From: Chloroflexota bacterium
GTDB taxonomy: Bacteria; Chloroflexota; Dehalococcoidia; SM23-28-2; RBG-16-64-32
Direction of reading: 5' to 3'
Length of the DNA: 64,000 bases
NCBI GenBank assembly: GCA_029262695.1
Contig: JAJCYV010000008.1
Span: 1 to 64,000 of the forward strand
In this document: positions 1 through 64,000 of the stretch, in pieces
How the letters are laid out: every line of letters begins with the position of its first letter
Numbering within the stretch: position 1 is the first letter of the stretch
The notes under the pieces: generated by a model
What the model was told of the DNA's origin: nothing
Seen by the model: only the letters and a program-made list of their open reading frames with translations
The model's database searches: none
Position numbers and translations under genes: made by a program

Positions 1-2
1 TC

Positions 3-776
3 ATGTGCGGCTTCAGCGTGCTCTTTACGACCGGCCCAGCCGTTGCCTTCGCGGTTGTCGACGGGTTCAGTTGGACGGCGCTCTGGCTGGGCTGTGGCAC
101 CGCCTCGATCCACGGCGTCTACGCTTACACGCTCACCCGGGGCTACGACCTCGGCGACCTGTCGTCTGTGTACCCCATTGCGCGCGGCATGGGCCCGGCG
201 CTCGTCCCGCTCTTCGCCGTCCTGATCTTCAGCGAGCACGTTTCGGTCATGGCGGGCGTGGGCATCGCATTCGTCGTCATCGGCATCTACGCGACGCACG
301 TCGACAGGCGGTTCATCCGGGATCTCTCGCACCCTCTGCGTGCACTGGCGACGCCAGCGACGGCCCTCGCGCTTCTCACGGGCGTCGTCATCGCTTCCTA
401 CACGCTGTGGGACAAGAACGCCATCGACGAAGACGTGAACCCGTTGACCGTCAACGGCTTTGCCATGGCCGGCAACTTCATCTTTCTCGCGCCGTTCGCG
501 CTCTTCCGGGTCGGCGGCGAGACGCTCGTTGAGGAGTGGCGAGAGCGGGGCCGCAGCATCGTCCTTGCGGCGGTGCTGGCGCCGCTAGGCTACACGCTCG
601 TGCTGATCGCGCTGACGACGAGCCGCGTCAGCTACGTGGCGCCGGCGCGCGAAGTCGGTATCGTTCTCGGTGCGGCGCTGGGTGTGCTCATTCTGGGCGA
701 GGGATATGGCACGTCGCGCATCTGGGGGGCGGCGCTGATCGTCATCGGCTGCGTTACGCTCGGCGTCGCGCCCTGA
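3..776 (+). CDS. EamA/DMT-family transporter, 5' truncated by window edge
   Basis: The reading frame is open from the first bases, so the true start lies outside the window. The 257 visible residues form about eight or nine hydrophobic segments in two halves, the 5+5 EamA repeat layout of drug/metabolite transporters. The YPIARGMGPALVPL stretch is typical of the family. Full members are about 280-300 residues, so roughly one or two helices are missing. It would act in the cytoplasmic membrane; the substrate cannot be read from sequence. It ends 72 bases before the next same-strand gene, so co-transcription is possible. Confidence 0.85.
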   Translation: MCGFSVLFTTGPAVAFAVVDGFSWTALWLGCGTASIHGVYAYTLTRGYDLGDLSSVYPIARGMGPALVPLFAVLIFSEHVSVMAGVGIAFVVIGIYATHVDRRFIRDLSHPLRALATPATALALLTGVVIASYTLWDKNAIDEDVNPLTVNGFAMAGNFIFLAPFALFRVGGETLVEEWRERGRSIVLAAVLAPLGYTLVLIALTTSRVSYVAPAREVGIVLGAALGVLILGEGYGTSRIWGAALIVIGCVTLGVAP

Positions 777-848
777 TCGGTTTCGCGATAGGCTTGACGC
801 GACATTCCGGACGGGCGTAACGCCTCGTACCGACGAAAGGACGAGAGC

Positions 849-1895
849 TTGAAACGCATACAGGACGGCATCTACCAGATCATCAGCCCCTTCCCCGAGT
901 TCGGGCGCGAGGAGGTCTATCGCCTGCGCGACGACATGGAGGAGCACCCGCGAGTGACCAAGGGGCTACCCTACGTCATGCCCTACGCGATCACAAGCCG
1001 CGGCGAGACGCTCCTCGTCGACTGCGGCTGGGCGACCGACGACTCGCACGCGGCGCTTTCCGATCAGCTTCACGAGATTGGCCTCGGCATCGATGACATC
1101 ACGAAGCTGGTGCTGACGCACGCCCATCCGGACCACTGCGGCCTCGCCGGACGCCTGCACGAAGAGGCGAAGTGCGAGGTCTACATGCATGAGATTGAGA
1201 TCGACTTCCTGCGCACGCGCTACACGGCTCCGGAGGCGATCCTCGAGAAGATGGCCGTCTGGCTGAAGGAGAACGGCGTCGAGCAGGATGACGTCGAGGA
1301 CCTGGAGCGCGGGTCGATGCCGCTGCGGTTCTTCGTCGCTACCGTGATGCCGGACAACCCGCTTAAGGGCGGGGAGACGATCGACGTTGGTGACTTCACG
1401 TTCGAGGTGATCTGGACGCCGGGCCATTCACCGGGCCACGTCTGCCTTTACGAGCCGAACCACAGGCTGATGATCAGCGGCGACCACGTCCTGCCGATGA
1501 TCTCGCCCAACGTCAGCCTCCACCCGCAGCAGCGCGAGAACCCGCTTCAGGACTACATCGACAGCCTGGAGAAGATCGCCGACATGAAGGTCGACCGTGT
1601 GTTGCCGGCCCATGAGTGGGACATCGACTGGTTCAAGAAGCGCGTCATGGAGCTGCTGGGCCACCACGAGTCGCGCCTCGACGAGATGGTAGAGGCCGTC
1701 GGCGTCGAAGCCGAGGCGACGGCCGCTGACGTCGCGCGGCGCATCCGCTGGAACACCGGCTCCTTCGACTCTTTCGCCGCCTGGATGAAGCGCGCGGCGA
1801 TAGGCGAGACGCTGGCCCATCTGCGCTTCCTCACCGGCAATGACCGGCTCCGCGAGTACCGGCGGGATGGCGTCACCTACTTCGCGAACTCGTAG
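849..1895 (+). CDS. MBL-fold metallo-hydrolase
   Basis: 348-residue metallo-beta-lactamase-fold hydrolase. The metal-binding HxHxDH signature is complete at about residues 91-96 (THAHPDHCG). GHSPGH and SGDH supply the later His and Asp ligands expected for a binuclear zinc site. The C-terminal third (about 260-348) resembles the extra helical domain seen in hydroxyacylglutathione-hydrolase-like and LACTB2-like members. The start is TTG at 849, supported by AAAGGA at 836-841. The substrate is unknown; acyl-thioester or phosphoryl esters are possible. Probably cytoplasmic. Confidence 0.88.
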   Translation: MKRIQDGIYQIISPFPEFGREEVYRLRDDMEEHPRVTKGLPYVMPYAITSRGETLLVDCGWATDDSHAALSDQLHEIGLGIDDITKLVLTHAHPDHCGLAGRLHEEAKCEVYMHEIEIDFLRTRYTAPEAILEKMAVWLKENGVEQDDVEDLERGSMPLRFFVATVMPDNPLKGGETIDVGDFTFEVIWTPGHSPGHVCLYEPNHRLMISGDHVLPMISPNVSLHPQQRENPLQDYIDSLEKIADMKVDRVLPAHEWDIDWFKKRVMELLGHHESRLDEMVEAVGVEAEATAADVARRIRWNTGSFDSFAAWMKRAAIGETLAHLRFLTGNDRLREYRRDGVTYFANS

Positions 1896-1946
1896 TCCGC
1901 GGTCTGCCGCCCGGGTGGTAGTTCGTTCGGCTGAAGCGCTCCCCGA

Positions 1947-2288
1947 TTAGTACCGGCTCATACCTCGCGGTTCACGCTTCCGGGCCAACGCAAGGATCAC
2001 GCCAGTGATTGTGACGACTCCCAGCACGGGCACGGCCCGCTTTGAGAAGCGCCGGGGCATGAGGAGTTCGAAGAAATCACGATCGTCACCGTAGCGACGA
2101 TGCACTGCACCGAGCGGGCAGTCGCCGCCGTTCGAGAGGAACACCGCGCCTTCAATGGTGAGCGCACCGATCGCGCCGAAGAGCAAGCGCCCGCCCCGTT
2201 GCCTCAGGGCCGCGTAGTAAACGTAGCCGATGCACGTCAAGAAGAAGGCTGTGAGCGCTCCATGCAGCAGACGTATGAGCAGGACCAT
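1947..2288 (-). CDS. small membrane protein, possibly DUF2784-like
   Basis: 113 residues with an N-terminal helix (about 5-25), a second hydrophobic stretch (about 33-50) and a C-terminal helix (about 85-103). Between them lies a polar loop containing NGGDCPLGAVHRRYG. The Asn/Cys-Pro-Leu segment recalls DUF2784 membrane proteins, but that match is by eye and weak. It lies 15 bases downstream of the nitrilase gene on the same strand, so the two are probably one transcript. No function is known. Confidence 0.6.
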   Translation of the reverse strand: MVLLIRLLHGALTAFFLTCIGYVYYAALRQRGGRLLFGAIGALTIEGAVFLSNGGDCPLGAVHRRYGDDRDFFELLMPRRFSKRAVPVLGVVTITGVILALARKREPRGMSRY

Positions 2289-2303
2289 GCCGCTGGACGT
2301 ACT

Positions 2304-3296
2304 CTACAACTCCACGACCGCCGCCACGATCTCCTCTGCATCCGGGCGCGAGGCGATCGCCAGGACGCCGTCTTCCCACGACGCACCGGGGCGGCCCGTG
2401 TTCTGCGAGACGCTCGATAGCCCCTCGGCGTACATGTCCTCGAAGACCGCGCCGACCAACATCGCGTTGACACCGTAGCGGATATTCTCTCGGCCCTGGA
2501 TGATGGCGGGGCAGCCGGCGCGCAGCCAGTTCTCGCCCTCCCTGTGCTCCGGGTCGTAGGTGCTCGGCCCTTCCCAGGAGTGCTGGTTGTAGGAGGGCTT
2601 GAGTAGAACGTCCACGCCGAGAGAGTCGTAGCGCTCCACCAGCGTTTCGTGGAAGCCGTCGAAGCAGACTAGCGTGCCCAACCGGCCGAGCGATGTCTCG
2701 GCCGGGATGACCTCACTGCGCGGCGCCGGGTCGAACAGGCGCTCCTCCAGGCCCGGCACGAGGTACACCTTAGGCACGCGCTGCAGGCACAATCCCTTCG
2801 GGGAGAAGAGGTACGAGGTGTTCCAGACCTGCGTCGCGTCGCGCACGTGGCGGCCGCCCTTGCTGGGCTCGTCCTCCAGCGGCGGCAGGGCGATGCTGCC
2901 GGCGGCGACGTAGCAGCCGTACTGGCGAGCCATCGCCGCGAACGTTTCGCCGTAAACGCGCTCCGCCTCGGCCGCCGTGTCGACGAAGAGCAGCCGCTTG
3001 GCTGCTGCTTCGGGCGTCCGCAGCTCCTCCGGCAGCGACGCGAAGTGCTGCATCACGATCTTCGTCGCGCCGGCCTCCAGCGACGTCTCGTCCTGGAGGT
3101 CGTCCCAGTACGGCGGCAGGAACGAGAGGAACATACCGATCAGTTCGGGGAAGGAGACGAGAGTCGGCAGCGAGAAGTCCGCCTCGCGGGCCGCCATCTG
3201 CATCAGCGCGCCGATCTTCGCCCGGAACGACTCCTCGTCCCTGTAGTCGGATCGCTCCATCCGTGCCTGGACGGCGATCAGGTTCTTCTTCGCCAT
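2304..3296 (-). CDS. carbon-nitrogen hydrolase (nitrilase superfamily)
   Basis: 330-residue nitrilase-superfamily enzyme that would hydrolyse an amide or nitrile C-N bond in the cytoplasm. The Glu-Lys-Cys triad is visible: Glu51 in SFPELIG, Lys176 in VPKVYLVPG and Cys211 in LVCFDGFHE. The position after the catalytic Cys is Phe-Asp-Gly rather than the commoner Tyr-Asp. A TATAAT box at 3306-3311 sits 9 bases before the ATG with no Shine-Dalgarno, so the message is probably leaderless. The substrate is not predictable. Confidence 0.87.
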   Translation of the reverse strand: MAKKNLIAVQARMERSDYRDEESFRAKIGALMQMAAREADFSLPTLVSFPELIGMFLSFLPPYWDDLQDETSLEAGATKIVMQHFASLPEELRTPEAAAKRLLFVDTAAEAERVYGETFAAMARQYGCYVAAGSIALPPLEDEPSKGGRHVRDATQVWNTSYLFSPKGLCLQRVPKVYLVPGLEERLFDPAPRSEVIPAETSLGRLGTLVCFDGFHETLVERYDSLGVDVLLKPSYNQHSWEGPSTYDPEHREGENWLRAGCPAIIQGRENIRYGVNAMLVGAVFEDMYAEGLSSVSQNTGRPGASWEDGVLAIASRPDAEEIVAAVVEL

Positions 3297-3305
3297 AGCG
3301 CTGCG

Positions 3306-3311
3306 ATTATA
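3306..3311 (-). promoter_or_regulatory. -10 box of leaderless nitrilase promoter
   Basis: Perfect TATAAT on the minus strand, 9 bases before the nitrilase ATG. A transcript starting 6-8 bases after the box would begin at or next to the start codon. Confidence 0.65.
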
Positions 3312-3351
3312 CCCGGCCCCCTGCTAAACTGCGGGCAGAGGAGGAGGCGAC

Positions 3352-4221
3352 ATGACGAAGACAGCGCTTGTACTCGGCGGCGGCGGCATGCTCGGCGTGT
3401 CGTGGGCCACCGGGATGATCGCGGGGTTGCACGACGCCGGCGTCGACGTGACCGGTGCGGACCGTATCGTCGGCACCTCCGCCGGCTCGATCGTTGGCAC
3501 GCAGCTCGCGCAGGGCGCACCGCTCGACAAGATGGTCGAGTGGCACCACGCGCCGCGCGACCCGGACGCCATCGAGCTGAACATGGAGATCGACCTCCAG
3601 AGCACGATGGCGATCTTCGCGAGGTGGGCCGCCTACACGGAGATGACACCCGAAAACTGCGCTGAGATCGGAGCGATGGCGCTCGCCTCGAAGACGGTCG
3701 ACGAGGACCGCTGGATCGGATCCTTCGGCGTCCTGATCGGCCCCCGCTGGTCGGACCGCGACGTAATCTTGACTGCCGTCGATGCTGAGAGCGGCGCGTT
3801 CCAGACGTGGACCCGCGACTCCGGCGTCGATCTCCACCGGGCGATCGCCTCCAGCTGTTCGGTGCCCGGTCTCTTCCCGCCGGTGGCGATCAACGGCCGG
3901 CGCTACCAGGACGGCGGCGTGCGCTCGGCAACGAACGCGGACCTCGCGGCTGGCTTCGAAGCCGTCTTGATCGTGGCGCCGATAGGGGCGCGGCCGGACG
4001 GCATTGACCCGCTGTCGAACCGGCTGGCGACGGCTGAGGCGGAGGCGCTGAGGGCGGCCGGTGCCAGCGTGGAGCTGACCTTCCCGGACGACGGCGCGCA
4101 GGAGGCGATGGGCATCAACCGCATGGACTCCTCCCGGCGCGGCCTCTGCGTTGAGGCGGGACGCGAGCAGGGCCGCTCGCTCGCCGGGCGCATCGCAGTC
4201 TGGGCGCGAGCCACCGCCTGA
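3352..4221 (+). CDS. patatin-like phospholipase family protein
   Basis: 289-residue patatin/RssA-type acyl hydrolase with a Ser-Asp dyad. The oxyanion-hole glycine run LGGGGMLG is at about residues 8-15, the nucleophile elbow GTSAGS has Ser43, and the DGG motif has Asp187. No signal peptide is seen, so it is probably cytoplasmic or membrane-associated and acts on lipid esters. ATG at 3352 is preceded by an AGAGGAGGAGG run ending at 3347. The glyoxalase-like gene follows after 8 bases in the same direction, suggesting an operon. Confidence 0.88.
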   Translation: MTKTALVLGGGGMLGVSWATGMIAGLHDAGVDVTGADRIVGTSAGSIVGTQLAQGAPLDKMVEWHHAPRDPDAIELNMEIDLQSTMAIFARWAAYTEMTPENCAEIGAMALASKTVDEDRWIGSFGVLIGPRWSDRDVILTAVDAESGAFQTWTRDSGVDLHRAIASSCSVPGLFPPVAINGRRYQDGGVRSATNADLAAGFEAVLIVAPIGARPDGIDPLSNRLATAEAEALRAAGASVELTFPDDGAQEAMGINRMDSSRRGLCVEAGREQGRSLAGRIAVWARATA

Positions 4222-4229
4222 GGGACGCA

Positions 4230-4859
4230 GTGCTGCCGGCCGTCGATCACCTCGTCTACGCCGTACCCAGCCTGGACGCTGGCATCGAGGCGATGGCGGA
4301 GCGGCTTGGAGTTACCGCCGCGCACGGTGGGCAGCACACCGGCATCGGCACGCACAACGCTTTGCTCTCCCTCGGGCGCAGCGTCTACCTTGAGATCATC
4401 GCGCCCGACCCCGATCAGCCGCCGCCCAGCGGGCCGCTGCCGTTCGGGCTCGGTGATTTGCATGAGCCCGGCCTCGCCGCCTGGGCGCTCGACGTCACCG
4501 ACATCGAGTCGCGGGCCGCGTCGGCACGCGACGCGGGCTACGATCCCGGCTCCGTGATCGCGATGACCCGGGCGCTGCCCGGCGGCGATGACCTGAGCTG
4601 GCGCCTGACTCTCCGCCGCCCGGCCGCCGGTGACGGCCTCGTCCCTTTCCTCATCCAGTGGAATCCCGGCGGGCCGCACCCGGCCGCCTCGTCCCCCGGC
4701 GGCTGCACGCTGACCGACCTGACGGCAGAGCACCCGCGCCCGGCAGAGGTCGAGCCGATGCTCTCTGCACTCGGCGTCGACCTGCCGCTCGCGGAGGCGC
4801 CCCGTCCCGCCCTGATTGCGACGATTGAGGGCCCGCACGGAACAGTCGTCCTGACGTAG
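4230..4859 (+). CDS. VOC/glyoxalase-like domain protein
   Basis: 209 residues starting at GTG 4230, eight bases after the patatin stop. The opening VDHLVYAVPSLDAGIEAM and the later GGQHTGIGTHNALLSLG match the Glyoxalase_3-type vicinal-oxygen-chelate domain. Members bind a metal and act on small carbonyl or diol substrates, but this subfamily is uncharacterised and the reaction is unknown. It ends two bases before the convergent rsgA gene. Confidence 0.78.
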   Translation: MLPAVDHLVYAVPSLDAGIEAMAERLGVTAAHGGQHTGIGTHNALLSLGRSVYLEIIAPDPDQPPPSGPLPFGLGDLHEPGLAAWALDVTDIESRAASARDAGYDPGSVIAMTRALPGGDDLSWRLTLRRPAAGDGLVPFLIQWNPGGPHPAASSPGGCTLTDLTAEHPRPAEVEPMLSALGVDLPLAEAPRPALIATIEGPHGTVVLT

Positions 4860-4861
4860 GA

Positions 4862-5932
4862 TCAGCGACGCTGCGCCTTCAAACGAGCGCGGTTGGTCTT
4901 TGCGATCTGCTTCCACTTCTTCTGCTCCTCCGCGCGCAGCCGCTCGTCCTTCTTGCCGGCGATGAACGTTTGCTCCCGCTGTAGTTTGCGATAGCTCTCC
5001 AGTCGCCCGTGGTCCAGCGTTCCGCCGCCGATCGCCGCCTGCACGGCACAGTCCGGCTCAGAGCTGTGGCTGCAGTCGCGGAAGCCGCAGCCCTCGGCGA
5101 GATCCTCGATGTCCGCAAACGCCTGCCCCAGGCCTTCGCCGGTGTCCCAGATCGCCAGTTCGCGCAACCCGGGCGTGTCGATGATCACGGCGCCGCCGGG
5201 CACGACCAGCATCTGCCGCACAGTCGTCGTGTGACGGCCCTTGTCATCGGCGCGGATGCCCTTGATGTCCTGAGCCTCGCGCTCCAGCAGGTGGTTGATG
5301 ATGCTCGACTTGCCGACGCCGGACGAGCCGACGAAGACGGCTGTGATGCCGTGCGCGAGCGTCGGCCGGAGCGCCTCGATGCCTTCGCCGGTCGAGGCGC
5401 TCGTCACGAGCACCTCGACGCCGGGCGCTATCGCTTCGACGTCGTGGAGGATCGCGTCGCGATCGTCGCAGAGGTCGGCCTTGTTGAGGACCAGGACGGG
5501 TGTTGCGCCGCTGTCCCAGGTTACCGCCAGGTATCGCTCCAGCCGCCGCAAGTTCAGCTCGCGGTTGAGCGAGGCGACGACGTAGATGAGGTCGACGTTG
5601 GCGGCCATGATCTGCTCGTCGGTGCGCTCGCCGGCGACTTTGCGCGAGAGTGCTGAGCGGCGCCGCAGCAGGTGCTCGACGACGGCGCGCGGCTCGCCCG
5701 GCAGGCGTCTCGCGAGCAGCCAGTCGCCGACCGCCGGCAGGTCGTTGCGGCCCTCGGCTTCGTGCAGCATGCGCCCCGGTATCACGGCCTCGAAGGTGCC
5801 GTGAGGAGACCAGAGCACGTACGCCCCGCGCTGCTCTTCGGCGACGCGCATTGGGTCGAGGTCGTCATCGGGCAGGTCCTTCGTCTGTTCGGCGAAGAAC
5901 GGGCCCCAGCCCAGGTCTTCAAGTGAGTACAA
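4862..5932 (-). CDS. rsgA: ribosome small-subunit GTPase RsgA
   Basis: 356-residue circularly permuted GTPase that promotes late 30S assembly by releasing RbfA. Motifs come in permuted order: G4 NKAD at 150-153, G1 GSSGVGKSS at 202-210, G3 DTPG at 252-255. The C-terminal zinc knuckle has Cys282, Cys287, His289 and Cys295. An N-terminal OB-like region (about 30-95) and a basic tail rich in Lys/Arg complete the family layout. The start is TTG at 5932 with AAGGAG at 5940-5945. Identification is secure. Confidence 0.95.
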   Translation of the reverse strand: MYSLEDLGWGPFFAEQTKDLPDDDLDPMRVAEEQRGAYVLWSPHGTFEAVIPGRMLHEAEGRNDLPAVGDWLLARRLPGEPRAVVEHLLRRRSALSRKVAGERTDEQIMAANVDLIYVVASLNRELNLRRLERYLAVTWDSGATPVLVLNKADLCDDRDAILHDVEAIAPGVEVLVTSASTGEGIEALRPTLAHGITAVFVGSSGVGKSSIINHLLEREAQDIKGIRADDKGRHTTTVRQMLVVPGGAVIIDTPGLRELAIWDTGEGLGQAFADIEDLAEGCGFRDCSHSSEPDCAVQAAIGGGTLDHGRLESYRKLQREQTFIAGKKDERLRAEEQKKWKQIAKTNRARLKAQRR

Positions 5933-6022
5933 CGGATCGCTCCTTGTATGATCGATGTTGGTGATGCGCGCGCGCGGACACGGACTCGGGGAGCGGACCC
6001 GTACTGCGGTCTGGGGGAAGGG

Positions 6023-6088
6023 TTAGGCCGGGCGGCCGGCGACCGAAAGGACGGGCCCGCTGCTCGCGGCAACGAATGTGCATCTCAT
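6023..6088 (-). CDS. putative 21-aa leader peptide upstream of rsgA
   Basis: An ATG at 6088 is preceded 10 bases upstream by AAAGGAGGG (6099-6107), one of the strongest Shine-Dalgarno sequences in the window. It opens a 21-codon frame encoding a small neutral peptide (MRCTFVAASSG...) that ends at TAA 6023-6025. It lies about 90 bases upstream of rsgA on the same strand, in a divergent intergenic region. It may be a leader peptide or chance. No homolog is recognised. Confidence 0.3.
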   Translation of the reverse strand: MRCTFVAASSGPVLSVAGRPA

Positions 6089-6178
6089 GTTGTAAGGGCC
6101 CTCCTTTCGCCTTCTCGTGCCCGCAGACTAACCGCGTGCACTGGCGATGTCAATCAGCTTCGCCCGTATACTGGCCGC

Positions 6179-6925
6179 ATGCGCGTTCTTGTCGTCTCCG
6201 ATGTTCACGCCAACCTCGACGCGCTCGAGGCCGTCCTTCGCGACGCTCGGACCGGCGGTGTGCTCGATGCCGTCTGGAGCCTCGGCGACTGCGTTGGTTA
6301 CGGGCCGCTGCCGGGCGAATGCCTGTCGCGCTTGAGCGACGAGAGCGCCGCGTCCGTGGCGGGCAACCACGAGCGAGCGGCGACCGGCGCGATCAGCGTC
6401 GACGACTTCAATCCGGACGCCCGCGCGTCGGCGCTCTGGACGGCCGACCGTCTCGAGGGGGACGAGAAGGCGTTGCTCGACGCGATGCCGGAGACGCGCA
6501 TCGAGGCGGAATACTTCTCGCTCGTGCACGGGACCCTGCGCCGCCCCATCTGGGAGTACCTGTACTCGGTTGAGGCCGGCGCTGCGCACCTCGCGCTCCA
6601 GCAGACGCCGTTCGGGTTCTGCGGCCACACGCACGTGCCGGCGATCGCGTCGCTCGATGCGGACGCGCCGGGCGGCTGCGACTTCCGTCGCCTGGCGGAC
6701 GGTCAGTCCGTCTCGCTCGACCCGGGGACGAAGGTCGTGATCAACCCCGGCAGTGTCGGCCAGCCGCGCGACGGCGACCCGCGTGCCTCGTACGCCGTCT
6801 ACGACTCAGAGACGCAGAGCGTGACGCTGCGCCGCGTGGAGTACGACATTGGCAGTACGCAGCGGCTGATGGAGAAGGCCGGGCTGCCGCGCTGGCTGAT
6901 CGAGCGGCTGTCAGAGGGCCGCTAG
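6179..6925 (+). CDS. calcineurin-like metallophosphoesterase
   Basis: 248-residue YfcE/MJ0936-type phosphoesterase. Metal ligands are Asp8 and His10 (SDVH), Asp37 (GDCVGYGP), Asn63-His64 (GNHE), a His in VHGTLRR, and the terminal GHTHVP. This is the compact stand-alone form, often active on cyclic or simple phosphodiesters. The frame continues upstream to 5948, but MRVLVVSDVH marks the domain start. TATACT at 6167-6172 lies 6 bases before this ATG, implying a leaderless message. Its stop shares a CTAG with the convergent HExxH gene. Confidence 0.87.
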   Translation: MRVLVVSDVHANLDALEAVLRDARTGGVLDAVWSLGDCVGYGPLPGECLSRLSDESAASVAGNHERAATGAISVDDFNPDARASALWTADRLEGDEKALLDAMPETRIEAEYFSLVHGTLRRPIWEYLYSVEAGAAHLALQQTPFGFCGHTHVPAIASLDADAPGGCDFRRLADGQSVSLDPGTKVVINPGSVGQPRDGDPRASYAVYDSETQSVTLRRVEYDIGSTQRLMEKAGLPRWLIERLSEGR

Positions 6926-8019
6926 CCCAGGTTCGATTCGAACCAGCGCCTGTACTCGGTCCAGTCTGGCAGCACGCTGCCGTCGGGCGCGGCGTAAATC
7001 AACGCCCCGATTGCTGCGAACGCCTCGACCGGGTTTGGCGCGTAGGCCTGGAGGGTCTCGCCGGTCTCGCTCACGTAAGTGAGGTCGGCCCCGTCATAGC
7101 GGAAGATCGCCGCGATCTCGTCCCAGGAGCCGTGCGACCGGCTCGCGAGCTCTTCGTCCGACACCGTCAGCACCCAGCCGGTCGCGGTGATGAAGGAGCG
7201 CATCTCCGCCGCCAGCAGCGCCTGCCCGTAGCTCCCGGAGGGGGCGTCGCGCATCTGGTACGCGTGCAACAGCTCGTGGGCGATCGTCACGCCGTCGGCG
7301 CCGGTCTGCAGGACGATCTGGCTGGCGACGCTGCGGGAGTCGCCGTCCCTGTCCTGAGTGGTGTAGAAGTTGGCGGCGCCGCCACCGTACGGTTGCCATC
7401 CGGCGAGTGTGCGTCCAGCTTCGTTTGAGAGCACGGACAGCGACCCGTGCGAATTGTAAGCTGCCAGCGAGACGACGTTGGCGGGCAACGAGGCGAGTGC
7501 GCTGGCTAGCGCGCCGAGGTTGCGCAACCGCGCCGCTTCGTCAGCGCCCCAGTCCTGGCCGGCGATCACGACGCGCACGCTCCATTTCGACTCGATCTCC
7601 CTCGCCAGCTCAAGCGCCGCGTTGGGCGCCGGAGTTGCGGGGGGCGCGGGGTGCGCGGGGGTGTAGAGGGGCGGCGGCGCAGTCCAGGCTTCGCCGAGCG
7701 TCGGTGCGATAGAAGCGGCCGGCGCGCTGGTGGCTGGTGCGCCGGTAGTCGGTGCGGCGGTGGCTGGAGTGGTGGTAGCCGGTGTGGCGGTGGCCGGAGC
7801 GGTGGTAGCCGGTGTGGCGTGTCCCGCTGCGACGGTGGGTGTGGCGTAGGCGTACGTGGCCTGTCCCGAGTCACCCGTCGTACTGAACGCGATCGCCCCG
7901 GCGATGGCGCCGCTCAGCAGAGCGACGGTTGAGACCGCGGCCAGAAGGCCCTGTGATTGCTTCCACCCTCCCCGGTGGCTCGTCGTACGGCCCCTCTGGC
8001 CAGCCCGGTCTCTGTACAG
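6922..8019 (-). CDS. membrane-anchored/secreted HExxH putative metallopeptidase, CTG start
   Basis: The frame is open from a TAA near 8090 down to 6922 but contains no ATG, GTG or TTG before GTG 7578. GTG 7578 would remove a clear transmembrane or signal segment (residues about 35-57) and the Thr/Pro/Ala-rich linker after it. CTG at 8017-8019 has GGGAGGG at 8027-8033, seven bases away, and is proposed as the start (365 aa). The exported domain has HELLH at about 248-252 and a downstream AAEMRSF Glu at about 272, an HExxH-E zinc arrangement. No peptidase family was recognised. Promoter-proximal direct repeats (8077-8104) suggest response-regulator control. Confidence 0.6.
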   Translation of the reverse strand: MYRDRAGQRGRTTSHRGGWKQSQGLLAAVSTVALLSGAIAGAIAFSTTGDSGQATYAYATPTVAAGHATPATTAPATATPATTTPATAAPTTGAPATSAPAASIAPTLGEAWTAPPPLYTPAHPAPPATPAPNAALELAREIESKWSVRVVIAGQDWGADEAARLRNLGALASALASLPANVVSLAAYNSHGSLSVLSNEAGRTLAGWQPYGGGAANFYTTQDRDGDSRSVASQIVLQTGADGVTIAHELLHAYQMRDAPSGSYGQALLAAEMRSFITATGWVLTVSDEELASRSHGSWDEIAAIFRYDGADLTYVSETGETLQAYAPNPVEAFAAIGALIYAAPDGSVLPDWTEYRRWFESNLG

Positions 8020-8076
8020 TCCCCGTCCCTCCCATCCTGGGTTCGCCCCAGGTGCGCCGGGGACGCTGTCCCCGTA

Positions 8077-8104
8077 CCTAAATCGAGGTTAAGGAACGGT
8101 TTAG
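8077..8104 (-). promoter_or_regulatory. 11-bp-spaced TTAAC-type direct repeats upstream of the HExxH gene
   Basis: On the minus strand CTAAAC (8104-8099), CTTAAC (8093-8088) and TTTAGG (8082-8077) recur at exactly 11-base steps, about 60-85 bases before the proposed CTG start. The same layout occurs upstream of 17988-18737, 19040 and 51912. The spacing is that of OmpR/PhoB-family sites. Confidence 0.5.
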
Positions 8105-8173
8105 ACGGGTTCAGTTAACAGCCGGTAAAGATGGGTCGCGGCTTGGGGAACGATCGCGCTAACAGGTGTGGCG

Positions 8174-8179
8174 TATAAT
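8174..8179 (+). promoter_or_regulatory. -10 box deciding the hydroxyacid dehydrogenase start
   Basis: Perfect TATAAT, 9 bases before ATG 8189. The in-frame GTG at 8168 lies upstream of this box and so cannot be in the transcript, which fixes the start at 8189. Confidence 0.65.
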
Positions 8180-8188
8180 CCGCCTCAC

Positions 8189-9259
8189 ATGACTGACCCC
8201 ATCAACGTCACCATCGCCATGCCGCTCGACGAGGCGCTTGTGGAACAGGTGCGCAAGGCCTCCCCGCGAATGTCGCTGACGTACCTGTCGCGCGCGCAGC
8301 GGTTCGTCTATCGGGGCGGCCGCCCGCTCTGGGGCGGCTACCGGGAGCCGCCTGCGCCCGAGGACGAGAGCGAAGAAGAAGCGCGCAAGGCGTTGGACGC
8401 GATTCTCGGCACGACCGAGGTGCTTCTGTCCAACCAGGTGCTCCCCGATGACATCGTCGCCCGTGCCGGGGCCCTAAAGTGGCTCCAGCTTACGAGCGCC
8501 GGCGTTGACTCGCTCGCTGATCACGAAGTCGTGCGAGCGCCGGGCGTGACCGTGACGACGGCCAGTGGCATCCACGCGGCGACGATCAGCGAGCACATCG
8601 TCGGCGCGATGATCAGCTTTGCCAAGAGCTTCACGAAGTCGCTGCGAGCGCAGGACGAACGTACCTGGCAGCCGTACTGGCCTCAGGAGCTGGAGGACGC
8701 GACGGTCGGCATCATCGGACTCGGGGCGATCGGCGGCCGCACCGCAGAGGTCTGCCGCGCGATGCGGATGCGCGTGCTCGCGATGCGCCGCTCGTGCGAA
8801 CGGCGGATGAGCGGCGAGGACGCGGGTGAACCGGCCGTCGACGAGATGTTCCCGCCGGCCGACCTGCACGCTCTTCTCGTGGAGTCCGACTACGTTGTGC
8901 TGGCGCTGCCGCTCACTGGCGAGTCCACCGGCCTTATCGGCGAGGCGGAGCTGGCGGTGATGAAGCCGAACGCCGTGATCGTGAACATCGCCCGCGGCCG
9001 CGTGATCGACCAGGACGCGCTCATCGGCGCGCTGCGGGACGGACGCATCGCCGGCGCCGCCCTCGACGTCACGACGCCGGAGCCGCTGCCGTCAGACCAC
9101 GAGCTGTGGGGCGTCCCGAACGTGATGATCACGCCGCATATCAGCGGCGGCACGCCCCGCTACATGGAACGCGCGATCGGCCTCTTCTGCGACAACCTCC
9201 GCCGCTATGCCGACGGCGAGCCGCTGCGCAACGTCGTCGACCCCTCGCGCGGCTACTAG
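8189..9259 (+). CDS. D-2-hydroxyacid dehydrogenase family protein
   Basis: 356-residue NAD(P)-dependent oxidoreductase of the D-isomer-specific 2-hydroxyacid dehydrogenase family. The Rossmann loop VGIIGLGAIGGRTAEV is mid-protein. It is followed by the substrate/catalytic blocks NIARGRVIDQDALI (Arg), a Glu in TTPEPLP, and ITPHISGG (catalytic His). An insert rich in acidic residues (about 45-60) precedes the conserved catalytic-domain core. The specific acid is not predictable; phosphoglycerate and glyoxylate reductases are relatives. The TATAAT at 8174-8179 indicates a leaderless start at ATG 8189. Confidence 0.88.
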   Translation: MTDPINVTIAMPLDEALVEQVRKASPRMSLTYLSRAQRFVYRGGRPLWGGYREPPAPEDESEEEARKALDAILGTTEVLLSNQVLPDDIVARAGALKWLQLTSAGVDSLADHEVVRAPGVTVTTASGIHAATISEHIVGAMISFAKSFTKSLRAQDERTWQPYWPQELEDATVGIIGLGAIGGRTAEVCRAMRMRVLAMRRSCERRMSGEDAGEPAVDEMFPPADLHALLVESDYVVLALPLTGESTGLIGEAELAVMKPNAVIVNIARGRVIDQDALIGALRDGRIAGAALDVTTPEPLPSDHELWGVPNVMITPHISGGTPRYMERAIGLFCDNLRRYADGEPLRNVVDPSRGY

Positions 9260-9275
9260 CGCAGCGCAACGTAAC

Positions 9276-9293
9276 GGAAGCCTTCAGGCTTCC
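9276..9293. repeat. short hairpin repeat, 2-nt loop
   Basis: GGAAGCCT-TC-AGGCTTCC, perfect 8-bp arms. It is identical except for the loop to the copy at 15776-15793 and related to 50547-50568. Confidence 0.7.
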
Positions 9294-9345
9294 ACGGGTG
9301 AGGTGGGGCGGGCGGCGCGGAATCACCCCAACGGAACGCGGCTGG

Positions 9346-9359
9346 AGGGCTAAAGCCCT
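9346..9359. repeat. short hairpin repeat, 2-nt loop
   Basis: AGGGCT-AA-AGCCCT, perfect 6-bp arms, 70 bases from the hairpin at 9276. GCGCTACG follows and recurs at 9384-9391. The two hairpins fill the space between convergent genes. Confidence 0.6.
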
Positions 9360-9386
9360 GCGCTACGTCTCTGGTGGGGCCAGGCG

Positions 9387-10784
9387 CTACGCTTCGAGGA
9401 GCACGCGGCGCAGGTGGTCCAGCGGCACGTTGCCACCGCTGACCATGATCACGACCTTCTTGCCGGCGAGGTGCTCCTGGAGCTGCACGGCCGCCGCCGT
9501 CGCCGCCGCACCCGCTTCTTCGGCGATGACGTGCGCGGTGCGGGCCAGCATCAGCATCGCCTCACGGATCTCCGCCTCGCTTACGAGCACGAAGTCGTCG
9601 AGGCGGTCGACCAGCGTCCGTACGGCGGGATGGTAGGCGGCGCCTGTCGCCAGGCCCTCGGCGGCCGTGTCGATGCCGGCCGCGCTCAGCGTCCGCGACT
9701 TCCACGACTCGTAGACCGCTGGTGCACCGGCCGCCTGCACGCCGATCACCTCGAGGCCGGGCCGCAGTTCCTTGGCGACGAGGCAGTGTGCCAGCGCGCC
9801 GCTGCCGCCGCCGATCGGCACGATGATGACGTCGACCTCAGGCAGGTCTTCGATGATCTCGATGCTCACCGTGGCGACGCCGGTGACGAGCCGGGGCGCG
9901 TTTGAGTGGTGGATGTACTGCACGCCCTCGCCGGCGGCGTGCTCTTCGGCCCACTCGCGCGCTTCCTCGAAGTTGGCGCCGTGGAACAGCACCTCGGCGC
10001 CCAGCGCGCGCATCGACTCTACCTTCATCGGGTTCGCTTCGTCGGGCATGACGATAGTGCACTTGATGCCCGCCAGCTTCGCACCGTAGGCCAGCGACTG
10101 ACCGTGGTTCCCGGTCGACGCGCCGATGATCCCCCGCGCACGCTCTTCCTCTGTCATGCTCGCGGACAGGTAGACGCCGCCACGCACCTTGAAGGCGCCG
10201 ATCGGTTGTAGGTTTTCGAGCTTGAGCCACGCCTCGAAGCCCAGCTCGCGTGACATCGCCGGGTTGCGGACCAGCGGCGTGCGCTGGAGGTGCGGCTCCA
10301 GCAGGTCCTTAGCACGGTAGGCGTCGGCGAGCGTCGGTAGCTGCTCGATACGTCTGTCGTAGACCATGCCGATGGGGTTCTCCCGCAGGTTGGCGGCGCA
10401 CACGCGCTCCAGTTTGTCGGCGAGCTCCTGAGGCAGGAATTCGGTGCGCAGGAAGCCCATGCGTTCGTAGTAGGCGGGTAGGTCCGTCGTGATGTAGACT
10501 TCGTCCTGGGGGAAACGCCGGATCAGCTCCCGCGTGATCCGGTCGCCCAGCCCCTGCGAGCGCTCCTCCTCGATCACGGCGACGCTGCCGAGTTCGTGCG
10601 TCTTCTCGTATGGCTTGATGCGGCCGAAGGCGATGATGCGCCCGTCGCGGCGGAGCGTGATGAACTGCTCGGGCGCCAGCCGTTCGCCGTCGAGCCGCAG
10701 GCGTTCGATCGTCTCGGCGATGAAGGGCATGTCGGCGGCGGCCGCCGCCGTGAAGTCGGGGTCGGGCGCTGATTTCGTGGTCAC
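9387..10784 (-). CDS. GNAT acetyltransferase - threonine/serine dehydratase fusion
   Basis: 465 residues carrying two domains. Residues about 10-140 form a GNAT fold with an acetyl-CoA loop in VAVIEEERSQGLGDR. Residues about 148-465 form a fold-type II PLP lyase: GAFKVRGG with PLP-Lys at about 199, STGNHGQ, and the phosphate-binding GGGSGAL. The lyase half matches catabolic threonine/serine dehydratases, deaminating Thr or Ser to 2-oxoacids; no ACT domain is present. TACAAT at 10792-10797 overlaps the first ATG (10793), so GTG 10784, 7 bases after the box, is preferred. The joined layout is unusual. Confidence 0.85.
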   Translation of the reverse strand: MTTKSAPDPDFTAAAAADMPFIAETIERLRLDGERLAPEQFITLRRDGRIIAFGRIKPYEKTHELGSVAVIEEERSQGLGDRITRELIRRFPQDEVYITTDLPAYYERMGFLRTEFLPQELADKLERVCAANLRENPIGMVYDRRIEQLPTLADAYRAKDLLEPHLQRTPLVRNPAMSRELGFEAWLKLENLQPIGAFKVRGGVYLSASMTEEERARGIIGASTGNHGQSLAYGAKLAGIKCTIVMPDEANPMKVESMRALGAEVLFHGANFEEAREWAEEHAAGEGVQYIHHSNAPRLVTGVATVSIEIIEDLPEVDVIIVPIGGGSGALAHCLVAKELRPGLEVIGVQAAGAPAVYESWKSRTLSAAGIDTAAEGLATGAAYHPAVRTLVDRLDDFVLVSEAEIREAMLMLARTAHVIAEEAGAAATAAAVQLQEHLAGKKVVIMVSGGNVPLDHLRRVLLEA

Positions 10785-10791
10785 GGTCCCC

Positions 10792-10797
10792 ATTGTA
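10792..10797 (-). promoter_or_regulatory. -10 box of leaderless dehydratase-fusion promoter
   Basis: TACAAT on the minus strand. ATG 10793 lies inside the box; GTG 10784 lies 7 bases after it. Confidence 0.5.
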
Positions 10798-10873
10798 CGC
10801 GCGCCGTGCGCCTTGACTGCGGGTCTACAATTGTGGCGCCGGGAATGCCGGCGCTAGCCAAAGGAGGTCCCAG

Positions 10874-11164
10874 ATGCCCCGCTACGTAGTCCTCTACAAC
10901 TTCACGGATCAGGGCCTGAAGAGCATCAAGGACACGGTCAGCCGCGCCGCCGAGGTGCGCAAGGCCAACGAATCTCGCGGCTTCAAGGTCATCGGCACCT
11001 ACTGGACGCAGGGCGAGTACGACATCGTTTCGATCGTCGAGGCGCCGAGCGAGGAGTCGATGCTGGCCGGCCTCTTCAACATCGCCGAGACGGGAAACGT
11101 CCACAGCACCACGCTTCGCGCCTTCGACGAGTCGGAGATGGCGAGCGCGCTCTCCAAGTCCTAG
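10874..11164 (+). CDS. GYD domain protein
   Basis: 96-residue single-domain protein with the family's Gly-Tyr/Glu-Asp block seen here as GEYDIVSIVEAPSEE. GYD proteins are small ferredoxin-like-fold proteins of unknown role, often annotated near oxidoreductases. ATG 10874 has AAAGGAGG at 10860-10867. A TACAAT about 45 bases upstream gives a normal leadered transcript, unlike many neighbours. It diverges from the dehydratase fusion and ends three bases before the convergent oxidoreductase. Confidence 0.85.
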   Translation: MPRYVVLYNFTDQGLKSIKDTVSRAAEVRKANESRGFKVIGTYWTQGEYDIVSIVEAPSEESMLAGLFNIAETGNVHSTTLRAFDESEMASALSKS

Positions 11165-11167
11165 GCG

Positions 11168-12577
11168 CTAGGTCGCGGCGTCCTCTGCCGCCTTCTCGTG
11201 CGGCCCCTCGGCCGGTTCAGCGGCTTCTGTCGCGGCTTCTGGCTGCTCGCCTGACGCCTGCCGGGGTTCGCTGTCCTCCGCCGCTTCGCTGGGCTCGGCG
11301 CTCTCTGCGGTTGCTGGTTGGGCGGTCGCCTCTGTGCCGGATTCAGCTCCGGCCTGTGGCTTGGCCTCCGCCGGGGCTTCCCTGGGGGGTTCGGCCGCCG
11401 CTCGTGGCTCAGGCTTCGCCGGGGCTTCCTTCGGGGGTTCGGCTGGAGCCGGCGGCGTCTCCGCGCGCGGCTTCGGTTGCGGTTCGCCCTTGAGCCAGTA
11501 GTCGACGGGCTTGCGCGAGTCCGTCTCAAGCGGCAAGGACACGCGCGATCCCGTGCGTGCCGACCGGTACGCCGCGCAGATGATTTCGAGCACGGCGCGG
11601 CCGTCTTCGCCCGTGAGCATCGGCCGCTTCTCGTTCTCGATGCAGTCGGCGAAGTGCGCCATCTCCTGCGGAAAGCCATAGTTCCACGCCTCGTCGAAGC
11701 TGGTCCAGGTCCAGCCGCGTGTTTGTTCAGCCTTTTCGCCCGCGTCGTCGTAGCCAATGGCGCTGTAGGTCTGCAGCGCGCCGCCACGGGCGATATCCGC
11801 GACGGTGAGACCTTTGGAGCCGTAGATCTCCGCCCGGTCGTCGAGGCCGCCGGCGCGCGCCCAGGCGTTCTCCGCTACGCCCAGGCCGCCCCTCGGGTGC
11901 CTCTTCGACTCGGCGAAGCGGAGCATGACGACGGTATGGTCGTCGCCTTTAGTGCGCCTCCCGTGCACGAAGTTGCTCGCCTCCGCGTAGACGGACGCGA
12001 TCCGTGTGTTGCCGAAGACCCAGCGGCAGTAAGCGATGGAGTGGCAGCCCATGTCCATCAGTACGCCGCCGCCGGAGCGGTTGATGTCCCAGAACCAGTC
12101 CGAATGCGGGCCGAAATGGCACTCCAGCTGCCGTACATAATAGACATCGCCCAGCGCGCCCCGGTCGGCCAGCTGCTTGGCGCGCACGTATTTCGGTGCG
12201 AAGCAGAGGTTTTCGCCGTACATCAGGATCACGCCCGCCTTCTTGCAGGCTTCGATCATGCGGTCGCACTCGGCGAGACTCATCGCCATCGGCTTGTCGA
12301 CCAGGACGTGCTTACCGGCCGCCGCGGCGTCGATCGTCACCTGCGCGTGCAGGTCGTTGGGGCAGGCGATCGTGATCGCGTCGACCAGGTCGCTGGACAG
12401 CATGTCCTTGTAGTCGGCAAAGGCGTGCTCAACCTCGAAGCGCCGGCGGAACTCCCAGGCGTGCTCGGCGTTTGGAGAGGCGACGGCCGTCAGCTCCACT
12501 CCCGGCACCTGCCGCAGCCCTTCTGCGTGCGCCGCCGCGACAAAACGAGATCCAACGATCCCCACGCGGATGCTCAA
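11168..12577 (-). CDS. Gfo/Idh/MocA-family oxidoreductase with long Pro/Ala/Glu tail
   Basis: 469 residues. The first about 365 are a standard NAD(P)-dependent Gfo/Idh/MocA oxidoreductase: Rossmann GIVGSRFVAAAHAEG, the cofactor/substrate block VDKPMAMS with the family Lys-Pro, and the later GGGVLMDMGCHSIAYCRW with the conserved His. Residues about 366-469 are a low-complexity Pro/Ala/Glu/Lys tail absent from typical members (330-390 aa), encoded partly by a tandem DNA repeat at about 11360-11453. It probably acts on a sugar or cyclitol. The tail may be a flexible tether or the result of repeat expansion. Confidence 0.87.
   Translation of the reverse strand: MSIRVGIVGSRFVAAAHAEGLRQVPGVELTAVASPNAEHAWEFRRRFEVEHAFADYKDMLSSDLVDAITIACPNDLHAQVTIDAAAAGKHVLVDKPMAMSLAECDRMIEACKKAGVILMYGENLCFAPKYVRAKQLADRGALGDVYYVRQLECHFGPHSDWFWDINRSGGGVLMDMGCHSIAYCRWVFGNTRIASVYAEASNFVHGRRTKGDDHTVVMLRFAESKRHPRGGLGVAENAWARAGGLDDRAEIYGSKGLTVADIARGGALQTYSAIGYDDAGEKAEQTRGWTWTSFDEAWNYGFPQEMAHFADCIENEKRPMLTGEDGRAVLEIICAAYRSARTGSRVSLPLETDSRKPVDYWLKGEPQPKPRAETPPAPAEPPKEAPAKPEPRAAAEPPREAPAEAKPQAGAESGTEATAQPATAESAEPSEAAEDSEPRQASGEQPEAATEAAEPAEGPHEKAAEDAAT
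11360..11453. repeat. imperfect tandem repeat inside oxidoreductase tail
   Basis: Two imperfect units of about 45-50 bases, each containing GCCGGGGCTTCC then GGGGGTTCGGC, encode the Pro/Ala/Glu-rich tail. Repeat expansion is a likely origin of the tail. Confidence 0.55.
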
Positions 12578-12726
12578 GGCGCCCCCCTTTCCGGCGTTAC
12601 GATTCGCCGACGATGGCTCTGCCTGACTAACTAAGGTGCCGTTATTCTAATACGGCCGTCGCCCCTGCGGGTTGCAGGATGGCTGCGATTGTCACAGACT
12701 ACCGAGCGCAGGAAGGGAGCGAGACG

Positions 12727-13536
12727 ATGAACCCAAACGGGAAAGTAGCACTGATCACGGGCGCAGGCTCCGGCATTGGCCGGGCGACGGCGCTGCTGCT
12801 GGCGGAGAACGGCGCTTCGGTCGTTGTCGCCGACGTTGACGAAAGCGGCGGCAACGAAACGGTAGGGATGGTGAAGGCGGCGGGCGGCGAGGCGGCGTTC
12901 GTGCACGCGGACGTGACGAGCCGCGACGACGTGGAGGCGATGGTCGCCTTCACGAAGAAGACGTACGGCGGTCTCGATATCGCATACAACAACGCCGGCG
13001 TCGGCACGCCGGGCGCTCGCTTTCCCGACGCGGCACCCCAGGACTGGGAGCGCACACTCCTGATCGACCTCCTGGCGGTCGTCGCTTGCATCCAGGTGCA
13101 GGTGCCGGTGATGAAGGAACGCGGCGGCGGCGTCATCGTCAGCACGGCCTCCATCGCCGGCCTCATGGGCTACATGCCGGACCCGATCTACGCCGCCGCC
13201 AAGCACGGCGTCGTCGGACTCACCCGTTCGATGGAGTTCCTCCAGGCCGAGGCGAACATCCGCGTCAACTGCGTTTGCCCGGGTGTCGTAGACACGCCGA
13301 TGATCCGCAAGGTTCGCGACAATTCCGACCCGGAAGCGAAGGCGCGCGCGGAGGCGATGGTCGCCGCCATGCCGCTGATCGAGGCTGGGACGATCGCTGA
13401 GACTGTTCTCGATCTGATCCGCGACGACTCCGCCAACGGCGTGGCGATGGCGGTGACGTACGGCCGCCCACCGCGCCAGGTGGAGGCGCCGATCCGCTTC
13501 GGGCGCCCTGATCCCGCGCAGGAGCGCCGCGGCTAA
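12727..13536 (+). CDS. SDR family oxidoreductase
   Basis: 269-residue classical short-chain dehydrogenase. It has the cofactor loop TGAGSGIGRA at about 11-20, an Asp after strand 2 (VADVDE) that favours NAD(H), NNAGVG, and the catalytic Ser plus YAAAK. The C-terminus is extended with an extra Pro/Arg-rich end. The frame opens at 12679, but ATG 12727 with GGAAGGGAG upstream begins exactly at the domain. Substrate unknown. It is divergent from the tailed oxidoreductase. Confidence 0.88.
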   Translation: MNPNGKVALITGAGSGIGRATALLLAENGASVVVADVDESGGNETVGMVKAAGGEAAFVHADVTSRDDVEAMVAFTKKTYGGLDIAYNNAGVGTPGARFPDAAPQDWERTLLIDLLAVVACIQVQVPVMKERGGGVIVSTASIAGLMGYMPDPIYAAAKHGVVGLTRSMEFLQAEANIRVNCVCPGVVDTPMIRKVRDNSDPEAKARAEAMVAAMPLIEAGTIAETVLDLIRDDSANGVAMAVTYGRPPRQVEAPIRFGRPDPAQERRG

Positions 13537-13633
13537 GCCGTAGCGCTTGACGGGCTCGCCTGTGGGGCGCTACCCTTCACCGCATCGAGACGCCCGACGA
13601 GCGGTGCGTCCGCATCCCGGAAGGGGGCCCCAA

Positions 13634-14596
13634 GTGGCAGCTTCACGTACGCTAATCTCCATCGCAGTGGCTGCGGTTATCGCTCTGGCAGCCGTCGTGT
13701 TCATCAGCAACTCGCCCGCAAGCGAACCACGGACGGCGCTGGCCGGGCCGTGCGGGGCGGACCCGCTCCTGTTCTTCTCACCGATCGACGGTCCGCCATT
13801 GGATGAGACTTTCCTCGTCGGTGCGGAGCCCGGCAGCGCATACCAGGAGAAGTTTAGGATCGTCACTGATCCGGAGGAACTGCCCGACGGAAAGCCGCCG
13901 GTGACGATCTCGGTCGTCGAAAAGCAGCCAGGCTCCGGGCATGCAGGTATCGTCACCGGCTTCAATCCTTCGGAGAGTGACGGATCCTTCACGACCACGG
14001 CCGTCACGGGCATCGCGGCGGGTGTGCCCGCTGGCGTGTACGAGTACGAGATAGAGATCGACTGCCACGGACAGATCACGGAGATCCCTTACGACGTCTA
14101 CGTGGGTACTTGCCCGGCGCCGAGTTCCTCCGGCTTCCAGATGTCGGGCATCAGCGGAACACCGACGCCATCGCCGGAACCGTTCCCCGAGACGTGCGAA
14201 GAGCCGACGCCAACACCCACGCCTTCGCCAACTGCCTCGCCATCGCCGACGCCGACCGCGGCGCCCGGCCTCGACGCGACCTGGGGGGACAACAACTGCT
14301 CGCTGCAGGTGGACCCGATCGACTCGTTGCTCGTGCTGCGCGGCGACGCCGGCCTGTCGTCGAATACAGGCGACTGCCCGGACATGGGAGAGATCTCGCA
14401 TACTCGGGCGAAGGTCGTCTTCAGACAGGGCATTCAGGGCAACGGTCTGGACCTCCCCTGGGGCGACGTTGACTGCACAGGCGACATGAGCCCGGTTGAC
14501 TCGCTCAAGATCTTGCGTCACGACGCGGGCCTCAGCGTCCCGCAGGAGCCGATCTGCTTCGCGATCGGCAGCGAGGTGACGGTCACGGAGTTATAG
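13634..14596 (+). CDS. secreted protein with Cys-containing dockerin-like pair
   Basis: 320 residues from GTG 13634, which follows a purine-rich GGAAGGGGG and opens directly into a signal peptide (about 1-37). An unrecognised domain (about 40-180), rich in beta-type sequence with several Cys, is followed by a Thr/Pro/Ser linker. Then come two dockerin-like calcium loops, GDNNCSLQVDPIDSLLVL and GDVDCTGDMSPVDSLKIL. Each has Cys at loop position 4, Asp at positions 1 and 12, and a second Cys later (NTGDC, EPIC). The same pair occurs at the N-terminus of the 59431-61380 product. A terminator follows at 14617. Confidence 0.75.
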   Translation: MAASRTLISIAVAAVIALAAVVFISNSPASEPRTALAGPCGADPLLFFSPIDGPPLDETFLVGAEPGSAYQEKFRIVTDPEELPDGKPPVTISVVEKQPGSGHAGIVTGFNPSESDGSFTTTAVTGIAAGVPAGVYEYEIEIDCHGQITEIPYDVYVGTCPAPSSSGFQMSGISGTPTPSPEPFPETCEEPTPTPTPSPTASPSPTPTAAPGLDATWGDNNCSLQVDPIDSLLVLRGDAGLSSNTGDCPDMGEISHTRAKVVFRQGIQGNGLDLPWGDVDCTGDMSPVDSLKILRHDAGLSVPQEPICFAIGSEVTVTEL

Positions 14597-14616
14597 CGCC
14601 TGAGAACCTGAGGATC

Positions 14617-14650
14617 GAACGGTCGCCGGCGACGGCGGCCGTTCTTCTTG
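14617..14650 (+). terminator. rho-independent terminator after dockerin-like gene
   Basis: 12-bp arms GAACGGTCGCCG / CGGCGGCCGTTC (one G-U pair) with loop GCGA, followed by TTCTTG. It lies between convergent genes. Confidence 0.65.
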
Positions 14651-14657
14651 CGCGCCG

Positions 14658-15707
14658 CTAGCCGCGCAGCTCGGCGATCGCGCTTTGGTCCGCGACCTCG
14701 AGGCCGCGCTTGCCGAGGATGACCGCCTGCTGGCCGATCATCTCGAACCCGGCGCCGACGGTGCCGCCGTCGAGGAAGCGCTTGTACATGTTCTCCAGGA
14801 TGACGCCCAGCTTGAAATGCGCCAGCACCGTGTAGAAGTCGAGACCGGAGAGGTCGGCGCCGCTCTTCGCTTCGTAGCGCGCCGCAGCCTCTTCCCACGT
14901 CGGGAAGCCGGGCAGCGTCATCACGGACGTCGCGCCGATGTTCAGCTGCGAACTCGTCGGAGCGCCCCAGTACATCTGCAAGAGGCCCATATCGGCCAGC
15001 GAGTCGCCCAGCGTGCACATCTCCCAGTCGAGCACGGCGATGATGTGCCCCTCGTCGTTGAGGATCGCGTTGTCCAGGCGGTAGTCTCCGTGGACGATGC
15101 CGGGGCGGCGTTCCGCCGGGATCGCCGCCTGGAGGCGGTTCGCCAGTTCGTCCAGTTCCTCCGTCTCCCGGTAGCGGATATTCTCGAGCTGCTCGCTGAA
15201 GCGCCGCACCTGCCGTTCCAGGTATCCCTTCGGCCTGCCGAAGTCTTCCAGGCCGATCTCCTCCGGGTGGAACGAGTGCAGCCGGACGAGCACGTCCACG
15301 AGTTCCTGGCCGATCTTGTGGCGCTGCCCTTCGTCGAACTTCGCGCCGACCGCGACCGGGTCGATGGCGATGATGCCGTCCACGAACTCCATCACGTAGA
15401 ACTGCGCGCCGATGACCGATTCGTCTGTGCAGAGCCCGTACGGCTTCGGCACGGGGAACCCCGTGGGCTCAAGCGCGGAGATGATGCGGAACTCGCGGCC
15501 CATGTCGTGTGCCGTCTTCTGGACGTGGGAGAGCGGCGGCCGGCGCACCACCCAGGGCCGCCCATCCTCCGCCTCGACGCGGTACGTGATGTTGGAGCGC
15601 CCATGCCCCACTACCTGCGCCGAGAGGCTCTTCACGGGCTCCACGTGCTCGCTGAACCAGGGCACGAGCTGGTCGAGGTCGATTCCGGGCGGGCTAGAAG
15701 TAGTCAT
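14658..15707 (-). CDS. APH-type phosphotransferase (ACAD10/11-like)
   Basis: 349-residue aminoglycoside-phosphotransferase-fold kinase. The Brenner motif HGDYRLDNAIL and the metal-binding DWEMCTLGDSLADMG are intact. This subfamily is linked to acyl-CoA metabolism, since ACAD10/11 kinase domains phosphorylate 4-hydroxyacyl-CoAs. An acyl-CoA dehydrogenase lies 1 kb away, so that role is plausible but inferred. Antibiotic resistance is less likely. TAGAAT at 15717-15722, 9 bases before ATG, suggests a leaderless message. Confidence 0.83.
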   Translation of the reverse strand: MTTSSPPGIDLDQLVPWFSEHVEPVKSLSAQVVGHGRSNITYRVEAEDGRPWVVRRPPLSHVQKTAHDMGREFRIISALEPTGFPVPKPYGLCTDESVIGAQFYVMEFVDGIIAIDPVAVGAKFDEGQRHKIGQELVDVLVRLHSFHPEEIGLEDFGRPKGYLERQVRRFSEQLENIRYRETEELDELANRLQAAIPAERRPGIVHGDYRLDNAILNDEGHIIAVLDWEMCTLGDSLADMGLLQMYWGAPTSSQLNIGATSVMTLPGFPTWEEAAARYEAKSGADLSGLDFYTVLAHFKLGVILENMYKRFLDGGTVGAGFEMIGQQAVILGKRGLEVADQSAIAELRG

Positions 15708-15775
15708 CGTCGTGACATTCTACAGCACGCGGCCGTCTGCGCACGGCGCGGCGTCCCGCTGGCCGGACTGAGCAT

Positions 15776-15793
15776 GGAAGCCTTTAGGCTTCC
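15776..15793. repeat. short hairpin repeat, 2-nt loop
   Basis: GGAAGCCT-TT-AGGCTTCC, the same arms as 9276-9293, followed by TCTACG. It sits between the aldolase stop and the phosphotransferase promoter. Confidence 0.7.
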
Positions 15794-15800
15794 TCTACGC

Positions 15801-16565
15801 CTACGCGCGCTCACGCAGCTGTGCCAACGCCGCCGCCGCGCCGGTGACCATCGTCCGGCCGTCGTCCGCGACTTCGATCAGGCGGAACCCCTGGTCGATG
15901 CGCTTCTGCGCGACCTTCGCATTGCCGCCGAAGACGCCTGCGACCACGCCGTGGCGCTTGCAGGCGGCCTCGACGCTGGCGACGGCCGCCACGAACTCCG
16001 CGGCGTCCTGGTCGTACGACGGCGGCAGGCCCAGCGAGACGCTGAGATCGCTTGGGCCGATGAAGACGGCGTCGACGCCGGGCGTGCCCACGATCTCGTC
16101 GACGTTGGCGACCGCCTCGCGTGTCTCGATCATCGGGATGCAGAGGACGGTATCGTTGGCGCGGCTGAAGTAGTCCGGCCCGGCGTAGAGGACGGCGCGT
16201 GCTGGTCCGTAGCTGCGGATCCCGTCGGGAGCATAGCGGCAGGCGGCAGCGGCGGCCTCGGCTTCGGAGCGTGAGTTGACCATCGGGATGATCACGCCGT
16301 AGGCGCCAGCGTCCAGCACCTTCATGATGATCCCCGGCTCGTTCCACGGCACGCGCACGATCGGCACGGTCTCGGTGGTCGAGATCGCCTGCAGCATCGT
16401 CACGGCGACCTGGTAGTCGATCGCGCCGTGTTGCATGTCGACGCAGAGCCAGTCGAAACCGGCGTGTGCCATCATCTCCGCAGACGTGCTGGACGGAATG
16501 CCCAGCCAGCCTCCGAGAGCCGGGCGGCCCTGGGCCCACAGTTCCTTCAGCCGGTTCTCACGCAT
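15801..16565 (-). CDS. HpcH/HpaI aldolase/citrate lyase family protein
   Basis: 254-residue class II pyruvate-type aldolase. Visible are CVDMQHG (the family VDxEHG block, with Gln-His), the metal ligand Glu in IPMIETREA and Asp in GPSDLSVSLG. Members cleave 2-keto-3-deoxy sugar acids or 4-hydroxy-2-oxo acids to pyruvate and an aldehyde. TATAAT at 16574-16579, 8 bases before ATG 16565, indicates a leaderless transcript. It reads toward the phosphotransferase gene with a hairpin repeat between. Confidence 0.88.
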   Translation of the reverse strand: MRENRLKELWAQGRPALGGWLGIPSSTSAEMMAHAGFDWLCVDMQHGAIDYQVAVTMLQAISTTETVPIVRVPWNEPGIIMKVLDAGAYGVIIPMVNSRSEAEAAAAACRYAPDGIRSYGPARAVLYAGPDYFSRANDTVLCIPMIETREAVANVDEIVGTPGVDAVFIGPSDLSVSLGLPPSYDQDAAEFVAAVASVEAACKRHGVVAGVFGGNAKVAQKRIDQGFRLIEVADDGRTMVTGAAAALAQLRERA

Positions 16566-16573
16566 CGGCGATT

Positions 16574-16579
16574 ATTATA
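16574..16579 (-). promoter_or_regulatory. -10 box of leaderless aldolase promoter
   Basis: Perfect TATAAT on the minus strand, 8 bases before the aldolase ATG at 16565. Confidence 0.65.
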
Positions 16580-16640
16580 GGCTGGCCAGCGCCCGCCACG
16601 CCGGATAAAGTACGGGAGCAGACGAAAGAGGGGCGACACG

Positions 16641-17876
16641 ATGGCGACATACCTTGAGCTGAACAAGAAGCTGACAGAAGAAGAAGAGGCGATCAAGCAG
16701 CAGGTCCACCGCTTCGCGGTCGATGTCCTGCGGCCGGCGGCGATGGAGCTGGACAAGATGCCACCGGATAAGGTGATCGAAGGCGGCTCACCGTACTGGA
16801 ACGTCTTCCGTCAGGCCTACGAGCTGGGGTACAGCCGGAGCTACCTGCCGGCGGCGCTCAACGGCGCTGACCTTTCGCCGCTGGCCCGCCACATCTTCAC
16901 GGAAGAGATGGGCTGGGGCAGCGCCGACTTCGCGGTTGGCATCGGCGTCACCTCGTTCCCGTTCGGCTACGCTGCGATGAGCGGCAACCAGGACATCCTG
17001 AAGGATCACGTACTACCGTTCACGCAGGACAAGGAAGCGCGCTTCATCGGTTGCTGGGCCATCACCGAGCCGCAGCACGGCTCCGACATGCTGATGGTCG
17101 GCACGCCGCAGTTCCGCGAACCGGAGGCCGCCGGCGACGTGCGCGCCAAGCTCGATGGCGACGAGTGGGTGATCAATGGCCAGAAGGCGGCGTGGGTCTC
17201 AAACGGCACCGTTGCCTCGCACGCGCTGCTCTTCCTGAACACGGATGAGAGCCAGGGACAGGAGGGCGGCGGCGTCGCTTTCGTGCCGCTCGACCTGCCG
17301 GGCGTGACGAGGGGAAAGCCGCTCGACAAGCTCGGTCAGCGGGCGCTGAACCAGGGCGAAATCTTCTTCGACAACGTCCGCGTGGCGAAGCCGTTCATGC
17401 TCGTCGAGCCCGGCGGGTACCCGTTCGTGATCCACTCGGTGCTGGCCGGCGCCAACGCCTTCATGGGCGCAACGTTCACCGGACTCGCCCGCGCCGCCTT
17501 CGAGGAGGGCCTGGACTACGCGCGCAAGCGCGTGCAGGGAGCGAAGCCGATCACGGAGCACCAGGCCGTGCAGCTGAAGCTGATCGACATGTTCATCAGC
17601 GTCGAGGCCGCGCGCCAGTTCTCCCGTGCCGCCCTCATCTACAACTCGGAGACGAGCCCGCCGGAGACGCAGTATTCGCAGGCGTCGAAGGTCTTCTGCA
17701 CGAACGCCGCGTTCAAGGTGGCGAGCGACTCGCTACAGTTGCACGGCGGAATGGGACTCGCGAAGGAGATGCTGATCGAGAAGCTCTTCCGCGACGCCCG
17801 CGCCTCGCTGATTGAGGACGGCACGAACGAAGTGATGGCGCTCTCCGCCGCTCGCAAGGTCATCGACGCGTACTAG
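16641..17876 (+). CDS. acyl-CoA dehydrogenase family protein
   Basis: 411-residue flavoprotein for alpha,beta-dehydrogenation of acyl-CoA, passing electrons to ETF. It has the FAD/substrate block ITEPQHGSDM, the beta-domain LDKLGQRALNQGEIFFDNVRV and the C-terminal helical signature ending GTNEV. The usual catalytic Glu sits immediately before Gly in YEGTNE; here the order is IEDGTNEV (about residue 391), so Asp occupies that place with Glu one residue earlier. This may mark a distinct subfamily. GAGGGG precedes ATG 16641. Confidence 0.88.
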   Translation: MATYLELNKKLTEEEEAIKQQVHRFAVDVLRPAAMELDKMPPDKVIEGGSPYWNVFRQAYELGYSRSYLPAALNGADLSPLARHIFTEEMGWGSADFAVGIGVTSFPFGYAAMSGNQDILKDHVLPFTQDKEARFIGCWAITEPQHGSDMLMVGTPQFREPEAAGDVRAKLDGDEWVINGQKAAWVSNGTVASHALLFLNTDESQGQEGGGVAFVPLDLPGVTRGKPLDKLGQRALNQGEIFFDNVRVAKPFMLVEPGGYPFVIHSVLAGANAFMGATFTGLARAAFEEGLDYARKRVQGAKPITEHQAVQLKLIDMFISVEAARQFSRAALIYNSETSPPETQYSQASKVFCTNAAFKVASDSLQLHGGMGLAKEMLIEKLFRDARASLIEDGTNEVMALSAARKVIDAY

Positions 17877-17896
17877 CGCTGCGGGACGCCGCAGAC

Positions 17897-17928
17897 GCGC
17901 AGAAGCGGCCCGAAGGCCGCCTCTGCGC
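17897..17928. repeat. inverted repeat between convergent genes
   Basis: GCGCAGA and GCGGCC arms around CGAA form a long hairpin between the acyl-CoA dehydrogenase and the secreted His-rich gene. There is no T-run on either side, so terminator function is unproven. Confidence 0.5.
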
Positions 17929-17987
17929 ATCCATCCGCCACCAGCCGGGCCCTTGCGAGGGGCATGGGGCCACGGCTGTCTCGTTGT

Positions 17988-18737
17988 CTAGTTGAAGGTG
18001 GCGTCCGTCGCTCCTGCGTCATCGAGCGGGGCGCGGAAGCCGGGGCCCCCGAAGCGCGGGCCGCCAAACGGGCGGGAACCGTCGCCGAGGCCGTCCGGCC
18101 GGTCTTCGCCAGGTACCTTCTCGACGATGCGGTCGATCGACTCGGTGATCTTCGCGAGGATATTGTCGGCCTGCTCCTGCGTGATCGCCCCTTCACTGAC
18201 CTTCGCGTCTAGGTCGGCCGCGATGGCGGTGAGCAGGTCGGCCTTGAACTGCTCCACTTCGACGCCCTGAGCCGTCGCGACGTCGGCGAGGCTGTTGCCG
18301 TCGTGCAGCTCTTCCTGGAGCGCTTCGACTTCCATGCCGAGCACCTCAGCCGAGTTCTGGACGATGCCGGCGACGAGCCGCTGGAACTTGCCGTGGTGAC
18401 CGCCGTGATGACCGCCACCGAACGGCGGGAGCAGGCGTCCTTCGCCGCTCTCGATGCGCTCGATGATCTCCGCGGCCTCTTCCGCCGTGAGCGTGCCGTC
18501 GGCAACCTTCTCGTTGACCAGGTCGACGTGGCTCTGCGTCATCGCCCCTTCAAGCTCCTCAACGGTGATGCCGAGGTTATCCGCCAGCACTTCGAGGTAG
18601 TGGTCGACGGGCCGTTCTCCCTCGACGGCTGCGGTGTCGCCTTCCGGAGTGGCCTCCTGGGCGCCCGCACCGGCGACGGCGACGATGCCGACGGCCAGCG
18701 CTGCCAGTACACCTCCTGCGACTAGGAACTTTTTCAC
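17988..18737 (-). CDS. secreted His/Gly-rich helical protein divergent from a two-component system
   Basis: 249 residues starting at GTG 18737 with AAGGAGGG seven bases upstream. A signal peptide (about 1-26) is followed by two related helical modules: LEVLADNLGITVEELEGAM...LTAEEAAEIIERI, and AEVLGMEVEALQEEL...ITQEQADNILAKI. Between them lies a His-rich GGGHHGGHHGKF stretch that could bind metal. A Gly/Pro/Arg/Phe tail ends the protein. No named family is recognised. The promoter carries CTAAT/CTAAC boxes 11 bp apart, as does the divergent response regulator, so it is a likely target of that system. Confidence 0.7.
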   Translation of the reverse strand: MKKFLVAGGVLAALAVGIVAVAGAGAQEATPEGDTAAVEGERPVDHYLEVLADNLGITVEELEGAMTQSHVDLVNEKVADGTLTAEEAAEIIERIESGEGRLLPPFGGGHHGGHHGKFQRLVAGIVQNSAEVLGMEVEALQEELHDGNSLADVATAQGVEVEQFKADLLTAIAADLDAKVSEGAITQEQADNILAKITESIDRIVEKVPGEDRPDGLGDGSRPFGGPRFGGPGFRAPLDDAGATDATFN

Positions 18738-18805
18738 TCGATCCCTCCTTCTGAGAATTGCTCTTTGGTTCTAGAGCCATACTCTCGTTGCGCCATGAAC
18801 CGACT

Positions 18806-18831
18806 ATTAGAGGGGCGTTAGAGTTTCTTAA
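18806..18831 (-). promoter_or_regulatory. direct-repeat boxes upstream of the secreted His-rich gene
   Basis: Minus strand TTAAG (18831-18827), CTAAC (18821-18817) and CTAAT (18810-18806). The last two are exactly 11 bases apart and the first step is 10. They lie about 70-95 bases before the GTG start. Confidence 0.5.
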
Positions 18832-18850
18832 TGCTGGAAGGTTGGGGTCC

Positions 18851-18877
18851 GTTCGCCCTGAGTATCGAAGGGCGAAC
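18851..18877. repeat. REP-like hairpin with TATCGA loop
   Basis: GTTCGCCCT / AGGGCGAAC arms around GAGTATCGA. Arms and loop core match the copy at 49072-49101, and the loop matches 48974-49005 in reverse orientation. Confidence 0.7.
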
Positions 18878-18996
18878 AGGGGGCTGCCAACGGATCGATC
18901 AACGGATAAGCGAATCACGCCAGCGCGGGAACATCCGTCTACCCGTTTCCCGTATTAGTTGACAGAATCCCCGCGGGCGAAACCGGATGTGCGCCG

Positions 18997-19012
18997 TTAA
19001 CGTTCCTTTAAT
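18997..19012 (+). promoter_or_regulatory. autoregulatory-type direct repeats at the response regulator promoter
   Basis: TTAAC at 18997-19001 and TTAAT at 19008-19012, 11 bases apart. They overlap the expected -35 region of a TACCAT -10 (19023-19028), as for a PhoB-type activator site. Confidence 0.5.
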
Positions 19013-19039
19013 GTCAAGCGTCTACCATCCAGGCGAACC

Positions 19040-19711
19040 ATGTACGTACTACTTGTGGAAGATGAACGCCGCCTCTCGCAACTCGTGCGCCGCGTGCTCG
19101 AAGAAGAAGGCCACACCGTCGATGCCGCTTTCGACGGCGAGGAAGGTCTGGCGATGGGCCTCGAAGGCACGCACGACGTGATCCTGCTCGACATCATGCT
19201 CCCGGAGAAGGACGGCATCGAGGTCTGCAAGTCGCTCCGCCGCAAGAAGGTCGACACGCCCGTCCTGCTCCTGACCGCGCTCGACGGCGTGGACGACCGC
19301 GTCCGCGGCCTCGACGCCGGCGCCGACGACTACCTGCCGAAGCCGTTCGCCTTCCAGGAGCTGCTGGCCCGTCTGCGCGCCCTCTCCCGTCGCCGCGTCC
19401 AGACGAGCGACCCGCTGGAGATGAAGGTTAACGATCTGAGCCTCGACGTGCGCCGCCGTCGTGCCGAGCGCGACGGGAGTCCGATCGATCTCAGCCCGAA
19501 GGAGTTCTCGCTGCTCGAGTTCCTCATGCGCAACCAGGGTCGCGTCGTCACCCGGACGCAAATACTGGACCACCTCTGGGGCTACGACTTCGCGACTGAC
19601 TCCAACCTCGTCGACGTCTACGTGGCTTACCTCCGCCGCAAGGTCGATAAGGGCCACGACCAAAAGCTGATCCGCACGGTCCGGGGCGTCGGTTACGCCC
19701 TCGGTGATTAG
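19040..19711 (+). CDS. OmpR/PhoB-family response regulator
   Basis: 223 residues. Receiver domain about 1-118 has acidic pocket Glu7-Asp8, phospho-acceptor Asp51 (LLDIMLP), Thr79 and Lys101. The winged-helix effector (about 130-223) contains LSPKEFSLLEFLMRNQGRV and ends VRGVGYALGD, the OmpR/PhoB type. Transcription factor partnered with the kinase starting two bases downstream. The promoter carries an 11-bp direct repeat suited to its own family, so autoregulation is likely. The signal is unknown. Confidence 0.93.
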   Translation: MYVLLVEDERRLSQLVRRVLEEEGHTVDAAFDGEEGLAMGLEGTHDVILLDIMLPEKDGIEVCKSLRRKKVDTPVLLLTALDGVDDRVRGLDAGADDYLPKPFAFQELLARLRALSRRRVQTSDPLEMKVNDLSLDVRRRRAERDGSPIDLSPKEFSLLEFLMRNQGRVVTRTQILDHLWGYDFATDSNLVDVYVAYLRRKVDKGHDQKLIRTVRGVGYALGD

Positions 19712-19713
19712 GC

Positions 19714-20979
19714 ATGTTCAGCGCGGCTCGGTGGCGCCTGGCGCTCTGGTTTGCCGGCGCCTTCGCCGTGCTCCTCGTTCTCATCGGGGGTGCCGTTTAC
19801 TTCGTCACCCGGGCGGCTCTGTACGATCAGGTCGACGACGACCTGCAGACGCGAATCTCAGCCCTTCAGAGCACGCTCATCCGGGAGTTTCGCGGGCCGC
19901 TGGGCCCGGGCATTCAGCGCGACGAGTTCCGGCTTGCGGCTCGTTTGCTGTCTGCGGGAGGCTATTCGGCTGCCATCGTCGTAGAGGGAGAGGGCGACCC
20001 GGTCGGCACGGCGAACATCGAGGAGATCGCGATCCCGTCGTTCGAGGAGCTCAGGGCGGATGTCGGCGAGGGTTCAGCCATCATTGACAGCAGCACGTCG
20101 GGTGGTGAGGACGTTCGCCTGCTTGTGGAGCGGCTGGGCCCGACTGCCTTCATGACCGTGGGGCGTAGCATCGAGCCAGAGCAGCAGGCGCTGAACCGGC
20201 TGCTCCTCGTCCTGGCCGCCGGCGGCGTCTTCGGCCTGGCGTTGGCCTGTGGCGGTGGCTTCCTGCTCTCAGGGCGTGCGCTGCGGCCGATCCGGAGCGC
20301 AATGGACGCCCAGCGCACCTTCGTCGCCGACGCCTCGCACGAGCTGCGGACGCCGCTCTCGCTAATCCGCGCCAACGCCGAGATCATGAAGCGCGAGGGC
20401 GCAGGTGAGAGCGCCGAGTCGGTGGACGACATCATCAAAGAGACGGACCACCTGAGCTACCTTGTCGGCCAGATGCTGACGCTGGCGCGCGCCGATGTGC
20501 ACGAATCGCCCTTCGCGAGAGAGGACGTCGACCTTTCGAGCCTGGCCGGCGATATCGTCCGCGAGGCGCAGGTGCTGGCGCGCGAGAAGTCGATCACGCT
20601 CGTCTACGAAGGTGAGGACGGTCTGCACGTGGCCGGCGACGGGCAGCGGCTGCGCGAAGTCCTGCTGATCCTGCTCGACAATGCGTTCAAGTACAGCGAC
20701 GAGGGTGGGAGCGTCAGCGTGCGGCTGGCGGCCGAGGGCTCTGGTGTCCGCCTCGCCGTCGCCGACAAGGGCCACGGCATCCCGGCCTCCGATCTGCCCC
20801 ACGTCTTCGATCGCTTCTACCGCGTCGACAAGGCGCGTTCCCGCGAGATGGGTGGCACGGGGTTGGGCTTGGCGATCGCGCTCTGGATCACCGAAGAGCA
20901 CGGCGGGACGGTCCGCCTTGAGAGCGTGGCCGGCGAGGGAACGACGGTTACCGTCGGACTGCCGGCGGTCAAGGCCTAG
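19714..20979 (+). CDS. two-component sensor histidine kinase
   Basis: 421-residue membrane kinase. TM1 is about 8-33, an extracytoplasmic sensor region about 34-160, and TM2 about 165-190. A short HAMP-like linker leads to HisKA with SHELRTPLS (His about 208). The catalytic domain has the N box LLDNAFKYSD (about 320), G1 VADKGHGIP and G2 GGTGLGLAIA. It begins two bases after the response-regulator stop, so the pair is translationally linked. The sensor region is not a named domain, so the ligand cannot be stated. Confidence 0.93.
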   Translation: MFSAARWRLALWFAGAFAVLLVLIGGAVYFVTRAALYDQVDDDLQTRISALQSTLIREFRGPLGPGIQRDEFRLAARLLSAGGYSAAIVVEGEGDPVGTANIEEIAIPSFEELRADVGEGSAIIDSSTSGGEDVRLLVERLGPTAFMTVGRSIEPEQQALNRLLLVLAAGGVFGLALACGGGFLLSGRALRPIRSAMDAQRTFVADASHELRTPLSLIRANAEIMKREGAGESAESVDDIIKETDHLSYLVGQMLTLARADVHESPFAREDVDLSSLAGDIVREAQVLAREKSITLVYEGEDGLHVAGDGQRLREVLLILLDNAFKYSDEGGSVSVRLAAEGSGVRLAVADKGHGIPASDLPHVFDRFYRVDKARSREMGGTGLGLAIALWITEEHGGTVRLESVAGEGTTVTVGLPAVKA

Positions 20980-20994
20980 GGTTGTCGCCGGGCG

Positions 20995-21852
20995 CTAGGA
21001 TGAGCCGTCGGCGCTCGCTGGCGCCAGTTCCGGGTGGCCGGACCAGCGCCAGGCCACGTTCGTCGCGCTTACGCCCATAAGGATTCCGTGCAGCGCCGAC
21101 GGGTGGATGTAGAGGCCGGCGGCCGGATCGTTTGCCAGTTGCTGGTAGCGGCCATCGCTGGCGTCCAGCCGGTCCTTGATCGCGCTGGCGTCCGGCGTTT
21201 CGACGAAGCACATGTAGACCGACTGTCCGCGACGCTCATAGAAGCGCCCCATGGAGCGCGTCGAGTCTGTCGTCTGCGTGATCTCGATGCGGTCGAGGCG
21301 TTCGGGCGGGTTGAACAGCGTTAGCGTGCCGACGTAGCCCCACATGTCGCTGTCGATCGGCGAGAAGCGGGACGGGTCCAGCCCAAAGATCCGCGTGTAG
21401 AAGTCGGCGGCCGCCTTGTGGTCGTCGACGACGTTCGTCACTTCGTAGACGAAGGAGATGAGGCCGGCCGGATCGCGCTGCTCGCTCTGGCGGATGGCCG
21501 TGCGCATGCCGTGCGTTTGGTCCGGCTCGATGTAGAGTGAGCCTGCTTCACGGCTGAACTTGATGCCGTTGCCCTCAAGGCTGCGCGTCAGGTCATCGAG
21601 GTCCGGCGTCGAGAAGCCGCCACCGAAGATGCCCTCACCGCGTGACTCCAGCAGCTCCGCGACTGGCCCATCGCCCGCCGGCTCGAGCAGGTCGAACTCG
21701 CTGTCGCCGGCGCGCATGGTAGTGCGGCTCGCAGCGTAGAGTGCGAGTGTATCGACGCCGACCTTCACAGCGCCGAGGACGGCGCTGAAGGTGTCGGCGG
21801 CGGCGGCGCGGTCACGCACCGCAACCAGCATGCGATCGACGCGATCAAGCAT
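20995..21852 (-). CDS. two-domain VOC (glyoxalase-fold) protein
   Basis: 285 residues with two vicinal-oxygen-chelate halves, opening VDRMLVAVRDRAAAADTFS and, in the second half, DDHKAAADFYTRIFGL. A signature such as HxxxE metal pairs is not fully clear, so catalysis is uncertain; dioxygenase-like or binding roles are possible. ATG 21852 has no Shine-Dalgarno. The terminator of the upstream zinc ribbon gene runs up to the start, so expression probably depends on read-through or a promoter within it. Confidence 0.75.
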   Translation of the reverse strand: MLDRVDRMLVAVRDRAAAADTFSAVLGAVKVGVDTLALYAASRTTMRAGDSEFDLLEPAGDGPVAELLESRGEGIFGGGFSTPDLDDLTRSLEGNGIKFSREAGSLYIEPDQTHGMRTAIRQSEQRDPAGLISFVYEVTNVVDDHKAAADFYTRIFGLDPSRFSPIDSDMWGYVGTLTLFNPPERLDRIEITQTTDSTRSMGRFYERRGQSVYMCFVETPDASAIKDRLDASDGRYQQLANDPAAGLYIHPSALHGILMGVSATNVAWRWSGHPELAPASADGSS

Positions 21853-21891
21853 TCGTAGAAAAGAGTTAGCCCCGCCGGGTGGCGGGGCTAA
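21853..21891 (-). terminator. rho-independent terminator after DUF5679 gene
   Basis: Perfect 11-bp arms TTAGCCCCGCC / GGCGGGGCTAA (21866-21891) with a 4-base loop. On the minus strand CTCTTTTCT follows. It lies just past the small zinc ribbon gene. Confidence 0.75.
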
Positions 21892-21907
21892 AGATTGGCT
21901 GGGGTGG

Positions 21908-22051
21908 TTAGGACGACTTGCCGATGCGGGTGATCTTGGTGCCGCAGACCGGGCATGTGCCCTGTGTCGCGGGGCGGCCGTTCTTCAGGGTGACTGATAC
22001 CGAGTTCTGGATTTCGCGCTTTGTCCGACACTTGAGACAATAGCCTTCCAT
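21908..22051 (-). CDS. DUF5679 zinc-ribbon protein
   Basis: 47 residues, MEGYCLKCRTKREI... with CxxC (Cys5, Cys8) and CPVCGTKITRIGK, the compact four-cysteine DUF5679 zinc ribbon. Short start-to-domain spacing and AAGGAGGAGC before ATG 22051 fix the start; the longer frame to 22102 is not used. The function of the family is unknown; nucleic-acid or ribosome binding is a guess. It is monocistronic, with a strong promoter (22102-22129) and a terminator (21853-21891). Confidence 0.88.
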   Translation of the reverse strand: MEGYCLKCRTKREIQNSVSVTLKNGRPATQGTCPVCGTKITRIGKSS

Positions 22052-22101
22052 TGCTCCTCCTTGCCCCTGGCGGGGTGCGTATGGGCCTTCCGATGCGCAC
22101 A

Positions 22102-22129
22102 ACTATAGCGTTCCCATAACGTAAGTCAA
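22102..22129 (-). promoter_or_regulatory. sigma-70-type promoter of DUF5679 gene
   Basis: TTGACT (22129-22124), 16-base spacer, TATAGT (22107-22102) on the minus strand. The spacer contains a motif (22109-22124) shared with the promoter of the other small zinc ribbon at 51769-51788. Confidence 0.7.
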
Positions 22130-22242
22130 CATGTGCCGAAGGGCCTTTTCGTACGGATGACGCAGCTTTGCGCAGGTTTTGTGCGCCTTTCGCTCCTAAG
22201 AGAGCGTATAAGCAGGCTGCCAAACGGGGCGAGGGCCCCCGC

Positions 22243-23292
22243 TTAGTAGCGGTTTAGCTCGTCAATCAACCTGCGCAGCCGGCCGAAGCTGGACTGGTTG
22301 AAGTGGACAGCCAGGCGCTTGCAGTCCAGCTCGTCATCGTCGTCGATCTCGACCTTCGAAGGCTCCGACGCGCGGATGCCGCGACGCCCCAGGATGTCCT
22401 TGAAAGCGTGTCCCAGCCCGGCGATCTTGTCCTCCGGAGGCAGGCGGCAGACGCGCAGCATGAGCACGCCATCGACGTAGCGCTGCGACCGGTAGTTGGC
22501 GTAGAACCGGGTGATCTCCCTCACCGCCGACTTGATGCTCGTCGCGTGGTAAAGCAGGTGCAGGTCGTCCTCTGAGATCAGGCCGCGGCCCAGCAGCTGC
22601 GCTTCCGTGAAGCGCAGCCAGTCGCTCCAGAACGTGCTGCCCTCTTCTTCCAGGAGGACGACGGGGTGAAGGTCGCTCTTGCCGGTCTGCATGAGTGTCA
22701 GCAGCTCGTAGGTCTCATCCATCGTTCCGAAGCCGCCGGGCAGAAGGGCGAAGGCGTCCGACTCCTTGATGAACGTGACCTTGCGCGTGAAGAAGTACTT
22801 GTAGTTGATGAGCTTGGTGTTGCCCTGGATGAAGATGTTCGGCTCTGATTCCAGCGGCAGCCGGATCGAGGCACCGAAGCTCTTCTCCGCGCCCGCGCCT
22901 TCGTGTCCTGCGGCCATGATGCCGGGCCCGGCGCCGGTGATCACCATCCAGTTTTGGCGGGTCATCGCCTCCGCGAAGCGGCGCGTGTATTCATACGCCG
23001 GCTCGTCTGGTGTTGTTCGTGCGGAGCCGAAGATCGAGACTTTGAGGTGGCCCTGCCACTTCCTGAAGACGCGGAACGAGTAGGCGAACTCCTTGAGCGC
23101 CGCGTTTACCAACTTCTGCTCGCCGCGCTCGGCCTTGTCGCGGACGAGGCGCAGCGCCGTCGTCATCATCTCCTGGACAAGGTCGGCGTTGCCGTTGGCG
23201 CCGGACTCGGCAACGAGTTCGGCGATCTTCTCGTCAAGCGCCGTGTCGCCGGTGGTGTAGGGTCGGCGCCGGCGCTTCTTCGGTTCAACCAT
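22243..23292 (-). CDS. LOG-family (TIGR00730-type) Rossmann protein
   Basis: 349 residues. The central Rossmann fold (about 90-270) carries the lysine-decarboxylase-like signature LLPGGFGTMDETYELLT (PGGxGTxxE). Related LOG enzymes release cytokinin bases from ribotides or hydrolyse nucleotide monophosphates. N- and C-terminal extensions (basic KKRRRRP; acidic EIDDDDELD) place it in the long bacterial subfamily. The longer frame begins at 23310, but TAAGAT at 23301-23306 leaves ATG 23292, 8 bases on, as the leaderless start. Substrate unproven. Confidence 0.85.
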   Translation of the reverse strand: MVEPKKRRRRPYTTGDTALDEKIAELVAESGANGNADLVQEMMTTALRLVRDKAERGEQKLVNAALKEFAYSFRVFRKWQGHLKVSIFGSARTTPDEPAYEYTRRFAEAMTRQNWMVITGAGPGIMAAGHEGAGAEKSFGASIRLPLESEPNIFIQGNTKLINYKYFFTRKVTFIKESDAFALLPGGFGTMDETYELLTLMQTGKSDLHPVVLLEEEGSTFWSDWLRFTEAQLLGRGLISEDDLHLLYHATSIKSAVREITRFYANYRSQRYVDGVLMLRVCRLPPEDKIAGLGHAFKDILGRRGIRASEPSKVEIDDDDELDCKRLAVHFNQSSFGRLRRLIDELNRY

Positions 23293-23300
23293 CTGATTCG

Positions 23301-23306
23301 ATCTTA
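23301..23306 (-). promoter_or_regulatory. -10 box of leaderless LOG-family promoter
   Basis: TAAGAT on the minus strand, 8 bases before ATG 23292. It excludes the alternative start at 23310. Confidence 0.5.
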
Positions 23307-23366
23307 GCACTCGCGTGTGACAGATTTTCTGCAGGCCAGGACGCGGAACGCCATATCATAGTTGCC

Positions 23367-24428
23367 ATGGCGCGCACGATCGTTCACGCGGATCTCGACG
23401 CGTTCTACGCTTCCGTCGAGCAGCTGGATAATCCCGGGCTGCGTGGTAGACCCGTGGTCGTCGGCGGCTCGGCCGAGAGCCGCGGTGTAGTTGCCGCGGC
23501 CTCGTACGAGTCGCGCGCCTTCGGTGTACGTTCGGCGATGCCGATGAGTCGCGCGCTGCGCCTCTGCCCCGACGCTGTCCGCATCTCGCCGCGGTTCGAA
23601 CGCTACGGCGAAGTGTCGAAGCAGGTGATGGCGATCTTTCGCTCGATCACGCCGCTCATTGAGCCGCTGTCGCTGGATGAGGCGTTCCTGGACGTGAGCG
23701 GCCGCGAGAAGTTCCACGGCGGCCGGCGACCGCTCGCCGAGTTCCTGAAGGCCGACGTCAAGAAGCGCACCGGTCTCACCGTCTCAATTGGGCTCGGTAC
23801 GAACAAGACGGTTGCCAAGATCGCCTCCGCAAGCGGGAAGCCGGACGGGCTCGTCCTCGTGCCGGCGGGGCGCGAGGCGGAGTTCCTGGCGCCGCTACCC
23901 GTGCGCGCGCTATGGGGTATCGGCCCGAAGTCCGAGGCGGCGCTGGCGGACGCCGGCTTCGCGAGGATCAGCGACCTGGCAGCGTCCACTCCCGAACGGC
24001 TGGGGGCGATCCTCGGTTCGCGCGGCTCCGAAGTTCACGAGATGGCCTGTGGGCGTGACGAGCGGCCCATTGTCACGGACTCGGAGCGCAAGTCGGTCGG
24101 TGCGGAGACGACGTTCCCGCGCGACCTGCCGGACGGCGACGAGCTACGGCATCAGCTGCGCCGGATCGCGGAGGAGGTCGGGGGGCGGTTGCGCAGGCAC
24201 GGCGCGCGCGCGAAGACGATCGCGGTCAAGCTGCGGTATTCGAACTTCAACACGGTCACTCGTCAATCGACTCGCGAGGAGCCGGCGGACGACACGGACG
24301 CGATCTATGGTGAAGCGGCTGCGCTGCTGGAGAAAGTGGTGCGCAGCGGCGACAGGTTCCGGCTGATCGGGATATCGTGCAGCAACCTGGAGGAAGAGCG
24401 AAAGGAACAGCTCAAGCTTTTCGGCTGA
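23367..24428 (+). CDS. dinB: DNA polymerase IV (Y-family)
   Basis: 353-residue translesion polymerase. Catalytic carboxylates are in HADLDAFYASVEQ (Asp7, Asp9) and SLDEAFLDV (Asp-Glu). The helix-hairpin-helix thumb (ALWGIGPKSEAALADAG) and little-finger domain follow. A terminal QLKLFG resembles a beta-clamp-binding QLxLF motif. TATCAT at 23354-23359 is 7 bases before ATG, so the message looks leaderless; no LexA-type box was recognised. The 3' end overlaps the convergent HD-GYP gene by 17 bases. Confidence 0.95.
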   Translation: MARTIVHADLDAFYASVEQLDNPGLRGRPVVVGGSAESRGVVAAASYESRAFGVRSAMPMSRALRLCPDAVRISPRFERYGEVSKQVMAIFRSITPLIEPLSLDEAFLDVSGREKFHGGRRPLAEFLKADVKKRTGLTVSIGLGTNKTVAKIASASGKPDGLVLVPAGREAEFLAPLPVRALWGIGPKSEAALADAGFARISDLAASTPERLGAILGSRGSEVHEMACGRDERPIVTDSERKSVGAETTFPRDLPDGDELRHQLRRIAEEVGGRLRRHGARAKTIAVKLRYSNFNTVTRQSTREEPADDTDAIYGEAAALLEKVVRSGDRFRLIGISCSNLEEERKEQLKLFG

Positions 24429-25968
24429 GTTCGCTGGACGATGACTCGGGCGAATGGTGGTGTGCGTGGTCCGGGAGGATCAGGCCATCCTGGCCGACAA
24501 CGGTCTCTTCTACCTGCAGGTCCGGGCGCGCGGTGAGCATGCCGAGGAAGAGGGTGACGATGGTCGGGTCCCACTGGCTGCCGCCGCCGTCGCGCAGGAT
24601 CGACTGCGCTTCCTCGTGGCTCATCGCCTCGCGGTACGGGCGGTCTGTCGTCATCGCGTCGTAGGCGTCCATGACGGCCACGATGCGGGCGCCGAGCGGC
24701 ACTCGTTCGCCGGCGATGCTGTCCGGGTAGCCGCGACCGTCCCAGCGCTCGTGGTGGTGGTAGACGATCGGGTAAGCGCTCACGAGGAAGCCGACCCGCT
24801 TGCATATCTGGCCGCCGGAGTAGCAGTGCTGCTTGACGATCGCGTACTCCTCGGGCGTCAGGCCACCGGGCTTCTTCAGGATCGAGTCCGGCACGACGAT
24901 CTTGCCCATGTCGTGCAGAGCGGCGCCCAGACGCACGGTCTCGATCTCGTGGCCGGGCATCCCCAGCTCCCTGGCCATCATCGACGAGTAGTCTGCGAGG
25001 CGCCGGCAGTGGCCGCCTGTATACGGGTCGCGGCTCTCGATCGCCTCCGTCAGCCCCATGGCCGTTTCGAGGGCGAACCGCGAGAGCGATTCGCGCTGGC
25101 GCACGCTGCGGACCGCGATCTCCGCCTGGTGGGCCAGTCGCTCGAGTCGGGTGAGGTCCTCCGCCGACATCTCGTGTTCCTCCGGGAAGCCGACGAGAAG
25201 GGCGCCGTAGACGTCATCCTCCAGCTCAATCGGCGCGGCCGCCGCGGCGACGAACCCTACGTGCGCGGCGAAATCTCGGAGCTTGTCGTAGCGCGGGTCC
25301 TCGAACACGTTCTTCGTCTGGGCCGTCTTCTGATGAAGGATCGCCCATCCCTCGACGCCTTCGCCGTACGGCGCACCGTTCGGGAAGATCTCGCGGAAGG
25401 CGTCCTCGCTGAAGCCGACGGGCAGGAACGGGCGCTGACTCGCAGTGCCGACCGGCACCATGATCGTGCAGATCCTGGCGTCGCAAGTCTCGGCGACGCG
25501 GTGCGTGACCTCTTCGACGACCAGCTGCTCGTCGCCGCCGGACATGATGGCGGTGTGGATGCCGGACAGCGCCTCCAGTTCGCGTTCGCGGCGCTGGTTG
25601 TGCTGACTCATCTCGTTCAGCTCGTGCTCGCTCTCCGCCAGGTGCGACCGCTGCTCCTGGATGCTCGCCCACTGGTTGAGGCTCACGGCCAGGAAGAGGT
25701 AGACGGCGGGCCAGCCAAGCCACATCACGGGCATGACAGACTCGTTCATGTTCACGCCGACAGCTGTCAGGGCCGGGCTACTGAAGACAGAAGCGATCGC
25801 CGCCAGCAGGACGCTGAACGCCAGCGGGAAGCGGTAGGCGGCAAAGCATATCGGCAGGAAGAAGGCAGTCGTGAACGCGCTCGGCACCTCGCCGGCGAGG
25901 AAGACGAGGCCGCCGATGCCGGCCGTGGCGGCCAGCCAGAATGCGGCCTCGGCTGTTCTCGCGTGCAT
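24412..25968 (-). CDS. membrane GAF/HD-GYP phosphodiesterase
   Basis: 518 residues from ATG 25968, chosen because a TATACA box (25979-25984) interrupts the longer frame to 26034. Four or five N-terminal transmembrane helices (about 8-120), a coiled-coil linker (about 122-155), a GAF domain (about 155-300) and a C-terminal HD-GYP domain follow. HDMGK is at about 351, HHHERWDGRGYP at about 403 and DAYDAMTTDRPYR comes later. HD-GYP enzymes hydrolyse cyclic-di-GMP. No GGDEF protein is in the window. It overlaps the dinB 3' end. Confidence 0.88.
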   Translation of the reverse strand: MHARTAEAAFWLAATAGIGGLVFLAGEVPSAFTTAFFLPICFAAYRFPLAFSVLLAAIASVFSSPALTAVGVNMNESVMPVMWLGWPAVYLFLAVSLNQWASIQEQRSHLAESEHELNEMSQHNQRRERELEALSGIHTAIMSGGDEQLVVEEVTHRVAETCDARICTIMVPVGTASQRPFLPVGFSEDAFREIFPNGAPYGEGVEGWAILHQKTAQTKNVFEDPRYDKLRDFAAHVGFVAAAAAPIELEDDVYGALLVGFPEEHEMSAEDLTRLERLAHQAEIAVRSVRQRESLSRFALETAMGLTEAIESRDPYTGGHCRRLADYSSMMARELGMPGHEIETVRLGAALHDMGKIVVPDSILKKPGGLTPEEYAIVKQHCYSGGQICKRVGFLVSAYPIVYHHHERWDGRGYPDSIAGERVPLGARIVAVMDAYDAMTTDRPYREAMSHEEAQSILRDGGGSQWDPTIVTLFLGMLTARPDLQVEETVVGQDGLILPDHAHHHSPESSSSELSRKA

Positions 25969-26120
25969 CGTTGTGCGTTGTATACTCATGGCCATGGTCT
26001 CGCAGGTGCAGGCAGAGTTAAGGAGCCTGTACATAACACCAGACGCCTTCTCGATAGGCCTGTTACATGGTGAAAGGGGAATACGCGAGAAAAAGTTGAG
26101 GATTGGTGAAGAGATAGCCG

Positions 26121-26915
26121 CTAACTGGCCATTGAATACCCGCCGTTAACGCTCAGCACCTGTCCGGTTATCCATTCGGCGCGGGCCGAACTCAGGAAGG
26201 CCACCGAGGAGGCGATATCCGACGGTTGTCCCAGGCGTCTCAGGCCTTTCGCCAGCGGATAGCCGCGCATGATCGCTTCGCCCTGCTCCTCGATCCATTC
26301 GCGCGTGGCGTCGGTAACGGTCGTCGCCGGCGAAACGCAGTTCACCGTCACGGCGAAGCGGCCCGATTCTTTCGCCAGGGCCTTCGTGAAGCCGATGACG
26401 CCGGCCTTCGCCATCGAGTAGGCGACCAGCCTCGGTTCGCCGACGCGGCCGGCGTCCGAGATAACGTTGACGATGCGGCCCCAGCGCCGCTCCTGCATGC
26501 CACCGATGACGGCCCGGCTGCAGTTGAGCACGCCGTACGTGATCAGGCCCATCGTGCGGTCCCAGTCCTCACGGCTGCTGCCCGGGAAGAAGCCGCCGGT
26601 CGAAGGCACGGCGTCCTGTGTCGTCGTCGCCGGGATGCCGGCGTTGTTCACGAGGATGTCGACCGGGCCCAGATCTGACTCGACGCGACTGACTGCCGCC
26701 TCGATCGACGCCAGGTCGGTCACGTCGGTGGCGACGCCGATCGCCTCGCCGCCGCCGGTGAGGATTTCGTTGGCGGCCTCATCGGCGCGCTCCTGGAAGA
26801 GGTCGTTCACCGCAATGCGTACGCCGTCGGCTGCTAGCGTCCGGCAGATCTCGGCGCCGATGCCGCGCCCGGCGCCTGTCACCAGCGCCACCTTTCCGCT
26901 GATACCAAGGTCCAT
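26121..26915 (-). CDS. SDR family oxidoreductase
   Basis: 264-residue classical SDR. It has TGAGRGIGAE, NNAG, catalytic Ser in NVISDAG and YSMAK, and the C-terminal ITGQVLSVNGGYS. Asn-Asp after strand 2 (VNDLF) is consistent with NAD(H). Similar to 3-oxoacyl-ACP-reductase-like members, but with an insert (STGGFFPGSS) before helix alpha-E. ATG 26915 has GGAGGG upstream. Substrate unknown. Confidence 0.87.
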   Translation of the reverse strand: MDLGISGKVALVTGAGRGIGAEICRTLAADGVRIAVNDLFQERADEAANEILTGGGEAIGVATDVTDLASIEAAVSRVESDLGPVDILVNNAGIPATTTQDAVPSTGGFFPGSSREDWDRTMGLITYGVLNCSRAVIGGMQERRWGRIVNVISDAGRVGEPRLVAYSMAKAGVIGFTKALAKESGRFAVTVNCVSPATTVTDATREWIEEQGEAIMRGYPLAKGLRRLGQPSDIASSVAFLSSARAEWITGQVLSVNGGYSMAS

Positions 26916-26984
26916 CGCAACCCTCCTTCGCCAGGATTATCGCTTCTGACTCCGCTCCTGTCTCCTTTCGCCTGTCTCATCCTC

Positions 26985-26990
26985 TATACT
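26985..26990 (+). promoter_or_regulatory. -10 box deciding GTG start of DegT gene
   Basis: TATACT, 7 bases before GTG 26998, with CCTGTCTC just upstream, a sequence also found before the pth and alcohol dehydrogenase -10 boxes. Confidence 0.6.
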
Positions 26991-26997
26991 CTTCAGC

Positions 26998-28182
26998 GTG
27001 AGCGCGTCCGATCTCGCCATCGACGGTGGGCCGAAGACCCGCAGCGAGCCGTTTCCGCCCTGGCCCGTTCTCGGCCCGGAGGACGGCATGGCCGTGGCCG
27101 AGGCCGTGCGCTCCGGCCGGCTGACACAGCTTACCGGCAGCTTCGTTCGCGACTTCGAGGTGGCGTTCGGGCAGTGGCACAACGCCGGAGACTGCGTCGC
27201 CACGAGTTCCGGCACAGCGGCGATCCACGTCGCGCTGGGGGCGCTCGGTGTCGGTCCCGGAGACGAAGTACTGGTGCCGGCTCACACGTTCATCGCCTCG
27301 GCGACGCCTGTCCTCCACCAGGGTGCGACACCTGTGTTCGCCGACGTCGACGAGAAGACGTTCTGCATTTCCGCCGAGAGCGTCGCAGAGCGCCTGACCG
27401 AGCGCACGAAGGCGATCGTCGCCGTGCACCTCAACGGTCACCCGGCCGACATGGACGCTCTTCTCGAGGTTGCTGCATCGCGCGGCGTCGCCGTCGTTGA
27501 GGATGCCGCGCAGGCCCACGGGGCGTTCTACAAGGACTGCAAGGTCGGCACGATCGGCGTTGCGGGCTGCTTCAGCTTCTGGGAGGACAAGATCATCACG
27601 ACTGCCGGTGAGGGTGGTGCCGTCATCAGCGACGACGAGGCGCTCGTGGAGCGCATGCGGCGCATGCGTCACCACGGCGAGGGCGCCGTTGAGGATGCCG
27701 GAGAAAGGGCCTACTACCACCTTGAGCTCGGCTACAATTTCCGGATGACGTCGGTGCAGGCAGCGGCGGGACTCGTTCAGCTCCGCCGCCTGGGGGAGTA
27801 CCTGGACGTGCGCCGCCGGAACGCTGGCTATCTCTCAGAGCGGCTGGGCGAACTGGAGCCGATCGAACCGCCCTTCGTCGCCGACTACGCCGTGCACAGC
27901 GCATACAAGTACATCTGTCGGCTGCGCCCCGACGCCGGAATCGACATCGCGCGTTTCGTTGCCGCTGTCGCCGCCGAGGGCGTACCGGTCTCGCGCCGCT
28001 ATCCGACGCCGCTCCCGCAGCAACCCGTCTTCCGCGACGCGGGCTTCGCGGGCGCTCCCTGCCCGGTCGCCGAGCGCCTGTCCGGGGAGCTGTTCACGCT
28101 GCTCGTCCACCCGACCGTCCAGGCCGCCGACCTTGACGACTACGTGACCGCGATCAGCAAGGTGCTTAAGGCGCTTGCGTAG
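26998..28182 (+). CDS. DegT/DnrJ/EryC1/StrS aminotransferase
   Basis: 394-residue fold-type I PLP enzyme. GTAAIHVAL binds PLP phosphate, VVEDAAQAHGA gives the ring Asp, and FSFWEDKIITTAGEGG gives the PLP-Lys. The family aminates or dehydrates nucleotide-linked keto sugars for surface glycans or secondary metabolites; no other sugar-nucleotide gene is nearby. The N-terminal IDGGPKTRSEPFPPWPV is typical of the AHBA-synthase-like clade. Leaderless GTG start. Confidence 0.88.
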   Translation: MSASDLAIDGGPKTRSEPFPPWPVLGPEDGMAVAEAVRSGRLTQLTGSFVRDFEVAFGQWHNAGDCVATSSGTAAIHVALGALGVGPGDEVLVPAHTFIASATPVLHQGATPVFADVDEKTFCISAESVAERLTERTKAIVAVHLNGHPADMDALLEVAASRGVAVVEDAAQAHGAFYKDCKVGTIGVAGCFSFWEDKIITTAGEGGAVISDDEALVERMRRMRHHGEGAVEDAGERAYYHLELGYNFRMTSVQAAAGLVQLRRLGEYLDVRRRNAGYLSERLGELEPIEPPFVADYAVHSAYKYICRLRPDAGIDIARFVAAVAAEGVPVSRRYPTPLPQQPVFRDAGFAGAPCPVAERLSGELFTLLVHPTVQAADLDDYVTAISKVLKALA

Positions 28183-28315
28183 CGGCCCGCCTTGCGGCCA
28201 GGCGATACAATGATGCGCGGTAGCAGGTGGTCTACACAACTCAGATAGGAGTGTGGCCGGGGGACGAAAGAGTCATACACAGTACCGACCCGAGCGACTA
28301 GAGACAGGAGACGAA

Positions 28316-29398
28316 ATGCTCTGGATAATCTTTACGATCCTGATCGCAATCGCCGTCGCGGCGAGTGCCCTCGTTGGCGGTGTCGTCAAGCGCTTGTCCG
28401 ACAGGGACAAGGTCAGGGCCAAGACTGCGCCGGAGGTCAGTGTCGAGGAAGATGACTATCTTAGCGCGCGGCGCAAGAGTGATCTTGATCGCCTCGAGGA
28501 CCTCGCGAACGACAAGAATCTGATCGCCAAGGTAGTTGGCTTCGGCGGCCCGATAACGCTCGCCATCCTCTGGGTGATCGTGACGTTCGTTTTCAGTTTC
28601 CATCAGGTGCCGGCGGGTCACGTTGGAGTAGTGTACGAGTTCGGTGGCATCGTGGCGCAGACCGGTGATGGCCCGCAATGGGTCGCTCCCTGGCGGGAGG
28701 TGACGAACGCGACCGTTCAGGTACGGAGCTTCGCGTTCACCAACAATCCCAACGAGGTGGCTAAGGACGTGACGGTGCTTGGCAGCGGCCTGGACTCGTT
28801 CTCGATCGAGACGCAGGACGTGTTCATCAACGCCAGGCTCGACATTCAGGTGAGCCCGCGGGACGTGCAGATTCTGTACCGCACGGTGGGTAGCGACTAC
28901 GTGAACCAACTCATCCCGCAGCGTGTGTCGCAGGCGTTCAAGGACGTGACGGTCCAGTACCGGACGGTCGACATCGCGCCGGCGAGGGACGAGATCAAGG
29001 CGGAGGTCGAGGAGCGTCTGGACGCCGAGCTGGACCAGTTCAGCATCGACGTCGTAGCGCTGCTCATCGAGAACATCAGCTTCAGCGAAGCGTTCCAGCA
29101 GTCAATCGACAGCAAGCAGATCGCCACCCAGGAAGCCGCCCGCGCTGAAGAGCTGATCACGAAGGCTGAGAACGAGGCCCTGGCAGTGATCGCTGAGGCC
29201 GAGGGTGTGGCGGGCGCTCTCGTCGCTGAGGCCGAAGGTAAGGCCGAAGCCAACCGGCTCATCACGGAGTCGATCAATCCGCTCCTCATCCAGTGGGAGG
29301 CAGTCCAGAAGCTGGCTGACGACATTACGATAGCCCTTCTACCGTCGGGCGAGGGCATCATCATCGACCCGACCACGTTGCTGAACCCACAGGAGTGA
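28316..29398 (+). CDS. SPFH/band-7 domain membrane protein
   Basis: 360 residues from ATG 28316 (AGGAGA upstream); the frame opens earlier at 28253. A first hydrophobic helix (about 2-24), a charged loop and a second helix (about 85-105) lead into a band-7 domain (GHVGVVYEFGGIVAQTGDGPQW...). A C-terminal coiled coil with repeated Glu/Ala heptads (EAARAEELITKAENEA) follows. Prohibitin/HflK/flotillin-type scaffold for membrane microdomains or protease control. No NfeD or FtsH gene is adjacent, so the partner is unknown. Confidence 0.87.
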   Translation: MLWIIFTILIAIAVAASALVGGVVKRLSDRDKVRAKTAPEVSVEEDDYLSARRKSDLDRLEDLANDKNLIAKVVGFGGPITLAILWVIVTFVFSFHQVPAGHVGVVYEFGGIVAQTGDGPQWVAPWREVTNATVQVRSFAFTNNPNEVAKDVTVLGSGLDSFSIETQDVFINARLDIQVSPRDVQILYRTVGSDYVNQLIPQRVSQAFKDVTVQYRTVDIAPARDEIKAEVEERLDAELDQFSIDVVALLIENISFSEAFQQSIDSKQIATQEAARAEELITKAENEALAVIAEAEGVAGALVAEAEGKAEANRLITESINPLLIQWEAVQKLADDITIALLPSGEGIIIDPTTLLNPQE

Positions 29399-29510
29399 GC
29401 GGGTCATCGCGACGCTTGGATAGGCAGTACCGGCGGAGAATATCGTGGGCCGAATGGCGGAACCGTGAGCCATCCCTCGGTACGATCCGAAGCGGCTCTT
29501 CTGAAGTACT

Positions 29511-30539
29511 ATGTCTCCCCGCACGCTGATGATCGAGGCGGCGCTACTGATCGGCGCTGTCATTCTCGTCTGGATGATCGTCGCGCCGCCGTTCGGTGGC
29601 TCCGGCGACTCCGGCGGGCCGGACTTTGTCGTTGCGGGCAACGGCAGCGGCGACCGTAACGGTAGTGACGGCGATGGCGGTGGCGAAAACGGCAGCGGCG
29701 GCAACGGCGACGAGGGCGACGGCGACGGCGACGGAGATGCGGCCGGCCCGGTCGGAGACGGCTGCGCGCCCCTCGTCGGTGGGGACTTCATGCGTGCGAA
29801 CCAGGTGCTGACCTACTACGGCAGCCCGGATGCGGTCACCCTCGGCATCCTCGGCCAGCTAGAGCCGGACGCCCTCGTGGCGCGGCTGAACGAGCACGCG
29901 CGCACCTATGACGACCTGAACGGCTTCCGCGGCGTCCAGGCGGGCCTGCACTTCATCTATGCCACGGCTCAGGCCTTCGCCGGCGAAGACGGTCTCTACA
30001 TCCGCCGCGTGGACGCTGAGACGGTTGAGGAGTATATCCGCCTCGCCTGCGACAACAAGCTCTTCATCTTCCTCGACCTCCAGCTCGGACGCGCGGACAT
30101 GGAGACGGAGATCGAGAAGTTGCTGCCGTACCTCAGGCAGACGCACGTCCACCTCTCGCTCGACCCGGAGTTCGCGATGGCGGCCGACCAGGTGCCGGGC
30201 GAGCAGATCGGCCACCTCGATGCGGCTCAGATCAACCGGGCGCAGCAGATCCTGGACGACCTGATTGAGGAGCATAACCTGGGCGACAAGATACTCGTCG
30301 TGCACCAGTTCCAGGAGAGCATGATCACCAATCGGGACGAGATCGAGAGCTTCCGCCGCGTCCGGCTGGTGATCGACATGGACGGCTTCGGCCCCGGCGC
30401 GACGAAGCTGGCGAAGTTCGATCTCTTCTCAGCGCCGGCGGAGTACGGCGGGATCAAGCTCTTCTTTCAGCAGGACGATCCGCTCCTGAGCGAGGAAGAA
30501 GTGCTGAACGTGCGTCCGGACCTGATCATTTATCAGTAG
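29511..30539 (+). CDS. anchored extracytoplasmic protein with Gly/Asp/Asn linker, unknown domain
   Basis: 342 residues: a signal-anchor helix (about 7-26), then about 50 residues of Gly/Asp/Ser/Asn repeats, then a domain of about 250 residues opening NQVLTYYGSPDAVTLGILGQL. Alternating strands and helices with conserved-looking Asp/His (TYDDLNGFRG, THVHLSLDPEF, VHQFQESM) suggest a TIM-barrel-like fold, perhaps glycosidase-related, but no family was recognised. The acidic linker could bind calcium. The start at ATG 29511 overlaps a TACTAT box, so it may lie slightly downstream. Confidence 0.65.
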   Translation: MSPRTLMIEAALLIGAVILVWMIVAPPFGGSGDSGGPDFVVAGNGSGDRNGSDGDGGGENGSGGNGDEGDGDGDGDAAGPVGDGCAPLVGGDFMRANQVLTYYGSPDAVTLGILGQLEPDALVARLNEHARTYDDLNGFRGVQAGLHFIYATAQAFAGEDGLYIRRVDAETVEEYIRLACDNKLFIFLDLQLGRADMETEIEKLLPYLRQTHVHLSLDPEFAMAADQVPGEQIGHLDAAQINRAQQILDDLIEEHNLGDKILVVHQFQESMITNRDEIESFRRVRLVIDMDGFGPGATKLAKFDLFSAPAEYGGIKLFFQQDDPLLSEEEVLNVRPDLIIYQ

Positions 30540-30601
30540 CGGCTTCCTCCGGCGGGCACTGGCGGCTGGTGTGGCTCAGGCGCTGGCTCTACGATGCGTC
30601 T

Positions 30602-31516
30602 ATGAGAGGCATTTTGGTTGGCAACGCGCCGTGCTCCTGGGGCTTGATCGGCGGCTACGAAACGACGCTCGATACGCCGCATGCTCAGGTGCTGGATGAG
30701 ATGGTGGCCGCTGGCTACACCGGCACCGAGTTGGGTGACTGGGGCTACCTGCCGACCGACCCCCAGCAGCTAAGCGACGAACTCGTAGGGCGCGATCTGG
30801 CGATGATCGGTGGGCTCGTGCCCGCACCGCTCGCGGACCGCTCCGCGCACGCCGCGGGAGTCGCCGACGCGCTGCGCACGGCACGGCTTCTCGCCGCGGT
30901 GGCGTCCGAAGGCGCGCCGTCTCCGCTCCTGGTTCTCGCCGACGCCATCGGCTCGGACCCAGTGCGAGTGCAGAACGCCGGTCGCATCGCGCCGGAGCAG
31001 GGCCTCTCAGACGAGCAGTGGAGTGCCTTTGGCGAGGGCGCGGGGGCGATCGCCCGCGCCGTGCGCGACGAGACCGGACTGCGCACCGTCTTCCACCACC
31101 ACTGCGCGGGCTACGTCGAAACGCCCGCCGAGACGGCCCGGTTGATGGAGCTGACGGACGCCGGAGAACTCGGCCTCTGCTTCGACACGGGACATTGGGC
31201 GCTCGGCGGCGGGGACGTCCTGGAGGCCTTCCGTCTTTACGGTGAGCGTATCTGGCATGTTCACTTCAAGGAGTACCACGCGGGCATCGCGGAGCAGATG
31301 CTGTCGGAGGGCCTGGACTACTTTGAAGGCCTTGCAAAGCGCGTCTTCCACCGGCCCGGCACCGGCGACGTCGACTTTCCGGCGCTTCTCGCGGCCATGC
31401 GGTCGTCCGGGTACGAGGGTTGGGTCGTCGTTGAGGACGAGCTGCCGCCGGGCGACGGCGATCCCGAGGAGAGCGCTCGCGCCGACCGCGAGTACCTTCG
31501 GAGTTTGGGCCTATGA
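30602..31516 (+). CDS. TIM-barrel sugar isomerase/dehydratase, IolE-like
   Basis: 304-residue AP-endonuclease-2-type TIM barrel. The opening LVGNAPCSWGLIGG matches myo-inosose-2 dehydratase (IolE) starts. Metal-ligand regions FHHHCAGYVETPAET, CFDTGHWALGG, HVHFKEYH and VVVEDEL are all present. It probably dehydrates 2-keto-myo-inositol or a related keto-cyclitol. TACGAT at 30590-30595, 6 bases before ATG 30602, marks a leaderless start. It overlaps the dehydrogenase gene by four bases (ATGA). Confidence 0.8.
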   Translation: MRGILVGNAPCSWGLIGGYETTLDTPHAQVLDEMVAAGYTGTELGDWGYLPTDPQQLSDELVGRDLAMIGGLVPAPLADRSAHAAGVADALRTARLLAAVASEGAPSPLLVLADAIGSDPVRVQNAGRIAPEQGLSDEQWSAFGEGAGAIARAVRDETGLRTVFHHHCAGYVETPAETARLMELTDAGELGLCFDTGHWALGGGDVLEAFRLYGERIWHVHFKEYHAGIAEQMLSEGLDYFEGLAKRVFHRPGTGDVDFPALLAAMRSSGYEGWVVVEDELPPGDGDPEESARADREYLRSLGL

Positions 31517-32502
31517 TGGGTGACCTGCGCATCGGCGTGATCGGCGCCGGAGCGATCGGAACGGTTCACGCCGCCAATCTCGCGCGCCGTGTCCCGGGCG
31601 CCCGTCTCGCCGCCGTCGCCGACGTCAAGCGCAAGAAGGCGGAAGCCTGCGCCGCCGACAACGAAGCCGACGGCGCCTACGCCAGCGAAGCGGAGCTGCT
31701 TGCGCACCCGGACCTTGCCGCCGTCATCGTCTGTACGCCGCCCGAAACGCATGCCGGGATCGTCGAGGCGGCCGCGGCGGCAGGGAAGCACGTCTTCTGC
31801 GAGAAGCCGCTGGAGCGGACACTCGATCGGGCTGACGCCGCGCTAGCTGCCGTGAGTAAGGCCGGCGTCAAACTCTTCATCGGGCTAAACCGGCGCTATG
31901 ACCCGCACTTCCTGCGCCTGCGCGACGCTGTCCAGGCCGGCGAGGCCGGCAGTCTGCTCGCCGCGCACTTCATCTCCCGTGACCCGGTCGCGGCGCTTGC
32001 CGCATCACCGAACCCTCCCGGGGACCTCTTCTTTAGCACGACGGTCCACGATCTCGACCTCGCCGGCTTCGTCATGGGGTCGCCGGTCGAGACCGTCTAC
32101 GCGGCAGGAGGCGTGATGGCGGAAGGAGACGGACCGGCGATCGACGAGCCCGACACGGCGATTACGCTCTTGCGCTTCGCCGGGGGTGCCTCGGGCACGA
32201 TCGACAACAGCCGTGTCGGTCCCAGCTACGACCAGCGGATCGAGGTCTTCGGCACGTCCGGTTTTGTGACTGCGGACAACCCCCCGTCTCGCGAGGCGGG
32301 AGCCGCCGGTGGGACAGCGTTCTTCACGGATCGCTACGGCGAGTCGTACCTTGCGGAGATGCGGGCGTTCGTCGATTGCGTCCGGCGCGACACGCCGTCG
32401 CCCGTTGGGCCGGAGGAGGCGCGGACCTCGCAGGTGCTGGCCGAGGCCGCATGGCAGTCGTATCGAGAAAAGCGCCCGGTCGCGCTGCGCGCGATCGGCT
32501 AG
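31513..32502 (+). CDS. Gfo/Idh/MocA oxidoreductase, inositol 2-dehydrogenase-like (IolG)
   Basis: 329 residues. The Rossmann loop IGVIGAGAIGTVHAANL and EKPLERTLD are intact. The IolG-type stretches FIGLNRRYDPHFLRLRDAV, SRDPVA and the catalytic-region FFSTTVHDLDLAGFVMG (Asp/His) are present. It likely oxidises myo-inositol or a stereoisomer to an inosose with NAD, feeding the upstream IolE-like dehydratase through an ATGA overlap. Other iol genes are absent. Its TAG stop shares CTAG with the convergent nhaA. Confidence 0.82.
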   Translation: MMGDLRIGVIGAGAIGTVHAANLARRVPGARLAAVADVKRKKAEACAADNEADGAYASEAELLAHPDLAAVIVCTPPETHAGIVEAAAAAGKHVFCEKPLERTLDRADAALAAVSKAGVKLFIGLNRRYDPHFLRLRDAVQAGEAGSLLAAHFISRDPVAALAASPNPPGDLFFSTTVHDLDLAGFVMGSPVETVYAAGGVMAEGDGPAIDEPDTAITLLRFAGGASGTIDNSRVGPSYDQRIEVFGTSGFVTADNPPSREAGAAGGTAFFTDRYGESYLAEMRAFVDCVRRDTPSPVGPEEARTSQVLAEAAWQSYREKRPVALRAIG

Positions 32503-33935
32503 CCGGGCCCGGCGCCGATAGATTGCTCGTCCGCCTCTGATGAGCCAGTTGGCTTGCGGGTCGCGAGCACGAGCATCACGTACCCGATGACCGCGGCGAC
32601 CAGCGATCCGGCGACGATGCCCATCTTGCCGTTGTCGATGAGGATTGGGTTATCGAACGCCAGCTCATCCACGAACAGCGCGACGGTGAACCCGACGCCG
32701 CCCAGCAGCCCGACGCCAAGCACCTGCCACCAGCTCATCGACCGCGGCAGCGAGGCGAGGCCGAGCCGGACGGCGAGCCACGTCGCCAGGAAGATGCCCA
32801 CCGGCTTCCCGAACAGCAGGCCGAAGGCGACGCCCTGCGAGATGTCGCTCGATACGGCGTCGCTCAAGCTGTCGCCGGTGATCACGACGCCTGCATTGGC
32901 GAGTGCGAAGACGGGCACGACAATAAAGCTCGTTATGGGGAGTAAGAGCCGGTGGACGCGTTCGAGAGGAGACTCCGTGCCCTGCGTTAACGCCTCCATC
33001 TGGCCGAGGAAGTGCTGCGCCGCTGGCTCGTCATCTCTGGCGTGGGCGTCGCGATATTTCGCGAAGAGGTCCTCCATCGATTCTTCGAACCTCGACGTGC
33101 CGTAGAACGGGTTGGCGGGCGTCATGAGGCCCAGGGCGACGCCGGCGATCGTCGGGTGTACGCCCGATTCGTACATCGCCGCCCAGGCGAACGCGCCGAC
33201 GAGCAGGTAGACGCTGATGTCTCGCACTCCCGCCCGGCTCATACTGCTGATGAACGCAAGCAGCGCGCCGGCGATCAGCAACGCTTCGATCGAGAGGTCC
33301 GATGTGTAGAAGACGGCGATGACGGTGATCGCGCCGATGTCGTCCGCGATCGCCAGCGCGAGCAGGAACACGCGTAGCTGAGAAGGTATCCTGCGCCCGA
33401 TGAGCGCCAGGACGCCCAGCGCGAAGGCGATGTCCGTCGCCATCGGGATGCCCCATCCGCGCTCGCCCTCGCCGCCGGCGTTGAGCGCGATGTAGATGAG
33501 CGCGGGCACGATCATGCCGCCCAGGGCAGCCGTGACCGGCAGCATCGCCTTCTGGAACCCCGCCAGTTCGCCTCGTGTCATCTCCCGCTTGATCTCAAGC
33601 CCGACGACGAAGAAGAAGAACGTCATCAGGCCGTCGTTGATCCAACCGTGCAGGTCCTCTTCGATGTGGAAGATGCCGGCATCCAGGGAGAGATGAGACT
33701 CGAAGAGGTCGAAGTAGGCCTGGTCCAACGGCGGCAAGTTCGCCCAGACCAGCGCTACGATGGCGGCCAGGAGCAGCACGACACCACCGAGGACCTCGGT
33801 GTGGATGAAGCGCTGTGCCGGCAGCACGACCTGCCGGAAGACGTAGGAACGTTCGGCCTCGTGCTCCACCTCGCCGCGGCTGCGGGGTGGGACGCGGTGC
33901 GACGGCGGCGGCTGTCTGCGGGGACCTTCGGACAT
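32499..33935 (-). CDS. nhaA: Na+/H+ antiporter NhaA
   Basis: 478-residue sodium/proton antiporter of the cytoplasmic membrane with about twelve helices. Family blocks LEIKREMTRGEL, MATDIAFALGVLALIG, FLLALAIADDIGAI (the transport Asp-Asp pair) and FGKPVGIF are visible. It is longer than E. coli NhaA (388) because of a charged N-terminal extension and an insert of about 50 residues around EESMEDLFAKYRD. TAAACT at 33944-33949, 8 bases before ATG, suggests leaderless expression. Confidence 0.94.
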   Translation of the reverse strand: MSEGPRRQPPPSHRVPPRSRGEVEHEAERSYVFRQVVLPAQRFIHTEVLGGVVLLLAAIVALVWANLPPLDQAYFDLFESHLSLDAGIFHIEEDLHGWINDGLMTFFFFVVGLEIKREMTRGELAGFQKAMLPVTAALGGMIVPALIYIALNAGGEGERGWGIPMATDIAFALGVLALIGRRIPSQLRVFLLALAIADDIGAITVIAVFYTSDLSIEALLIAGALLAFISSMSRAGVRDISVYLLVGAFAWAAMYESGVHPTIAGVALGLMTPANPFYGTSRFEESMEDLFAKYRDAHARDDEPAAQHFLGQMEALTQGTESPLERVHRLLLPITSFIVVPVFALANAGVVITGDSLSDAVSSDISQGVAFGLLFGKPVGIFLATWLAVRLGLASLPRSMSWWQVLGVGLLGGVGFTVALFVDELAFDNPILIDNGKMGIVAGSLVAAVIGYVMLVLATRKPTGSSEADEQSIGAGPG

Positions 33936-34004
33936 CGGAATGTAGTTTACCCGCCGCCTTCGCTAAGCGCCCGGCAGCGGTGGGACCACGGTCGGAACTC
34001 TGGC

Positions 34005-34778
34005 CTAGGCCTGGCTTGTCGTGACGCCGCCGTCGACGCGGATCGTCAGGCCGGTGAGGTAGGCGCCGGCCGGCGAAGCCAGGTAGATCGTCGCGCCGGC
34101 CATGTCCTCCGGCCGGCCGATGCGCCCCAGAGGGATCGTCGACTTGATCTGGTCGCCGAACGTCTCCAGCGTCTCGTGCATCATCTTGCTCTCGAACGGC
34201 CCCGGCGCGATCGCGTTCACGGTGATCCGCTGCGGCGCCAGCTTGCGGGCCAGCACGCGCGTCATGTGCAGCACCGCTGCCTTCGTCGCCGAGTACGCGT
34301 ATGTCTCCAGGAATGGCGCCTGGATGCCGTCAATCGAGCCGATGTTGATCACGCGTGCCGGGTCGTCGTCGGACGCTGCCTTGTTCAGCAGCGGCACGAG
34401 CGCTCGCGTGAGCTGGAACACGCCTTTGACGTTGAGCGCGAAGCAGCGGTCGAAGGCGGCGTCGGGATACTGTTCGAAGGGAGCGCCCCAGTTGTTTCCC
34501 GCGTTGTTGACGAGTATGTGCAGCCGCTCCTCCCGCTTGCCGATCTCTTCCGCCAGAGCGAGACAGCCTTCTTCGGTGGAGACGTCGGCCTGCACGGCGA
34601 TGCACGTCCCGGACTTCGACATCTCCGCCGCTTCCTTCTCGATCACGTCGCTCTTGCGCGAGGAGATGTACGTCTTCGCGCCGGCTTCGACGAGCCCCTG
34701 TGAGATCATCAGGCCGATGCCCTGGCCGCCGCCGGTCACCAGCGCCACCTTGTCTTTCACCGAAAACAGGTCTTTCAT
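34005..34778 (-). CDS. SDR family oxidoreductase
   Basis: 257-residue classical SDR. TGGGQGIGLM, NNAGNN, catalytic Ser in NIGSIDG and YAYSATKAA, and C-terminal LTGLTIRVDGG. The Arg-Lys after strand 2 (SSRKSD) favours NADP(H). Resembles gluconate 5-dehydrogenase/RhlG-type reductases. ATG 34778 with GGAAGGA upstream is chosen over TTG 34781. It lies 41 bases downstream of the lipoprotein gene on the same strand and may be the last gene of the amine/aldehyde operon. Confidence 0.86.
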   Translation of the reverse strand: MKDLFSVKDKVALVTGGGQGIGLMISQGLVEAGAKTYISSRKSDVIEKEAAEMSKSGTCIAVQADVSTEEGCLALAEEIGKREERLHILVNNAGNNWGAPFEQYPDAAFDRCFALNVKGVFQLTRALVPLLNKAASDDDPARVINIGSIDGIQAPFLETYAYSATKAAVLHMTRVLARKLAPQRITVNAIAPGPFESKMMHETLETFGDQIKSTIPLGRIGRPEDMAGATIYLASPAGAYLTGLTIRVDGGVTTSQA

Positions 34779-34819
34779 CAAGTGTCCTTCCTAGTCGTTA
34801 CGTGGCTGTTCTTGCGTCG

Positions 34820-35425
34820 TTATTGGATTACCTCGAAATTGGAGATCGTCACGAAAGAGCCACTGTCCGTTACTCCGCGAGTCCCTGCCCAGATCGTGGT
34901 CGGGAATCCGTACCCTCCGTCATAGGTCACGGCGAGTGCTCTTGCCTCGCGGATGTCTGTCGCTACCTGTTGGAAGGTGCGTGCCACGGTTGAATAGCGA
35001 TAGAAATTATCGAAGGGGAAGCCCTCACTCAGTGTTTTCCCGAACGAGTTCGTCATCGACTCCAGTTCGCCGTTGCGCACAGCCATCGTGATAGGCAGGC
35101 CGTCGAATCCGCAGAAACACGCTATCGTGAAGTCGTATCGATAATTCTGTATCGGGGCCGAGTCCCACTTTGCGCGGTTGTCTTCGAGTGCGGCGAGAAG
35201 TTCGGAGGGGGACTGCGACATCCTTGGCGTCACGGGCGTTGCCGTCACGACTGGTGTGGCCGCTGACGTCGGCGACCCTGTCGGCGGCGGAGGGACTGGC
35301 GTCGGTGTCGGCTCTTCGGTGGGCGTCGCCACTTCAGTCGGGTTGGCGCTGTCGTCCCCCGACTCGCATGCACCCACCACCAGGGCGAGAGCCGCGAGAC
35401 TGGCGCATCCTATCTTGCCAACCAT
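34820..35425 (-). CDS. lipoprotein with DUF6174-like domain
   Basis: 201 residues. The signal peptide ends in lipobox VVGAC, so it should be a membrane-anchored lipoprotein. A Thr/Pro-rich linker (about 25-70) leads to a compact domain with YRYDFTIACFCGF and later TYDGGYGFPTTI, which matches the DUF6174 pattern (aromatic-rich, Cys-Phe-Cys). Role unknown. It sits 16 bases downstream of the aldehyde dehydrogenase and may share its transcript. Confidence 0.75.
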   Translation of the reverse strand: MVGKIGCASLAALALVVGACESGDDSANPTEVATPTEEPTPTPVPPPPTGSPTSAATPVVTATPVTPRMSQSPSELLAALEDNRAKWDSAPIQNYRYDFTIACFCGFDGLPITMAVRNGELESMTNSFGKTLSEGFPFDNFYRYSTVARTFQQVATDIREARALAVTYDGGYGFPTTIWAGTRGVTDSGSFVTISNFEVIQ

Positions 35426-35441
35426 CGTTCAGTCGTTCTTC

Positions 35442-36878
35442 CTAGTCGTCGGCGATGAACACCGACTTGTACTCCGTGTAGTGCTCCAGCGCCGCCATGC
35501 CCTGCTCGCGGCCCAGCCCCGATTGCTTGACGCCCCCGAACGGGGCCTCGATGTGCACCGACGACGACGAGTTGATCGAGAGCATGCCTGTCTCGATGCC
35601 GCGGGCCACCCGCAGCGCCCGGCCGATGTCCCGTGTCCAGATTGAGCCGGAGAGCCCGTAGATCGAATCGTTGGCCAGCCGTACCGCTTCGTCTTCCGTC
35701 TCGAACGGGACGATTGCGACCGCAGGTCCGAAGATCTCCTCACGCATGATGCGCATCTGTGGCTTGATGCCGGTGTAGACGGCGGGTAGCAGGAAGTTCC
35801 CGGGCGACTCCGGGCGGTCGCCTCCGCAAACGCGCGTTGCGCCCTCCCTCTCCGCTGTTGCCAGGTGGGCTTCGACCTTCTCCCGGTGCTCCGGCGAGAT
35901 CAGTGGTCCCATCTCCGTGGCCTCGTCCGCCGTGTCGCCGACGCGCAACGTCTGGGCGCGGGCGGCGAAGCGCTCCACGAACTCGCCGTAGACCGGCTGT
36001 TCGACGAGGATGCGGCTGCGGGAGCAGCAGTCCTGCCCGGCGTTGTCGTAGACGGCGAAGACCGACGACTCGACGCACTGCTCAAGGCCCGTGTCGGCGA
36101 AGACGACGCTCGCCGACTTTCCGCCGAGTTCCAGGGAGACGCGCTTGATTCCGGCCGCGGCGCTCTTCATGACGTGTTCGCCCACTTCGGTCGAGCCGGT
36201 GAACGAGATCTTGCGCACGAGCCGGTGGTTGATCAGCGCCTCGCCGACCTCTGAGCCTTTGCCCGGCACGATGTTGAGGACGCCGGACGGCAGGCCGGCC
36301 TCCAGCGCCAGCTCGCCCAGCGCCAGCGCCGTCAGCGGCGTCAGCTCCGCCGGCTTGACGACGACGCTGTTGCCCATTGCCAGAGCCGGCGAGACCTTCC
36401 AACTCGTGATCGCCAGCGGGAAGTTCCAGGGCGTGATCGCCGCGCAGACGCCGATCGGCTCGCGGAATGTGAGCAGCGTTCCGTTGGCCTGCGAGGGGAT
36501 CGTCTGGCCGTGGAACTTGTCGACGGCGCCGGCGTAGTAGTCGAACGCTCCAGCCACCGCGCCCATCTCGCCGCGCGCCGCTGCGATCGGCTTGCCGGCG
36601 TCCCGCGATTCGAGCGTCGCCAGCTTCTCGAGGTCTCGCCGCACGAGGTCGGCGATGCGCCGCAGAACGTCGCGACGCTCACGCACGGGCGCGCGCCGCC
36701 ACTCGCCCGACTGAAACGCGCGGTGCGCTGCCTCGACCGCGCGATCGGCGTCCGCCGCCGAAGAGCGGCCAACGCGGGCGATCTCTTCGCCCGTCGCCGG
36801 GTCGCGCACGCTGGTGACGCCGTCGGACGAGGCGTCGGATCGCTCGCCGTCGATGAGCGGGCCGAGGACGTCCTTCAT
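35442..36878 (-). CDS. NAD(P)-dependent aldehyde dehydrogenase
   Basis: 478-residue ALDH-superfamily enzyme oxidising an aldehyde to a carboxylate. It has TPWNFPLAI, the cofactor loop FTGSTEVG, general-base Glu in LELGGKSASVVF and catalytic Cys in AGQDCCSRSR (about 283), a double Cys. IFGPAVAIVPF and the oxygen-exit SGLGREQG are also seen. It overlaps the upstream SDR by ATGA and belongs to the GS-like/SDR/ALDH operon, so a gamma-glutamyl-amino aldehyde is a plausible substrate. Confidence 0.9.
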   Translation of the reverse strand: MKDVLGPLIDGERSDASSDGVTSVRDPATGEEIARVGRSSAADADRAVEAAHRAFQSGEWRRAPVRERRDVLRRIADLVRRDLEKLATLESRDAGKPIAAARGEMGAVAGAFDYYAGAVDKFHGQTIPSQANGTLLTFREPIGVCAAITPWNFPLAITSWKVSPALAMGNSVVVKPAELTPLTALALGELALEAGLPSGVLNIVPGKGSEVGEALINHRLVRKISFTGSTEVGEHVMKSAAAGIKRVSLELGGKSASVVFADTGLEQCVESSVFAVYDNAGQDCCSRSRILVEQPVYGEFVERFAARAQTLRVGDTADEATEMGPLISPEHREKVEAHLATAEREGATRVCGGDRPESPGNFLLPAVYTGIKPQMRIMREEIFGPAVAIVPFETEDEAVRLANDSIYGLSGSIWTRDIGRALRVARGIETGMLSINSSSSVHIEAPFGGVKQSGLGREQGMAALEHYTEYKSVFIADD

Positions 36879-37648
36879 TCCGGCGTCACGTAGGCGGCGC
36901 TGATGCCGCCGTCGATCACGAACTGCGCGCCGGTCATGAACGACGATTCGTCGGAGGCCAGCCAGAGCGCCGCCTGGGCGATCTCTTTCGTCTCGCCGAA
37001 ACGCCCGATTGGGATGTGGACGAGCCGCCGTTGCAGCTTCGCGTCGGTGTCCAGGAACTTCATCAGGAGCTCCGTCTTGAGCGGGCCGGGACAGAGGGCG
37101 TTGATGCGGATGTTCTCCTTCGCGTGGACGATCGCCAGCTCGCGCGTCATCGCCAGGACCGCGCCCTTCGAGGCGGTGTACGCCACCTGTGCGGCCGCCG
37201 AACCCATCAGCGCGACGAGCGACGCCGTGTTGATCACGGAGCCGCCACCGGCGCGTTGCAGGGCCGGGATGCCGTACTTGCAGCCCAGGAAGACGCCCCT
37301 GGCGTTGATGTCCATCGTCAGCTCCCAGACGTGCTCGGTCGTCGACAGCGCGTCGTCGTCGTCGGCGTGCATGATGCCGGCGTTGTTGAAGAGCACGTTG
37401 AGTTTGCCGAACGCCCGCTCGGCCGCCTCGACCATCTCGCGGCAGTCGTCGCCGATCGCCACGTCGGCGCGGATGGCGATCGCGCGCCCGCCGCTGCTTT
37501 TGATCTCGGCCTCGGTGCCGCGCGCCGTGTTCTCGTTGAGGTCGACGCAGACGACGGCTGCGCCTTCTTTCGCGAAGAGGATCGCGCTATCCCGCCCGAT
37601 TCCGCTGCCCGCGCCGGTGACCAGCGCTACCTTGTCTTCCAGTCGCAT
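36875..37648 (-). CDS. SDR family oxidoreductase in amine operon
   Basis: 257 residues from ATG 37648, two bases after the glutamine-synthetase-like stop; the longer frame to 37675 overlaps that gene. TGAGSGIGRD, an NAD-type Asp (VCVDLNEN), NNAG, catalytic Ser in NTASLVA and YTASK, and FVIDGG at the end. By position between a GS-like ligase and an ALDH it probably oxidises an alcohol to the aldehyde passed to the ALDH; that is inference from context. Confidence 0.87.
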   Translation of the reverse strand: MRLEDKVALVTGAGSGIGRDSAILFAKEGAAVVCVDLNENTARGTEAEIKSSGGRAIAIRADVAIGDDCREMVEAAERAFGKLNVLFNNAGIMHADDDDALSTTEHVWELTMDINARGVFLGCKYGIPALQRAGGGSVINTASLVALMGSAAAQVAYTASKGAVLAMTRELAIVHAKENIRINALCPGPLKTELLMKFLDTDAKLQRRLVHIPIGRFGETKEIAQAALWLASDESSFMTGAQFVIDGGISAAYVTPE

Positions 37649-37650
37649 CG

Positions 37651-39015
37651 CTAGATCCTCTCGAAATAGCGCCACCGCTCCCAGTCGGTGACGGCGTTGT
37701 CGTACTGCGTCGCTTCAACGTCGAAGAAGTGTGCGTAGTGCTCATGCACCTCCGCGCCGAACGCCTTGCGCGCGAAGTCGCTTCTGGCGAATGCGGTGGC
37801 CGCATCGCGCAGAGTCGAGTGCACGCGCGGCAGGTCCTGTGCCTGGTAGACATCGCCCGCGAACTCTGCCGGTGGCTCGGTCTTGTTGGCGATGCCGTCC
37901 AGGCCGGACGCGAGGACCGCAGCGTAGACGAGGTACGGGTTGCAGTCGGCGCCCGGGAGCCGGCACTCGATGCGCCGCGAGGCGCCACTACCGACCACGC
38001 GAAAGCCGGCGGTGCGGTTGTCCTCGCTCCAGGCGATGCCGACGGGCGCCCACGAGGCCGGCTGGTAGCGTTTGTACGAGTTGACCGTCGGTGCGTAGAA
38101 GGGCATCAGGTCGGTGACGTGCGCCATCCAGCCGCCGAGGAACCATCGGAAGGCGTCGGTGTCTGTGCCGTCGTTGCTGCTGAACGCGGAGCTGCCATCC
38201 TGCCAGAGGCTGACGTGGACGTGGCAACTTGAGCCGGCCTGGTCAGCGTGCGGCTTCGCCATGAACGTCACGCTGACGCCGGTCGCATCCGCGATCTCCT
38301 TCATCGCCAGCTTCATTACGCTGTGCCGGTCGGCCATCGCAAGCAGGTCGGTGTAGCGGATGTTCATCTCGTGCTGGCCGCGGCCCCATTCTCCCTTTGA
38401 GTTCTCGACGGGGATGCCGGAGGCCGACAGGTGACGCCGGACGGGGCCGTTGTAGCGCTCCTCGCGCGTGCCCTGCAACAGGTGGTAGTCCTCGATGTAC
38501 CAGCCGGCGGGGTCGAGCCCGCTGTACTTCTTCTCGGCTGCCGCGCGGTAGCTGTCGTCGAAGATGTAGTACTCGAGTTCCGAAGCGCCCTTCGCCGTGA
38601 ACCCGGCCGCGGCGGCGCGCTCAAGCTGGCGCCTCAGGACCGATCGCGGCGCCACCGCCACGGGGGCGTGCGCCTTCTCGTCCTCGACATCGCATAGCAC
38701 CAGCGCCGTGCGGTCGAGCCAGGACGCGACGCATAGCGTCTCAAGGTCGGGAACCAGGTGGAAATCGCCGAAGCCCTGCTCCCAGCTCGCGTAGCTGTAG
38801 CCGGCTACCGGCTCCATCTCCATATCGACGGTCAGCAGGTAGTCGCAGGCGTGCGTGCCGTCTGCCGTGGCCTCCTCGAGGAAGAACGAGGCGTCGAAGC
38901 GTTTGCCGTGCAGGCGGCCGTAGTGGTCGGCGAAGGCGACGACGACGGTATCGATCTCGCCGGCGTCCGTTTTCGATCGCAGGTCCTTCAGTGTAAGCAT
39001 TCCGCGCGTCGCCAC
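37651..39015 (-). CDS. glutamine synthetase-family gamma-glutamyl-amine ligase
   Basis: 454 residues from GTG 39015 (GGAGG seven bases upstream); the frame runs open to 39180 without support. GS-fold motifs: SELEYYIFD, NSKGEWGRGQHEMN, FMAKPHADQAGSSCHVHVSL and RIECRLPGADCNPYL. These fit the PuuA/IpuC-like branch that ligates glutamate to amines rather than ammonia assimilation. Tyr397-type adenylylation sequence is not evident. First gene of a tight operon with an SDR and an ALDH, suggesting amine breakdown. Confidence 0.84.
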   Translation of the reverse strand: MATRGMLTLKDLRSKTDAGEIDTVVVAFADHYGRLHGKRFDASFFLEEATADGTHACDYLLTVDMEMEPVAGYSYASWEQGFGDFHLVPDLETLCVASWLDRTALVLCDVEDEKAHAPVAVAPRSVLRRQLERAAAAGFTAKGASELEYYIFDDSYRAAAEKKYSGLDPAGWYIEDYHLLQGTREERYNGPVRRHLSASGIPVENSKGEWGRGQHEMNIRYTDLLAMADRHSVMKLAMKEIADATGVSVTFMAKPHADQAGSSCHVHVSLWQDGSSAFSSNDGTDTDAFRWFLGGWMAHVTDLMPFYAPTVNSYKRYQPASWAPVGIAWSEDNRTAGFRVVGSGASRRIECRLPGADCNPYLVYAAVLASGLDGIANKTEPPAEFAGDVYQAQDLPRVHSTLRDAATAFARSDFARKAFGAEVHEHYAHFFDVEATQYDNAVTDWERWRYFERI

Positions 39016-39325
39016 AGCAGTCCTCCAGTCCGGGATGCTCCCGATTATCCACGAACGGGCTGCGGACGGAAAGCGGGCGGGGCTCGCCGGGCCTGCGGCG
39101 CTGCGCCGGTCAGCCTCACGTTCCGCCCGCGAAGAAGGTTGGCGAAAGCAGCGCCGGCGGCGATTGGAATGAATCCGCAACGGGATTCCGGCGAATTGCG
39201 CTTAACGTGTCGCGACGGCCCGCGTATCATACGCTCCGCCTTGCGGTGGGGAAGGAACACTCTCCTCGCAAGCTCTTGGAGCGAGCGATCGCCGGACGCC
39301 GGACGTTCGGAGGAGGTTTGGGATC
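39016..39325. other. 310-bp intergenic region with HTH promoter
   Basis: It contains the GS-like Shine-Dalgarno and a GATAAT -10-like box on the minus strand, then the plus-strand promoter candidate TTAACG-17-TATCAT (39202-39230) for the small HTH gene and its about 90-base leader. No other gene is seen. Confidence 0.5.
39202..39230 (+). promoter_or_regulatory. promoter candidate of the 59-aa HTH gene
   Basis: TTAACG (39202-39207), 17-base spacer, TATCAT (39225-39230). It gives a leader of about 90 bases before ATG 39326. Confidence 0.5.
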
Positions 39326-39505
39326 ATGAGCCGAGAAGTGCGTGCCCTCCTCACGATAGACGATGTCGCTGCCAGGTTTGGCATCAGCGTTCACCAGGCG
39401 CGCCGTCTGACTCGGAGTGGCGTGCTGCCCGCGGTGAAGATCGCGGGCCAGTGGCGCTATCACCCGCGCCGCCTACCGCGCTCGATCCATCAGCGCAGCG
39501 CCTGA
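39326..39505 (+). CDS. small MerR/excisionase-type helix-turn-helix protein
   Basis: 59 residues, beginning MSREVRALLTIDDVAA, with the HTH_17 pattern: LLTIDDVAARFGISVHQARR, then GVLPAVKIAGQWRY and a wing-like RYHPRRL. It is a DNA-binding protein of the excisionase/AlpA-like group. ATG 39326 has GGAGGAGG at 39309-39316 and a promoter upstream. It lies about 100 bases from the 3' end of tRNA-Pro, a common att location, but no integrase or att repeat was found. A regulator or an element remnant are both possible. Confidence 0.75.
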   Translation: MSREVRALLTIDDVAARFGISVHQARRLTRSGVLPAVKIAGQWRYHPRRLPRSIHQRSA

Positions 39506-39608
39506 GCGGTGCCCTGGCGCAATGCTGGGCGTCTTCGTCGGTGGTGCCGGAAGGGTGCCGCCAATTCGGATTTGCCCGCGAGAGCTGCGGGTCGCCAGGG
39601 GCGAAATC

Positions 39609-39686
39609 TGGTCGGGGCGCTCGGATTCGAACCGAGGACCTCCTGACCCCCAGTCAGGTGCGCTAACCGGACTGCGCCACGCCCCG
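39609..39686 (-). tRNA. tRNA-Pro(GGG), CCA encoded
   Basis: Cloverleaf on the minus strand: acceptor CGGGGCG/CGCCCCG, D stem GCGC, anticodon stem CCTGA/TCAGG with loop CTGGGGG (anticodon GGG), T arm CTCGG-TTCGAAT-CCGAG, discriminator A. The genome encodes CCA at 39611-39609. A TAGCAT -10 candidate is at 39698-39703, with heptamer repeats directly upstream. Confidence 0.95.
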
Positions 39687-39721
39687 AACCGTAGACAATG
39701 CTAGCACGGAACACGTGGCGT

Positions 39722-39749
39722 GGGACATGGAACACGGAACATGGAACAC
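39722..39749. repeat. heptanucleotide tandem repeat upstream of tRNA-Pro
   Basis: Four consecutive 7-mers of GGRACA(C/T): GGGACAT, GGAACAC, GGAACAT, GGAACAC, with a further GGAACAC at 39708-39714. They lie upstream of the tRNA -10 on its strand. Confidence 0.75.
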
Positions 39750-39781
39750 GGGAACGGTCGGCCTTGTTGCCTGGGGTGGGG

Positions 39782-40597
39782 TCAGTTGGTGACGTGCGAG
39801 ATGGCGATGATGATGACGCCCACCGCGGCGACACCGCTGAACTCTGCCGCGGTCTGGCGGTTGAGCTTGTTGCCGAGGTAGTTGTGCATGAGCCCCGTCG
39901 TCAGGTAGAAGGCCAGCAGGAGGAAGACGGCGGCGGCGCTTTCTTCCAGTGGCAGGAAGTGCGTCGCCCAGGCGGCTTCGGCGATGAGGCCGCCGATCGC
40001 CGCGGCGTAGAGGATCGTCCGCGTCGTGTCCAGGCCCTTCTCGCGCAGCACTTCGATTCCCAGCAGGAGGCCGACGAGGCCGGCGGCGAACGAGGACGTT
40101 ATGAGGCCCAGGTCGAAGTCGTAGATCGTGGCGAAAAAGAGGAAAGCGACGACGTAGGTCGCAATGTTAAGGACGAGCCGCGTCGACTGGTACGACGGTG
40201 CGACGCGATCGACCGATTCGTACTCGGCGCGCAGGATCGCCCAGAAGGGGATCACTGAGATGAGGCCGATGCCGACGGTCTCGTACCCGCCGACGACGTC
40301 CTCGAGGAAGAGGCCGAGGCCAAGCGTGAACAGCACCGGCACGAAGAGGTAGAGCGCCGTCTCGTCCACCCGGTGGAAGTCCGCGCGCGGATGGTTTCGG
40401 ACGACACTGTCGGTGGCGATCGCGGCGAGGCCGGCAAGGAGGAGCAGGAGCCAGTCCTGGGTCGGCTCGACGGCCAGGTAAGCGACCATGCCAAGGGCGA
40501 GGACAACCGCCAGTACGTGTATGCGATCCAGGCGGCCGACTTCTGAACCAAGGGCGAGCGGGTCGCCTCCCCGACGATCCCGCGTGAATTCGTTCAC
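39782..40597 (-). CDS. multi-spanning membrane protein, DUF5656-like
   Basis: 271 residues with about eight hydrophobic helices and a short charged N-terminus. The loop FHRVDETALYLFVPVLF follows helix 3 and GIEVLREKGLDTTRTIL follows helix 6. The layout recalls DUF5656 proteins known from Chloroflexota and Actinobacteria, but that is from memory of the pattern, not a search. No catalytic motif. It lies 24 bases downstream of mfd and is probably co-transcribed. Confidence 0.7.
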   Translation of the reverse strand: MNEFTRDRRGGDPLALGSEVGRLDRIHVLAVVLALGMVAYLAVEPTQDWLLLLLAGLAAIATDSVVRNHPRADFHRVDETALYLFVPVLFTLGLGLFLEDVVGGYETVGIGLISVIPFWAILRAEYESVDRVAPSYQSTRLVLNIATYVVAFLFFATIYDFDLGLITSSFAAGLVGLLLGIEVLREKGLDTTRTILYAAAIGGLIAEAAWATHFLPLEESAAAVFLLLAFYLTTGLMHNYLGNKLNRQTAAEFSGVAAVGVIIIAISHVTN

Positions 40598-40621
40598 AAT
40601 GGATAAGGCTAAACGCAGCGG

Positions 40622-43600
40622 CTAATTGATGTCAACCAGCGCCTCGCCCGCGTTCTCAGCGTCTTCCGCCGTCCTCGCCGCCGCAAGCAGCTCCAGCGCG
40701 AGGCGCAGGCGCTCCTGCCAGCCTTCGTCCAGGTCGACGTGCATCATCGTGCGCCCGACCTGAACGCCGCGCGGCGCCGTCTCCTCCAGCGCCGCGGCGG
40801 GCAGCGTTTCGCCGGCCGCCATCTTGACGACGGCGGCGGCGCCCTCCGCAATGATCGACTGCACACCGGCGAGCTTCGCCAGCGATCGCAACGTGACGAC
40901 GTAGAGCAAGTTGCGCGCCAGCGGCGGTGGCTCGCCGAAGCGGTCCGTCATCTCCTGGCTGATTGCGTCCACCGCCTCCGGGTCCTCTGCCGCGCTCAGC
41001 CGCTGGTAGACCGCGAGACGCAGGTTCAGGTCCGGAACGTACGATGGCGGTAGGTGCGCCGAGAGCGGCAGATCGATCGACACCTCCATGCCTTCACTCT
41101 CCGGTGGCGGCGTCTCGCCTCGCATCAGCGACCGCATCCGCTCGACGGCGCCCGAGAGCAGCTTGACGTACAGGTCGAAGCCGATCGCCGCCATGTAGCC
41201 GCTCTGCTCCCCGCCCAGCAGGTTTCCGGCGCCCCGGATCTCGAGGTCGCGCTGGGCGATCTGGAAGCCAGCGCCCAGCTCTGTCGCCTCGAAGATGGTC
41301 TGCAGCCGCGCCTTCGCGGTCTCGGTCAGGCGCTTGTTCTTCTCGTACAGCAGGTAAGCGTATGCGCGGTGGGCGCCGCGGCCCACGCGCCCGCGCAACT
41401 GGTAGAGCTGCGCCAGCCCCAGCCGGTCCGCCTGGTTGATGATGATCGTGTTGACGTTCGGGATGTCCAGGCCGGACTCGATGATCGTCGTGCAGACGAG
41501 GACGTCCGTGCGGCCGTGCGTGAAGTCATCCATCGCCCGCGCCAGCTCTCGCTCGTCCATCTGCCCGTGTCCGATGCCGAGCCGCGCTTCCGGGGCGAGA
41601 TCGCGCAGCTTGCGGGCGATCATTTCGATGTTGTGCACGCGGTTGTGTACGAAGTAGATCTGACCGCCGCGCTCCAGCTCGCGCGCGATGGCTTCGCGGA
41701 TAAGGCGGTCGTCGGTCTGCGAGACGTACGTCTTGATCGGCAGGCGTTCTTCCGGTGGCGTCTCCATCGTCGACATGTCGCGGATGCCGCCCAGCGCCAT
41801 GTACAGCGTGCGCGGGATCGGCGTGGCTGAAAGGGTGAGGACGTCGACGTCGCGGCGCATCTCCTTCAGGAACTCCTTGTGCGCGACGCCGAAGCGTTGC
41901 TCTTCGTCGATCACCACGAGGCCCAGGTCCTGGAAGCGGATGTCCTTCTGCAGCATCCGATGCGTGCCGATGACGATGTCGGTCGTGCCCTGCGGCAGCG
42001 ATTCGACGATGCGCTTCTGCTCGGCATCGCTGCGCAGGCGTGAGAGCACTTCGATGCGTACCGGGAAGGCGGCGAGGCGCTCGCGGAACGTATTGTAGTG
42101 CTGCTGCGCCAGGACGGTCGTTGGGACCAGCACGGCCACCTGCTTGCCGTCCATCACCACCTTGAACGCGGCGCGCAGCGCGACCTCCGTCTTGCCGTAC
42201 CCGACGTCGCCGCAGACGAGGCGGTCCATCGGCCGGGGCGACTCCATGTCGTGCTTTACGGCACTGATCGCGGCGAGCTGGTCAGAAGTCTCGACGTAGG
42301 GGAAGCTGGCGTCCAGTTCGGCCTGCCAGGCGCTGTCCGGCGGGTAAGCGTAGCCGGGCATCACCTCGCGCGAGGCGTAGAGCTGGAGGAGGTCCTTCGC
42401 CAGCGCTGCCACCGCCCGCCGCGCCCGTTGCTTCGCCCGCTGCCAGTCGCCCGCGCCGAGGCGAGTCGGCGTCGGCTGCTTGTCCGATGGGCCGATGTAG
42501 CGGCTCACGCGGTCCAACTGATCGGTTGGCACGAAGAGCCGGTCGCCCTCGGCGTAGTGCAGCTCCAGGTACTCGCGCTCGTTGCCGTCGATGGTGCGGC
42601 GGATCAGCCCGGCGAAGCGGCCGATGCCGTGGTCGATGTGCACGACGTACGCGCCCTGCGTCAGGTCGGCGAGGAACGCCTCACGGTTCACGGCCTTCTT
42701 TGGTGGCGCGCGGCGCTGCTTTACGAAGCCGAACACCTCGCTGTCCGTGAGAAGCGTCAGCTCGCCGGCCTCGCCTCCGGGCGGGGACCCGTCCGGGCCC
42801 AGCTTCCAGCCCTCCTGCAGCGATCCCTGCACGAGCGAGAGCTTTGGCGGCGGACTTGTCAGGTCTCCGCTCACCGTGGCGTGCGCGTCCTGTTCCTCGA
42901 TCAGCTCCGCCAGGCGTTCCGCCTGCTGCGAGACGATCACGAACCGCCGGCCCGACTGCACGCCCTGAGCGACCTCCGTTGCCAGCTTGCGCAGCTGCCC
43001 GGCGAACGCGGCCGGTCCACGGAACGGCAATCGGATCGCGTCGCCGTCTGTGGCGTCCGCCTGCCCTTCCACGGGCATCGCCCAGCGCGCGAGCGTCAGC
43101 ACGCGGCCTGTCGCCTCGATCTGGCGGCGGGCTTCCGGCCACTTTTCGAGCGCCGGCGGCAGGCCGTAGGGTATCTCGCCCGCGGCCTCCAGCTCCTTGC
43201 GCGTCGCCTCGCCCTGCGCCTCGGCTTCTTCGATCGCCGTCTGCACGTCCGCCTCCTCGTCCACGACCAGGAGCGAACCGGCGGGCAGGTGGTCGAGCAG
43301 CGAACACGGTGCGAGGAACTGCACGTAGAAGTCGCGCTCCTTGAACGATGCGCCGTCTCGCAGCAGCGTCAGCTCCTCCTCGATCCGCTCGCGCGCCTCG
43401 TCCGGCATCTTCTTGAGGCCGAGCTTCGACAGCGGCGCGAGCCAGTCGCCGGCTTCCGACGGCAGCAGCTCCTGTGCGGGCACGATGCGCGCTTCTTCGA
43501 TCGCGCTCGACGTGCGCTGTGTTGAGGCGCTGAAGGTGCGGATGCTCTCGATCTCGTCGCCGAAGAACTCAATGCGCAGGGGCGCCCGCTCCGTGGGCGG

Positions 43601-44188
43601 GAAGACGTCGACGATGCCGCCGCGCCGGCTCGCCTCGCCCGTTTGCTGCACGAGCGGTTCCATCGCGTAGCCCAGGCGCGCCAGCTGCCGCAGCAGCGAT
43701 TCCATATCGGGCTTCTGCCCAGGGCGCAAATCGAGCACGGAGCGCGCCACGTCGTCCGGCGAGATCGTGCGCTGGGCCAGCGCCAGCGCCGACGCCACGA
43801 TCACACAGCGTCGCTCCTCGGCCAGCGCGACGACGGCGTTCAGGCGATCGCGCACTGTCTCCCGGTCGGGCGCGAGCCGCTCGTATGGCAGCGCGTCACG
43901 CTCCGGGAAGAGGAGTACGCGCTCGGCCCCGCCGATGGGCGGGCCGAGCCAGGCCGCGATTTCCTCGGCGAGCACTTCAGCGCGGGCCGGGCGTCCGGTG
44001 AGGACGATGACGGGCCGTTCTTCGTCCGCCACGAGCGCGGCGAGCGCGGCGGGCTTGGCGGCGTCGCGAACGCCGGCGACGGCGCGCGCGGAACTGCCCC
44101 GCCCAGATGGGCGAAGCAGCGCCTCTCGCAGGCGCTCCAGGCCGGCCGTTTCGCCGATGATCGGGAGTAGTGCAGAAAGGTCCATCAT
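40622..44188 (-). CDS. mfd: transcription-repair coupling factor Mfd
   Basis: 1188-residue ATPase that removes stalled RNA polymerase and recruits UvrA. The UvrB-homology module occupies about 1-350, and the RNA-polymerase-interacting Tudor-like domain about 500-570 (GAYVVHIDHGIGRFAGL). RecG-like translocase motors follow: Walker A GDVGYGKTE (about 659), DEEQRFGV (about 757), and the arginine-containing QLRGRVGRG. The C-terminal TRCF domain is about 1010-1110. Length matches the family. The start at ATG 44188 (or 44185) lacks a clear Shine-Dalgarno. Confidence 0.96.
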   Translation of the reverse strand: MMDLSALLPIIGETAGLERLREALLRPSGRGSSARAVAGVRDAAKPAALAALVADEERPVIVLTGRPARAEVLAEEIAAWLGPPIGGAERVLLFPERDALPYERLAPDRETVRDRLNAVVALAEERRCVIVASALALAQRTISPDDVARSVLDLRPGQKPDMESLLRQLARLGYAMEPLVQQTGEASRRGGIVDVFPPTERAPLRIEFFGDEIESIRTFSASTQRTSSAIEEARIVPAQELLPSEAGDWLAPLSKLGLKKMPDEARERIEEELTLLRDGASFKERDFYVQFLAPCSLLDHLPAGSLLVVDEEADVQTAIEEAEAQGEATRKELEAAGEIPYGLPPALEKWPEARRQIEATGRVLTLARWAMPVEGQADATDGDAIRLPFRGPAAFAGQLRKLATEVAQGVQSGRRFVIVSQQAERLAELIEEQDAHATVSGDLTSPPPKLSLVQGSLQEGWKLGPDGSPPGGEAGELTLLTDSEVFGFVKQRRAPPKKAVNREAFLADLTQGAYVVHIDHGIGRFAGLIRRTIDGNEREYLELHYAEGDRLFVPTDQLDRVSRYIGPSDKQPTPTRLGAGDWQRAKQRARRAVAALAKDLLQLYASREVMPGYAYPPDSAWQAELDASFPYVETSDQLAAISAVKHDMESPRPMDRLVCGDVGYGKTEVALRAAFKVVMDGKQVAVLVPTTVLAQQHYNTFRERLAAFPVRIEVLSRLRSDAEQKRIVESLPQGTTDIVIGTHRMLQKDIRFQDLGLVVIDEEQRFGVAHKEFLKEMRRDVDVLTLSATPIPRTLYMALGGIRDMSTMETPPEERLPIKTYVSQTDDRLIREAIARELERGGQIYFVHNRVHNIEMIARKLRDLAPEARLGIGHGQMDERELARAMDDFTHGRTDVLVCTTIIESGLDIPNVNTIIINQADRLGLAQLYQLRGRVGRGAHRAYAYLLYEKNKRLTETAKARLQTIFEATELGAGFQIAQRDLEIRGAGNLLGGEQSGYMAAIGFDLYVKLLSGAVERMRSLMRGETPPPESEGMEVSIDLPLSAHLPPSYVPDLNLRLAVYQRLSAAEDPEAVDAISQEMTDRFGEPPPLARNLLYVVTLRSLAKLAGVQSIIAEGAAAVVKMAAGETLPAAALEETAPRGVQVGRTMMHVDLDEGWQERLRLALELLAAARTAEDAENAGEALVDIN

Positions 44189-44207
44189 TGGGTGAACAAC
44201 GCTTTTA

Positions 44208-44231
44208 GGGGCCTCGACCGGTCGAGGCCCC
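44208..44231. repeat. perfect 24-bp palindrome between pth and mfd
   Basis: GGGGCCTCGACC / GGTCGAGGCCCC, 12-bp arms without spacer. There is no T-run on the minus strand, so it may be a weak terminator, an RNA-stability hairpin or a protein site. Confidence 0.65.
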
Positions 44232-44284
44232 TTCGGCGGACTATTCGCTTGTCGCTATTGTAGCCCGTCGCAACCAGTGTTGCG

Positions 44285-44875
44285 TCAGGTGTTGTACTCG
44301 TTCATCGCTGCCTCGACGCCTTCCGTGATGATCAGCTCCACCGCTTCCGTCGCTCGGCTGGCGGCGTCCTGCAGCGTCTTCACCATCTCCGGCGCGGGGT
44401 CGCTCAGTACATAGTCCGCCACGTGTTCCGGCTCCCACGTTGGCTTGCCCTCGACGTGCGGGCGGCCGATGCCGACGCGAATGCGCGCGAAGACCTGGCT
44501 CCCGGCGGCGGCGATGATCGATTTGATCCCGTTGTGGCCGCCGCTGCCACCGCTGGCCTTGATGCGCACGCGGCCCGCTGGCAGGTCGAGTTCGTCGTAG
44601 ACGACGATGAGGTGCGTCGGGTCGATCTTCCAGCGGCGCAGGGCCGGGCCGATCGCCTCGCCGCTCTTGTTCACGTACGTCCGCGGCTTGAGCAGGACGA
44701 CCGGCGTGCCGCGCACCTCACCCTCGCCCAGCGTGGCCAGCGTCTTCGCTTTGATCTTGATGCCGTGTTGCCGCGCCAGGCGGTTGATGCACCAGTAGCC
44801 GACGTTGTGACGGTTGTGGGAATACTCGGCGCCGGGATTGCCCAGGCCGGCGATCAGCCAGCGGTCATTGGCCAC
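44285..44875 (-). CDS. pth: peptidyl-tRNA hydrolase
   Basis: 196-residue enzyme that frees tRNA from peptidyl-tRNA. Catalytic His in NRHNVGYWCINRL, substrate loop PRTYVNKSGEA, and the Asp-containing YDELDLPAGRVRIKASGGSGGHNGIKSI are conserved. The start is GTG 44875, 6 bases after TAGAAT (44882-44887), so the message looks leaderless. Four GACAGGT heptamers lie directly upstream of the -10. Followed by a palindrome and mfd. Confidence 0.95.
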   Translation of the reverse strand: MANDRWLIAGLGNPGAEYSHNRHNVGYWCINRLARQHGIKIKAKTLATLGEGEVRGTPVVLLKPRTYVNKSGEAIGPALRRWKIDPTHLIVVYDELDLPAGRVRIKASGGSGGHNGIKSIIAAAGSQVFARIRVGIGRPHVEGKPTWEPEHVADYVLSDPAPEMVKTLQDAASRATEAVELIITEGVEAAMNEYNT

Positions 44876-44881
44876 GCCGCC

Positions 44882-44887
44882 ATTCTA
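44882..44887 (-). promoter_or_regulatory. -10 box of leaderless pth promoter
   Basis: TAGAAT on the minus strand, 6 bases before GTG 44875 and adjoining CCTGTCTCC and the heptamer array. Confidence 0.6.
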
Positions 44888-44892
44888 CGGGA

Positions 44893-44920
44893 GACAGGTG
44901 ACAGGTGACAGGTGACAGGT
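44893..44920. repeat. heptanucleotide tandem repeat (GACAGGT)x4
   Basis: Four perfect copies of GACAGGT, 5 bases upstream of the pth -10 box when read on the minus strand as CCTGTCA units. Confidence 0.9.
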
Positions 44921-44945
44921 GAGGAGTGTCGCGCGACGATGTCGG

Positions 44946-46190
44946 TTACGGAGCAGGCTCGTCCTCGCTCTGTGTCTGCGCGGCGCCGCGTATCGCCCGG
45001 TGCAGCACGTCAGCCAGCTTCTCGAGCGCGTCCCGAGTCGCAGACTCGCCGTCCTCGCCGCCGCCCTGCACGTGATCGAGTATCGGGTCGAGCAGTGTGC
45101 TGATGCGCGCTTCGAGGAGGAACCTTCGCAGGTAGCCGACGAGATCATCATCCAGGACTTCGGTCAGCGTCGTGATCTGGGCTGCCTGCACCACCTTGAG
45201 GAAGCGCTCGACGCGTGGGTCGCTGCTGCGCTCCAGGATCGCCTGGACGGCCACGGAGGAGAGCCGGCTCAACTGCCGCTCGATAGACTGCGAGAGCCGT
45301 TTCAGTACGGCGCCGGCGGCCTCGGCGTGATCGGCCGCGCCCAGCCGCAGCTTGCAGCCGGGGCAGACGGTCGCCGTGTTCAGGGCTTCTGCGAGATCGG
45401 CTTCCACCTCGCAGGCTGTTGTCGCTTCGATCAACTCTTCGTAGACGCCGATCGTCGCCTCGCCCACCGGCGCGCCGAGTTCCACCAGGCTGTTCAGGCG
45501 CGTTAGCGCCTGCACGTCGCGCCGTGCTTCCAGAAGCCGCGCGTGCAGACGCGAAGATGCCGTCCAGTACGCCGCGTGGAAGTCTTCGTAGCGGCGTGAG
45601 TAGACGCCCCGGAAGTGGTTGAACGCCAGCTCCGCCGTGCGCATTCGCTGTGGGCCGGTGACGAATGAGCCGTAGGCAGCGTTCTCCTCGGCGACCGCGC
45701 GCTCGGTCGTCGGTCCCCGCTGTCCCCTGCGGGCGCGCTCCCGGTCGGCGACGAGGACGCCGAACGAAACCTGCCCGTCGGCGATCGCGCGGTCCAACGC
45801 CAGTTCCCGTTCGGACTCCGGCACGAACGCCTCTTCCAGGTAGCGCCGCATCTCCGCGACGGCTGTCGCGCCCTTCGGGTCGGCCGCGAACGCGCGCAGA
45901 GCGTAGATGTCCTCGGCCAGGGCGTCGGGCTCCGCGTGGCAGATGTAGGCGGCGTCGGCGAGCGCGTCCTCGTTCGCGCGGGCCAGCGGAGCGAGGCGCT
46001 CCACGAGGTCGCGGCAGGCGTCGTGACGGCGCTGTCCTGCCGCCGCGAGAAGCTCGCGGATCCTGCCTGCCATATCGGCCACCGTCAGGTCCTGTTGTTC
46101 GGGTGCGGTCAGCGCGTAGGCGAGGACTTCGACGGGGTCGTACGTCTCCGGTGCGCTCGAACGGGCGATTGGGGTCGGTGACTGTGGCAC
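44946..46190 (-). CDS. uncharacterised helical 414-aa protein with CPGC motif
   Basis: Starts at GTG 46190 with AGGAGGTG upstream. Almost wholly alpha-helical and Ala/Glu/Arg-rich. A single CxxC (VCPGCKLRLGA) lies at about residue 287 after a loop LNSLVELGAPVGEATIGVYEEL, and a charged region is at about 140-170. No signal peptide or membrane helix. The combination faintly recalls the C-terminal part of DUF6079 proteins from defence-type loci, but the large ATPase part is absent and no such genes lie nearby. Function unknown. It follows the cysteine desulfurase gene on the same strand. Confidence 0.7.
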   Translation of the reverse strand: MPQSPTPIARSSAPETYDPVEVLAYALTAPEQQDLTVADMAGRIRELLAAAGQRRHDACRDLVERLAPLARANEDALADAAYICHAEPDALAEDIYALRAFAADPKGATAVAEMRRYLEEAFVPESERELALDRAIADGQVSFGVLVADRERARRGQRGPTTERAVAEENAAYGSFVTGPQRMRTAELAFNHFRGVYSRRYEDFHAAYWTASSRLHARLLEARRDVQALTRLNSLVELGAPVGEATIGVYEELIEATTACEVEADLAEALNTATVCPGCKLRLGAADHAEAAGAVLKRLSQSIERQLSRLSSVAVQAILERSSDPRVERFLKVVQAAQITTLTEVLDDDLVGYLRRFLLEARISTLLDPILDHVQGGGEDGESATRDALEKLADVLHRAIRGAAQTQSEDEPAP

Positions 46191-46249
46191 GTGGCCACCT
46201 CCTGTCGTGCGGAGGGCTCAGTTCGATGGGGCGATGATAGTGAGCGACC

Positions 46250-47464
46250 TCAGGTCGGGGCAAGGCCCAAGTGGCGCTGTTCTTCGCGACCGGCGACGGC
46301 CCGCGACTCCGCCACGATGTTCGGCAGGGCGGAGAGGACGCGCTCCATCTCCTGTGCCGTGTTCTCCGGGCCGGGTGTGAGGCGGAGCGCGCCGACCGCG
46401 CGTCGCAACGGCATGCCGGTGGCCGTCAGCACGTGCGAGGGTTCCCACGTCGCCGCCGAGTTGCAGGCACTGCCGGCGCTTGCCGCGATGCCCAACCTGT
46501 CGAGTGCGTCGAGCATCGTGTCGGAGCGTGCGCCCTCAAAGCTGAAGTGCGCGTTGTTCGGCAGGCGCATCTCGGGATGGCCGGTCAGCTCCGCCCCGTC
46601 GATCGTGCGCAGGACGCCTTCGACCAGCTGCGTGGTCAGGCCGCGGCAGACGCTCGTGTACTCGTCGCGGCGCGCCCGTACTTCTGCCAGGGCCGTCGCC
46701 GTGCCGATGATCGAGGCCACGTTCTCCGTTCCCGCGCGGCGCTGGCGTTCCTGGCCGCCGCCGCTCATCTGCGCCAGAAATGGCGTGCCGCGGCGCATGT
46801 AGAGCACGCCTGCGCCCTTGGGCCCCCCGAACTTGTGCGCCGATAGGCTAAGCAAGTCGACGCCCAGCCGGTCGACGTCCAGATCGATCGCGTTCGCGCC
46901 CTGCACAGCGTCCGTGTGCAGCGCGACGCTGCGTCCAAGGGACTTCGCCCGTGCACGCACGACGCGCGAGATTTCCGCGAGCGGTTCGATCGTCCCGATC
47001 TCGTTGTTGGCGAGCATGACGCTCACGAGCACCGTGCGTTCGTCCATCGCCTCGGCGATAGCGTCCGGACTGACGATGCCGTAGCGGTCGACGGGCGCGT
47101 GCGTCACCGAGAAGCCGAACTTCTCCATGTATTCGCAGGAGTGGAGGACGGCGTGGTGCTCGATCGTCGTCGTGACGATGTGATCGCCGAGGCCGGCCTG
47201 CTTCTGCGCCGACGCCACGCCCTTGATCGCCGCGTTGATCGATTCCGAACCGGGGCCCGTGAAGATGATCTCACGCGGCCGCGCGCCAAGGAGCGAGGCG
47301 ACGGTCGAGCGGGCGCCGTCGATCGCCCGGGCGGCCTGGCGGCCGAGCGCGTAGTTGCCGGACGGGTTCCCGAAGTGCCCCTCTAGGTAGGGGAGCATCG
47401 CCTCCAGCGCTTTCGGCTGTAGCTGCGTTGTGGCGGCGTGGTCCAGGTAGATGCTCGTCTTCAT
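46250..47464 (-). CDS. cysteine desulfurase (IscS/NifS family)
   Basis: 404 residues from ATG 47464, opening MKTSIYLDHAATT; the frame extends to 47497 without support. PLP-Lys lies in LSAHKFGGPKGAGVLYMRRG, catalytic Cys in SAGSACNS, and the PLP His in TTIEHHAV. It removes sulfur from cysteine for Fe-S clusters or tRNA thiolation. There is no IscU, SufE or mnmA next to it, so the acceptor is unknown. The longer C-terminus resembles group I enzymes. TTGTCA-15-TATCGC may be its promoter. Confidence 0.93.
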   Translation of the reverse strand: MKTSIYLDHAATTQLQPKALEAMLPYLEGHFGNPSGNYALGRQAARAIDGARSTVASLLGARPREIIFTGPGSESINAAIKGVASAQKQAGLGDHIVTTTIEHHAVLHSCEYMEKFGFSVTHAPVDRYGIVSPDAIAEAMDERTVLVSVMLANNEIGTIEPLAEISRVVRARAKSLGRSVALHTDAVQGANAIDLDVDRLGVDLLSLSAHKFGGPKGAGVLYMRRGTPFLAQMSGGGQERQRRAGTENVASIIGTATALAEVRARRDEYTSVCRGLTTQLVEGVLRTIDGAELTGHPEMRLPNNAHFSFEGARSDTMLDALDRLGIAASAGSACNSAATWEPSHVLTATGMPLRRAVGALRLTPGPENTAQEMERVLSALPNIVAESRAVAGREEQRHLGLAPT

Positions 47465-47542
47465 CGTGTTGCGATACCGGGGCGGGGTATGTGACAAGGG
47501 TATCGCTGGGCAGCATCGCCTGTCAAAGTGCTCCGGGCGTCG

Positions 47543-48355
47543 TTAGCGGCTGAGCAGGCCAGCATCGAGGACGAACTCTGAGCCGGTGACGTAGCGCGCG
47601 CGGTCCGACGCCAGGAAGAGGACGGCCTCTGCGACGTCTTCGGCCTCGACCCAGGGTACCGGCAGCAGGTTGCCGGCTGAGCGCTCGGCGATCTCCTGAG
47701 GCGTTGCGCCTTCCAGGGCCGCGAGTCCGTCGTTCATCGGGGTGTTCACGCCGGTGGGGTGGATCGAGATGACGCGGATGCCGTGTCCGGCGAGTTCAAG
47801 CGCCCAGGACTTGCTGAGGCCCGTCAGTCCCCACTTGGACGCGGCGTAGTGGCTGAGCCGGCCCATTCCGCGCAGGCCGGCGATCGACGAGTTGTTGATG
47901 ATGACGCCCGAGCCCTGCTCGATCATCACCGGGATCACGCGCCGCCCCACCAGCCAGGCGCCTTTCAGGTTGATGTCGATCATCGCGTCCCACTCGTCTT
48001 CGCTGAGCTCGTGCGAGTAGCCGTAGGCGCAGATTCCGGCGTTGTTGAAGAGGATGTCGATGCGCCCCAGGGAAGCCGTTGTCCCGCTTACCGCCGCCGT
48101 GACCGCCGCGTCGTCGCGCACGTCGCCTTCGAAGGTCAGGCACTCCGCGCCAATCTTGCGGCACTCCTCCTGCAGGCTCGACAGGTCCTCGCCGCTGCCC
48201 ATCTCGTAGCCGGGGTACGCCAGCGGCCCGGCGACGTCGAACGCTGCGACGTTCGCGCCGGCCCTCGCCAGCGCCAGCGCCGTGGCCCGGCCCTGTCCGT
48301 GCGCGGCGCCCGTGATGAAGGCGACCTTGCCTTCGAACTCGCGCTCGTCAGTCAC
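47543..48355 (-). CDS. mycofactocin-type SDR oxidoreductase
   Basis: 270 residues. Cofactor loop TGAAHGQGRA with Gln-Gly, then the long insert after strand 2 (FDVAGPLAYPGYEMGSGEDLSSLQEECRK region) and DVRD, are hallmarks of mycofactocin-coupled SDRs whose NAD is held non-exchangeably. Catalytic Ser in NNSSIAG and YAASK are present. GTG start 48355 overlaps the stop of the preceding AhpD-like gene by four bases. No mycofactocin biosynthesis gene is in the window. Confidence 0.85.
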   Translation of the reverse strand: MTDEREFEGKVAFITGAAHGQGRATALALARAGANVAAFDVAGPLAYPGYEMGSGEDLSSLQEECRKIGAECLTFEGDVRDDAAVTAAVSGTTASLGRIDILFNNAGICAYGYSHELSEDEWDAMIDINLKGAWLVGRRVIPVMIEQGSGVIINNSSIAGLRGMGRLSHYAASKWGLTGLSKSWALELAGHGIRVISIHPTGVNTPMNDGLAALEGATPQEIAERSAGNLLPVPWVEAEDVAEAVLFLASDRARYVTGSEFVLDAGLLSR

Positions 48356-48903
48356 CCGGCGGCTCCGTGCGCCCGCGCGCCGGGCTTGCGGTAGCCCTCC
48401 AGGTACTCGTCCAGGTCGACCTCGAGCGCGTTGTTGAAGACGTTCGTCGCCACCATCATCGCCCCGAACGCCGTCAGCGCGACGATCTGCTCGGTCGTGA
48501 ATTCGGCGGCGAGGCGCGCGTAGACGTCGTCGGACACTCGCGAACGCTGCGTTGAAAGAGATCGCCCGAACTCGATGAGTAACTCCTCACGCTCGCTCAG
48601 GTCGAGGTGGTCCGGGTCGTCGCCGGCATCGACCAGGTGGCGCCTGAAGTACGTCGAGCAGACGAGGCAGTCGGTCTCCGCCGAGATCGCGTGGAGGAAG
48701 ATGTTCGTAGGGCGCGCCCCGAGGAACGGCACGACGACGTCCGCCAGCGGATAGAACTCCATCAGTGCGTGGTAGGCCGGCAGCGAGTGCAGCAGAGTGC
48801 GCTTCATGTTGGTCATGCGGCCGTACCGCCTGACGCCGTCGTCGTGCGCGGCCCGCTGCTCGGCGTTTGCGTCCTCGGGTTCGATTGTTGGTATACGTGC
48901 CAT
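48352..48903 (-). CDS. carboxymuconolactone decarboxylase/AhpD-like protein
   Basis: 183-residue all-helical protein of the CMD superfamily. The redox-type CLVCSTYFRRH (CxxC followed by His after five residues) fits the AhpD-like subgroup acting as a thiol peroxidase or disulfide carrier. The decarboxylase role is less likely. Overlap with the mycofactocin-type SDR suggests joint function in the same oxidation step. ATG 48903 has AGGAGGCG upstream. Confidence 0.83.
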   Translation of the reverse strand: MARIPTIEPEDANAEQRAAHDDGVRRYGRMTNMKRTLLHSLPAYHALMEFYPLADVVVPFLGARPTNIFLHAISAETDCLVCSTYFRRHLVDAGDDPDHLDLSEREELLIEFGRSLSTQRSRVSDDVYARLAAEFTTEQIVALTAFGAMMVATNVFNNALEVDLDEYLEGYRKPGARAHGAAG

Positions 48904-48973
48904 GATCGCCTCCTACAGCAGCCGAGTTTACCCTGCGCCGTCAAGCGCTGTCAGTGGGCCTGATGTGGGTGCT

Positions 48974-49005
48974 CCGTTCATGGTTCGATACCTCACCACG
49001 AACGG
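48974..49005. repeat. REP-like hairpin, orientation A
   Basis: CCGTTCATGG / CCACGAACGG arms (one mismatch) around TTCGATACCTCA. The loop is nearly the reverse complement of that at 49072-49101. Confidence 0.65.
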
Positions 49006-49071
49006 GACGGGGCTCCTCCGCCCATCCTGAGGCTCTCGATGTATCGCTCGATCGCCTCTGCGGTCTCTCCC

Positions 49072-49101
49072 CGTTCGCCCTGCGGTATCGATGGGCGAAC
49101 G
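49072..49101. repeat. REP-like hairpin, orientation B
   Basis: CGTTCGCCC / GGGCGAACG arms around TGCGGTATCGAT. It abuts the stop codon of the acyl-CoA synthetase alpha gene and is head-to-head with the copy at 48974; a degenerate third copy lies near 49023-49041. Confidence 0.7.
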
Positions 49102-50532
49102 CTACGCGCCGTCGCGGCGTGCCCAGTAGGCGGTGGTGCGCGAGAGGGCGCGGGCGGCGGCGTGGAAGCTCGTGAAGGCTGCGACGCCGCGGTCCAGGAG
49201 CTTGCGCCGCACGTCGGCCATGACGTCTTCGACATGGCTCGGGTGCGTGACGGCGAGGAACGGCTTGGCGGAGCGCTCGCGCTGCTCGGAAAGGATGTCG
49301 AGGAGCCCGTCCATCATCGATGGGTTGTCGCGCAGGCGGCGGGCGATGAAAGTACCGCTGACCTCCATCGCGATCGCGTCCACGTTCTCGTCGTCGTCCA
49401 GGATCTCGAACAGCTTCTTGAGGTTGCCGGGCACGAAGCCCATGCCGATCGTGCCGCCGGCGTCCAGCGGGTTGCGGTAGCTGCCGCCGATGATGTTGAA
49501 GAACGACGCCAGCTTCTCGTATGAGGCCGGCGTCAGCAGCGGCACGTCCATCCCTTCGCGCTCGAAGGCGTCGGTGATGACGACGGACTGACCGCCGGTC
49601 ATCGCCACGAGGCCCATCCGCTTTCCCGTCGCCGGCTTGCAGTAGACGAGCGCCTTCACGGCGTCGATCGTCTCATCCAGGTCATCGGTCTCGATGACGC
49701 CGGCCTGTCGCATCGCCGCGCTCCAGACTTCGGGCGCGGCCGCCAGCGACGCCGTGTGCGAGTAAACGGCACGAGAGCCCGCTGTGTTCGTCCCGCCGCG
49801 CCAGACGACGACCGGCTTGCGCGCGGCGGCCGCCTTCAGCGAGCGCAACAGGCGCGGGCCGTCCCTGGTGCCCTCGATGTAGATGGCGATGACGTCCGTC
49901 TCGGCGTCCTGGGCGAGGTAGTCGATGTAATCGGGAGCATCGAGGAGGACGGCGTTGCCGAAAGAGACTGTCTTCGAGCACTTGATGCCGTGCGTCGCGC
50001 CGATGAGCGAGAAGTTGATGCAGTGAGTGCCGCTCTGGCTGATGAAGCCGACGTTGCCGGCGTCGCCGTGGTCCTGGTCCGGACTGTGACGCACGCCGAG
50101 CCGCCGGTTGTGGATGCCCATGCAGTTGGGGCCGATTAGCAGCAGGTCGTTCTCGCGGGCGATCTCGGTGACCTGCCGCTGCGCCTCTATGCCTTCTTCC
50201 GTTTCCGTCTCAGCGAAGCCGGATGTGAAGAGCGACACCGCGCCGACGTTCTTCTTCGCGCAGTCGGCGATGATGCGCGCGGCGACGGGCCGGGGAACGG
50301 CGCAGATCACGTAGTCGATGTCGTCAGGAATCTCCGCCAGGCTGGCGTAGTTCGGTACTTCGAGCGCCTCGATGCCGGGGATCTCAGCCGGATCGATCTG
50401 CACGGAGTACAGCTTGCCGGTGAACGCTTTCATCGAGTGCAGCCACATGTAGCCCATCGCCCGCTTGTCGCCGACAACGGCCACGGTCTTCGGGTTGAAG
50501 GCGCGATCGAGGCGCTGCGTGAGATCGGGCAC
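49102..50532 (-). CDS. ADP-forming acyl-CoA synthetase, CoA-binding/ligase (alpha) subunit
   Basis: 476 residues starting at GTG 50532. The CoA-binding Rossmann region (AVVGDKRAMGYMW) is followed by succinyl-CoA-ligase-like domains with GPNCMGIHN, FISQSGTH and the catalytic-His region AGSRAVYSHTASLA. It couples acyl-CoA hydrolysis to ATP formation, or activates acids using ATP. The ATP-grasp partner is the upstream gene, separated by 110 bases with two hairpins. The substrate acid is unknown. Confidence 0.85.
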   Translation of the reverse strand: MPDLTQRLDRAFNPKTVAVVGDKRAMGYMWLHSMKAFTGKLYSVQIDPAEIPGIEALEVPNYASLAEIPDDIDYVICAVPRPVAARIIADCAKKNVGAVSLFTSGFAETETEEGIEAQRQVTEIARENDLLLIGPNCMGIHNRRLGVRHSPDQDHGDAGNVGFISQSGTHCINFSLIGATHGIKCSKTVSFGNAVLLDAPDYIDYLAQDAETDVIAIYIEGTRDGPRLLRSLKAAAARKPVVVWRGGTNTAGSRAVYSHTASLAAAPEVWSAAMRQAGVIETDDLDETIDAVKALVYCKPATGKRMGLVAMTGGQSVVITDAFEREGMDVPLLTPASYEKLASFFNIIGGSYRNPLDAGGTIGMGFVPGNLKKLFEILDDDENVDAIAMEVSGTFIARRLRDNPSMMDGLLDILSEQRERSAKPFLAVTHPSHVEDVMADVRRKLLDRGVAAFTSFHAAARALSRTTAYWARRDGA

Positions 50533-50546
50533 GGTTACTTCCGTAC

Positions 50547-50568
50547 GGACATGCCTTCAGGCTTGTCC
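50547..50568. repeat. short hairpin repeat, 2-nt loop
   Basis: GGACATGCCT-TC-AGGCTTGTCC (one mismatch), between acyl-CoA synthetase subunit genes. Confidence 0.65.
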
Positions 50569-50620
50569 GAAGGGGCTGGGGAGGGGCAGGCAGGCGCTCG
50601 CACCAGAACTACCGCCTTTC

Positions 50621-50642
50621 GGACAGAGCTTCAGCTCTGTCC
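50621..50642. repeat. short hairpin repeat, 2-nt loop
   Basis: GGACAGAGCT-TC-AGCTCTGTCC, perfect 10-bp arms, followed by CTACG. It is 74 bases from the copy at 50547 and abuts the beta-subunit stop. Confidence 0.75.
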
Positions 50643-51347
50643 CTACGTGGTCTCTCCAACGACGATGCGCGCGTCCACGGCGATGCAGCCATCCTTGTAG
50701 GCGAAGACGGGGTTCAGGTCCAGCTCCTCCACCTGTGGGTTCGCTTCCGCGAAGGCGGAGAGCTTGAGCAGGAGGCCGGCCAGGGCGCTGATGTCCGCCG
50801 GCTCGCCCCCGCGCACGCCGTCGAGGATGGCCCGGCCGTTGATCTCGTCGATCATCTCGCGGGCGTCGCGATCTTCCAGCGGTACGATGCGGAAGGAGAC
50901 GTCCTTCAGGACCTCGACGAAGATTCCGCCGAGCCCGAACATGAGCACCGGGCCGAACTGCGGGTCCTTGCTCATGCCGGCGATTACCTCGGTGCCGGCG
51001 CGCGCCATCGCCTGCACGGCGATGCCCTCAATGCGGGCCTTCGGCTGGTGCTCCTTTACGGCGGTGAGGATGTCGTCGTACGCCGCGCGCACCGCCGCCT
51101 CGTCTTCGAGGCCAACTTTGACGCCGCCGATGTCGGACTTATGCGTGACGTCCGGCGAAACGATCTTGAGCACGGCCGGGAAGCCGGCCTTCGCCGCCGC
51201 CGTCGCTGCTTCGTCGGCCGAAGTCGCCAGAGTTGCCTCGGCTACGGGGATACCGGCGGCGGCGAGGATCTGCTTCGACTCGATCTCGGTGAGTACGGAG
51301 CGGTCCTCACTTCGGGCGCGCTCAATCGCTTCGGAGAGGGTAACCAT
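50643..51347 (-). CDS. ADP-forming acyl-CoA synthetase, ATP-grasp (beta) subunit
   Basis: 234 residues. ATP-grasp fold with GIPVAEATLATSADEAA, the nucleotide-contact VLKIVSPDVTHKSDIGGV, and the later GLGGIFVEVLKDVSFR and DLNPVF. It binds ATP/ADP and receives phosphate from the alpha-subunit His. The frame runs to ATG 51362, but TATGAT (51358-51363) overlaps it, so ATG 51347, 10 bases on, is preferred. It precedes the alpha-subunit gene in the same direction. Confidence 0.86.
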   Translation of the reverse strand: MVTLSEAIERARSEDRSVLTEIESKQILAAAGIPVAEATLATSADEAATAAAKAGFPAVLKIVSPDVTHKSDIGGVKVGLEDEAAVRAAYDDILTAVKEHQPKARIEGIAVQAMARAGTEVIAGMSKDPQFGPVLMFGLGGIFVEVLKDVSFRIVPLEDRDAREMIDEINGRAILDGVRGGEPADISALAGLLLKLSAFAEANPQVEELDLNPVFAYKDGCIAVDARIVVGETT

Positions 51348-51403
51348 GGGCGGCGCCATCATACGTAGCCTGCGCGGTAACGGTCAACGCGGGGCAAGAA
51401 GAA

Positions 51404-51426
51404 GGGGCGAGCGCTGGGCTCGCCCC
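51404..51426 (-). terminator. rho-independent terminator after small zinc ribbon gene
   Basis: GGGGCGAGC / GCTCGCCCC arms with a 5-base loop. On the minus strand TTCTTCTT follows, 22 bases after the zinc ribbon stop. Confidence 0.75.
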
Positions 51427-51448
51427 TGTATGTCATGTGAACGTTCGC

Positions 51449-51673
51449 CTAGCGGGACTTCGCTGCCGTGCCGTTGCCGTTGGACTTTACGGAGCGCACC
51501 ATCATCTTGCGCTGGCTGTAGTTGAGGAAGGCGCGGGACTTGCCGCATCGCTTGCAGACGCCTTCACTGGTTTCACCGTTCGGAGTGGCGATCTGCCAGT
51601 GGTGCGCGCAGCCGTCGTCTTCGATATCGACGTCGGGCTCAAGCGTGGTCGCCTCGGCTCGCTGCTGTGCCAA
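51449..51673 (-). CDS. small zinc-ribbon-like protein
   Basis: 74 residues from TTG 51673 with GGGAGG upstream. Cys-Ala-His-His (CAHHWQIATPNG) and CKRCGKSRAFLNY supply a likely C-H/C-C zinc site. The acidic N-terminus and basic C-terminus flank it. No named family; similar small ribbons are common near housekeeping genes. It has its own TATAGT promoter (51776-51781), a leader of about 95 bases and a terminator. Its promoter shares a motif with that of the DUF5679 gene. Confidence 0.75.
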   Translation of the reverse strand: MAQQRAEATTLEPDVDIEDDGCAHHWQIATPNGETSEGVCKRCGKSRAFLNYSQRKMMVRSVKSNGNGTAAKSR

Positions 51674-51768
51674 TATGGGCCTCCCTCTGGCGTGGTCCCC
51701 GCCGTAGTCGGGGCACGGGCGAAACGGTGCGCCGAAACCAGCTGCGGATGGGGCGAAGCCGGGGCCGA

Positions 51769-51788
51769 CGTTCCCACTATAACGTAAA
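51769..51788 (-). promoter_or_regulatory. promoter motif shared with DUF5679 gene
   Basis: Plus-strand CGTTCCCA-CTA-TAACGTAA contains the TATAGT -10 on the minus strand. It matches 22109-22124 (CGTTCCCATAACGTAA) except for the CTA insertion. Confidence 0.5.
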
Positions 51789-51837
51789 CGTGAGGTTTAG
51801 GCCAAGCCCATCTGCGGACACCGGACATTAGCGTTCC

Positions 51838-51864
51838 TTAACTTTCTCCTAACCTGACCTTAAC
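51838..51864 (+). promoter_or_regulatory. triple 11-bp-spaced TTAAC boxes at the ABC exporter promoter
   Basis: TTAAC 51838-51842, CTAAC 51849-51853, TTAAC 51860-51864, each step 11 bases. The last two overlap the -35 region of TACGAT (51875-51880), as expected for a PhoB-type activator site. Confidence 0.6.
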
Positions 51865-51911
51865 TGCACTCTCCTACGATTTCAGGCGATATATCTGAAG
51901 AAGGAGTGACC

Positions 51912-53306
51912 ATGAAGACTCTTCGTTGGGCTGCGCGTGCCCTCTTGCGCGCACCGCTACGCGCGGCCCTATTGGTTGGCGTCCTCGGCGTCAGCATCGG
52001 TCTAGCGCTGATCATGATTACAGTCGACGGCGCGTTCGACGAGCGTCTCGATGAGATCCAGAGCGAGGTCGGCACGACGCTGACCGTGCAGCCAGCGGGG
52101 AGCTTCGGCGGCGGGTTCATCCTCCGTGGCGGTTTCGGTCCCGGCGCGGGTGGTGGGCCCAACGCCCCGAACGCCGGCGACACCGCGGATGGTGCCGATA
52201 CCGACGCTGATGCTGGCCAGGCGACGCTCACCGACGAAGCCGCTGAGGCGATCGCCTCAATCGAGCACGTGACGGACTACGCTCGCACGATCACCGCGCT
52301 GTACTCCGGTGACGAGTTGGTCGCGGGCACGGTCGAACGGCCTGGCAACTCGCCGTTCGCCGGGAACCTGCCAGAAGGTGGGCGCCCGATACTCATCCTC
52401 GTAACCGGCACCGATGACCCGACAGAGCTCTCCTCCCTCGGCGTCCAAAACGCTGAGATCACGAGTGGCCGCACGTTTGAGGTTGACGAAGGAGAGGCGA
52501 ACGTCGCCGTGATCGGCGAGGGCCTGGCGGAGGCCAACGGGCTTGTGGTCGGCGACACTTTCAGCGTGAACGAGGCAGAGGTAGAGGTTGTTGGGATCTA
52601 CACCAGCGGAACGCAGTTCGGCGACAACGCCATGTTCCTTCCGCTCGACACCGCGCGCGCCCTCTTCGACCGCGAAGGTGAGGTCGACGCGATCAGCGTC
52701 CGGGTGGACACGGCGGAGAACGTTAGCGCGACGGCCGAGGCGATCCGCGAGACTCTCGGCGAGGATGTCGCCGACGTGACGACGCAGGAAGCGACGTTCG
52801 ATGCCATCAGCGCGCCGCTGGCCGATGCTGCCGACAGCAGCCGGATCGGCATGATCGCAGCGCTAATCGCCAGTGCTGCGATCATCCTCTTCTCGGTCGC
52901 TATCGTCGCGCGGCAGCGGATCAAAGAGATCGGAATCCTCAAAGCGATCGGCGCTTCGAACTGGCACGTCGTCGGCCAGATGACGCTGGAGACGGCGTTC
53001 GTCGCTGTCATCGCAGCGGTTATCGGTGCTCTCGCCACGTTCCCGCTGGCGCAAACGGTCGCTAACGGCCTGGTGTCCGATCCGACGATCCAGGTCGGCG
53101 GCTTCGGTCGGCCGGGCGGCGGCGCTGCCGTTCAAGCGGTGGACGGCCCGGGAAGCAACTTGCTCGGCGAGGTTGATGTTGCCGTCTCGCCCGAAGTCTT
53201 TGGCTACGCGCTGGCAATCGCGCTTGGCCTCGCGCTGGTGGCGACCCTAATCCCGGCCTGGTATGTGGGCCGGGTCAAGCCAGCGGAGGTGCTTCGTTAT
53301 GAGTAA
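51912..53306 (+). CDS. MacB/FtsX-type ABC transporter permease
   Basis: 464 residues from ATG 51912 with GAAGGAG upstream. An N-terminal helix (about 15-38), a large extracytoplasmic domain (about 40-310, with a Gly-rich loop GGGFILRGGFGPGAGGG) and three C-terminal helices form the MacB_PCD/FtsX layout. RQRIKEIGILKAIGAS is the conserved coupling region before the second FtsX helix. It exports or extracts lipids, peptides or lipoproteins. The ATPase gene overlaps it by 8 bases. The promoter carries response-regulator-type boxes. Confidence 0.9.
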   Translation: MKTLRWAARALLRAPLRAALLVGVLGVSIGLALIMITVDGAFDERLDEIQSEVGTTLTVQPAGSFGGGFILRGGFGPGAGGGPNAPNAGDTADGADTDADAGQATLTDEAAEAIASIEHVTDYARTITALYSGDELVAGTVERPGNSPFAGNLPEGGRPILILVTGTDDPTELSSLGVQNAEITSGRTFEVDEGEANVAVIGEGLAEANGLVVGDTFSVNEAEVEVVGIYTSGTQFGDNAMFLPLDTARALFDREGEVDAISVRVDTAENVSATAEAIRETLGEDVADVTTQEATFDAISAPLADAADSSRIGMIAALIASAAIILFSVAIVARQRIKEIGILKAIGASNWHVVGQMTLETAFVAVIAAVIGALATFPLAQTVANGLVSDPTIQVGGFGRPGGGAAVQAVDGPGSNLLGEVDVAVSPEVFGYALAIALGLALVATLIPAWYVGRVKPAEVLRYE

Positions 53307-54012
53307 TACTGCAGTCGCCACGAGTTCTGGCGCGGCCGTCCTGGAAGATGTCGTCAAGCACTTCAAGAGTGGCTCCGACACCGTACACGCCGTCGATGGC
53401 GTTTCGGTCGCGATCCCACGCGGCAAACTCGTCGCTCTCAAAGGCCCGAGCGGCTGCGGGAAGAGCACGCTCCTCAACCTTCTGGGCGCGCTCGATCGGC
53501 CGGACTCCGGACGCATCGTTGTTGACGGCGCCGATGTTTCGGGCCTGAGCGGCGCGGCCGAGGTGGCCTACCGGCGCGACAAGGTGGGTTTCGTCTTCCA
53601 GATGTTCAACCTGATGCCCTACCTCTCGGCGATCGAGAACGTGATGCTTCCGATGGAGCTGCGAGGCGAGCCGAACGCACAGGGGCGCCGGACGCTGGCT
53701 GAGTCGCTTCTCTCGCGAGTCAAGCTGGCGCCGGACCGCCACCGCCGGCGTCCGACGCGCCTCTCGGGCGGAGAGCAGCAGCGGGTCGCCATCGCCCGGG
53801 CGCTGGCCAACGATCCGTCACTGATCCTGGCCGACGAGCCGACGGCGAACCTGGACTCAACTACTGGCGAACAGATCGTCGGACTCCTGCGCAGCCTCGC
53901 CAGCGATGACCGGACCGTCCTCATCGCCACGCACGACAACTCGATCGCGCGTCAGGCCGATCTGGTGGTCACGATGCGCGACGGCAAGCTTGTGGGCCGC
54001 GACGAAGGCTAA
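53299..54012 (+). CDS. ABC transporter ATP-binding protein (MacB/LolD type)
   Basis: 237 residues from ATG 53299, inside the end of the permease gene. Walker [13 protein letters not shown]-loop [18 protein letters not shown], signature [15 protein letters not shown], Walker [14 protein letters not shown] and the H-loop IATHD are all intact. Energy-coupling subunit for the upstream permease. LolD/MacB-type by sequence. No adaptor (MacA-like) gene is adjacent. Confidence 0.93.
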
Positions 54013-54021
54013 GCCGGGCGG

Positions 54022-55626
<1,605 letters not shown>

Positions 55627-55765
55627 GATCAGGCCATTAGGATAGCACCTGGGCGCGTCCCTGCCCCTGTGCTTCTCTGTTAGGAATCCGCGTTCGCGAC
55701 GCTTGCCCTTGACAGCCCGTGATACATTAGCTTACGCGTCTGAGCATATTATTGGAGAATGAGAA

Positions 55766-55981
55766 TTGACAGACGAACCCTTCGATAACTACCTCGACCT
55801 TGTGGATGCCGCCCGCATCCTCAATATCCACCCGCAGAGCCTGCGGCGCCTGATCAAGCAGAAGAAGGTGCCCGCCGTTCTCTTCGCCGGTAAGTACCTT
55901 ATCGAGCGTCACGCGCTTGAGCAGTTCAAGTCGAACTACGATCCGCGCCCCGGCCGCAAGGCCATCCGCCGTCTTCTCTAG
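55766..55981 (+). CDS. small helix-turn-helix (excisionase/MerR-type) protein
   Basis: 71 residues from TTG 55766, GGAG about 11 bases upstream. LVDAARILNIHPQSLRRLIKQKKVPAVLFAGKYLIER matches the HTH_17 domain with wing. Basic C-terminus. It is similar in size and type to the 39326 gene but in a different setting, convergent with pyrE. Function unknown; a DNA-binding regulator is likely. No integrase nearby. Confidence 0.8.
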   Translation: MTDEPFDNYLDLVDAARILNIHPQSLRRLIKQKKVPAVLFAGKYLIERHALEQFKSNYDPRPGRKAIRRLL

Positions 55982-55992
55982 CGCGTCCCCGC

Positions 55993-56655
55993 CTACTCGA
56001 CGCCACGCTCAGAGCGCCGCTGCCGCAGGTAATCGATGCTCTTGCGATACCATTGCTCGTCGATCTTTTCGCTTGCCATCAGGTAGTTGAGCATCGCCTC
56101 CAGCCCGAGGATCGAGATCAGGTTGTAACCTCGCGCTTTTAGCCGTTCGCGGGCGCCCTCCTGGCGGTCCACCAGCACGAGCACATCGCGGACGCGCAGG
56201 CCGGCGTTCGTGCGCAGGAACTCCGCCGTCTCGACGATGCCGCCGCCCGTCGTCACGAGGTCGTCGATGAGCAGCACGTGCTCGCCTTCCTCGTAGACGC
56301 CTTCGACGAAGACACGGCTGCCGTTGCGCTCCTTCGCCGGGTGGACGTAGATCATCGGCGTCGTGCTGCTCAACGAAAAGGCCGTCGCCAGGTGCAGGCC
56401 GCCGAACGGGATGCCGCAGACGCGCTGGAACGGCTGTACCTGAGGGTGGCGCATGGATTGCAGGGTTTGCACCTTCTCCTGCATTACGCGGGCCGCGCGC
56501 GCCAGCGCCCGCGGGTTGCTAACGAGCTTGCGCAGGTTGACGTAGACCGGAGAGTTGATCGTAGTCCGGCCCATGGTGAAGTCGCCGAACTGTACGGCGT
56601 TCACTTCGTGCAACGCCTGCGCGAGCCACTGATTTCCTACGTCTTCAGCTGTCAT
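55993..56655 (-). CDS. pyrE: orotate phosphoribosyltransferase
   Basis: 220 residues from ATG 56655. The PRPP-binding signature VLLIDDLVTTGGGIVETAEFL and the substrate region TINSPVYVNLRKLV identify an OPRT-type phosphoribosyltransferase forming OMP in pyrimidine synthesis. The longer frame to 56688 crosses the leader and is not used. The promoter (56734-56763), a leader hairpin with a T-rich tail and a 15-codon upstream ORF ending on the pyrE ATG suggest attenuation. No other pyr gene is in the window. Confidence 0.86.
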   Translation of the reverse strand: MTAEDVGNQWLAQALHEVNAVQFGDFTMGRTTINSPVYVNLRKLVSNPRALARAARVMQEKVQTLQSMRHPQVQPFQRVCGIPFGGLHLATAFSLSSTTPMIYVHPAKERNGSRVFVEGVYEEGEHVLLIDDLVTTGGGIVETAEFLRTNAGLRVRDVLVLVDRQEGARERLKARGYNLISILGLEAMLNYLMASEKIDEQWYRKSIDYLRQRRSERGVE

Positions 56656-56699
56656 TTGCGGGCATAAAAGAACAGGCCCCTGCCGCACGGGTCGCCCAT
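56652..56699 (-). CDS. putative pyrE leader peptide (15 aa)
   Basis: ATG 56699 opens 15 codons (MGDPCGRGLFFYARK) whose TGA overlaps the pyrE ATG as ATGA. It is read through the right arm and T-rich tail of the leader hairpin, so ribosome position could decide hairpin formation. No strong Shine-Dalgarno precedes it. Confidence 0.35.
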   Translation of the reverse strand: MGDPCGRGLFFYARK

Positions 56700-56717
56700 C
56701 GGGCGCGTTCTGGGGCC
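56664..56717 (-). promoter_or_regulatory. candidate pyrE attenuator hairpin
   Basis: Minus strand GGCCCC (56717-56712) pairs with GGGGCC (56680-56675) around an inner CGCCC-GAT-GGGCG hairpin. It is followed by TGTTCTTTTAT, a terminator-like shape within the pyrE leader. Confidence 0.45.
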
Positions 56718-56733
56718 GTCAAAAGACAGCGCG

Positions 56734-56763
56734 ACGATAGCACCGCACGAGCAACGCTGTCAA
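56734..56763 (-). promoter_or_regulatory. sigma-70-type promoter of pyrE
   Basis: TTGACA (56763-56758), 18-base spacer, TATCGT (56739-56734) on the minus strand. It gives a leader of about 70 bases before ATG 56655. Confidence 0.65.
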
Positions 56764-56779
56764 CAAGTGGTGCTCCGTT

Positions 56780-57298
56780 CTAGCGCCGTTGATCGGGCTC
56801 GCCGCTCGTGAAGCGCGGCTTGTAGGTGGGGTCCTGGCCGCGAACCTGGTCGTTGTGCATGCGGTCGTGGCGGTAATAGGAGCGCAGCCACTGCATGACC
56901 GTCAGCGTGCCGAACATCTGCTGCGTCGCTGTCCGCTCGAACTGCTCCGCGGTGATCCCATCGATCACGGCCTCGGTCAGCGCACGCTGATGGCGCATCT
57001 CCGCCATGTGTTCGGCCACGGTGTGGTCGTGAGCCTTCGTCAGGGTGATGGCCGGCGGCCCGCCGAAGACGTTGTCGACGTTTGGATTGTCCTCGGTCAG
57101 CGCTTGCTCGACCCAGGCACGGTAGGCCGATTCCATCTCGCAGAGGTGGCTCATCTGCTGCTTGGCGCTCCACTCGCCTTCGCCGCTGGTGGAGCGTTCA
57201 GCGTCGTCCTCGCCCAGCGCATTGAAGGCGTCGAGGAGCTTGCCGCGCTCGGCCCGCATCTTCTTCTTCAGGTCTTGCACCTGCTCATCGGTCGCCAT
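56780..57298 (-). CDS. DinB-superfamily four-helix protein
   Basis: 172 residues from ATG 57298 (AAAGGAG upstream); the frame to 57349 is not used. EWSAKQQMSHLCEME and SYYRHDRMHNDQV give the helix-bundle metal His pattern of the DinB/YfiT-like family, which includes thiol-S-transferases. It is unrelated to the dinB polymerase gene at 23367. Function unknown. Confidence 0.84.
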   Translation of the reverse strand: MATDEQVQDLKKKMRAERGKLLDAFNALGEDDAERSTSGEGEWSAKQQMSHLCEMESAYRAWVEQALTEDNPNVDNVFGGPPAITLTKAHDHTVAEHMAEMRHQRALTEAVIDGITAEQFERTATQQMFGTLTVMQWLRSYYRHDRMHNDQVRGQDPTYKPRFTSGEPDQRR

Positions 57299-57394
57299 CC
57301 CCGGCTCCTTTCGCGGCGAAGCATCGCCTTCGGCGCAGGGGCCTGTCAACCGCTACAATGAATTCAGTAACTAGTTGCAGAAGGAGCCCCAGAC

Positions 57395-57727
57395 ATGGCG
57401 ACCAAGGACCCGCGCGAGCCGTTCACGCGCATCAGCGTCGACGAAGCGAAAGAGATGATTACCGGCGGCGCCGCCGTCATCGATGTTCGTGAGTTGCACG
57501 AATACACCGAAGGCCACGTGCCCGGGGCGACGCTAATCCCGGTGAACAGCGTCTACGCGCGCCGCGAGGAGCTGCCGCAGGACCAGGACGTGATCTTCGT
57601 CTGCGCGGTCGGTCAGCGCAGCGCCCTCGGAGCGGAGATGGCTGCCGCCTCCGGTCTCACGCGCATCTTCAACCTCGAAGGTGGCACTGAGGCCTGGATC
57701 AAGTCGGGCGAGACCGTAGACAAGTGA
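57395..57727 (+). CDS. rhodanese-like domain protein
   Basis: 110-residue single rhodanese domain. IDVRELHEYTEGHVPGA and the active-site loop VCAVGQRSALG with Cys at about 69 are intact. Sulfurtransferase or thiol carrier. TACAAT at 57355-57360 and AGAAGGAG give a normal leadered start. It overlaps the HAD gene by four bases (GTGA). Confidence 0.9.
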   Translation: MATKDPREPFTRISVDEAKEMITGGAAVIDVRELHEYTEGHVPGATLIPVNSVYARREELPQDQDVIFVCAVGQRSALGAEMAAASGLTRIFNLEGGTEAWIKSGETVDK

Positions 57728-58413
57728 CGCGATCACGCACCATCCTCTTCGATATCGATAACACGCTGCTGTACACGGGCGGCGCTGGCAGCCACGCCAT
57801 GAACCGCGCCTTCGCCCAGCTGTTCGGCGTTGACGACGGCTTCCGCCAGATCGAGTTCAGCGGCCGCACGGATCTCTTCATCCTCCAGAGTGCGCTTGAG
57901 CACGGAGAGATCGAGGGTGGCCCGCGCGAACACATTGACGCCTTCGTCAGCGCCTACATTCGCCTGCTTCCGGAATCGCTTGCCGAGCGCGACGGTCACG
58001 TGATGCCGGGCTTCCCGCAGCTGCTGGACCGGCTGCGGGAGGCCGGCGCCCAGATCGGCCTGGCGACGGGCAACTTCAGCGAGGGAGCGCGCCTCAAGCT
58101 TGAGTTCTACGAGCTGGCCGCTCACTTTGCCGGGGGCGGCTTCGGTGAGATCAGCCAGGAACGGTCGGACGTCGTCGCGGCGGCGATCCGCGAGGTGGCG
58201 GATGGGACGCCGCCGGAGGACGTCATGGTCGTCGGCGACACGCCGCACGACATCACCGCCGCGCTCGCCAACGGCGCGATCGGCGTCGGCGTCGCCACCG
58301 GCAACCACAGCGCCGGAGAGCTGCGAGAGTCCGGTGCGCACATCACTTTCGAGGACTTCTCGGACTACGAGTCGGCGGCGGAGCGGCTGCTGACGTTTGA
58401 GCCGGGTGCCTAG
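57724..58413 (+). CDS. HAD-superfamily hydrolase (phosphoglycolate-phosphatase-like)
   Basis: 229 residues from GTG 57724. Motif I FDIDNTLLYTGGAG (Asp nucleophile and Asp+2), motif II ATGNFSE, and motif IV VVGDTPHDI are present, with a helical cap (about 17-90) of the PGP/beta-phosphoglucomutase type. A small phosphate ester is the likely substrate. Translationally coupled to the rhodanese gene. Its stop shares CTAG with the convergent secretion-ATPase-like gene. Confidence 0.87.
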   Translation: MTRSRTILFDIDNTLLYTGGAGSHAMNRAFAQLFGVDDGFRQIEFSGRTDLFILQSALEHGEIEGGPREHIDAFVSAYIRLLPESLAERDGHVMPGFPQLLDRLREAGAQIGLATGNFSEGARLKLEFYELAAHFAGGGFGEISQERSDVVAAAIREVADGTPPEDVMVVGDTPHDITAALANGAIGVGVATGNHSAGELRESGAHITFEDFSDYESAAERLLTFEPGA

Positions 58414-59258
58414 GCCGAGGCGTCTTCGCCCTGGGCCGCCGGCACCGAGATGCCGAGCGTCTCGGCCTGATACGCCAGCACCGCCTCGTTGACGGCCGGG
58501 ATCGACGTGGCGCCCGCCCTGATGAGCCCCTCAAGGACCCGTTGCCGGTCTGCGATCGCGTCGTCCAGCTCGTCCGGCGTCAGCCGTGCCCACTGCGCGA
58601 AGGCCTCGCGGGAGCCCCGCTGCGGGAAGAGCCGGAACGTGTCGCCGGCGCTGTCCCACTCGGCGGCGCGCGAGACGCGATGGCCGTCGCCGTCTGCCTC
58701 AATCATCGCGACTTCGGCGACGCGGCGGATGACGCCCTGCCGGCGACCGATGAACATCGGCACGATGAACGTCAGGTGCGCGACGTTGCTCTTCGGTATC
58801 GCCAGGTCCTGCTCCAGCTGCGCGAGGACGCCCTCGACGGTGTCGGCGTGCATCGTCGTGCCCAGGCGATAGCCCTGCGACAGCAGCGCGAACGTCCGGC
58901 GGGCGTGATCGTCCCAGGTGTAGACGGGGATGTGGTCGCTCATCTCGTTGACCAGGATGTACGTATCGTAGTCGGGCGATACGGGCGGCAGAGAGAACGT
59001 TTCGCCATGGCCGCGCGTGAAATAGACGAGCGTATCGGGGAGCGTGAACGACATCAGCGCGCTCAGCGTCGTCGTCTTGCCGCTCGATGGTGGGTCGGCG
59101 GCGATGATCATGGAAGCACCGTGCTCCATCGCCACCCAGAACATCGCCGCAACGGCCGGCGATAGGTTGCCGGCCATGATCAGCTCGGCGATCGACATCG
59201 GCGTCGGCGGTTCCCAGTGCCACCCCCACCAGCTCGTCGGCTGGTTCAGCGCTCGCAT
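58410..59258 (-). CDS. orphan T2SS/T4P/T4SS-type ATPase domain protein
   Basis: 282 residues from ATG 59258, 6 bases after TATCAT (59265-59270); the frame to 59276 is excluded. Walker A is ADPPSSGKTTTLSAL (about 54-68). YILVNEMSDH supplies a Walker-B-like Glu, and GTTMHADTVEGVLAQL matches the His box of GspE/VirB11/PilT ATPases. The N-terminal domain normally about 100-200 residues long is missing, and no pilin, prepilin peptidase or platform gene is nearby. Role unknown. Confidence 0.78.
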   Translation of the reverse strand: MRALNQPTSWWGWHWEPPTPMSIAELIMAGNLSPAVAAMFWVAMEHGASMIIAADPPSSGKTTTLSALMSFTLPDTLVYFTRGHGETFSLPPVSPDYDTYILVNEMSDHIPVYTWDDHARRTFALLSQGYRLGTTMHADTVEGVLAQLEQDLAIPKSNVAHLTFIVPMFIGRRQGVIRRVAEVAMIEADGDGHRVSRAAEWDSAGDTFRLFPQRGSREAFAQWARLTPDELDDAIADRQRVLEGLIRAGATSIPAVNEAVLAYQAETLGISVPAAQGEDASA

Positions 59259-59264
59259 GTTTCG

Positions 59265-59270
59265 ATGATA
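59265..59270 (-). promoter_or_regulatory. -10 box of leaderless orphan ATPase promoter
   Basis: TATCAT on the minus strand, 6 bases before ATG 59258; it excludes the alternative start at 59276. Confidence 0.55.
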
Positions 59271-59430
59271 CCGCACGGTGTGCGGGGGTCTGCCGTCAAC
59301 GGATGGGGAGCGGATAAGCGGACCGGCTGATCGCCGGGCGTTCGGTTATCCCTGTCCGGGCAGGTGGGCCCCGATCCCGGGGACTACGCGTTAGGCCGCA
59401 GGGGCTCCCCGGGCGCCGTTCGGCGACGCG

Positions 59431-61380
59431 CTACCCGTCGTCCTCAAGGGGGTAGTTGAAGACCCACATGTCCCCGCCCGGCTGGAATCCATACCACCTG
59501 AAGACGTGGAAGCCTGCTATCACGAAGTCCTCAACGGTGCAGTGGGCCTCCTCCCATGGACCGAGGGATGCCGGGAGACCGAGACATGGGACGAGAAAGT
59601 CATCCAGAAGAAACTCGGCCCGCTGCAGATTGGCAGTGTCGTCGGAGAGATTGAAAAGCCTCAGTTCAACGCAGTTGGGTGTGCAAGAAAGAAGCTCGAG
59701 CCCGACATGGCCGGACAGGTCTGAGATATCAGGCGGTTGGTAAATGCTGATGCACTCTTCGATTCTTTCGCCGTTCGGGGCGGTTTCCAGGGCCGGCCAC
59801 AGCTCTCCCAGGCTGCCCGCTTTCATGTCCTCGAACACTGCAGCTCCGATAAGGTCGCTCACACAAGCTTCCGAAGCCACGGCCTGCAGCGGAAACATCT
59901 CCGTCGAACCTCCCAGGACGGCCGCTTCAAACTCCGGCTGAAAGGTGCCGCTCGACGTCACGGAGTTGTACTGAAATCCGCCGGGAGGATCGACGACGTT
60001 GCCGGAACAGTCTCCTTCCCTCTCAGGAGCTAGGTGCGTAGAGAGATCGACGTTGCCGGTGAGGGTCCAGTCCTCGACGCCGCTGACCACAAACCCATAG
60101 GCCATGTGATCTCCCATCAGAGTGTTATCCGTGACGATCGCTCCCCGGCTCCGTGGGGCGTTCTCGTCTTCGGGTGCGCAGCCTACATAGGGACCCATGC
60201 CGATCCCGCGCCGGATCATGGAGCCTGCCGCATCGATGACGTTGCCGGTGACCCGTGTGCCCGTGAAGTCACCCTCAAGAGGGTGGTAATCCTCCATCGA
60301 GATGCCGTAGAACATGATCCGGTCCTCGGCGCGGATGGTGTTGTTGGCGATAAGGGAGCCCGGTGACTGGAAGATGACGATCCCGCCATCGGTGGCGTCA
60401 ATGATCGTGTTGTTCTCCACGACGCTGTTCGGGCATTCCAACGAGATGCCGTCCGCGATGACGTATTCTGCCCGCCCCGCCGGGCCGAACTCGTTGTTCC
60501 TGGCCGCGGCCCCTCTGCACGGACCACCGAAGTACAAGACAGTCCAACCTCGCGGCTCGTAGGCCTTGACCCACTCGATCACCTGGCCTTCGACATTGTG
60601 GTCTTCAACGCCACGGCCAAAGTTGAGTAACGCGCCCTCTGCGAGACCAAGCTGAGGGCGGTTGCCATCAACAATCACGTTCCGGAGCGATACGTCGTCG
60701 TTTCCTTCGCCGGAAACGGCCGTCGCCATGCCAACACCAACGACCTTGAGAAAGGCCCGCGTGCTGTCCGTAGGAAGGCCTTCCGTATAGATCGACTGGC
60801 CATCGGCTGTGAAGTAGACCGTCTCACTCAGCTCAAACACCGCGTTCGGGCACAGTACGCCCTTCGATCCGGGGCCGGCGAGCGCGCTCTGTATGCTGTC
60901 CTGATCCCCGGACGGGATACAGGCCGCGCTGGCTTCGACGAGCAGAACGTCCGAGCCGGTCGCGGGGCAGCTCGCCTCCTGCGTTACGCTTAGCCCGGCG
61001 TCGTAGCGCAAGAGCTTCAGCGAATCGACAGGCGTGACGTCACCGCCGCAATCCACGTCGCCCCAGGCATGCGACGAGGCGTTCTGAACATCGACGACTG
61101 CGCCCATCCTGGGGCAGCTTCCCGTGTTGGCGCTCAGGCCAGCGTCATGGCGCAGCGTCAGCAGCGAGTCGACGGGGTTGGCGGAGCCGGAGCAATTGTT
61201 GTCGCCCCAGACCACGCTCTCGCCCGCTGGTGGCGTTGCGGTAGCGGAAGGAGTCGGTGTGGCCAGCGGAGTTGCCGCTGATGCGCAGGCAGCCAGCAGC
61301 AATCCGCTCAGCAGCAAATAAGCGCGCGAGCGGAGGGTTACGCGAACATGGCGGGCATGGTTGTGAGGTTTGGATGCCAC
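59431..61380 (-). CDS. beta-helix lipoprotein with N-terminal Cys-dockerin-like pair
   Basis: 649 residues from GTG 61380 (GGAAGAG upstream). The lipobox LLLAAC gives membrane anchoring. A Thr/Pro linker is followed by GDNNCSGSANPVDSLLTL and GDVDCGGDVTPVDSLKLL loops, the same Cys-containing dockerin-like pair as in the 13634 product. Residues about 160-490 show right-handed parallel beta-helix repeats (NNTIIDATDGGIVIF, ANNTIRAEDRI, VTGNVIDAAG), as in pectate lyase/polysaccharide-acting enzymes. The C-terminal about 100 residues look like a separate beta-domain. Confidence 0.78.
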   Translation of the reverse strand: MASKPHNHARHVRVTLRSRAYLLLSGLLLAACASAATPLATPTPSATATPPAGESVVWGDNNCSGSANPVDSLLTLRHDAGLSANTGSCPRMGAVVDVQNASSHAWGDVDCGGDVTPVDSLKLLRYDAGLSVTQEASCPATGSDVLLVEASAACIPSGDQDSIQSALAGPGSKGVLCPNAVFELSETVYFTADGQSIYTEGLPTDSTRAFLKVVGVGMATAVSGEGNDDVSLRNVIVDGNRPQLGLAEGALLNFGRGVEDHNVEGQVIEWVKAYEPRGWTVLYFGGPCRGAAARNNEFGPAGRAEYVIADGISLECPNSVVENNTIIDATDGGIVIFQSPGSLIANNTIRAEDRIMFYGISMEDYHPLEGDFTGTRVTGNVIDAAGSMIRRGIGMGPYVGCAPEDENAPRSRGAIVTDNTLMGDHMAYGFVVSGVEDWTLTGNVDLSTHLAPEREGDCSGNVVDPPGGFQYNSVTSSGTFQPEFEAAVLGGSTEMFPLQAVASEACVSDLIGAAVFEDMKAGSLGELWPALETAPNGERIEECISIYQPPDISDLSGHVGLELLSCTPNCVELRLFNLSDDTANLQRAEFLLDDFLVPCLGLPASLGPWEEAHCTVEDFVIAGFHVFRWYGFQPGGDMWVFNYPLEDDG

Positions 61381-61570
61381 AGGTCTCTTCCTGCAGGCAA
61401 GACGCGCCGTTCCGGGTAGATGTTGCGCATGACCCCTGTCTGGCGGCAAGGAGTTGCTTCCCGAAGGCGTCACACCACGGGCGCGGTTGACCGCCTGCGT
61501 CGCACAACCCCCACGGTGGGTGGCGTCCCTGACGTGGCGCGTCCCTTGTCGCTCGTCCCCTGTCTCCTGC

Positions 61571-61576
61571 TACAAT
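61571..61576 (+). promoter_or_regulatory. -10 box deciding the alcohol dehydrogenase start
   Basis: TACAAT overlaps ATG 61575; ATG 61584, 7 bases after the box, is preferred. CCTGTCTCC ends 3 bases upstream. Confidence 0.6.
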
Positions 61577-61583
61577 GCCGCCC

Positions 61584-62591
61584 ATGCGCGCTGCCTTCTG
61601 CACCGCCCGGAACACGATAGAGGTCCGCGAGACGGACGACCCGCAGCCCGGCCCGGGCGAGGTGCTCGTCCGCGTGCGGCAGTGCGGCATCTGCGGCACG
61701 GACCTGCACTTCTACCAGGGCAACCTGCCGCCGTCGCCGGCCTCGCTGGGCCACGAGTTCGCGGGAGAGGTGGCGGCGTTGGGCGAAGGCGTTGGGGGGT
61801 TTGCCGAGGGCGACCGCGTTGCCATCGAGCCGATACTCGCCTGCCAGACGTGCAGCTACTGCCGCAGCGGTCACTACAACCTTTGCCGCGGCCGCGTCCT
61901 GCTTGGCGCCTACCATCCGGGCGGCCTCGCGGAGCACATCACGGTGCCCGCGTACACCCTCTACAGGCTGCCCGACAACGTCGACTTCGAGACCGGCGCG
62001 CTGGCCGAGCCGCTGGCGGTCTCCGTCCACGGCCTGCACATCGTCGGCTTCGGCGCAGGCGAGCGTGTGCTCGTACTGGGCAGCGGGACGATCGGACTCT
62101 TCACCGTGCTTGCGGCGCGTCACTCCGGCGCCAGCGAGGTCATCGCGACGTACCGCCACGACCACCAGGGTGAGGCTGCGGAGGCGATGGGCGCGACGCA
62201 CGTCGTCAAGGACGGCGAGATCGAGAGCCTGAAGCGAGGAAGCGTGGACGTCGTCGTGGAGACGGTGGGCGGAAGCGCTCCGACGCTCGGCCAGGGGCTC
62301 GGACTCGTGCGTTTCGGTGGCCGTGTTTCAGTGCTCGGGCTGTTCACGCAGCCGGCGCAGCTGGACGCGCTCTCGCTCATGCGCAACGAGATCACGATGG
62401 TCGGCGGCATCACCTACTGCCGGCCGGGCCAGCAGTCCGACTTCGACGTCGCCCTGGGCATCATCGCCGCCGATCCGGAACGGGCGCGGCGGGTCATTAC
62501 GCACCGCTTTCCGCTGGACGACGCCGGCGCGGCGTTCGCCACGGCGGCGGACAAGAACCAGGGCTCGCTCAAGGTGCACGTACAGGTCTAG
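61584..62591 (+). CDS. zinc-dependent alcohol/sorbitol dehydrogenase family protein
   Basis: 335-residue MDR enzyme. Catalytic zinc ligands are in CGICGTDLHF and LGHEFAGEV (GHE). The structural zinc tetrad is CQTCSYCRSGHYNLC, and the NAD fold has VLVLGSGTIGLF. It oxidises a secondary alcohol or polyol with NAD(P). Leaderless start at ATG 61584. Its TAG stop shares CTAG with the convergent DUF360 gene. Confidence 0.9.
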   Translation: MRAAFCTARNTIEVRETDDPQPGPGEVLVRVRQCGICGTDLHFYQGNLPPSPASLGHEFAGEVAALGEGVGGFAEGDRVAIEPILACQTCSYCRSGHYNLCRGRVLLGAYHPGGLAEHITVPAYTLYRLPDNVDFETGALAEPLAVSVHGLHIVGFGAGERVLVLGSGTIGLFTVLAARHSGASEVIATYRHDHQGEAAEAMGATHVVKDGEIESLKRGSVDVVVETVGGSAPTLGQGLGLVRFGGRVSVLGLFTQPAQLDALSLMRNEITMVGGITYCRPGQQSDFDVALGIIAADPERARRVITHRFPLDDAGAAFATAADKNQGSLKVHVQV

Positions 62592-63067
62592 CGCAGACGC
62601 GGCAGCAGCGGGTTGCGCCGCAAGAACCGCGATATGACGAACGACACCAGCGATATCACCAGCGCGCCAATGAACGCCGGCCAGAAGCCGTCGATCACAA
62701 ACTTGATGCTCCACCAATCGCACAACTGCTCGACGAGCAGCACGATCAGGGCGTTGACGACGAACACGAAGAGGCCCAGCGTGAGGAGCTGCAGAGGGCA
62801 CGTCAGGAGCAGGAGCAGCGGCCTCACGATCGCCCTCACGACGACGTAGATCGCGGCCGCCAGGAGCAGCGCCTCTGTGCCGGCGACTACGAAACGATCC
62901 GAATCGTAGAAGACCTCGTTCACGAACCACTCGGCGGCCAGGAAGCCGACGATGGTGATGCCCCAGCGGACGAGGACGCGGACGATCCACGGCACTTCGC
63001 CGCGGTCCCAGGGGGGCTCGCTGTAGTCCCAGTAGTTGTAGTGAACCTGACGCAATTCAGTCCGCAT
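62588..63067 (-). CDS. phage-holin-family IV/DUF360 membrane protein
   Basis: 159 residues with four helices. RPLLLLLTCPLQLLTLGLFVFVVNALIVLLV and DGFWPAFIGALVISLVSFVI match the DUF360 (holin IV-like) family of chromosomal membrane proteins of unknown role; no phage genes are near. The N-terminal extension of about 40 residues carries Trp/Tyr/Pro (YNYWDYSEPPWD). ATG 63067 overlaps a TAGAAT box, so TTG 63055 may be the true leaderless start. Confidence 0.86.
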   Translation of the reverse strand: MRTELRQVHYNYWDYSEPPWDRGEVPWIVRVLVRWGITIVGFLAAEWFVNEVFYDSDRFVVAGTEALLLAAAIYVVVRAIVRPLLLLLTCPLQLLTLGLFVFVVNALIVLLVEQLCDWWSIKFVIDGFWPAFIGALVISLVSFVISRFLRRNPLLPRLR

Positions 63068-63186
63068 TCTATCAGGCGTTGCGCCGGACAGTTGCGATAT
63101 GGATCACCTCGCGACGCCGGGTGCCCCCTCTGGCGGTTGGAGGCGGACGAAACAGAATCGCCGGTTTCGCCGTCGATCCATACAAC

Positions 63187-64000
63187 ATGACGAACTCCGA
63201 ACTGCGCACCGGCGATCACCGGTCGCTCTGGGTGCTCGCCGCAGGCCTGCTGGTGGTGCTCATCGTCCTCGCCGGCTGCCGGAAAGACGACGATGGCGGG
63301 GCGGCCGCGACTGGCTCAGCGCCGTCAGGGACGCCGACGCCTCTGGCGGGCGAGCCGTCCGGGACGCCGACACCTCTGACGGGAGAGCCGTCCCCACCCA
63401 ACGCAACCGCTACGGCAGGTGCGACGGAACCGACCGCCACGCCGGTCGCTCCGTCCGAAACGGACGCACCCGACCCGACCGTGGCCCAGCAGCCACCAGG
63501 GCCACGCACCGAGACCGCCACGCTCGCGATCGGCGGGCGCGAGCGGACCTGGCTTCTCTACGTGCCGTCGACGCTGCCGGCTGGCCCGGCGCCGCTCGTC
63601 ATCGGGCTGCACGGCGGCTTCGGCTCGGGTGAGCAGTTCGAGCGGACGGCGCGCTTCAACGAGCAGGCGGAGGAGGGCGGCTTCCTGGCCGCTTATCCTG
63701 ACGGCACAGGCGGCTTTCCCACGTGGAACGGCGGCCGTTGTTGTGGCTATGCCGTACGTGAGAACGTGGATGACGTCGCCTTCATTGAGGCGATGGTTGA
63801 TGCGATCTCGGTGGAGTACAGCGTCGATCCGGCGCGGATATACGCCTCCGGGCACTCCAACGGCGCGATCATGGCTCTGCGGCTGGCCTGCGAGTCCGGC
63901 CACTTCCGCGCGGTTGGTGCAGTAGCCGGATCGCTTGAGGTCGCGCAGTGCAATCCGTCGCATTCAGTCTCGACGCTCCTGATCCACGGCGACGCCGACG
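63187..64000 (+). CDS. PHB-depolymerase/LpqC-like lipoprotein esterase, 3' truncated by window edge
   Basis: The frame is open from ATG 63187 to the window end (271 codons seen). A signal with lipobox LAGC (Cys about 31) precedes a Thr/Pro-rich linker with repeated GTPTPL blocks (about 45-100). The alpha/beta-hydrolase domain follows, with IGLHGGFGSG, WNGGRCCGYA and the nucleophile elbow YASGHSNGAIMALRLAC. The WNxxxCC segment is typical of extracellular polyhydroxybutyrate-depolymerase and feruloyl-esterase relatives. Asp and His of the triad lie beyond the visible end or at its edge. Confidence 0.85.
   Translation, partial: MTNSELRTGDHRSLWVLAAGLLVVLIVLAGCRKDDDGGAAATGSAPSGTPTPLAGEPSGTPTPLTGEPSPPNATATAGATEPTATPVAPSETDAPDPTVAQQPPGPRTETATLAIGGRERTWLLYVPSTLPAGPAPLVIGLHGGFGSGEQFERTARFNEQAEEGGFLAAYPDGTGGFPTWNGGRCCGYAVRENVDDVAFIEAMVDAISVEYSVDPARIYASGHSNGAIMALRLACESGHFRAVGAVAGSLEVAQCNPSHSVSTLLIHGDAD

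Follow-up and report, generated by a model that had tools for sequence, protein, structure and literature searches.

The question raised by this locus is why a GNAT acetyltransferase should share one polypeptide with a PLP-dependent enzyme of the threonine/serine dehydratase kind, and whether the two halves work together. The gene lies in a Chloroflexota contig, of which the stretch analysed here (64,000 nucleotides, hereafter the window) holds the complete frame together with its neighbours.

The fused gene and its parts

The longest open reading frame of the locus runs on the minus strand from 9387 to 10793, begins with an ATG at 10793 and encodes 468 amino acids (Table 1). The original prediction had placed the gene at 9387 to 10784 and given no strand; its coordinate 9387 stands, and its other end is explained by a GTG three codons inside the ATG. 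That one uninterrupted frame carries two complete domains, as had been proposed, was borne out by the domain matches: the PALP domain scored 260 bits against a Pfam gathering score of 35, and Acetyltransf_1 (residues 37-114, E 1.1e-8) scored 35.8 bits against 20.7, with a full set of PLP motifs and a canonical P-loop in the window protein. The Pfam scan of the fused protein returned no domain besides GNAT and PALP above the gathering score. With GC3 at 0.90 for the GNAT part and 0.89 for the PALP part, neither resembles an out-of-frame run-on.

Table 1. Features of the fusion locus in window coordinates.
Feature	Position	Strand	Basis and remarks
Fused GNAT-PALP coding sequence, 468 aa	9387..10793	-	Open reading frame and Pfam; kept in 12 genomes
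GNAT domain, residues ~12-148	10350..10760	-	Pfam Acetyltransf_1 and Acetyltransf_7, alignments; Glu67, P-loop R78-x-x-G-x-G83
Short linker, residues 149-165	10299..10349	-	Open and in frame in 12/12 homologues
Fold-II PLP (PALP) domain, residues 166-453	9435..10298	-	Pfam E 3.4e-77; Schiff-base Lys202; predicted fold like TdcB 2gn0
Lys202 codon (PLP lysine, in GAFKVRGG)	10188..10190	-	Invariant in 9/9 rows of one PALP alignment
GYD-domain protein	10874..11164	+	Pfam GYD E 1.9e-26; adjoins the fusion, opposite strand, in 8/12 genomes
Gfo/Idh/MocA oxidoreductase, co-occurring partner	11168..12577	-	Domain match and co-occurrence
SDR oxidoreductase	12679..13536	+	Relative in 6/16 loci compared

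Conservation and history of the fusion

The fused protein was searched for in 100 genomes, namely the window's own and 99 relatives, and was found at full length in 12 of them (the window's included), which represent six genera of one Chloroflexota order. Eleven carriers belong to the window's family (G000, G001, G004, G005 and G008-G014) and one, G018, to another family of the same order; the Chloroflexi records L053, L054 and L055 were treated as G001, G011 and G008 and counted once. In all 12 genomes the fused protein is a single open reading frame free of internal stops, with 62-88% identity of the homologues to the window protein. The conservation that had been proposed as a check was therefore present, and the case that had been named as fatal, a fusion found in one genome only with a missed stop between the domains, is excluded by the 11 further genomes that carry the fused frame. 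The same homologues refute an assembly or frameshift artefact, an explanation for which no supporting point was found and which can practically be dismissed. Two genomes of the same genus (G002 and G003) and two of the same family (G006 and G007) lacked the fusion; these bins are 72-84% complete, and the absence may reflect incompleteness. Eight pairwise comparisons gave dN/dS values of 0.05-0.28 for the GNAT part and 0.08-0.19 for the PALP part, indicating purifying selection on both domains.

In a tree computed without the long branches of EutB, IlvA and an Elusimicrobia row, the fused PALP domains formed one clade with support of 93/90, which makes one fusion event the simplest history, at a support that is not strong. 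A single event is also all that would be needed if two useful enzymes had been joined by chance in one ancestor and had remained uncoupled ever since, and the halves indeed persist apart in the sister genomes G015 and G021. Such a passive tether nevertheless sits poorly with the retention of the fusion, linker in frame, across all these carriers at identities as low as 62%, and we consider it improbable.

Among 393 genomes of the class, GNAT matches of at least 54% identity were confined to the 12 fusion genomes and the unfused G015 and G021, and all other matches listed had at most 40% identity. Beyond Chloroflexota, the search covered a pattern-based genome_contigs scan, 348 genomes from G741's phylum, six single genomes and plasmids; the 348 genomes yielded one GNAT match (E 1e-12), located in a 167-aa frame. 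As far as tested, the fusion appears restricted to one order, coverage beyond Chloroflexota being thin and such as to miss independent fusions of PALP with a different GNAT. A literature search found no relevant account of such a GNAT-dehydratase fusion, and we regard it as a new domain architecture made of known enzyme kinds.

Several candidates for further fusions were rejected. A plasmid match in S. meliloti (apparent identity 91%) proved to be eutB, starting from 1750 in its locus, with an upstream extension and no annotated fusion. Long open frames at weaker GNAT matches were opened in G622, G527, G680 and G618, and none matched the PALP part of the query. The frame in G527 (L145:1487-3535) is open over 683 residues, begins with an ArgA-like GNAT and lies downstream of an argininosuccinate-synthase-like ORF; in related genomes, weak GNAT matches lie within open frames of about this length.

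The PLP-dependent half

All PLP motifs are present in the PALP half: Lys202 within GAFKVRGG, the ASTGNHGQ motif, the GGGS loop and SGGN. Sequence and predicted fold group it with TdcB, IlvA and serine racemase, and structure comparison matched the predicted fold to TdcB (PDB 2gn0) with an E-value of 5.2e-31, the model having a pLDDT mostly of 75-96 over this part and a weak stretch at residues 357-386. Of 45 NCBIfam models matched, the 25 listed all gave this half a score below cut-off, the best being PRK06110 (266/317 bits), TIGR01127 (258/379) and the TdcB model (240/453), which leaves it under the curated scores of the named threonine ammonia-lyase equivalogs. Judged by its sequence, the PALP half belongs to a dehydratase-like subfamily. 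With TdcB it shares the fold, the PLP lysine, the glycine loop and the lack of an ACT domain, and it differs in its N-terminal GNAT, in a Thr instead of Ala before GNHGQ, in GGGSG instead of GGGGL and in a distinct APAVYxSWK loop. The Thr preceding GNH is shared with EutB, whereas TdcB and IlvA have Ala there. The loop APAVYxSWK...EGLAT is common to unfused relatives and foreign to TdcB, IlvA and EutB, and the enzyme may accordingly act on something other than serine or threonine.

Stand-alone dehydratases of the same PALP subfamily (L056-L060) are 40-49% identical over the PALP part and carry the APAVYESWK and GLAT signature, and the best plasmid matches, such as an annotated threonine/serine dehydratase of Halomicrobium, are 42-48% identical to the same part; unlike the fused protein, these dehydratases have no GNAT domain. 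By eye, unfused PALP relatives have no steady neighbours. The remaining four PALP matches of the window's genome reach just 26-29% identity with the fused domain, which leaves the latter as the only close dehydratase-like PALP found there.

Threonine dehydratases that bear ACT domains are biosynthetic; TdcB and other catabolic threonine/serine dehydratases have none. The Pfam scan detected no ACT domain, and the protein ends only 15 residues past PALP, which sets it apart from the IlvA type. The original prediction had contrasted the N-terminal acetyltransferase with the C-terminal ACT domains usual in threonine dehydratases; this contrast was misleading, since catabolic forms normally have none. 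Citramalate synthase (CimA), which the lineage possesses, scored above the curated cut-off in 19/25 genomes, including the window's and 7/12 fusion genomes, and IlvD did so in 20/25, again with the window's among them. With CimA present, isoleucine can be made without threonine deamination, which makes a catabolic role likelier. Given CimA and IlvD in the lineage and the missing ACT domain, an ACT-regulated role in the isoleucine pathway was judged unlikely, and the fused dehydratase is probably not the deaminase of that pathway.

The acetyltransferase half

The P-loop R78-x-x-G-x-G is canonical in the window protein and places this half in the GNAT superfamily. Glu67, invariant across the aligned rows, has the position and spacing from the P-loop of the GCN5 general base. 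The first P-loop glycine is replaced by Ala in G011 and by Arg in G013 (2/12), hence some carriers may have lost acetyl transfer or be able to do without it. Modelled alone from four sequences, the GNAT half reached a mean pLDDT of 47, a quality insufficient for searching by fold, and its blocks ranged from 27 to 74 in the full-length model. Against solved structures, its profile matched SACOL1063 best (E 2.6e-5), followed by the amino-acid acetyltransferase 5yge (E 8e-4). The nearest NCBIfam model was ArsN2 (E 8.5e-8, 31.9/125 bits); like it, the ArgA-type models PRK05279 (19/344 bits) and PRK07757 (14/154) remained far below cut-off, and so did a weak match to the protein acetyltransferase RimI. 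ArgA-like amino-acid N-acetyltransferases and ArsN2 are thus among the best profile neighbours of this half, from which it differs by these low scores and by being joined to a PLP enzyme.

The likeness to ArgA-type enzymes would be accounted for if the GNAT half served as the N-acetylglutamate synthase of the lineage, with its fusion partner irrelevant. The ArgA-model score of 19/344 bits speaks against this, as does the presence of ArgJ above cut-off in 23/25 genomes, with or without the fusion. The window's genome moreover has another ArgA-like GNAT of 157 aa about 3.5 kb before argC-argJ-argB-argD (assigned by eye, except ArgJ). In view of ArgJ and of this separate GNAT near the arg genes, a role in the arginine pathway was judged unlikely, and that of N-acetylglutamate synthase very unlikely. 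On the side of an amino-acid acetyltransferase more generally, a stand-alone GNAT of 39% identity in G369 lies downstream of an argininosuccinate-synthase-like ORF, named by eye.

Bacterial Pat enzymes switch off metabolic enzymes. By analogy, and along the regulatory lines of the original prediction, the GNAT could acetylate a lysine in the PALP domain to which it is joined, or sense acetyl-CoA, with deamination tracking the acetyl-CoA level. Fusions of GNAT with regulatory domains are described as an established coupling of acetylation to metabolism (PMC6434083, PMC8556138). The ACT-GNAT proteins and AAPatA, presented as amino-acid-sensing protein acetyltransferases built of GNAT and an ACT sensor, resemble the fusion in joining GNAT to an amino-acid-binding part; their partner is a sensor and not a catalytic-type PLP domain, and the domain order is reversed (as outlined in PMC6434083). 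In the scheme of types I-V given for bacterial protein acetyltransferases, the GNAT either stands alone or is partnered by an acyl-CoA-synthetase domain, a ligand-binding domain or a second GNAT (PMC8556138); with PALP as its partner, the fused protein falls outside these types as there set out. In the Pat fusions of that account, GNAT is joined not to the target enzyme but to a domain that binds a ligand or to an inactive synthetase domain (PMC8556138), and the closest models to the GNAT half are amino-acid or small-molecule acetyltransferases, although RimI matches weakly.

A further point on the regulatory side comes from the genomes in which the halves are split. G015 and G021, which belong to one genus, carry PALP (55-56% identity) and GNAT (54%) as separate, unlinked genes, the lone GNAT being located between nuoE and nuoF in both (L074:8538-9098 in G015 and L076:8333-9016 in G021). 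Elsewhere in the 25-genome set, loci with both nuoE and nuoF have the two close together and no GNAT match in between. This second metabolic enzyme pair would fit an enzyme-modifying module. The presence of the GNAT beside at least two different partners marks it as a movable module and favours an activity of its own. Taken as a whole, nothing in the sequence favours regulation by acetyl-CoA over a second catalytic activity, and we regard the regulatory role as rather unlikely. Slightly less probable still would be a self-coupled enzyme, whose GNAT either acetylates PALP, setting deamination to the acetyl-CoA level, or traps at the PLP site an amine or the reactive enamine, with the module put to a second use next to NuoE/NuoF in a sister genus.

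Gene neighbourhood and the associated oxidoreductase

Fusion, GYD-domain, Gfo/Idh/MocA and SDR genes lie in this recurrent order. Relatives of the Gfo/Idh/MocA protein with at least 67% identity occur in 12/12 fusion genomes compared with 1/13 of the others, the one case being a partial frame in G023; in G015 and G021 its relatives reach just 35% identity. Its nearest NCBIfam models, inositol 2-dehydrogenase and UDP-GlcNAc 3-dehydrogenase, were matched below cut-off. The gene lies within 1 kb of the fusion in eight genomes and about 6.5 kb off in G009; in G001, G011 and G012 it is on another contig, the fusion gene being there at or near a contig end. Where bins are incomplete, a shared pattern of presence for adjacent genes can be due to a missing contig. 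Oxidoreductase, fusion and ceramidase-like genes are co-directional with short gaps in G005 and G018, and in the latter a 120-aa ORF separates oxidoreductase and fusion. The ceramidase-like gene follows in four loci, and genes for a DegT aminotransferase, a PIG-L-like or NagA deacetylase and an HpcH/HpaI aldolase are nearby in a few. We infer from these assignments that the neighbourhood looks like one of sugar or amino-sugar catabolism.

Other features of the surroundings are recorded here. The window's Gfo/Idh/MocA protein (11168-12577) has a Pro/Ala/Glu-rich C-terminal tail of about 110 residues, absent from its 358-aa relative in G014. A 349-aa ORF at 13547-14596, with no Pfam match, contains a Thr/Pro-rich stretch and, by eye, two dockerin-like repeats (WGD...D...DSL.ILR). 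Another ORF with no Pfam match (218 aa, 6922-7578) has a relative near the fusion in G001 of the same genus.

Proposed role of the fused enzyme

The account we tentatively prefer, at a confidence just short of even, is that of a bifunctional enzyme, in which a catabolic 2-amino-3-hydroxy-acid ammonia-lyase is tethered to an ArgA/ArsN2-like acetyltransferase and associated with a sugar or amino-sugar oxidation cluster; both activities, their substrates and the pathway of the cluster are what we infer. The PLP domain would convert a 2-amino-3-hydroxy acid, be it L-serine, L-threonine or a relative derived from a sugar, into a 2-oxo acid and ammonia in a catabolic reaction, and the GNAT domain, of the amino-acid N-acetyltransferase kind, would transfer the acetyl group of acetyl-CoA to an amine of the same pool. 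The fused protein would work together with the sugar-type Gfo/Idh/MocA oxidoreductase encoded beside it. A point against this bifunctional account is that the lone GNAT has nuoE and nuoF, not amino-acid genes, as its neighbours in G015 and G021.

A fusion of such stability predicts that the two activities belong together. Should the domains be merely tethered, the protein would be an ordinary bifunctional enzyme; should the GNAT modify the half it is joined to, the protein would be an unusual case of a PLP enzyme that regulates itself. The fusion also offers a way into the pathway around a conserved, unnamed sugar-type oxidoreductase, and would link the use of acetyl-CoA to the release of ammonia from a hydroxy-amino acid in Chloroflexota that have been little studied.

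Follow-up and report, generated by a model that had tools for sequence, protein, structure and literature searches.

The DNA directly upstream of an ABC exporter operon in a genome of the Chloroflexota (contig JAJCYV010000008.1) carries a series of TTAAC-like boxes, which raises the question of whether these boxes form a genuine operator and whether they place the exporter under the control of a two-component system (TCS) encoded 32 kb away. The window analyzed here is the 64,000-nucleotide stretch covering positions 1 to 64,000 of this contig, and the exporter locus within it comprises the following features:

51828 to 51864, plus strand: putative four-box operator array of the exporter promoter (TTAGC at 51828, TTAAC at 51838, CTAAC at 51849, TTAAC at 51860)
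51875 to 51880, plus strand: predicted -10 element TACGAT, beginning 15 bp downstream of the first base of box 4
51912 to 53306, plus strand: ABC permease with MacB_PCD and FtsX domains (464 aa, four predicted TM segments)
53263 to 54012, plus strand: ABC ATPase of LolD/MacB type, overlapping the end of the permease gene

The permease gene starts at the ATG at 51912, preceded by GAAGGAG, and the true start of the ATPase gene is probably the ATG at 53299. The boxes follow one another at steps of 10/11/11 bp. The original prediction described three TTAAC boxes at exact 11-bp steps; their positions and steps hold, but the middle box reads CTAAC, and a fourth box, TTAGC at 51828, had been missed. 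Its placement of the boxes over the -35 region of TACGAT is roughly right: given a 17-bp spacer, the -35 slot falls at 51852-51857, between boxes 3 and 4. On the minus strand of the neighboring region 51500-51800 there is also a promoter-like stretch in divergent orientation, CACGTTTACGTTATAGT, which is kept in same-genus relatives and possibly serves a small leftward ORF of CxxC zinc-ribbon-like type (CKRCGKSRAF).

The second locus, to which the original prediction linked the exporter through repeats at 18806-19012, is organized as follows:

18796 to 18831, minus strand: four-box array of the secreted-protein promoter (steps 10/11/11; fourth box degenerate, TTCA)
17988 to 18737, minus strand: secreted helical protein, its sequence containing DUF2680-like repeats and, locally, a His-rich run (GGGHHGGHHG)
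18997 to 19012, plus strand: putative two-box operator TTAAC-11-TTAAT of the response-regulator promoter, equivalent to boxes 3 and 4 of the array
19023 to 19028, plus strand: predicted -10 element TACCAT, beginning 15 bp downstream of the first base of the last box
19040 to 19711, plus strand: OmpR/PhoB-family response regulator, the candidate activator (Pfam PF00072 and PF00486)
19714 to 20979, plus strand: sensor histidine kinase (two predicted TM segments; extracytoplasmic domain, about 120 aa)

The repeats are thus real, and resolve into the minus-strand array and the two-box element listed above. The DUF2680-like gene is divergent from the TCS, and its array is oriented in the sense direction of the gene. 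The predicted fold of its product is helical, with moderate confidence; a PDB search yielded no match at E<=0.001, and a literature search on DUF2680 found nothing relevant. The regulator combines a receiver domain with a C-terminal Trans_reg_C winged helix, and its predicted target promoters carry direct-repeat half-sites 10-11 bp apart, both as in the OmpR/PhoB family; from these features we infer that it binds the half-sites.

Such boxes could in principle be AT-rich promoter pentamers aligned by accident, since TTAA-like words are frequent near promoters. The pattern YTAAC-N6-YTAAC-N6-YTAAC occurs without mismatch only once in the 2.53-Mb genome, at the exporter promoter, and one mismatch adds a single genome match, upstream of pstS. 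With up to two mismatches, the four-box pattern matches the window twice, at the exporter and DUF2680 promoters, and was absent from all 100 dinucleotide-preserving shuffles. A weak array-like stretch at 8078-8118, TCTAAACCGTTCCTTAACCTCGATTTAGG, lacks profile support. Orthologous promoters from relatives (9 from exporters and 15 from DUF2680 genes) were placed in an ungapped 62-bp alignment, anchored at box 1 by eye; blind searches recover those anchors and more. All four boxes align at 10/11/11 without a gap across the whole set, and a TANNNT hexamer follows, 15 bp from the first base of box 4, in 9/9 exporter and 12/15 DUF2680 promoters, the three exceptions being those of the window's own genus, where GAGTAT or GAGGAT occupies the -10 offset. 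The exporter promoter of one relative (G010) and the DUF2680 promoter of another (G005) have 15 identical bases in common, ATTAAGGAACTCTAA. The regulator promoter retains TTAA(C/T)-11-TTAAT in 12/15 orthologs and TANNNT 15 bp past the last box in 14/15.

The two promoter types also predict each other. When a weight matrix is trained solely on DUF2680 promoters of other genera, the exporter promoter scores highest among about 128,000 window positions (29.7 bits), followed by the window's own DUF2680 promoter (28.0 bits) and, far below, an unrelated site (-3.5 bits); the maximum over 100 simulated windows was 7.1 bits. The reciprocal matrix places the DUF2680 promoter first and the exporter promoter second. 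With the boxes kept across genera and promoters of unrelated genes predicting each other, accidental alignment is refuted by conservation and its probability is practically nil. The original prediction named a lack of conservation in orthologous promoters as grounds for giving it up, and the opposite was found: comparison of the sequences confirms the tandem boxes before the exporter as a real, evolutionarily conserved element.

A profile built from sequence only was applied at a genome-wide threshold of E<=1 and returned four sites in the 2.5-Mb genome: two at the exporter and DUF2680-like promoters described above, one at a YkcB-like glycosyltransferase gene and one at a gene for a small secreted protein. 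The glycosyltransferase gene (PMT_2) lies 28 kb beyond the window and is preceded by three good boxes at 11-bp steps (contig C8:91918-91962). It was not found in the 20 relatives searched, so conservation cannot check its site; the gene was possibly gained recently, carrying the operator with it. The small secreted protein is encoded on contig C32, and the gene of its 40%-identical homolog in another genus also carries the array. Two boxes and a -10 element precede an HtrA-like lipoprotein protease gene that is transcribed away from a gene for an ECF sigma factor (contig C4:9868-9884). HtrA sites in the window genus consist of two boxes only, at an offset of 16 bp from the -10; for this ortholog they are kept only within the genus, none having been found beyond it, which makes the protease a tentative member of the predicted regulon. 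A match at C26:11307, which falls within a coding ORF, probably arose by chance.

In the relatives, sites that had no part in training precede HtrA protease genes in four genomes (G005, G008, G011 and G013), as well as genes for YceI, PDZ and PepSY proteins, a second MacB-like permease, and further DUF2680-like and small secreted proteins. By our own reading of N-termini, the products of most putative targets look exported or membrane-bound. Across the class, profile matches at E<=1e-4 are confined to 6 of 148 genomes. The best match outside the order, in a genome of another family (G120), lies between a regulator gene and a divergent PDZ-protein gene; the regulator is 69% identical to that of the window, and the PDZ protein is 58% identical to the one found blind in G013. 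This match, the only one in that distant family and outside the training set, is the strongest single confirmation obtained. In another genome outside the order (G070), a profile match of 1.7e-6 precedes a Rieske/ferredoxin-like operon (contig C177:2490-2539).

The TCS at 19040-20979 is most likely the controller of the arrays, or at least the prime candidate, because its own promoter carries the putative operator and its divergent neighbor carries the array. In the relative G010, the TCS, the DUF2680 gene and the exporter form a single locus, and in G006 an island (contig C25:1-10500) assembles genes for a paralogous TCS, ApbE, ferric-reductase-like, intradiol-dioxygenase-like, YceI, exporter and HtrA proteins, several of whose promoters carry the array. 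Among 32 genomes, which are incomplete MAGs, array presence tracks the window-type regulator (Fisher p 8e-5, or p 0.003 for sites away from the TCS locus only) and is unrelated to the pst-linked regulator (p 1.0), in counts that disregard relatedness and genome incompleteness. In G007 (72% complete), arrays are present and no regulator ortholog was detected; in family f4, the regulator is present and arrays are weak or missing. The placement of exporter, secreted protein and TCS in one regulon is strongly supported, with the array kept in orthologous promoters and the genes physically joined in relatives.

Other regulators could nonetheless act on the same promoter. OmpR-family regulators have 11-bp TTAA-like repeats in common, so a paralog, rather than the regulator 32 kb away, could use the same sites to control the exporter, and TCS paralogs of about 58% identity do adjoin array-bearing HtrA, YceI and exporter genes in G006, G008, G011 and G013. 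At E<=1e-60, however, the window genome holds only two other relatives of the regulator (49-51% identical, contig C22), the profile detects no array beside them, and the blind match in the distant family adjoins the orthologous regulator, which together leave control by a paralog unlikely. Still less probable, and in our judgment very unlikely, is that the array consists of Pho boxes bound by a PhoB/PhoP-type regulator, with the exporter in the phosphate regulon. The resemblance is one of tandem TTAA-containing half-sites about 11 bp apart that end just upstream of the -10, and elsewhere in the genome the triple box has a single near-match, with tandem repeats at 10/11-bp steps, at the pstS site, a canonical Pho operator (contig C41:43600-43646; pst-linked regulator at C41:44440-45123). 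The relatives' pstS consensus nevertheless differs, reading TTTTACG..CGTTAAACGC(C/T)GTTAACA..CGTTAA: in the pst promoters of this group, G precedes TTAA, whereas the boxes here are of YTTAA/YCTAA type, with C or T before TTAA at the exporter and no GTTAA box. Box log-odds, of which the sign rather than the size should be read given the small training set, are envelope-type for the exporter (+29.6) and Pho-type for pstS (-6.6, -9.1 and -6.9), and at E<=1 the profile matches none of the nine pstS loci that were searched. Membership of the exporter in the Pho regulon is thus rejected on box consensus, profile search and co-occurrence, and the targets differ as well.

The nature of the stress is a related matter, for the original prediction proposed an envelope- or metal-stress circuit. 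In a metal circuit, the His-rich protein would buffer the metal and the exporter would remove it; the GGGHHGGHHG run of the secreted protein fits this, as does the best NCBIfam match of the regulator, a heavy-metal subfamily. Yet most orthologs have a reduced His run or none, and for this lack of conservation such a circuit was rejected; the regulator, moreover, reaches 252.4 bits, under the TIGR01387 cut-off of 279.2 for the CzcR/SilR/CopR subfamily. Permeases of this type are not known to export metals, and the predicted targets are HtrA, YceI and PDZ proteins. A metal circuit has an even slighter chance than Pho control, and of the two stresses it is the envelope that the predicted targets, including the MacB-type exporter, favor.

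Taken together, the boxes are quite probably the operator of the OmpR/PhoB-family regulator at 19040-19711, through which it would activate an envelope/secretion-stress regulon including the TCS, the DUF2680-like gene and the exporter. In the proposed mechanism, the kinase at 19714-20979 would phosphorylate the regulator, two dimers of which would occupy the four half-sites (10/11/11 bp) in tandem, all on the same face of the helix. The TANNNT promoter lacks a -35 element, whose place would lie between boxes 3 and 4, so we propose that the regulator, acting as a class II-type activator, recruits RNA polymerase; this geometry, read with established knowledge of PhoB-like activators, suggests such activation. 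The regulator would activate its own operon via two boxes, and the divergent DUF2680-like gene and the MacB/LolD-type exporter via four, with the YkcB-like glycosyltransferase, the small secreted protein and the HtrA protease as further candidate targets in the window genome. The signal may be a damaged or misfolded extracytoplasmic protein or envelope, as in CssRS, MprAB or Cpx, since the target list (HtrA, PDZ, YceI, exporter and small secreted helical proteins) points to a response to extracytoplasmic or envelope damage. Regulator binding, activation rather than repression and the signal are what we infer from these patterns.

A broader proposal, possible rather than probable in our estimation, is that this is an undescribed envelope/secretion-stress regulon centered on one order of the Chloroflexota, with a four-half-site operator (10/11/11) 15 bp before the -10, the DUF2680-like protein as a CpxP-like feedback sensor or chaperone, and the exporter and HtrA as effectors. 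If true, DUF2680 proteins would gain a role. The regulons of uncultured Chloroflexi are almost unknown, and here a motif first read by eye is developed into a regulon prediction open to testing, which specifies the operator grammar exactly, names a candidate regulator and lists conserved targets. The prediction would also give both an orphan MacB/LolD-type exporter and the uncharacterized DUF2680-like family of secreted proteins a place in extracytoplasmic quality control.

Comparison with known envelope-stress systems places the predicted regulon close to several of them, with an HtrA-family protease among its conserved putative targets and a putative operator at the TCS's own promoter, which predicts autoregulation. 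With MprAB of the actinobacterium Corynebacterium glutamicum (PMC12113857) it has in common an OmpR-family TCS, positive autoregulation, an HtrA target and envelope stress, although autoregulation and stress are predicted here. Box 1 of the array, ATTAAGRAAC, is close to the consensus reported for MprA, TKTTAAGAAM, a resemblance that need not mean orthology; MprAB belongs to a different phylum, its sigE and sigB targets were not found here, and the four-box 10/11/11 array is not described in the portion of that report considered (PMC12113857). CssRS/CutRS of Streptomyces controls htrA-family foldase/protease genes upon extracytoplasmic misfolding (PMC12802291), and the predicted system likewise pairs a TCS with HtrA-family targets. 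The CutR consensus TAWATAAA is, however, unlike the boxes here, and CutS senses via two conserved cysteines (PMC12802291), whereas the extracytoplasmic part of the kinase studied here has none.

The exporter belongs to the MacB/LolC/FtsX-type permease superfamily by its MacB_PCD and FtsX domains, its four TM segments and its LolD/MacB-like ATPase. It differs from the MacB macrolide exporter in having the ATPase on a separate chain, no membrane-fusion-protein gene adjoining and a permease score of 18.5 bits against the 966-bit MacB equivalog cut-off; it is also under the NCBIfam cut-off for LolCE. In enterobacteria, CpxRA-CpxP joins an autoregulated TCS to a divergent gene for a small secreted helical protein, with HtrA/DegP among the targets. 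The regulator studied here is not a CpxR ortholog by score (152 bits, far under the NCBIfam equivalog cut-off of 341), and the DUF2680-like protein has no significant structural match in the PDB; the layout is nevertheless the same, with a secreted helical protein gene divergent from the TCS and HtrA among the predicted targets.
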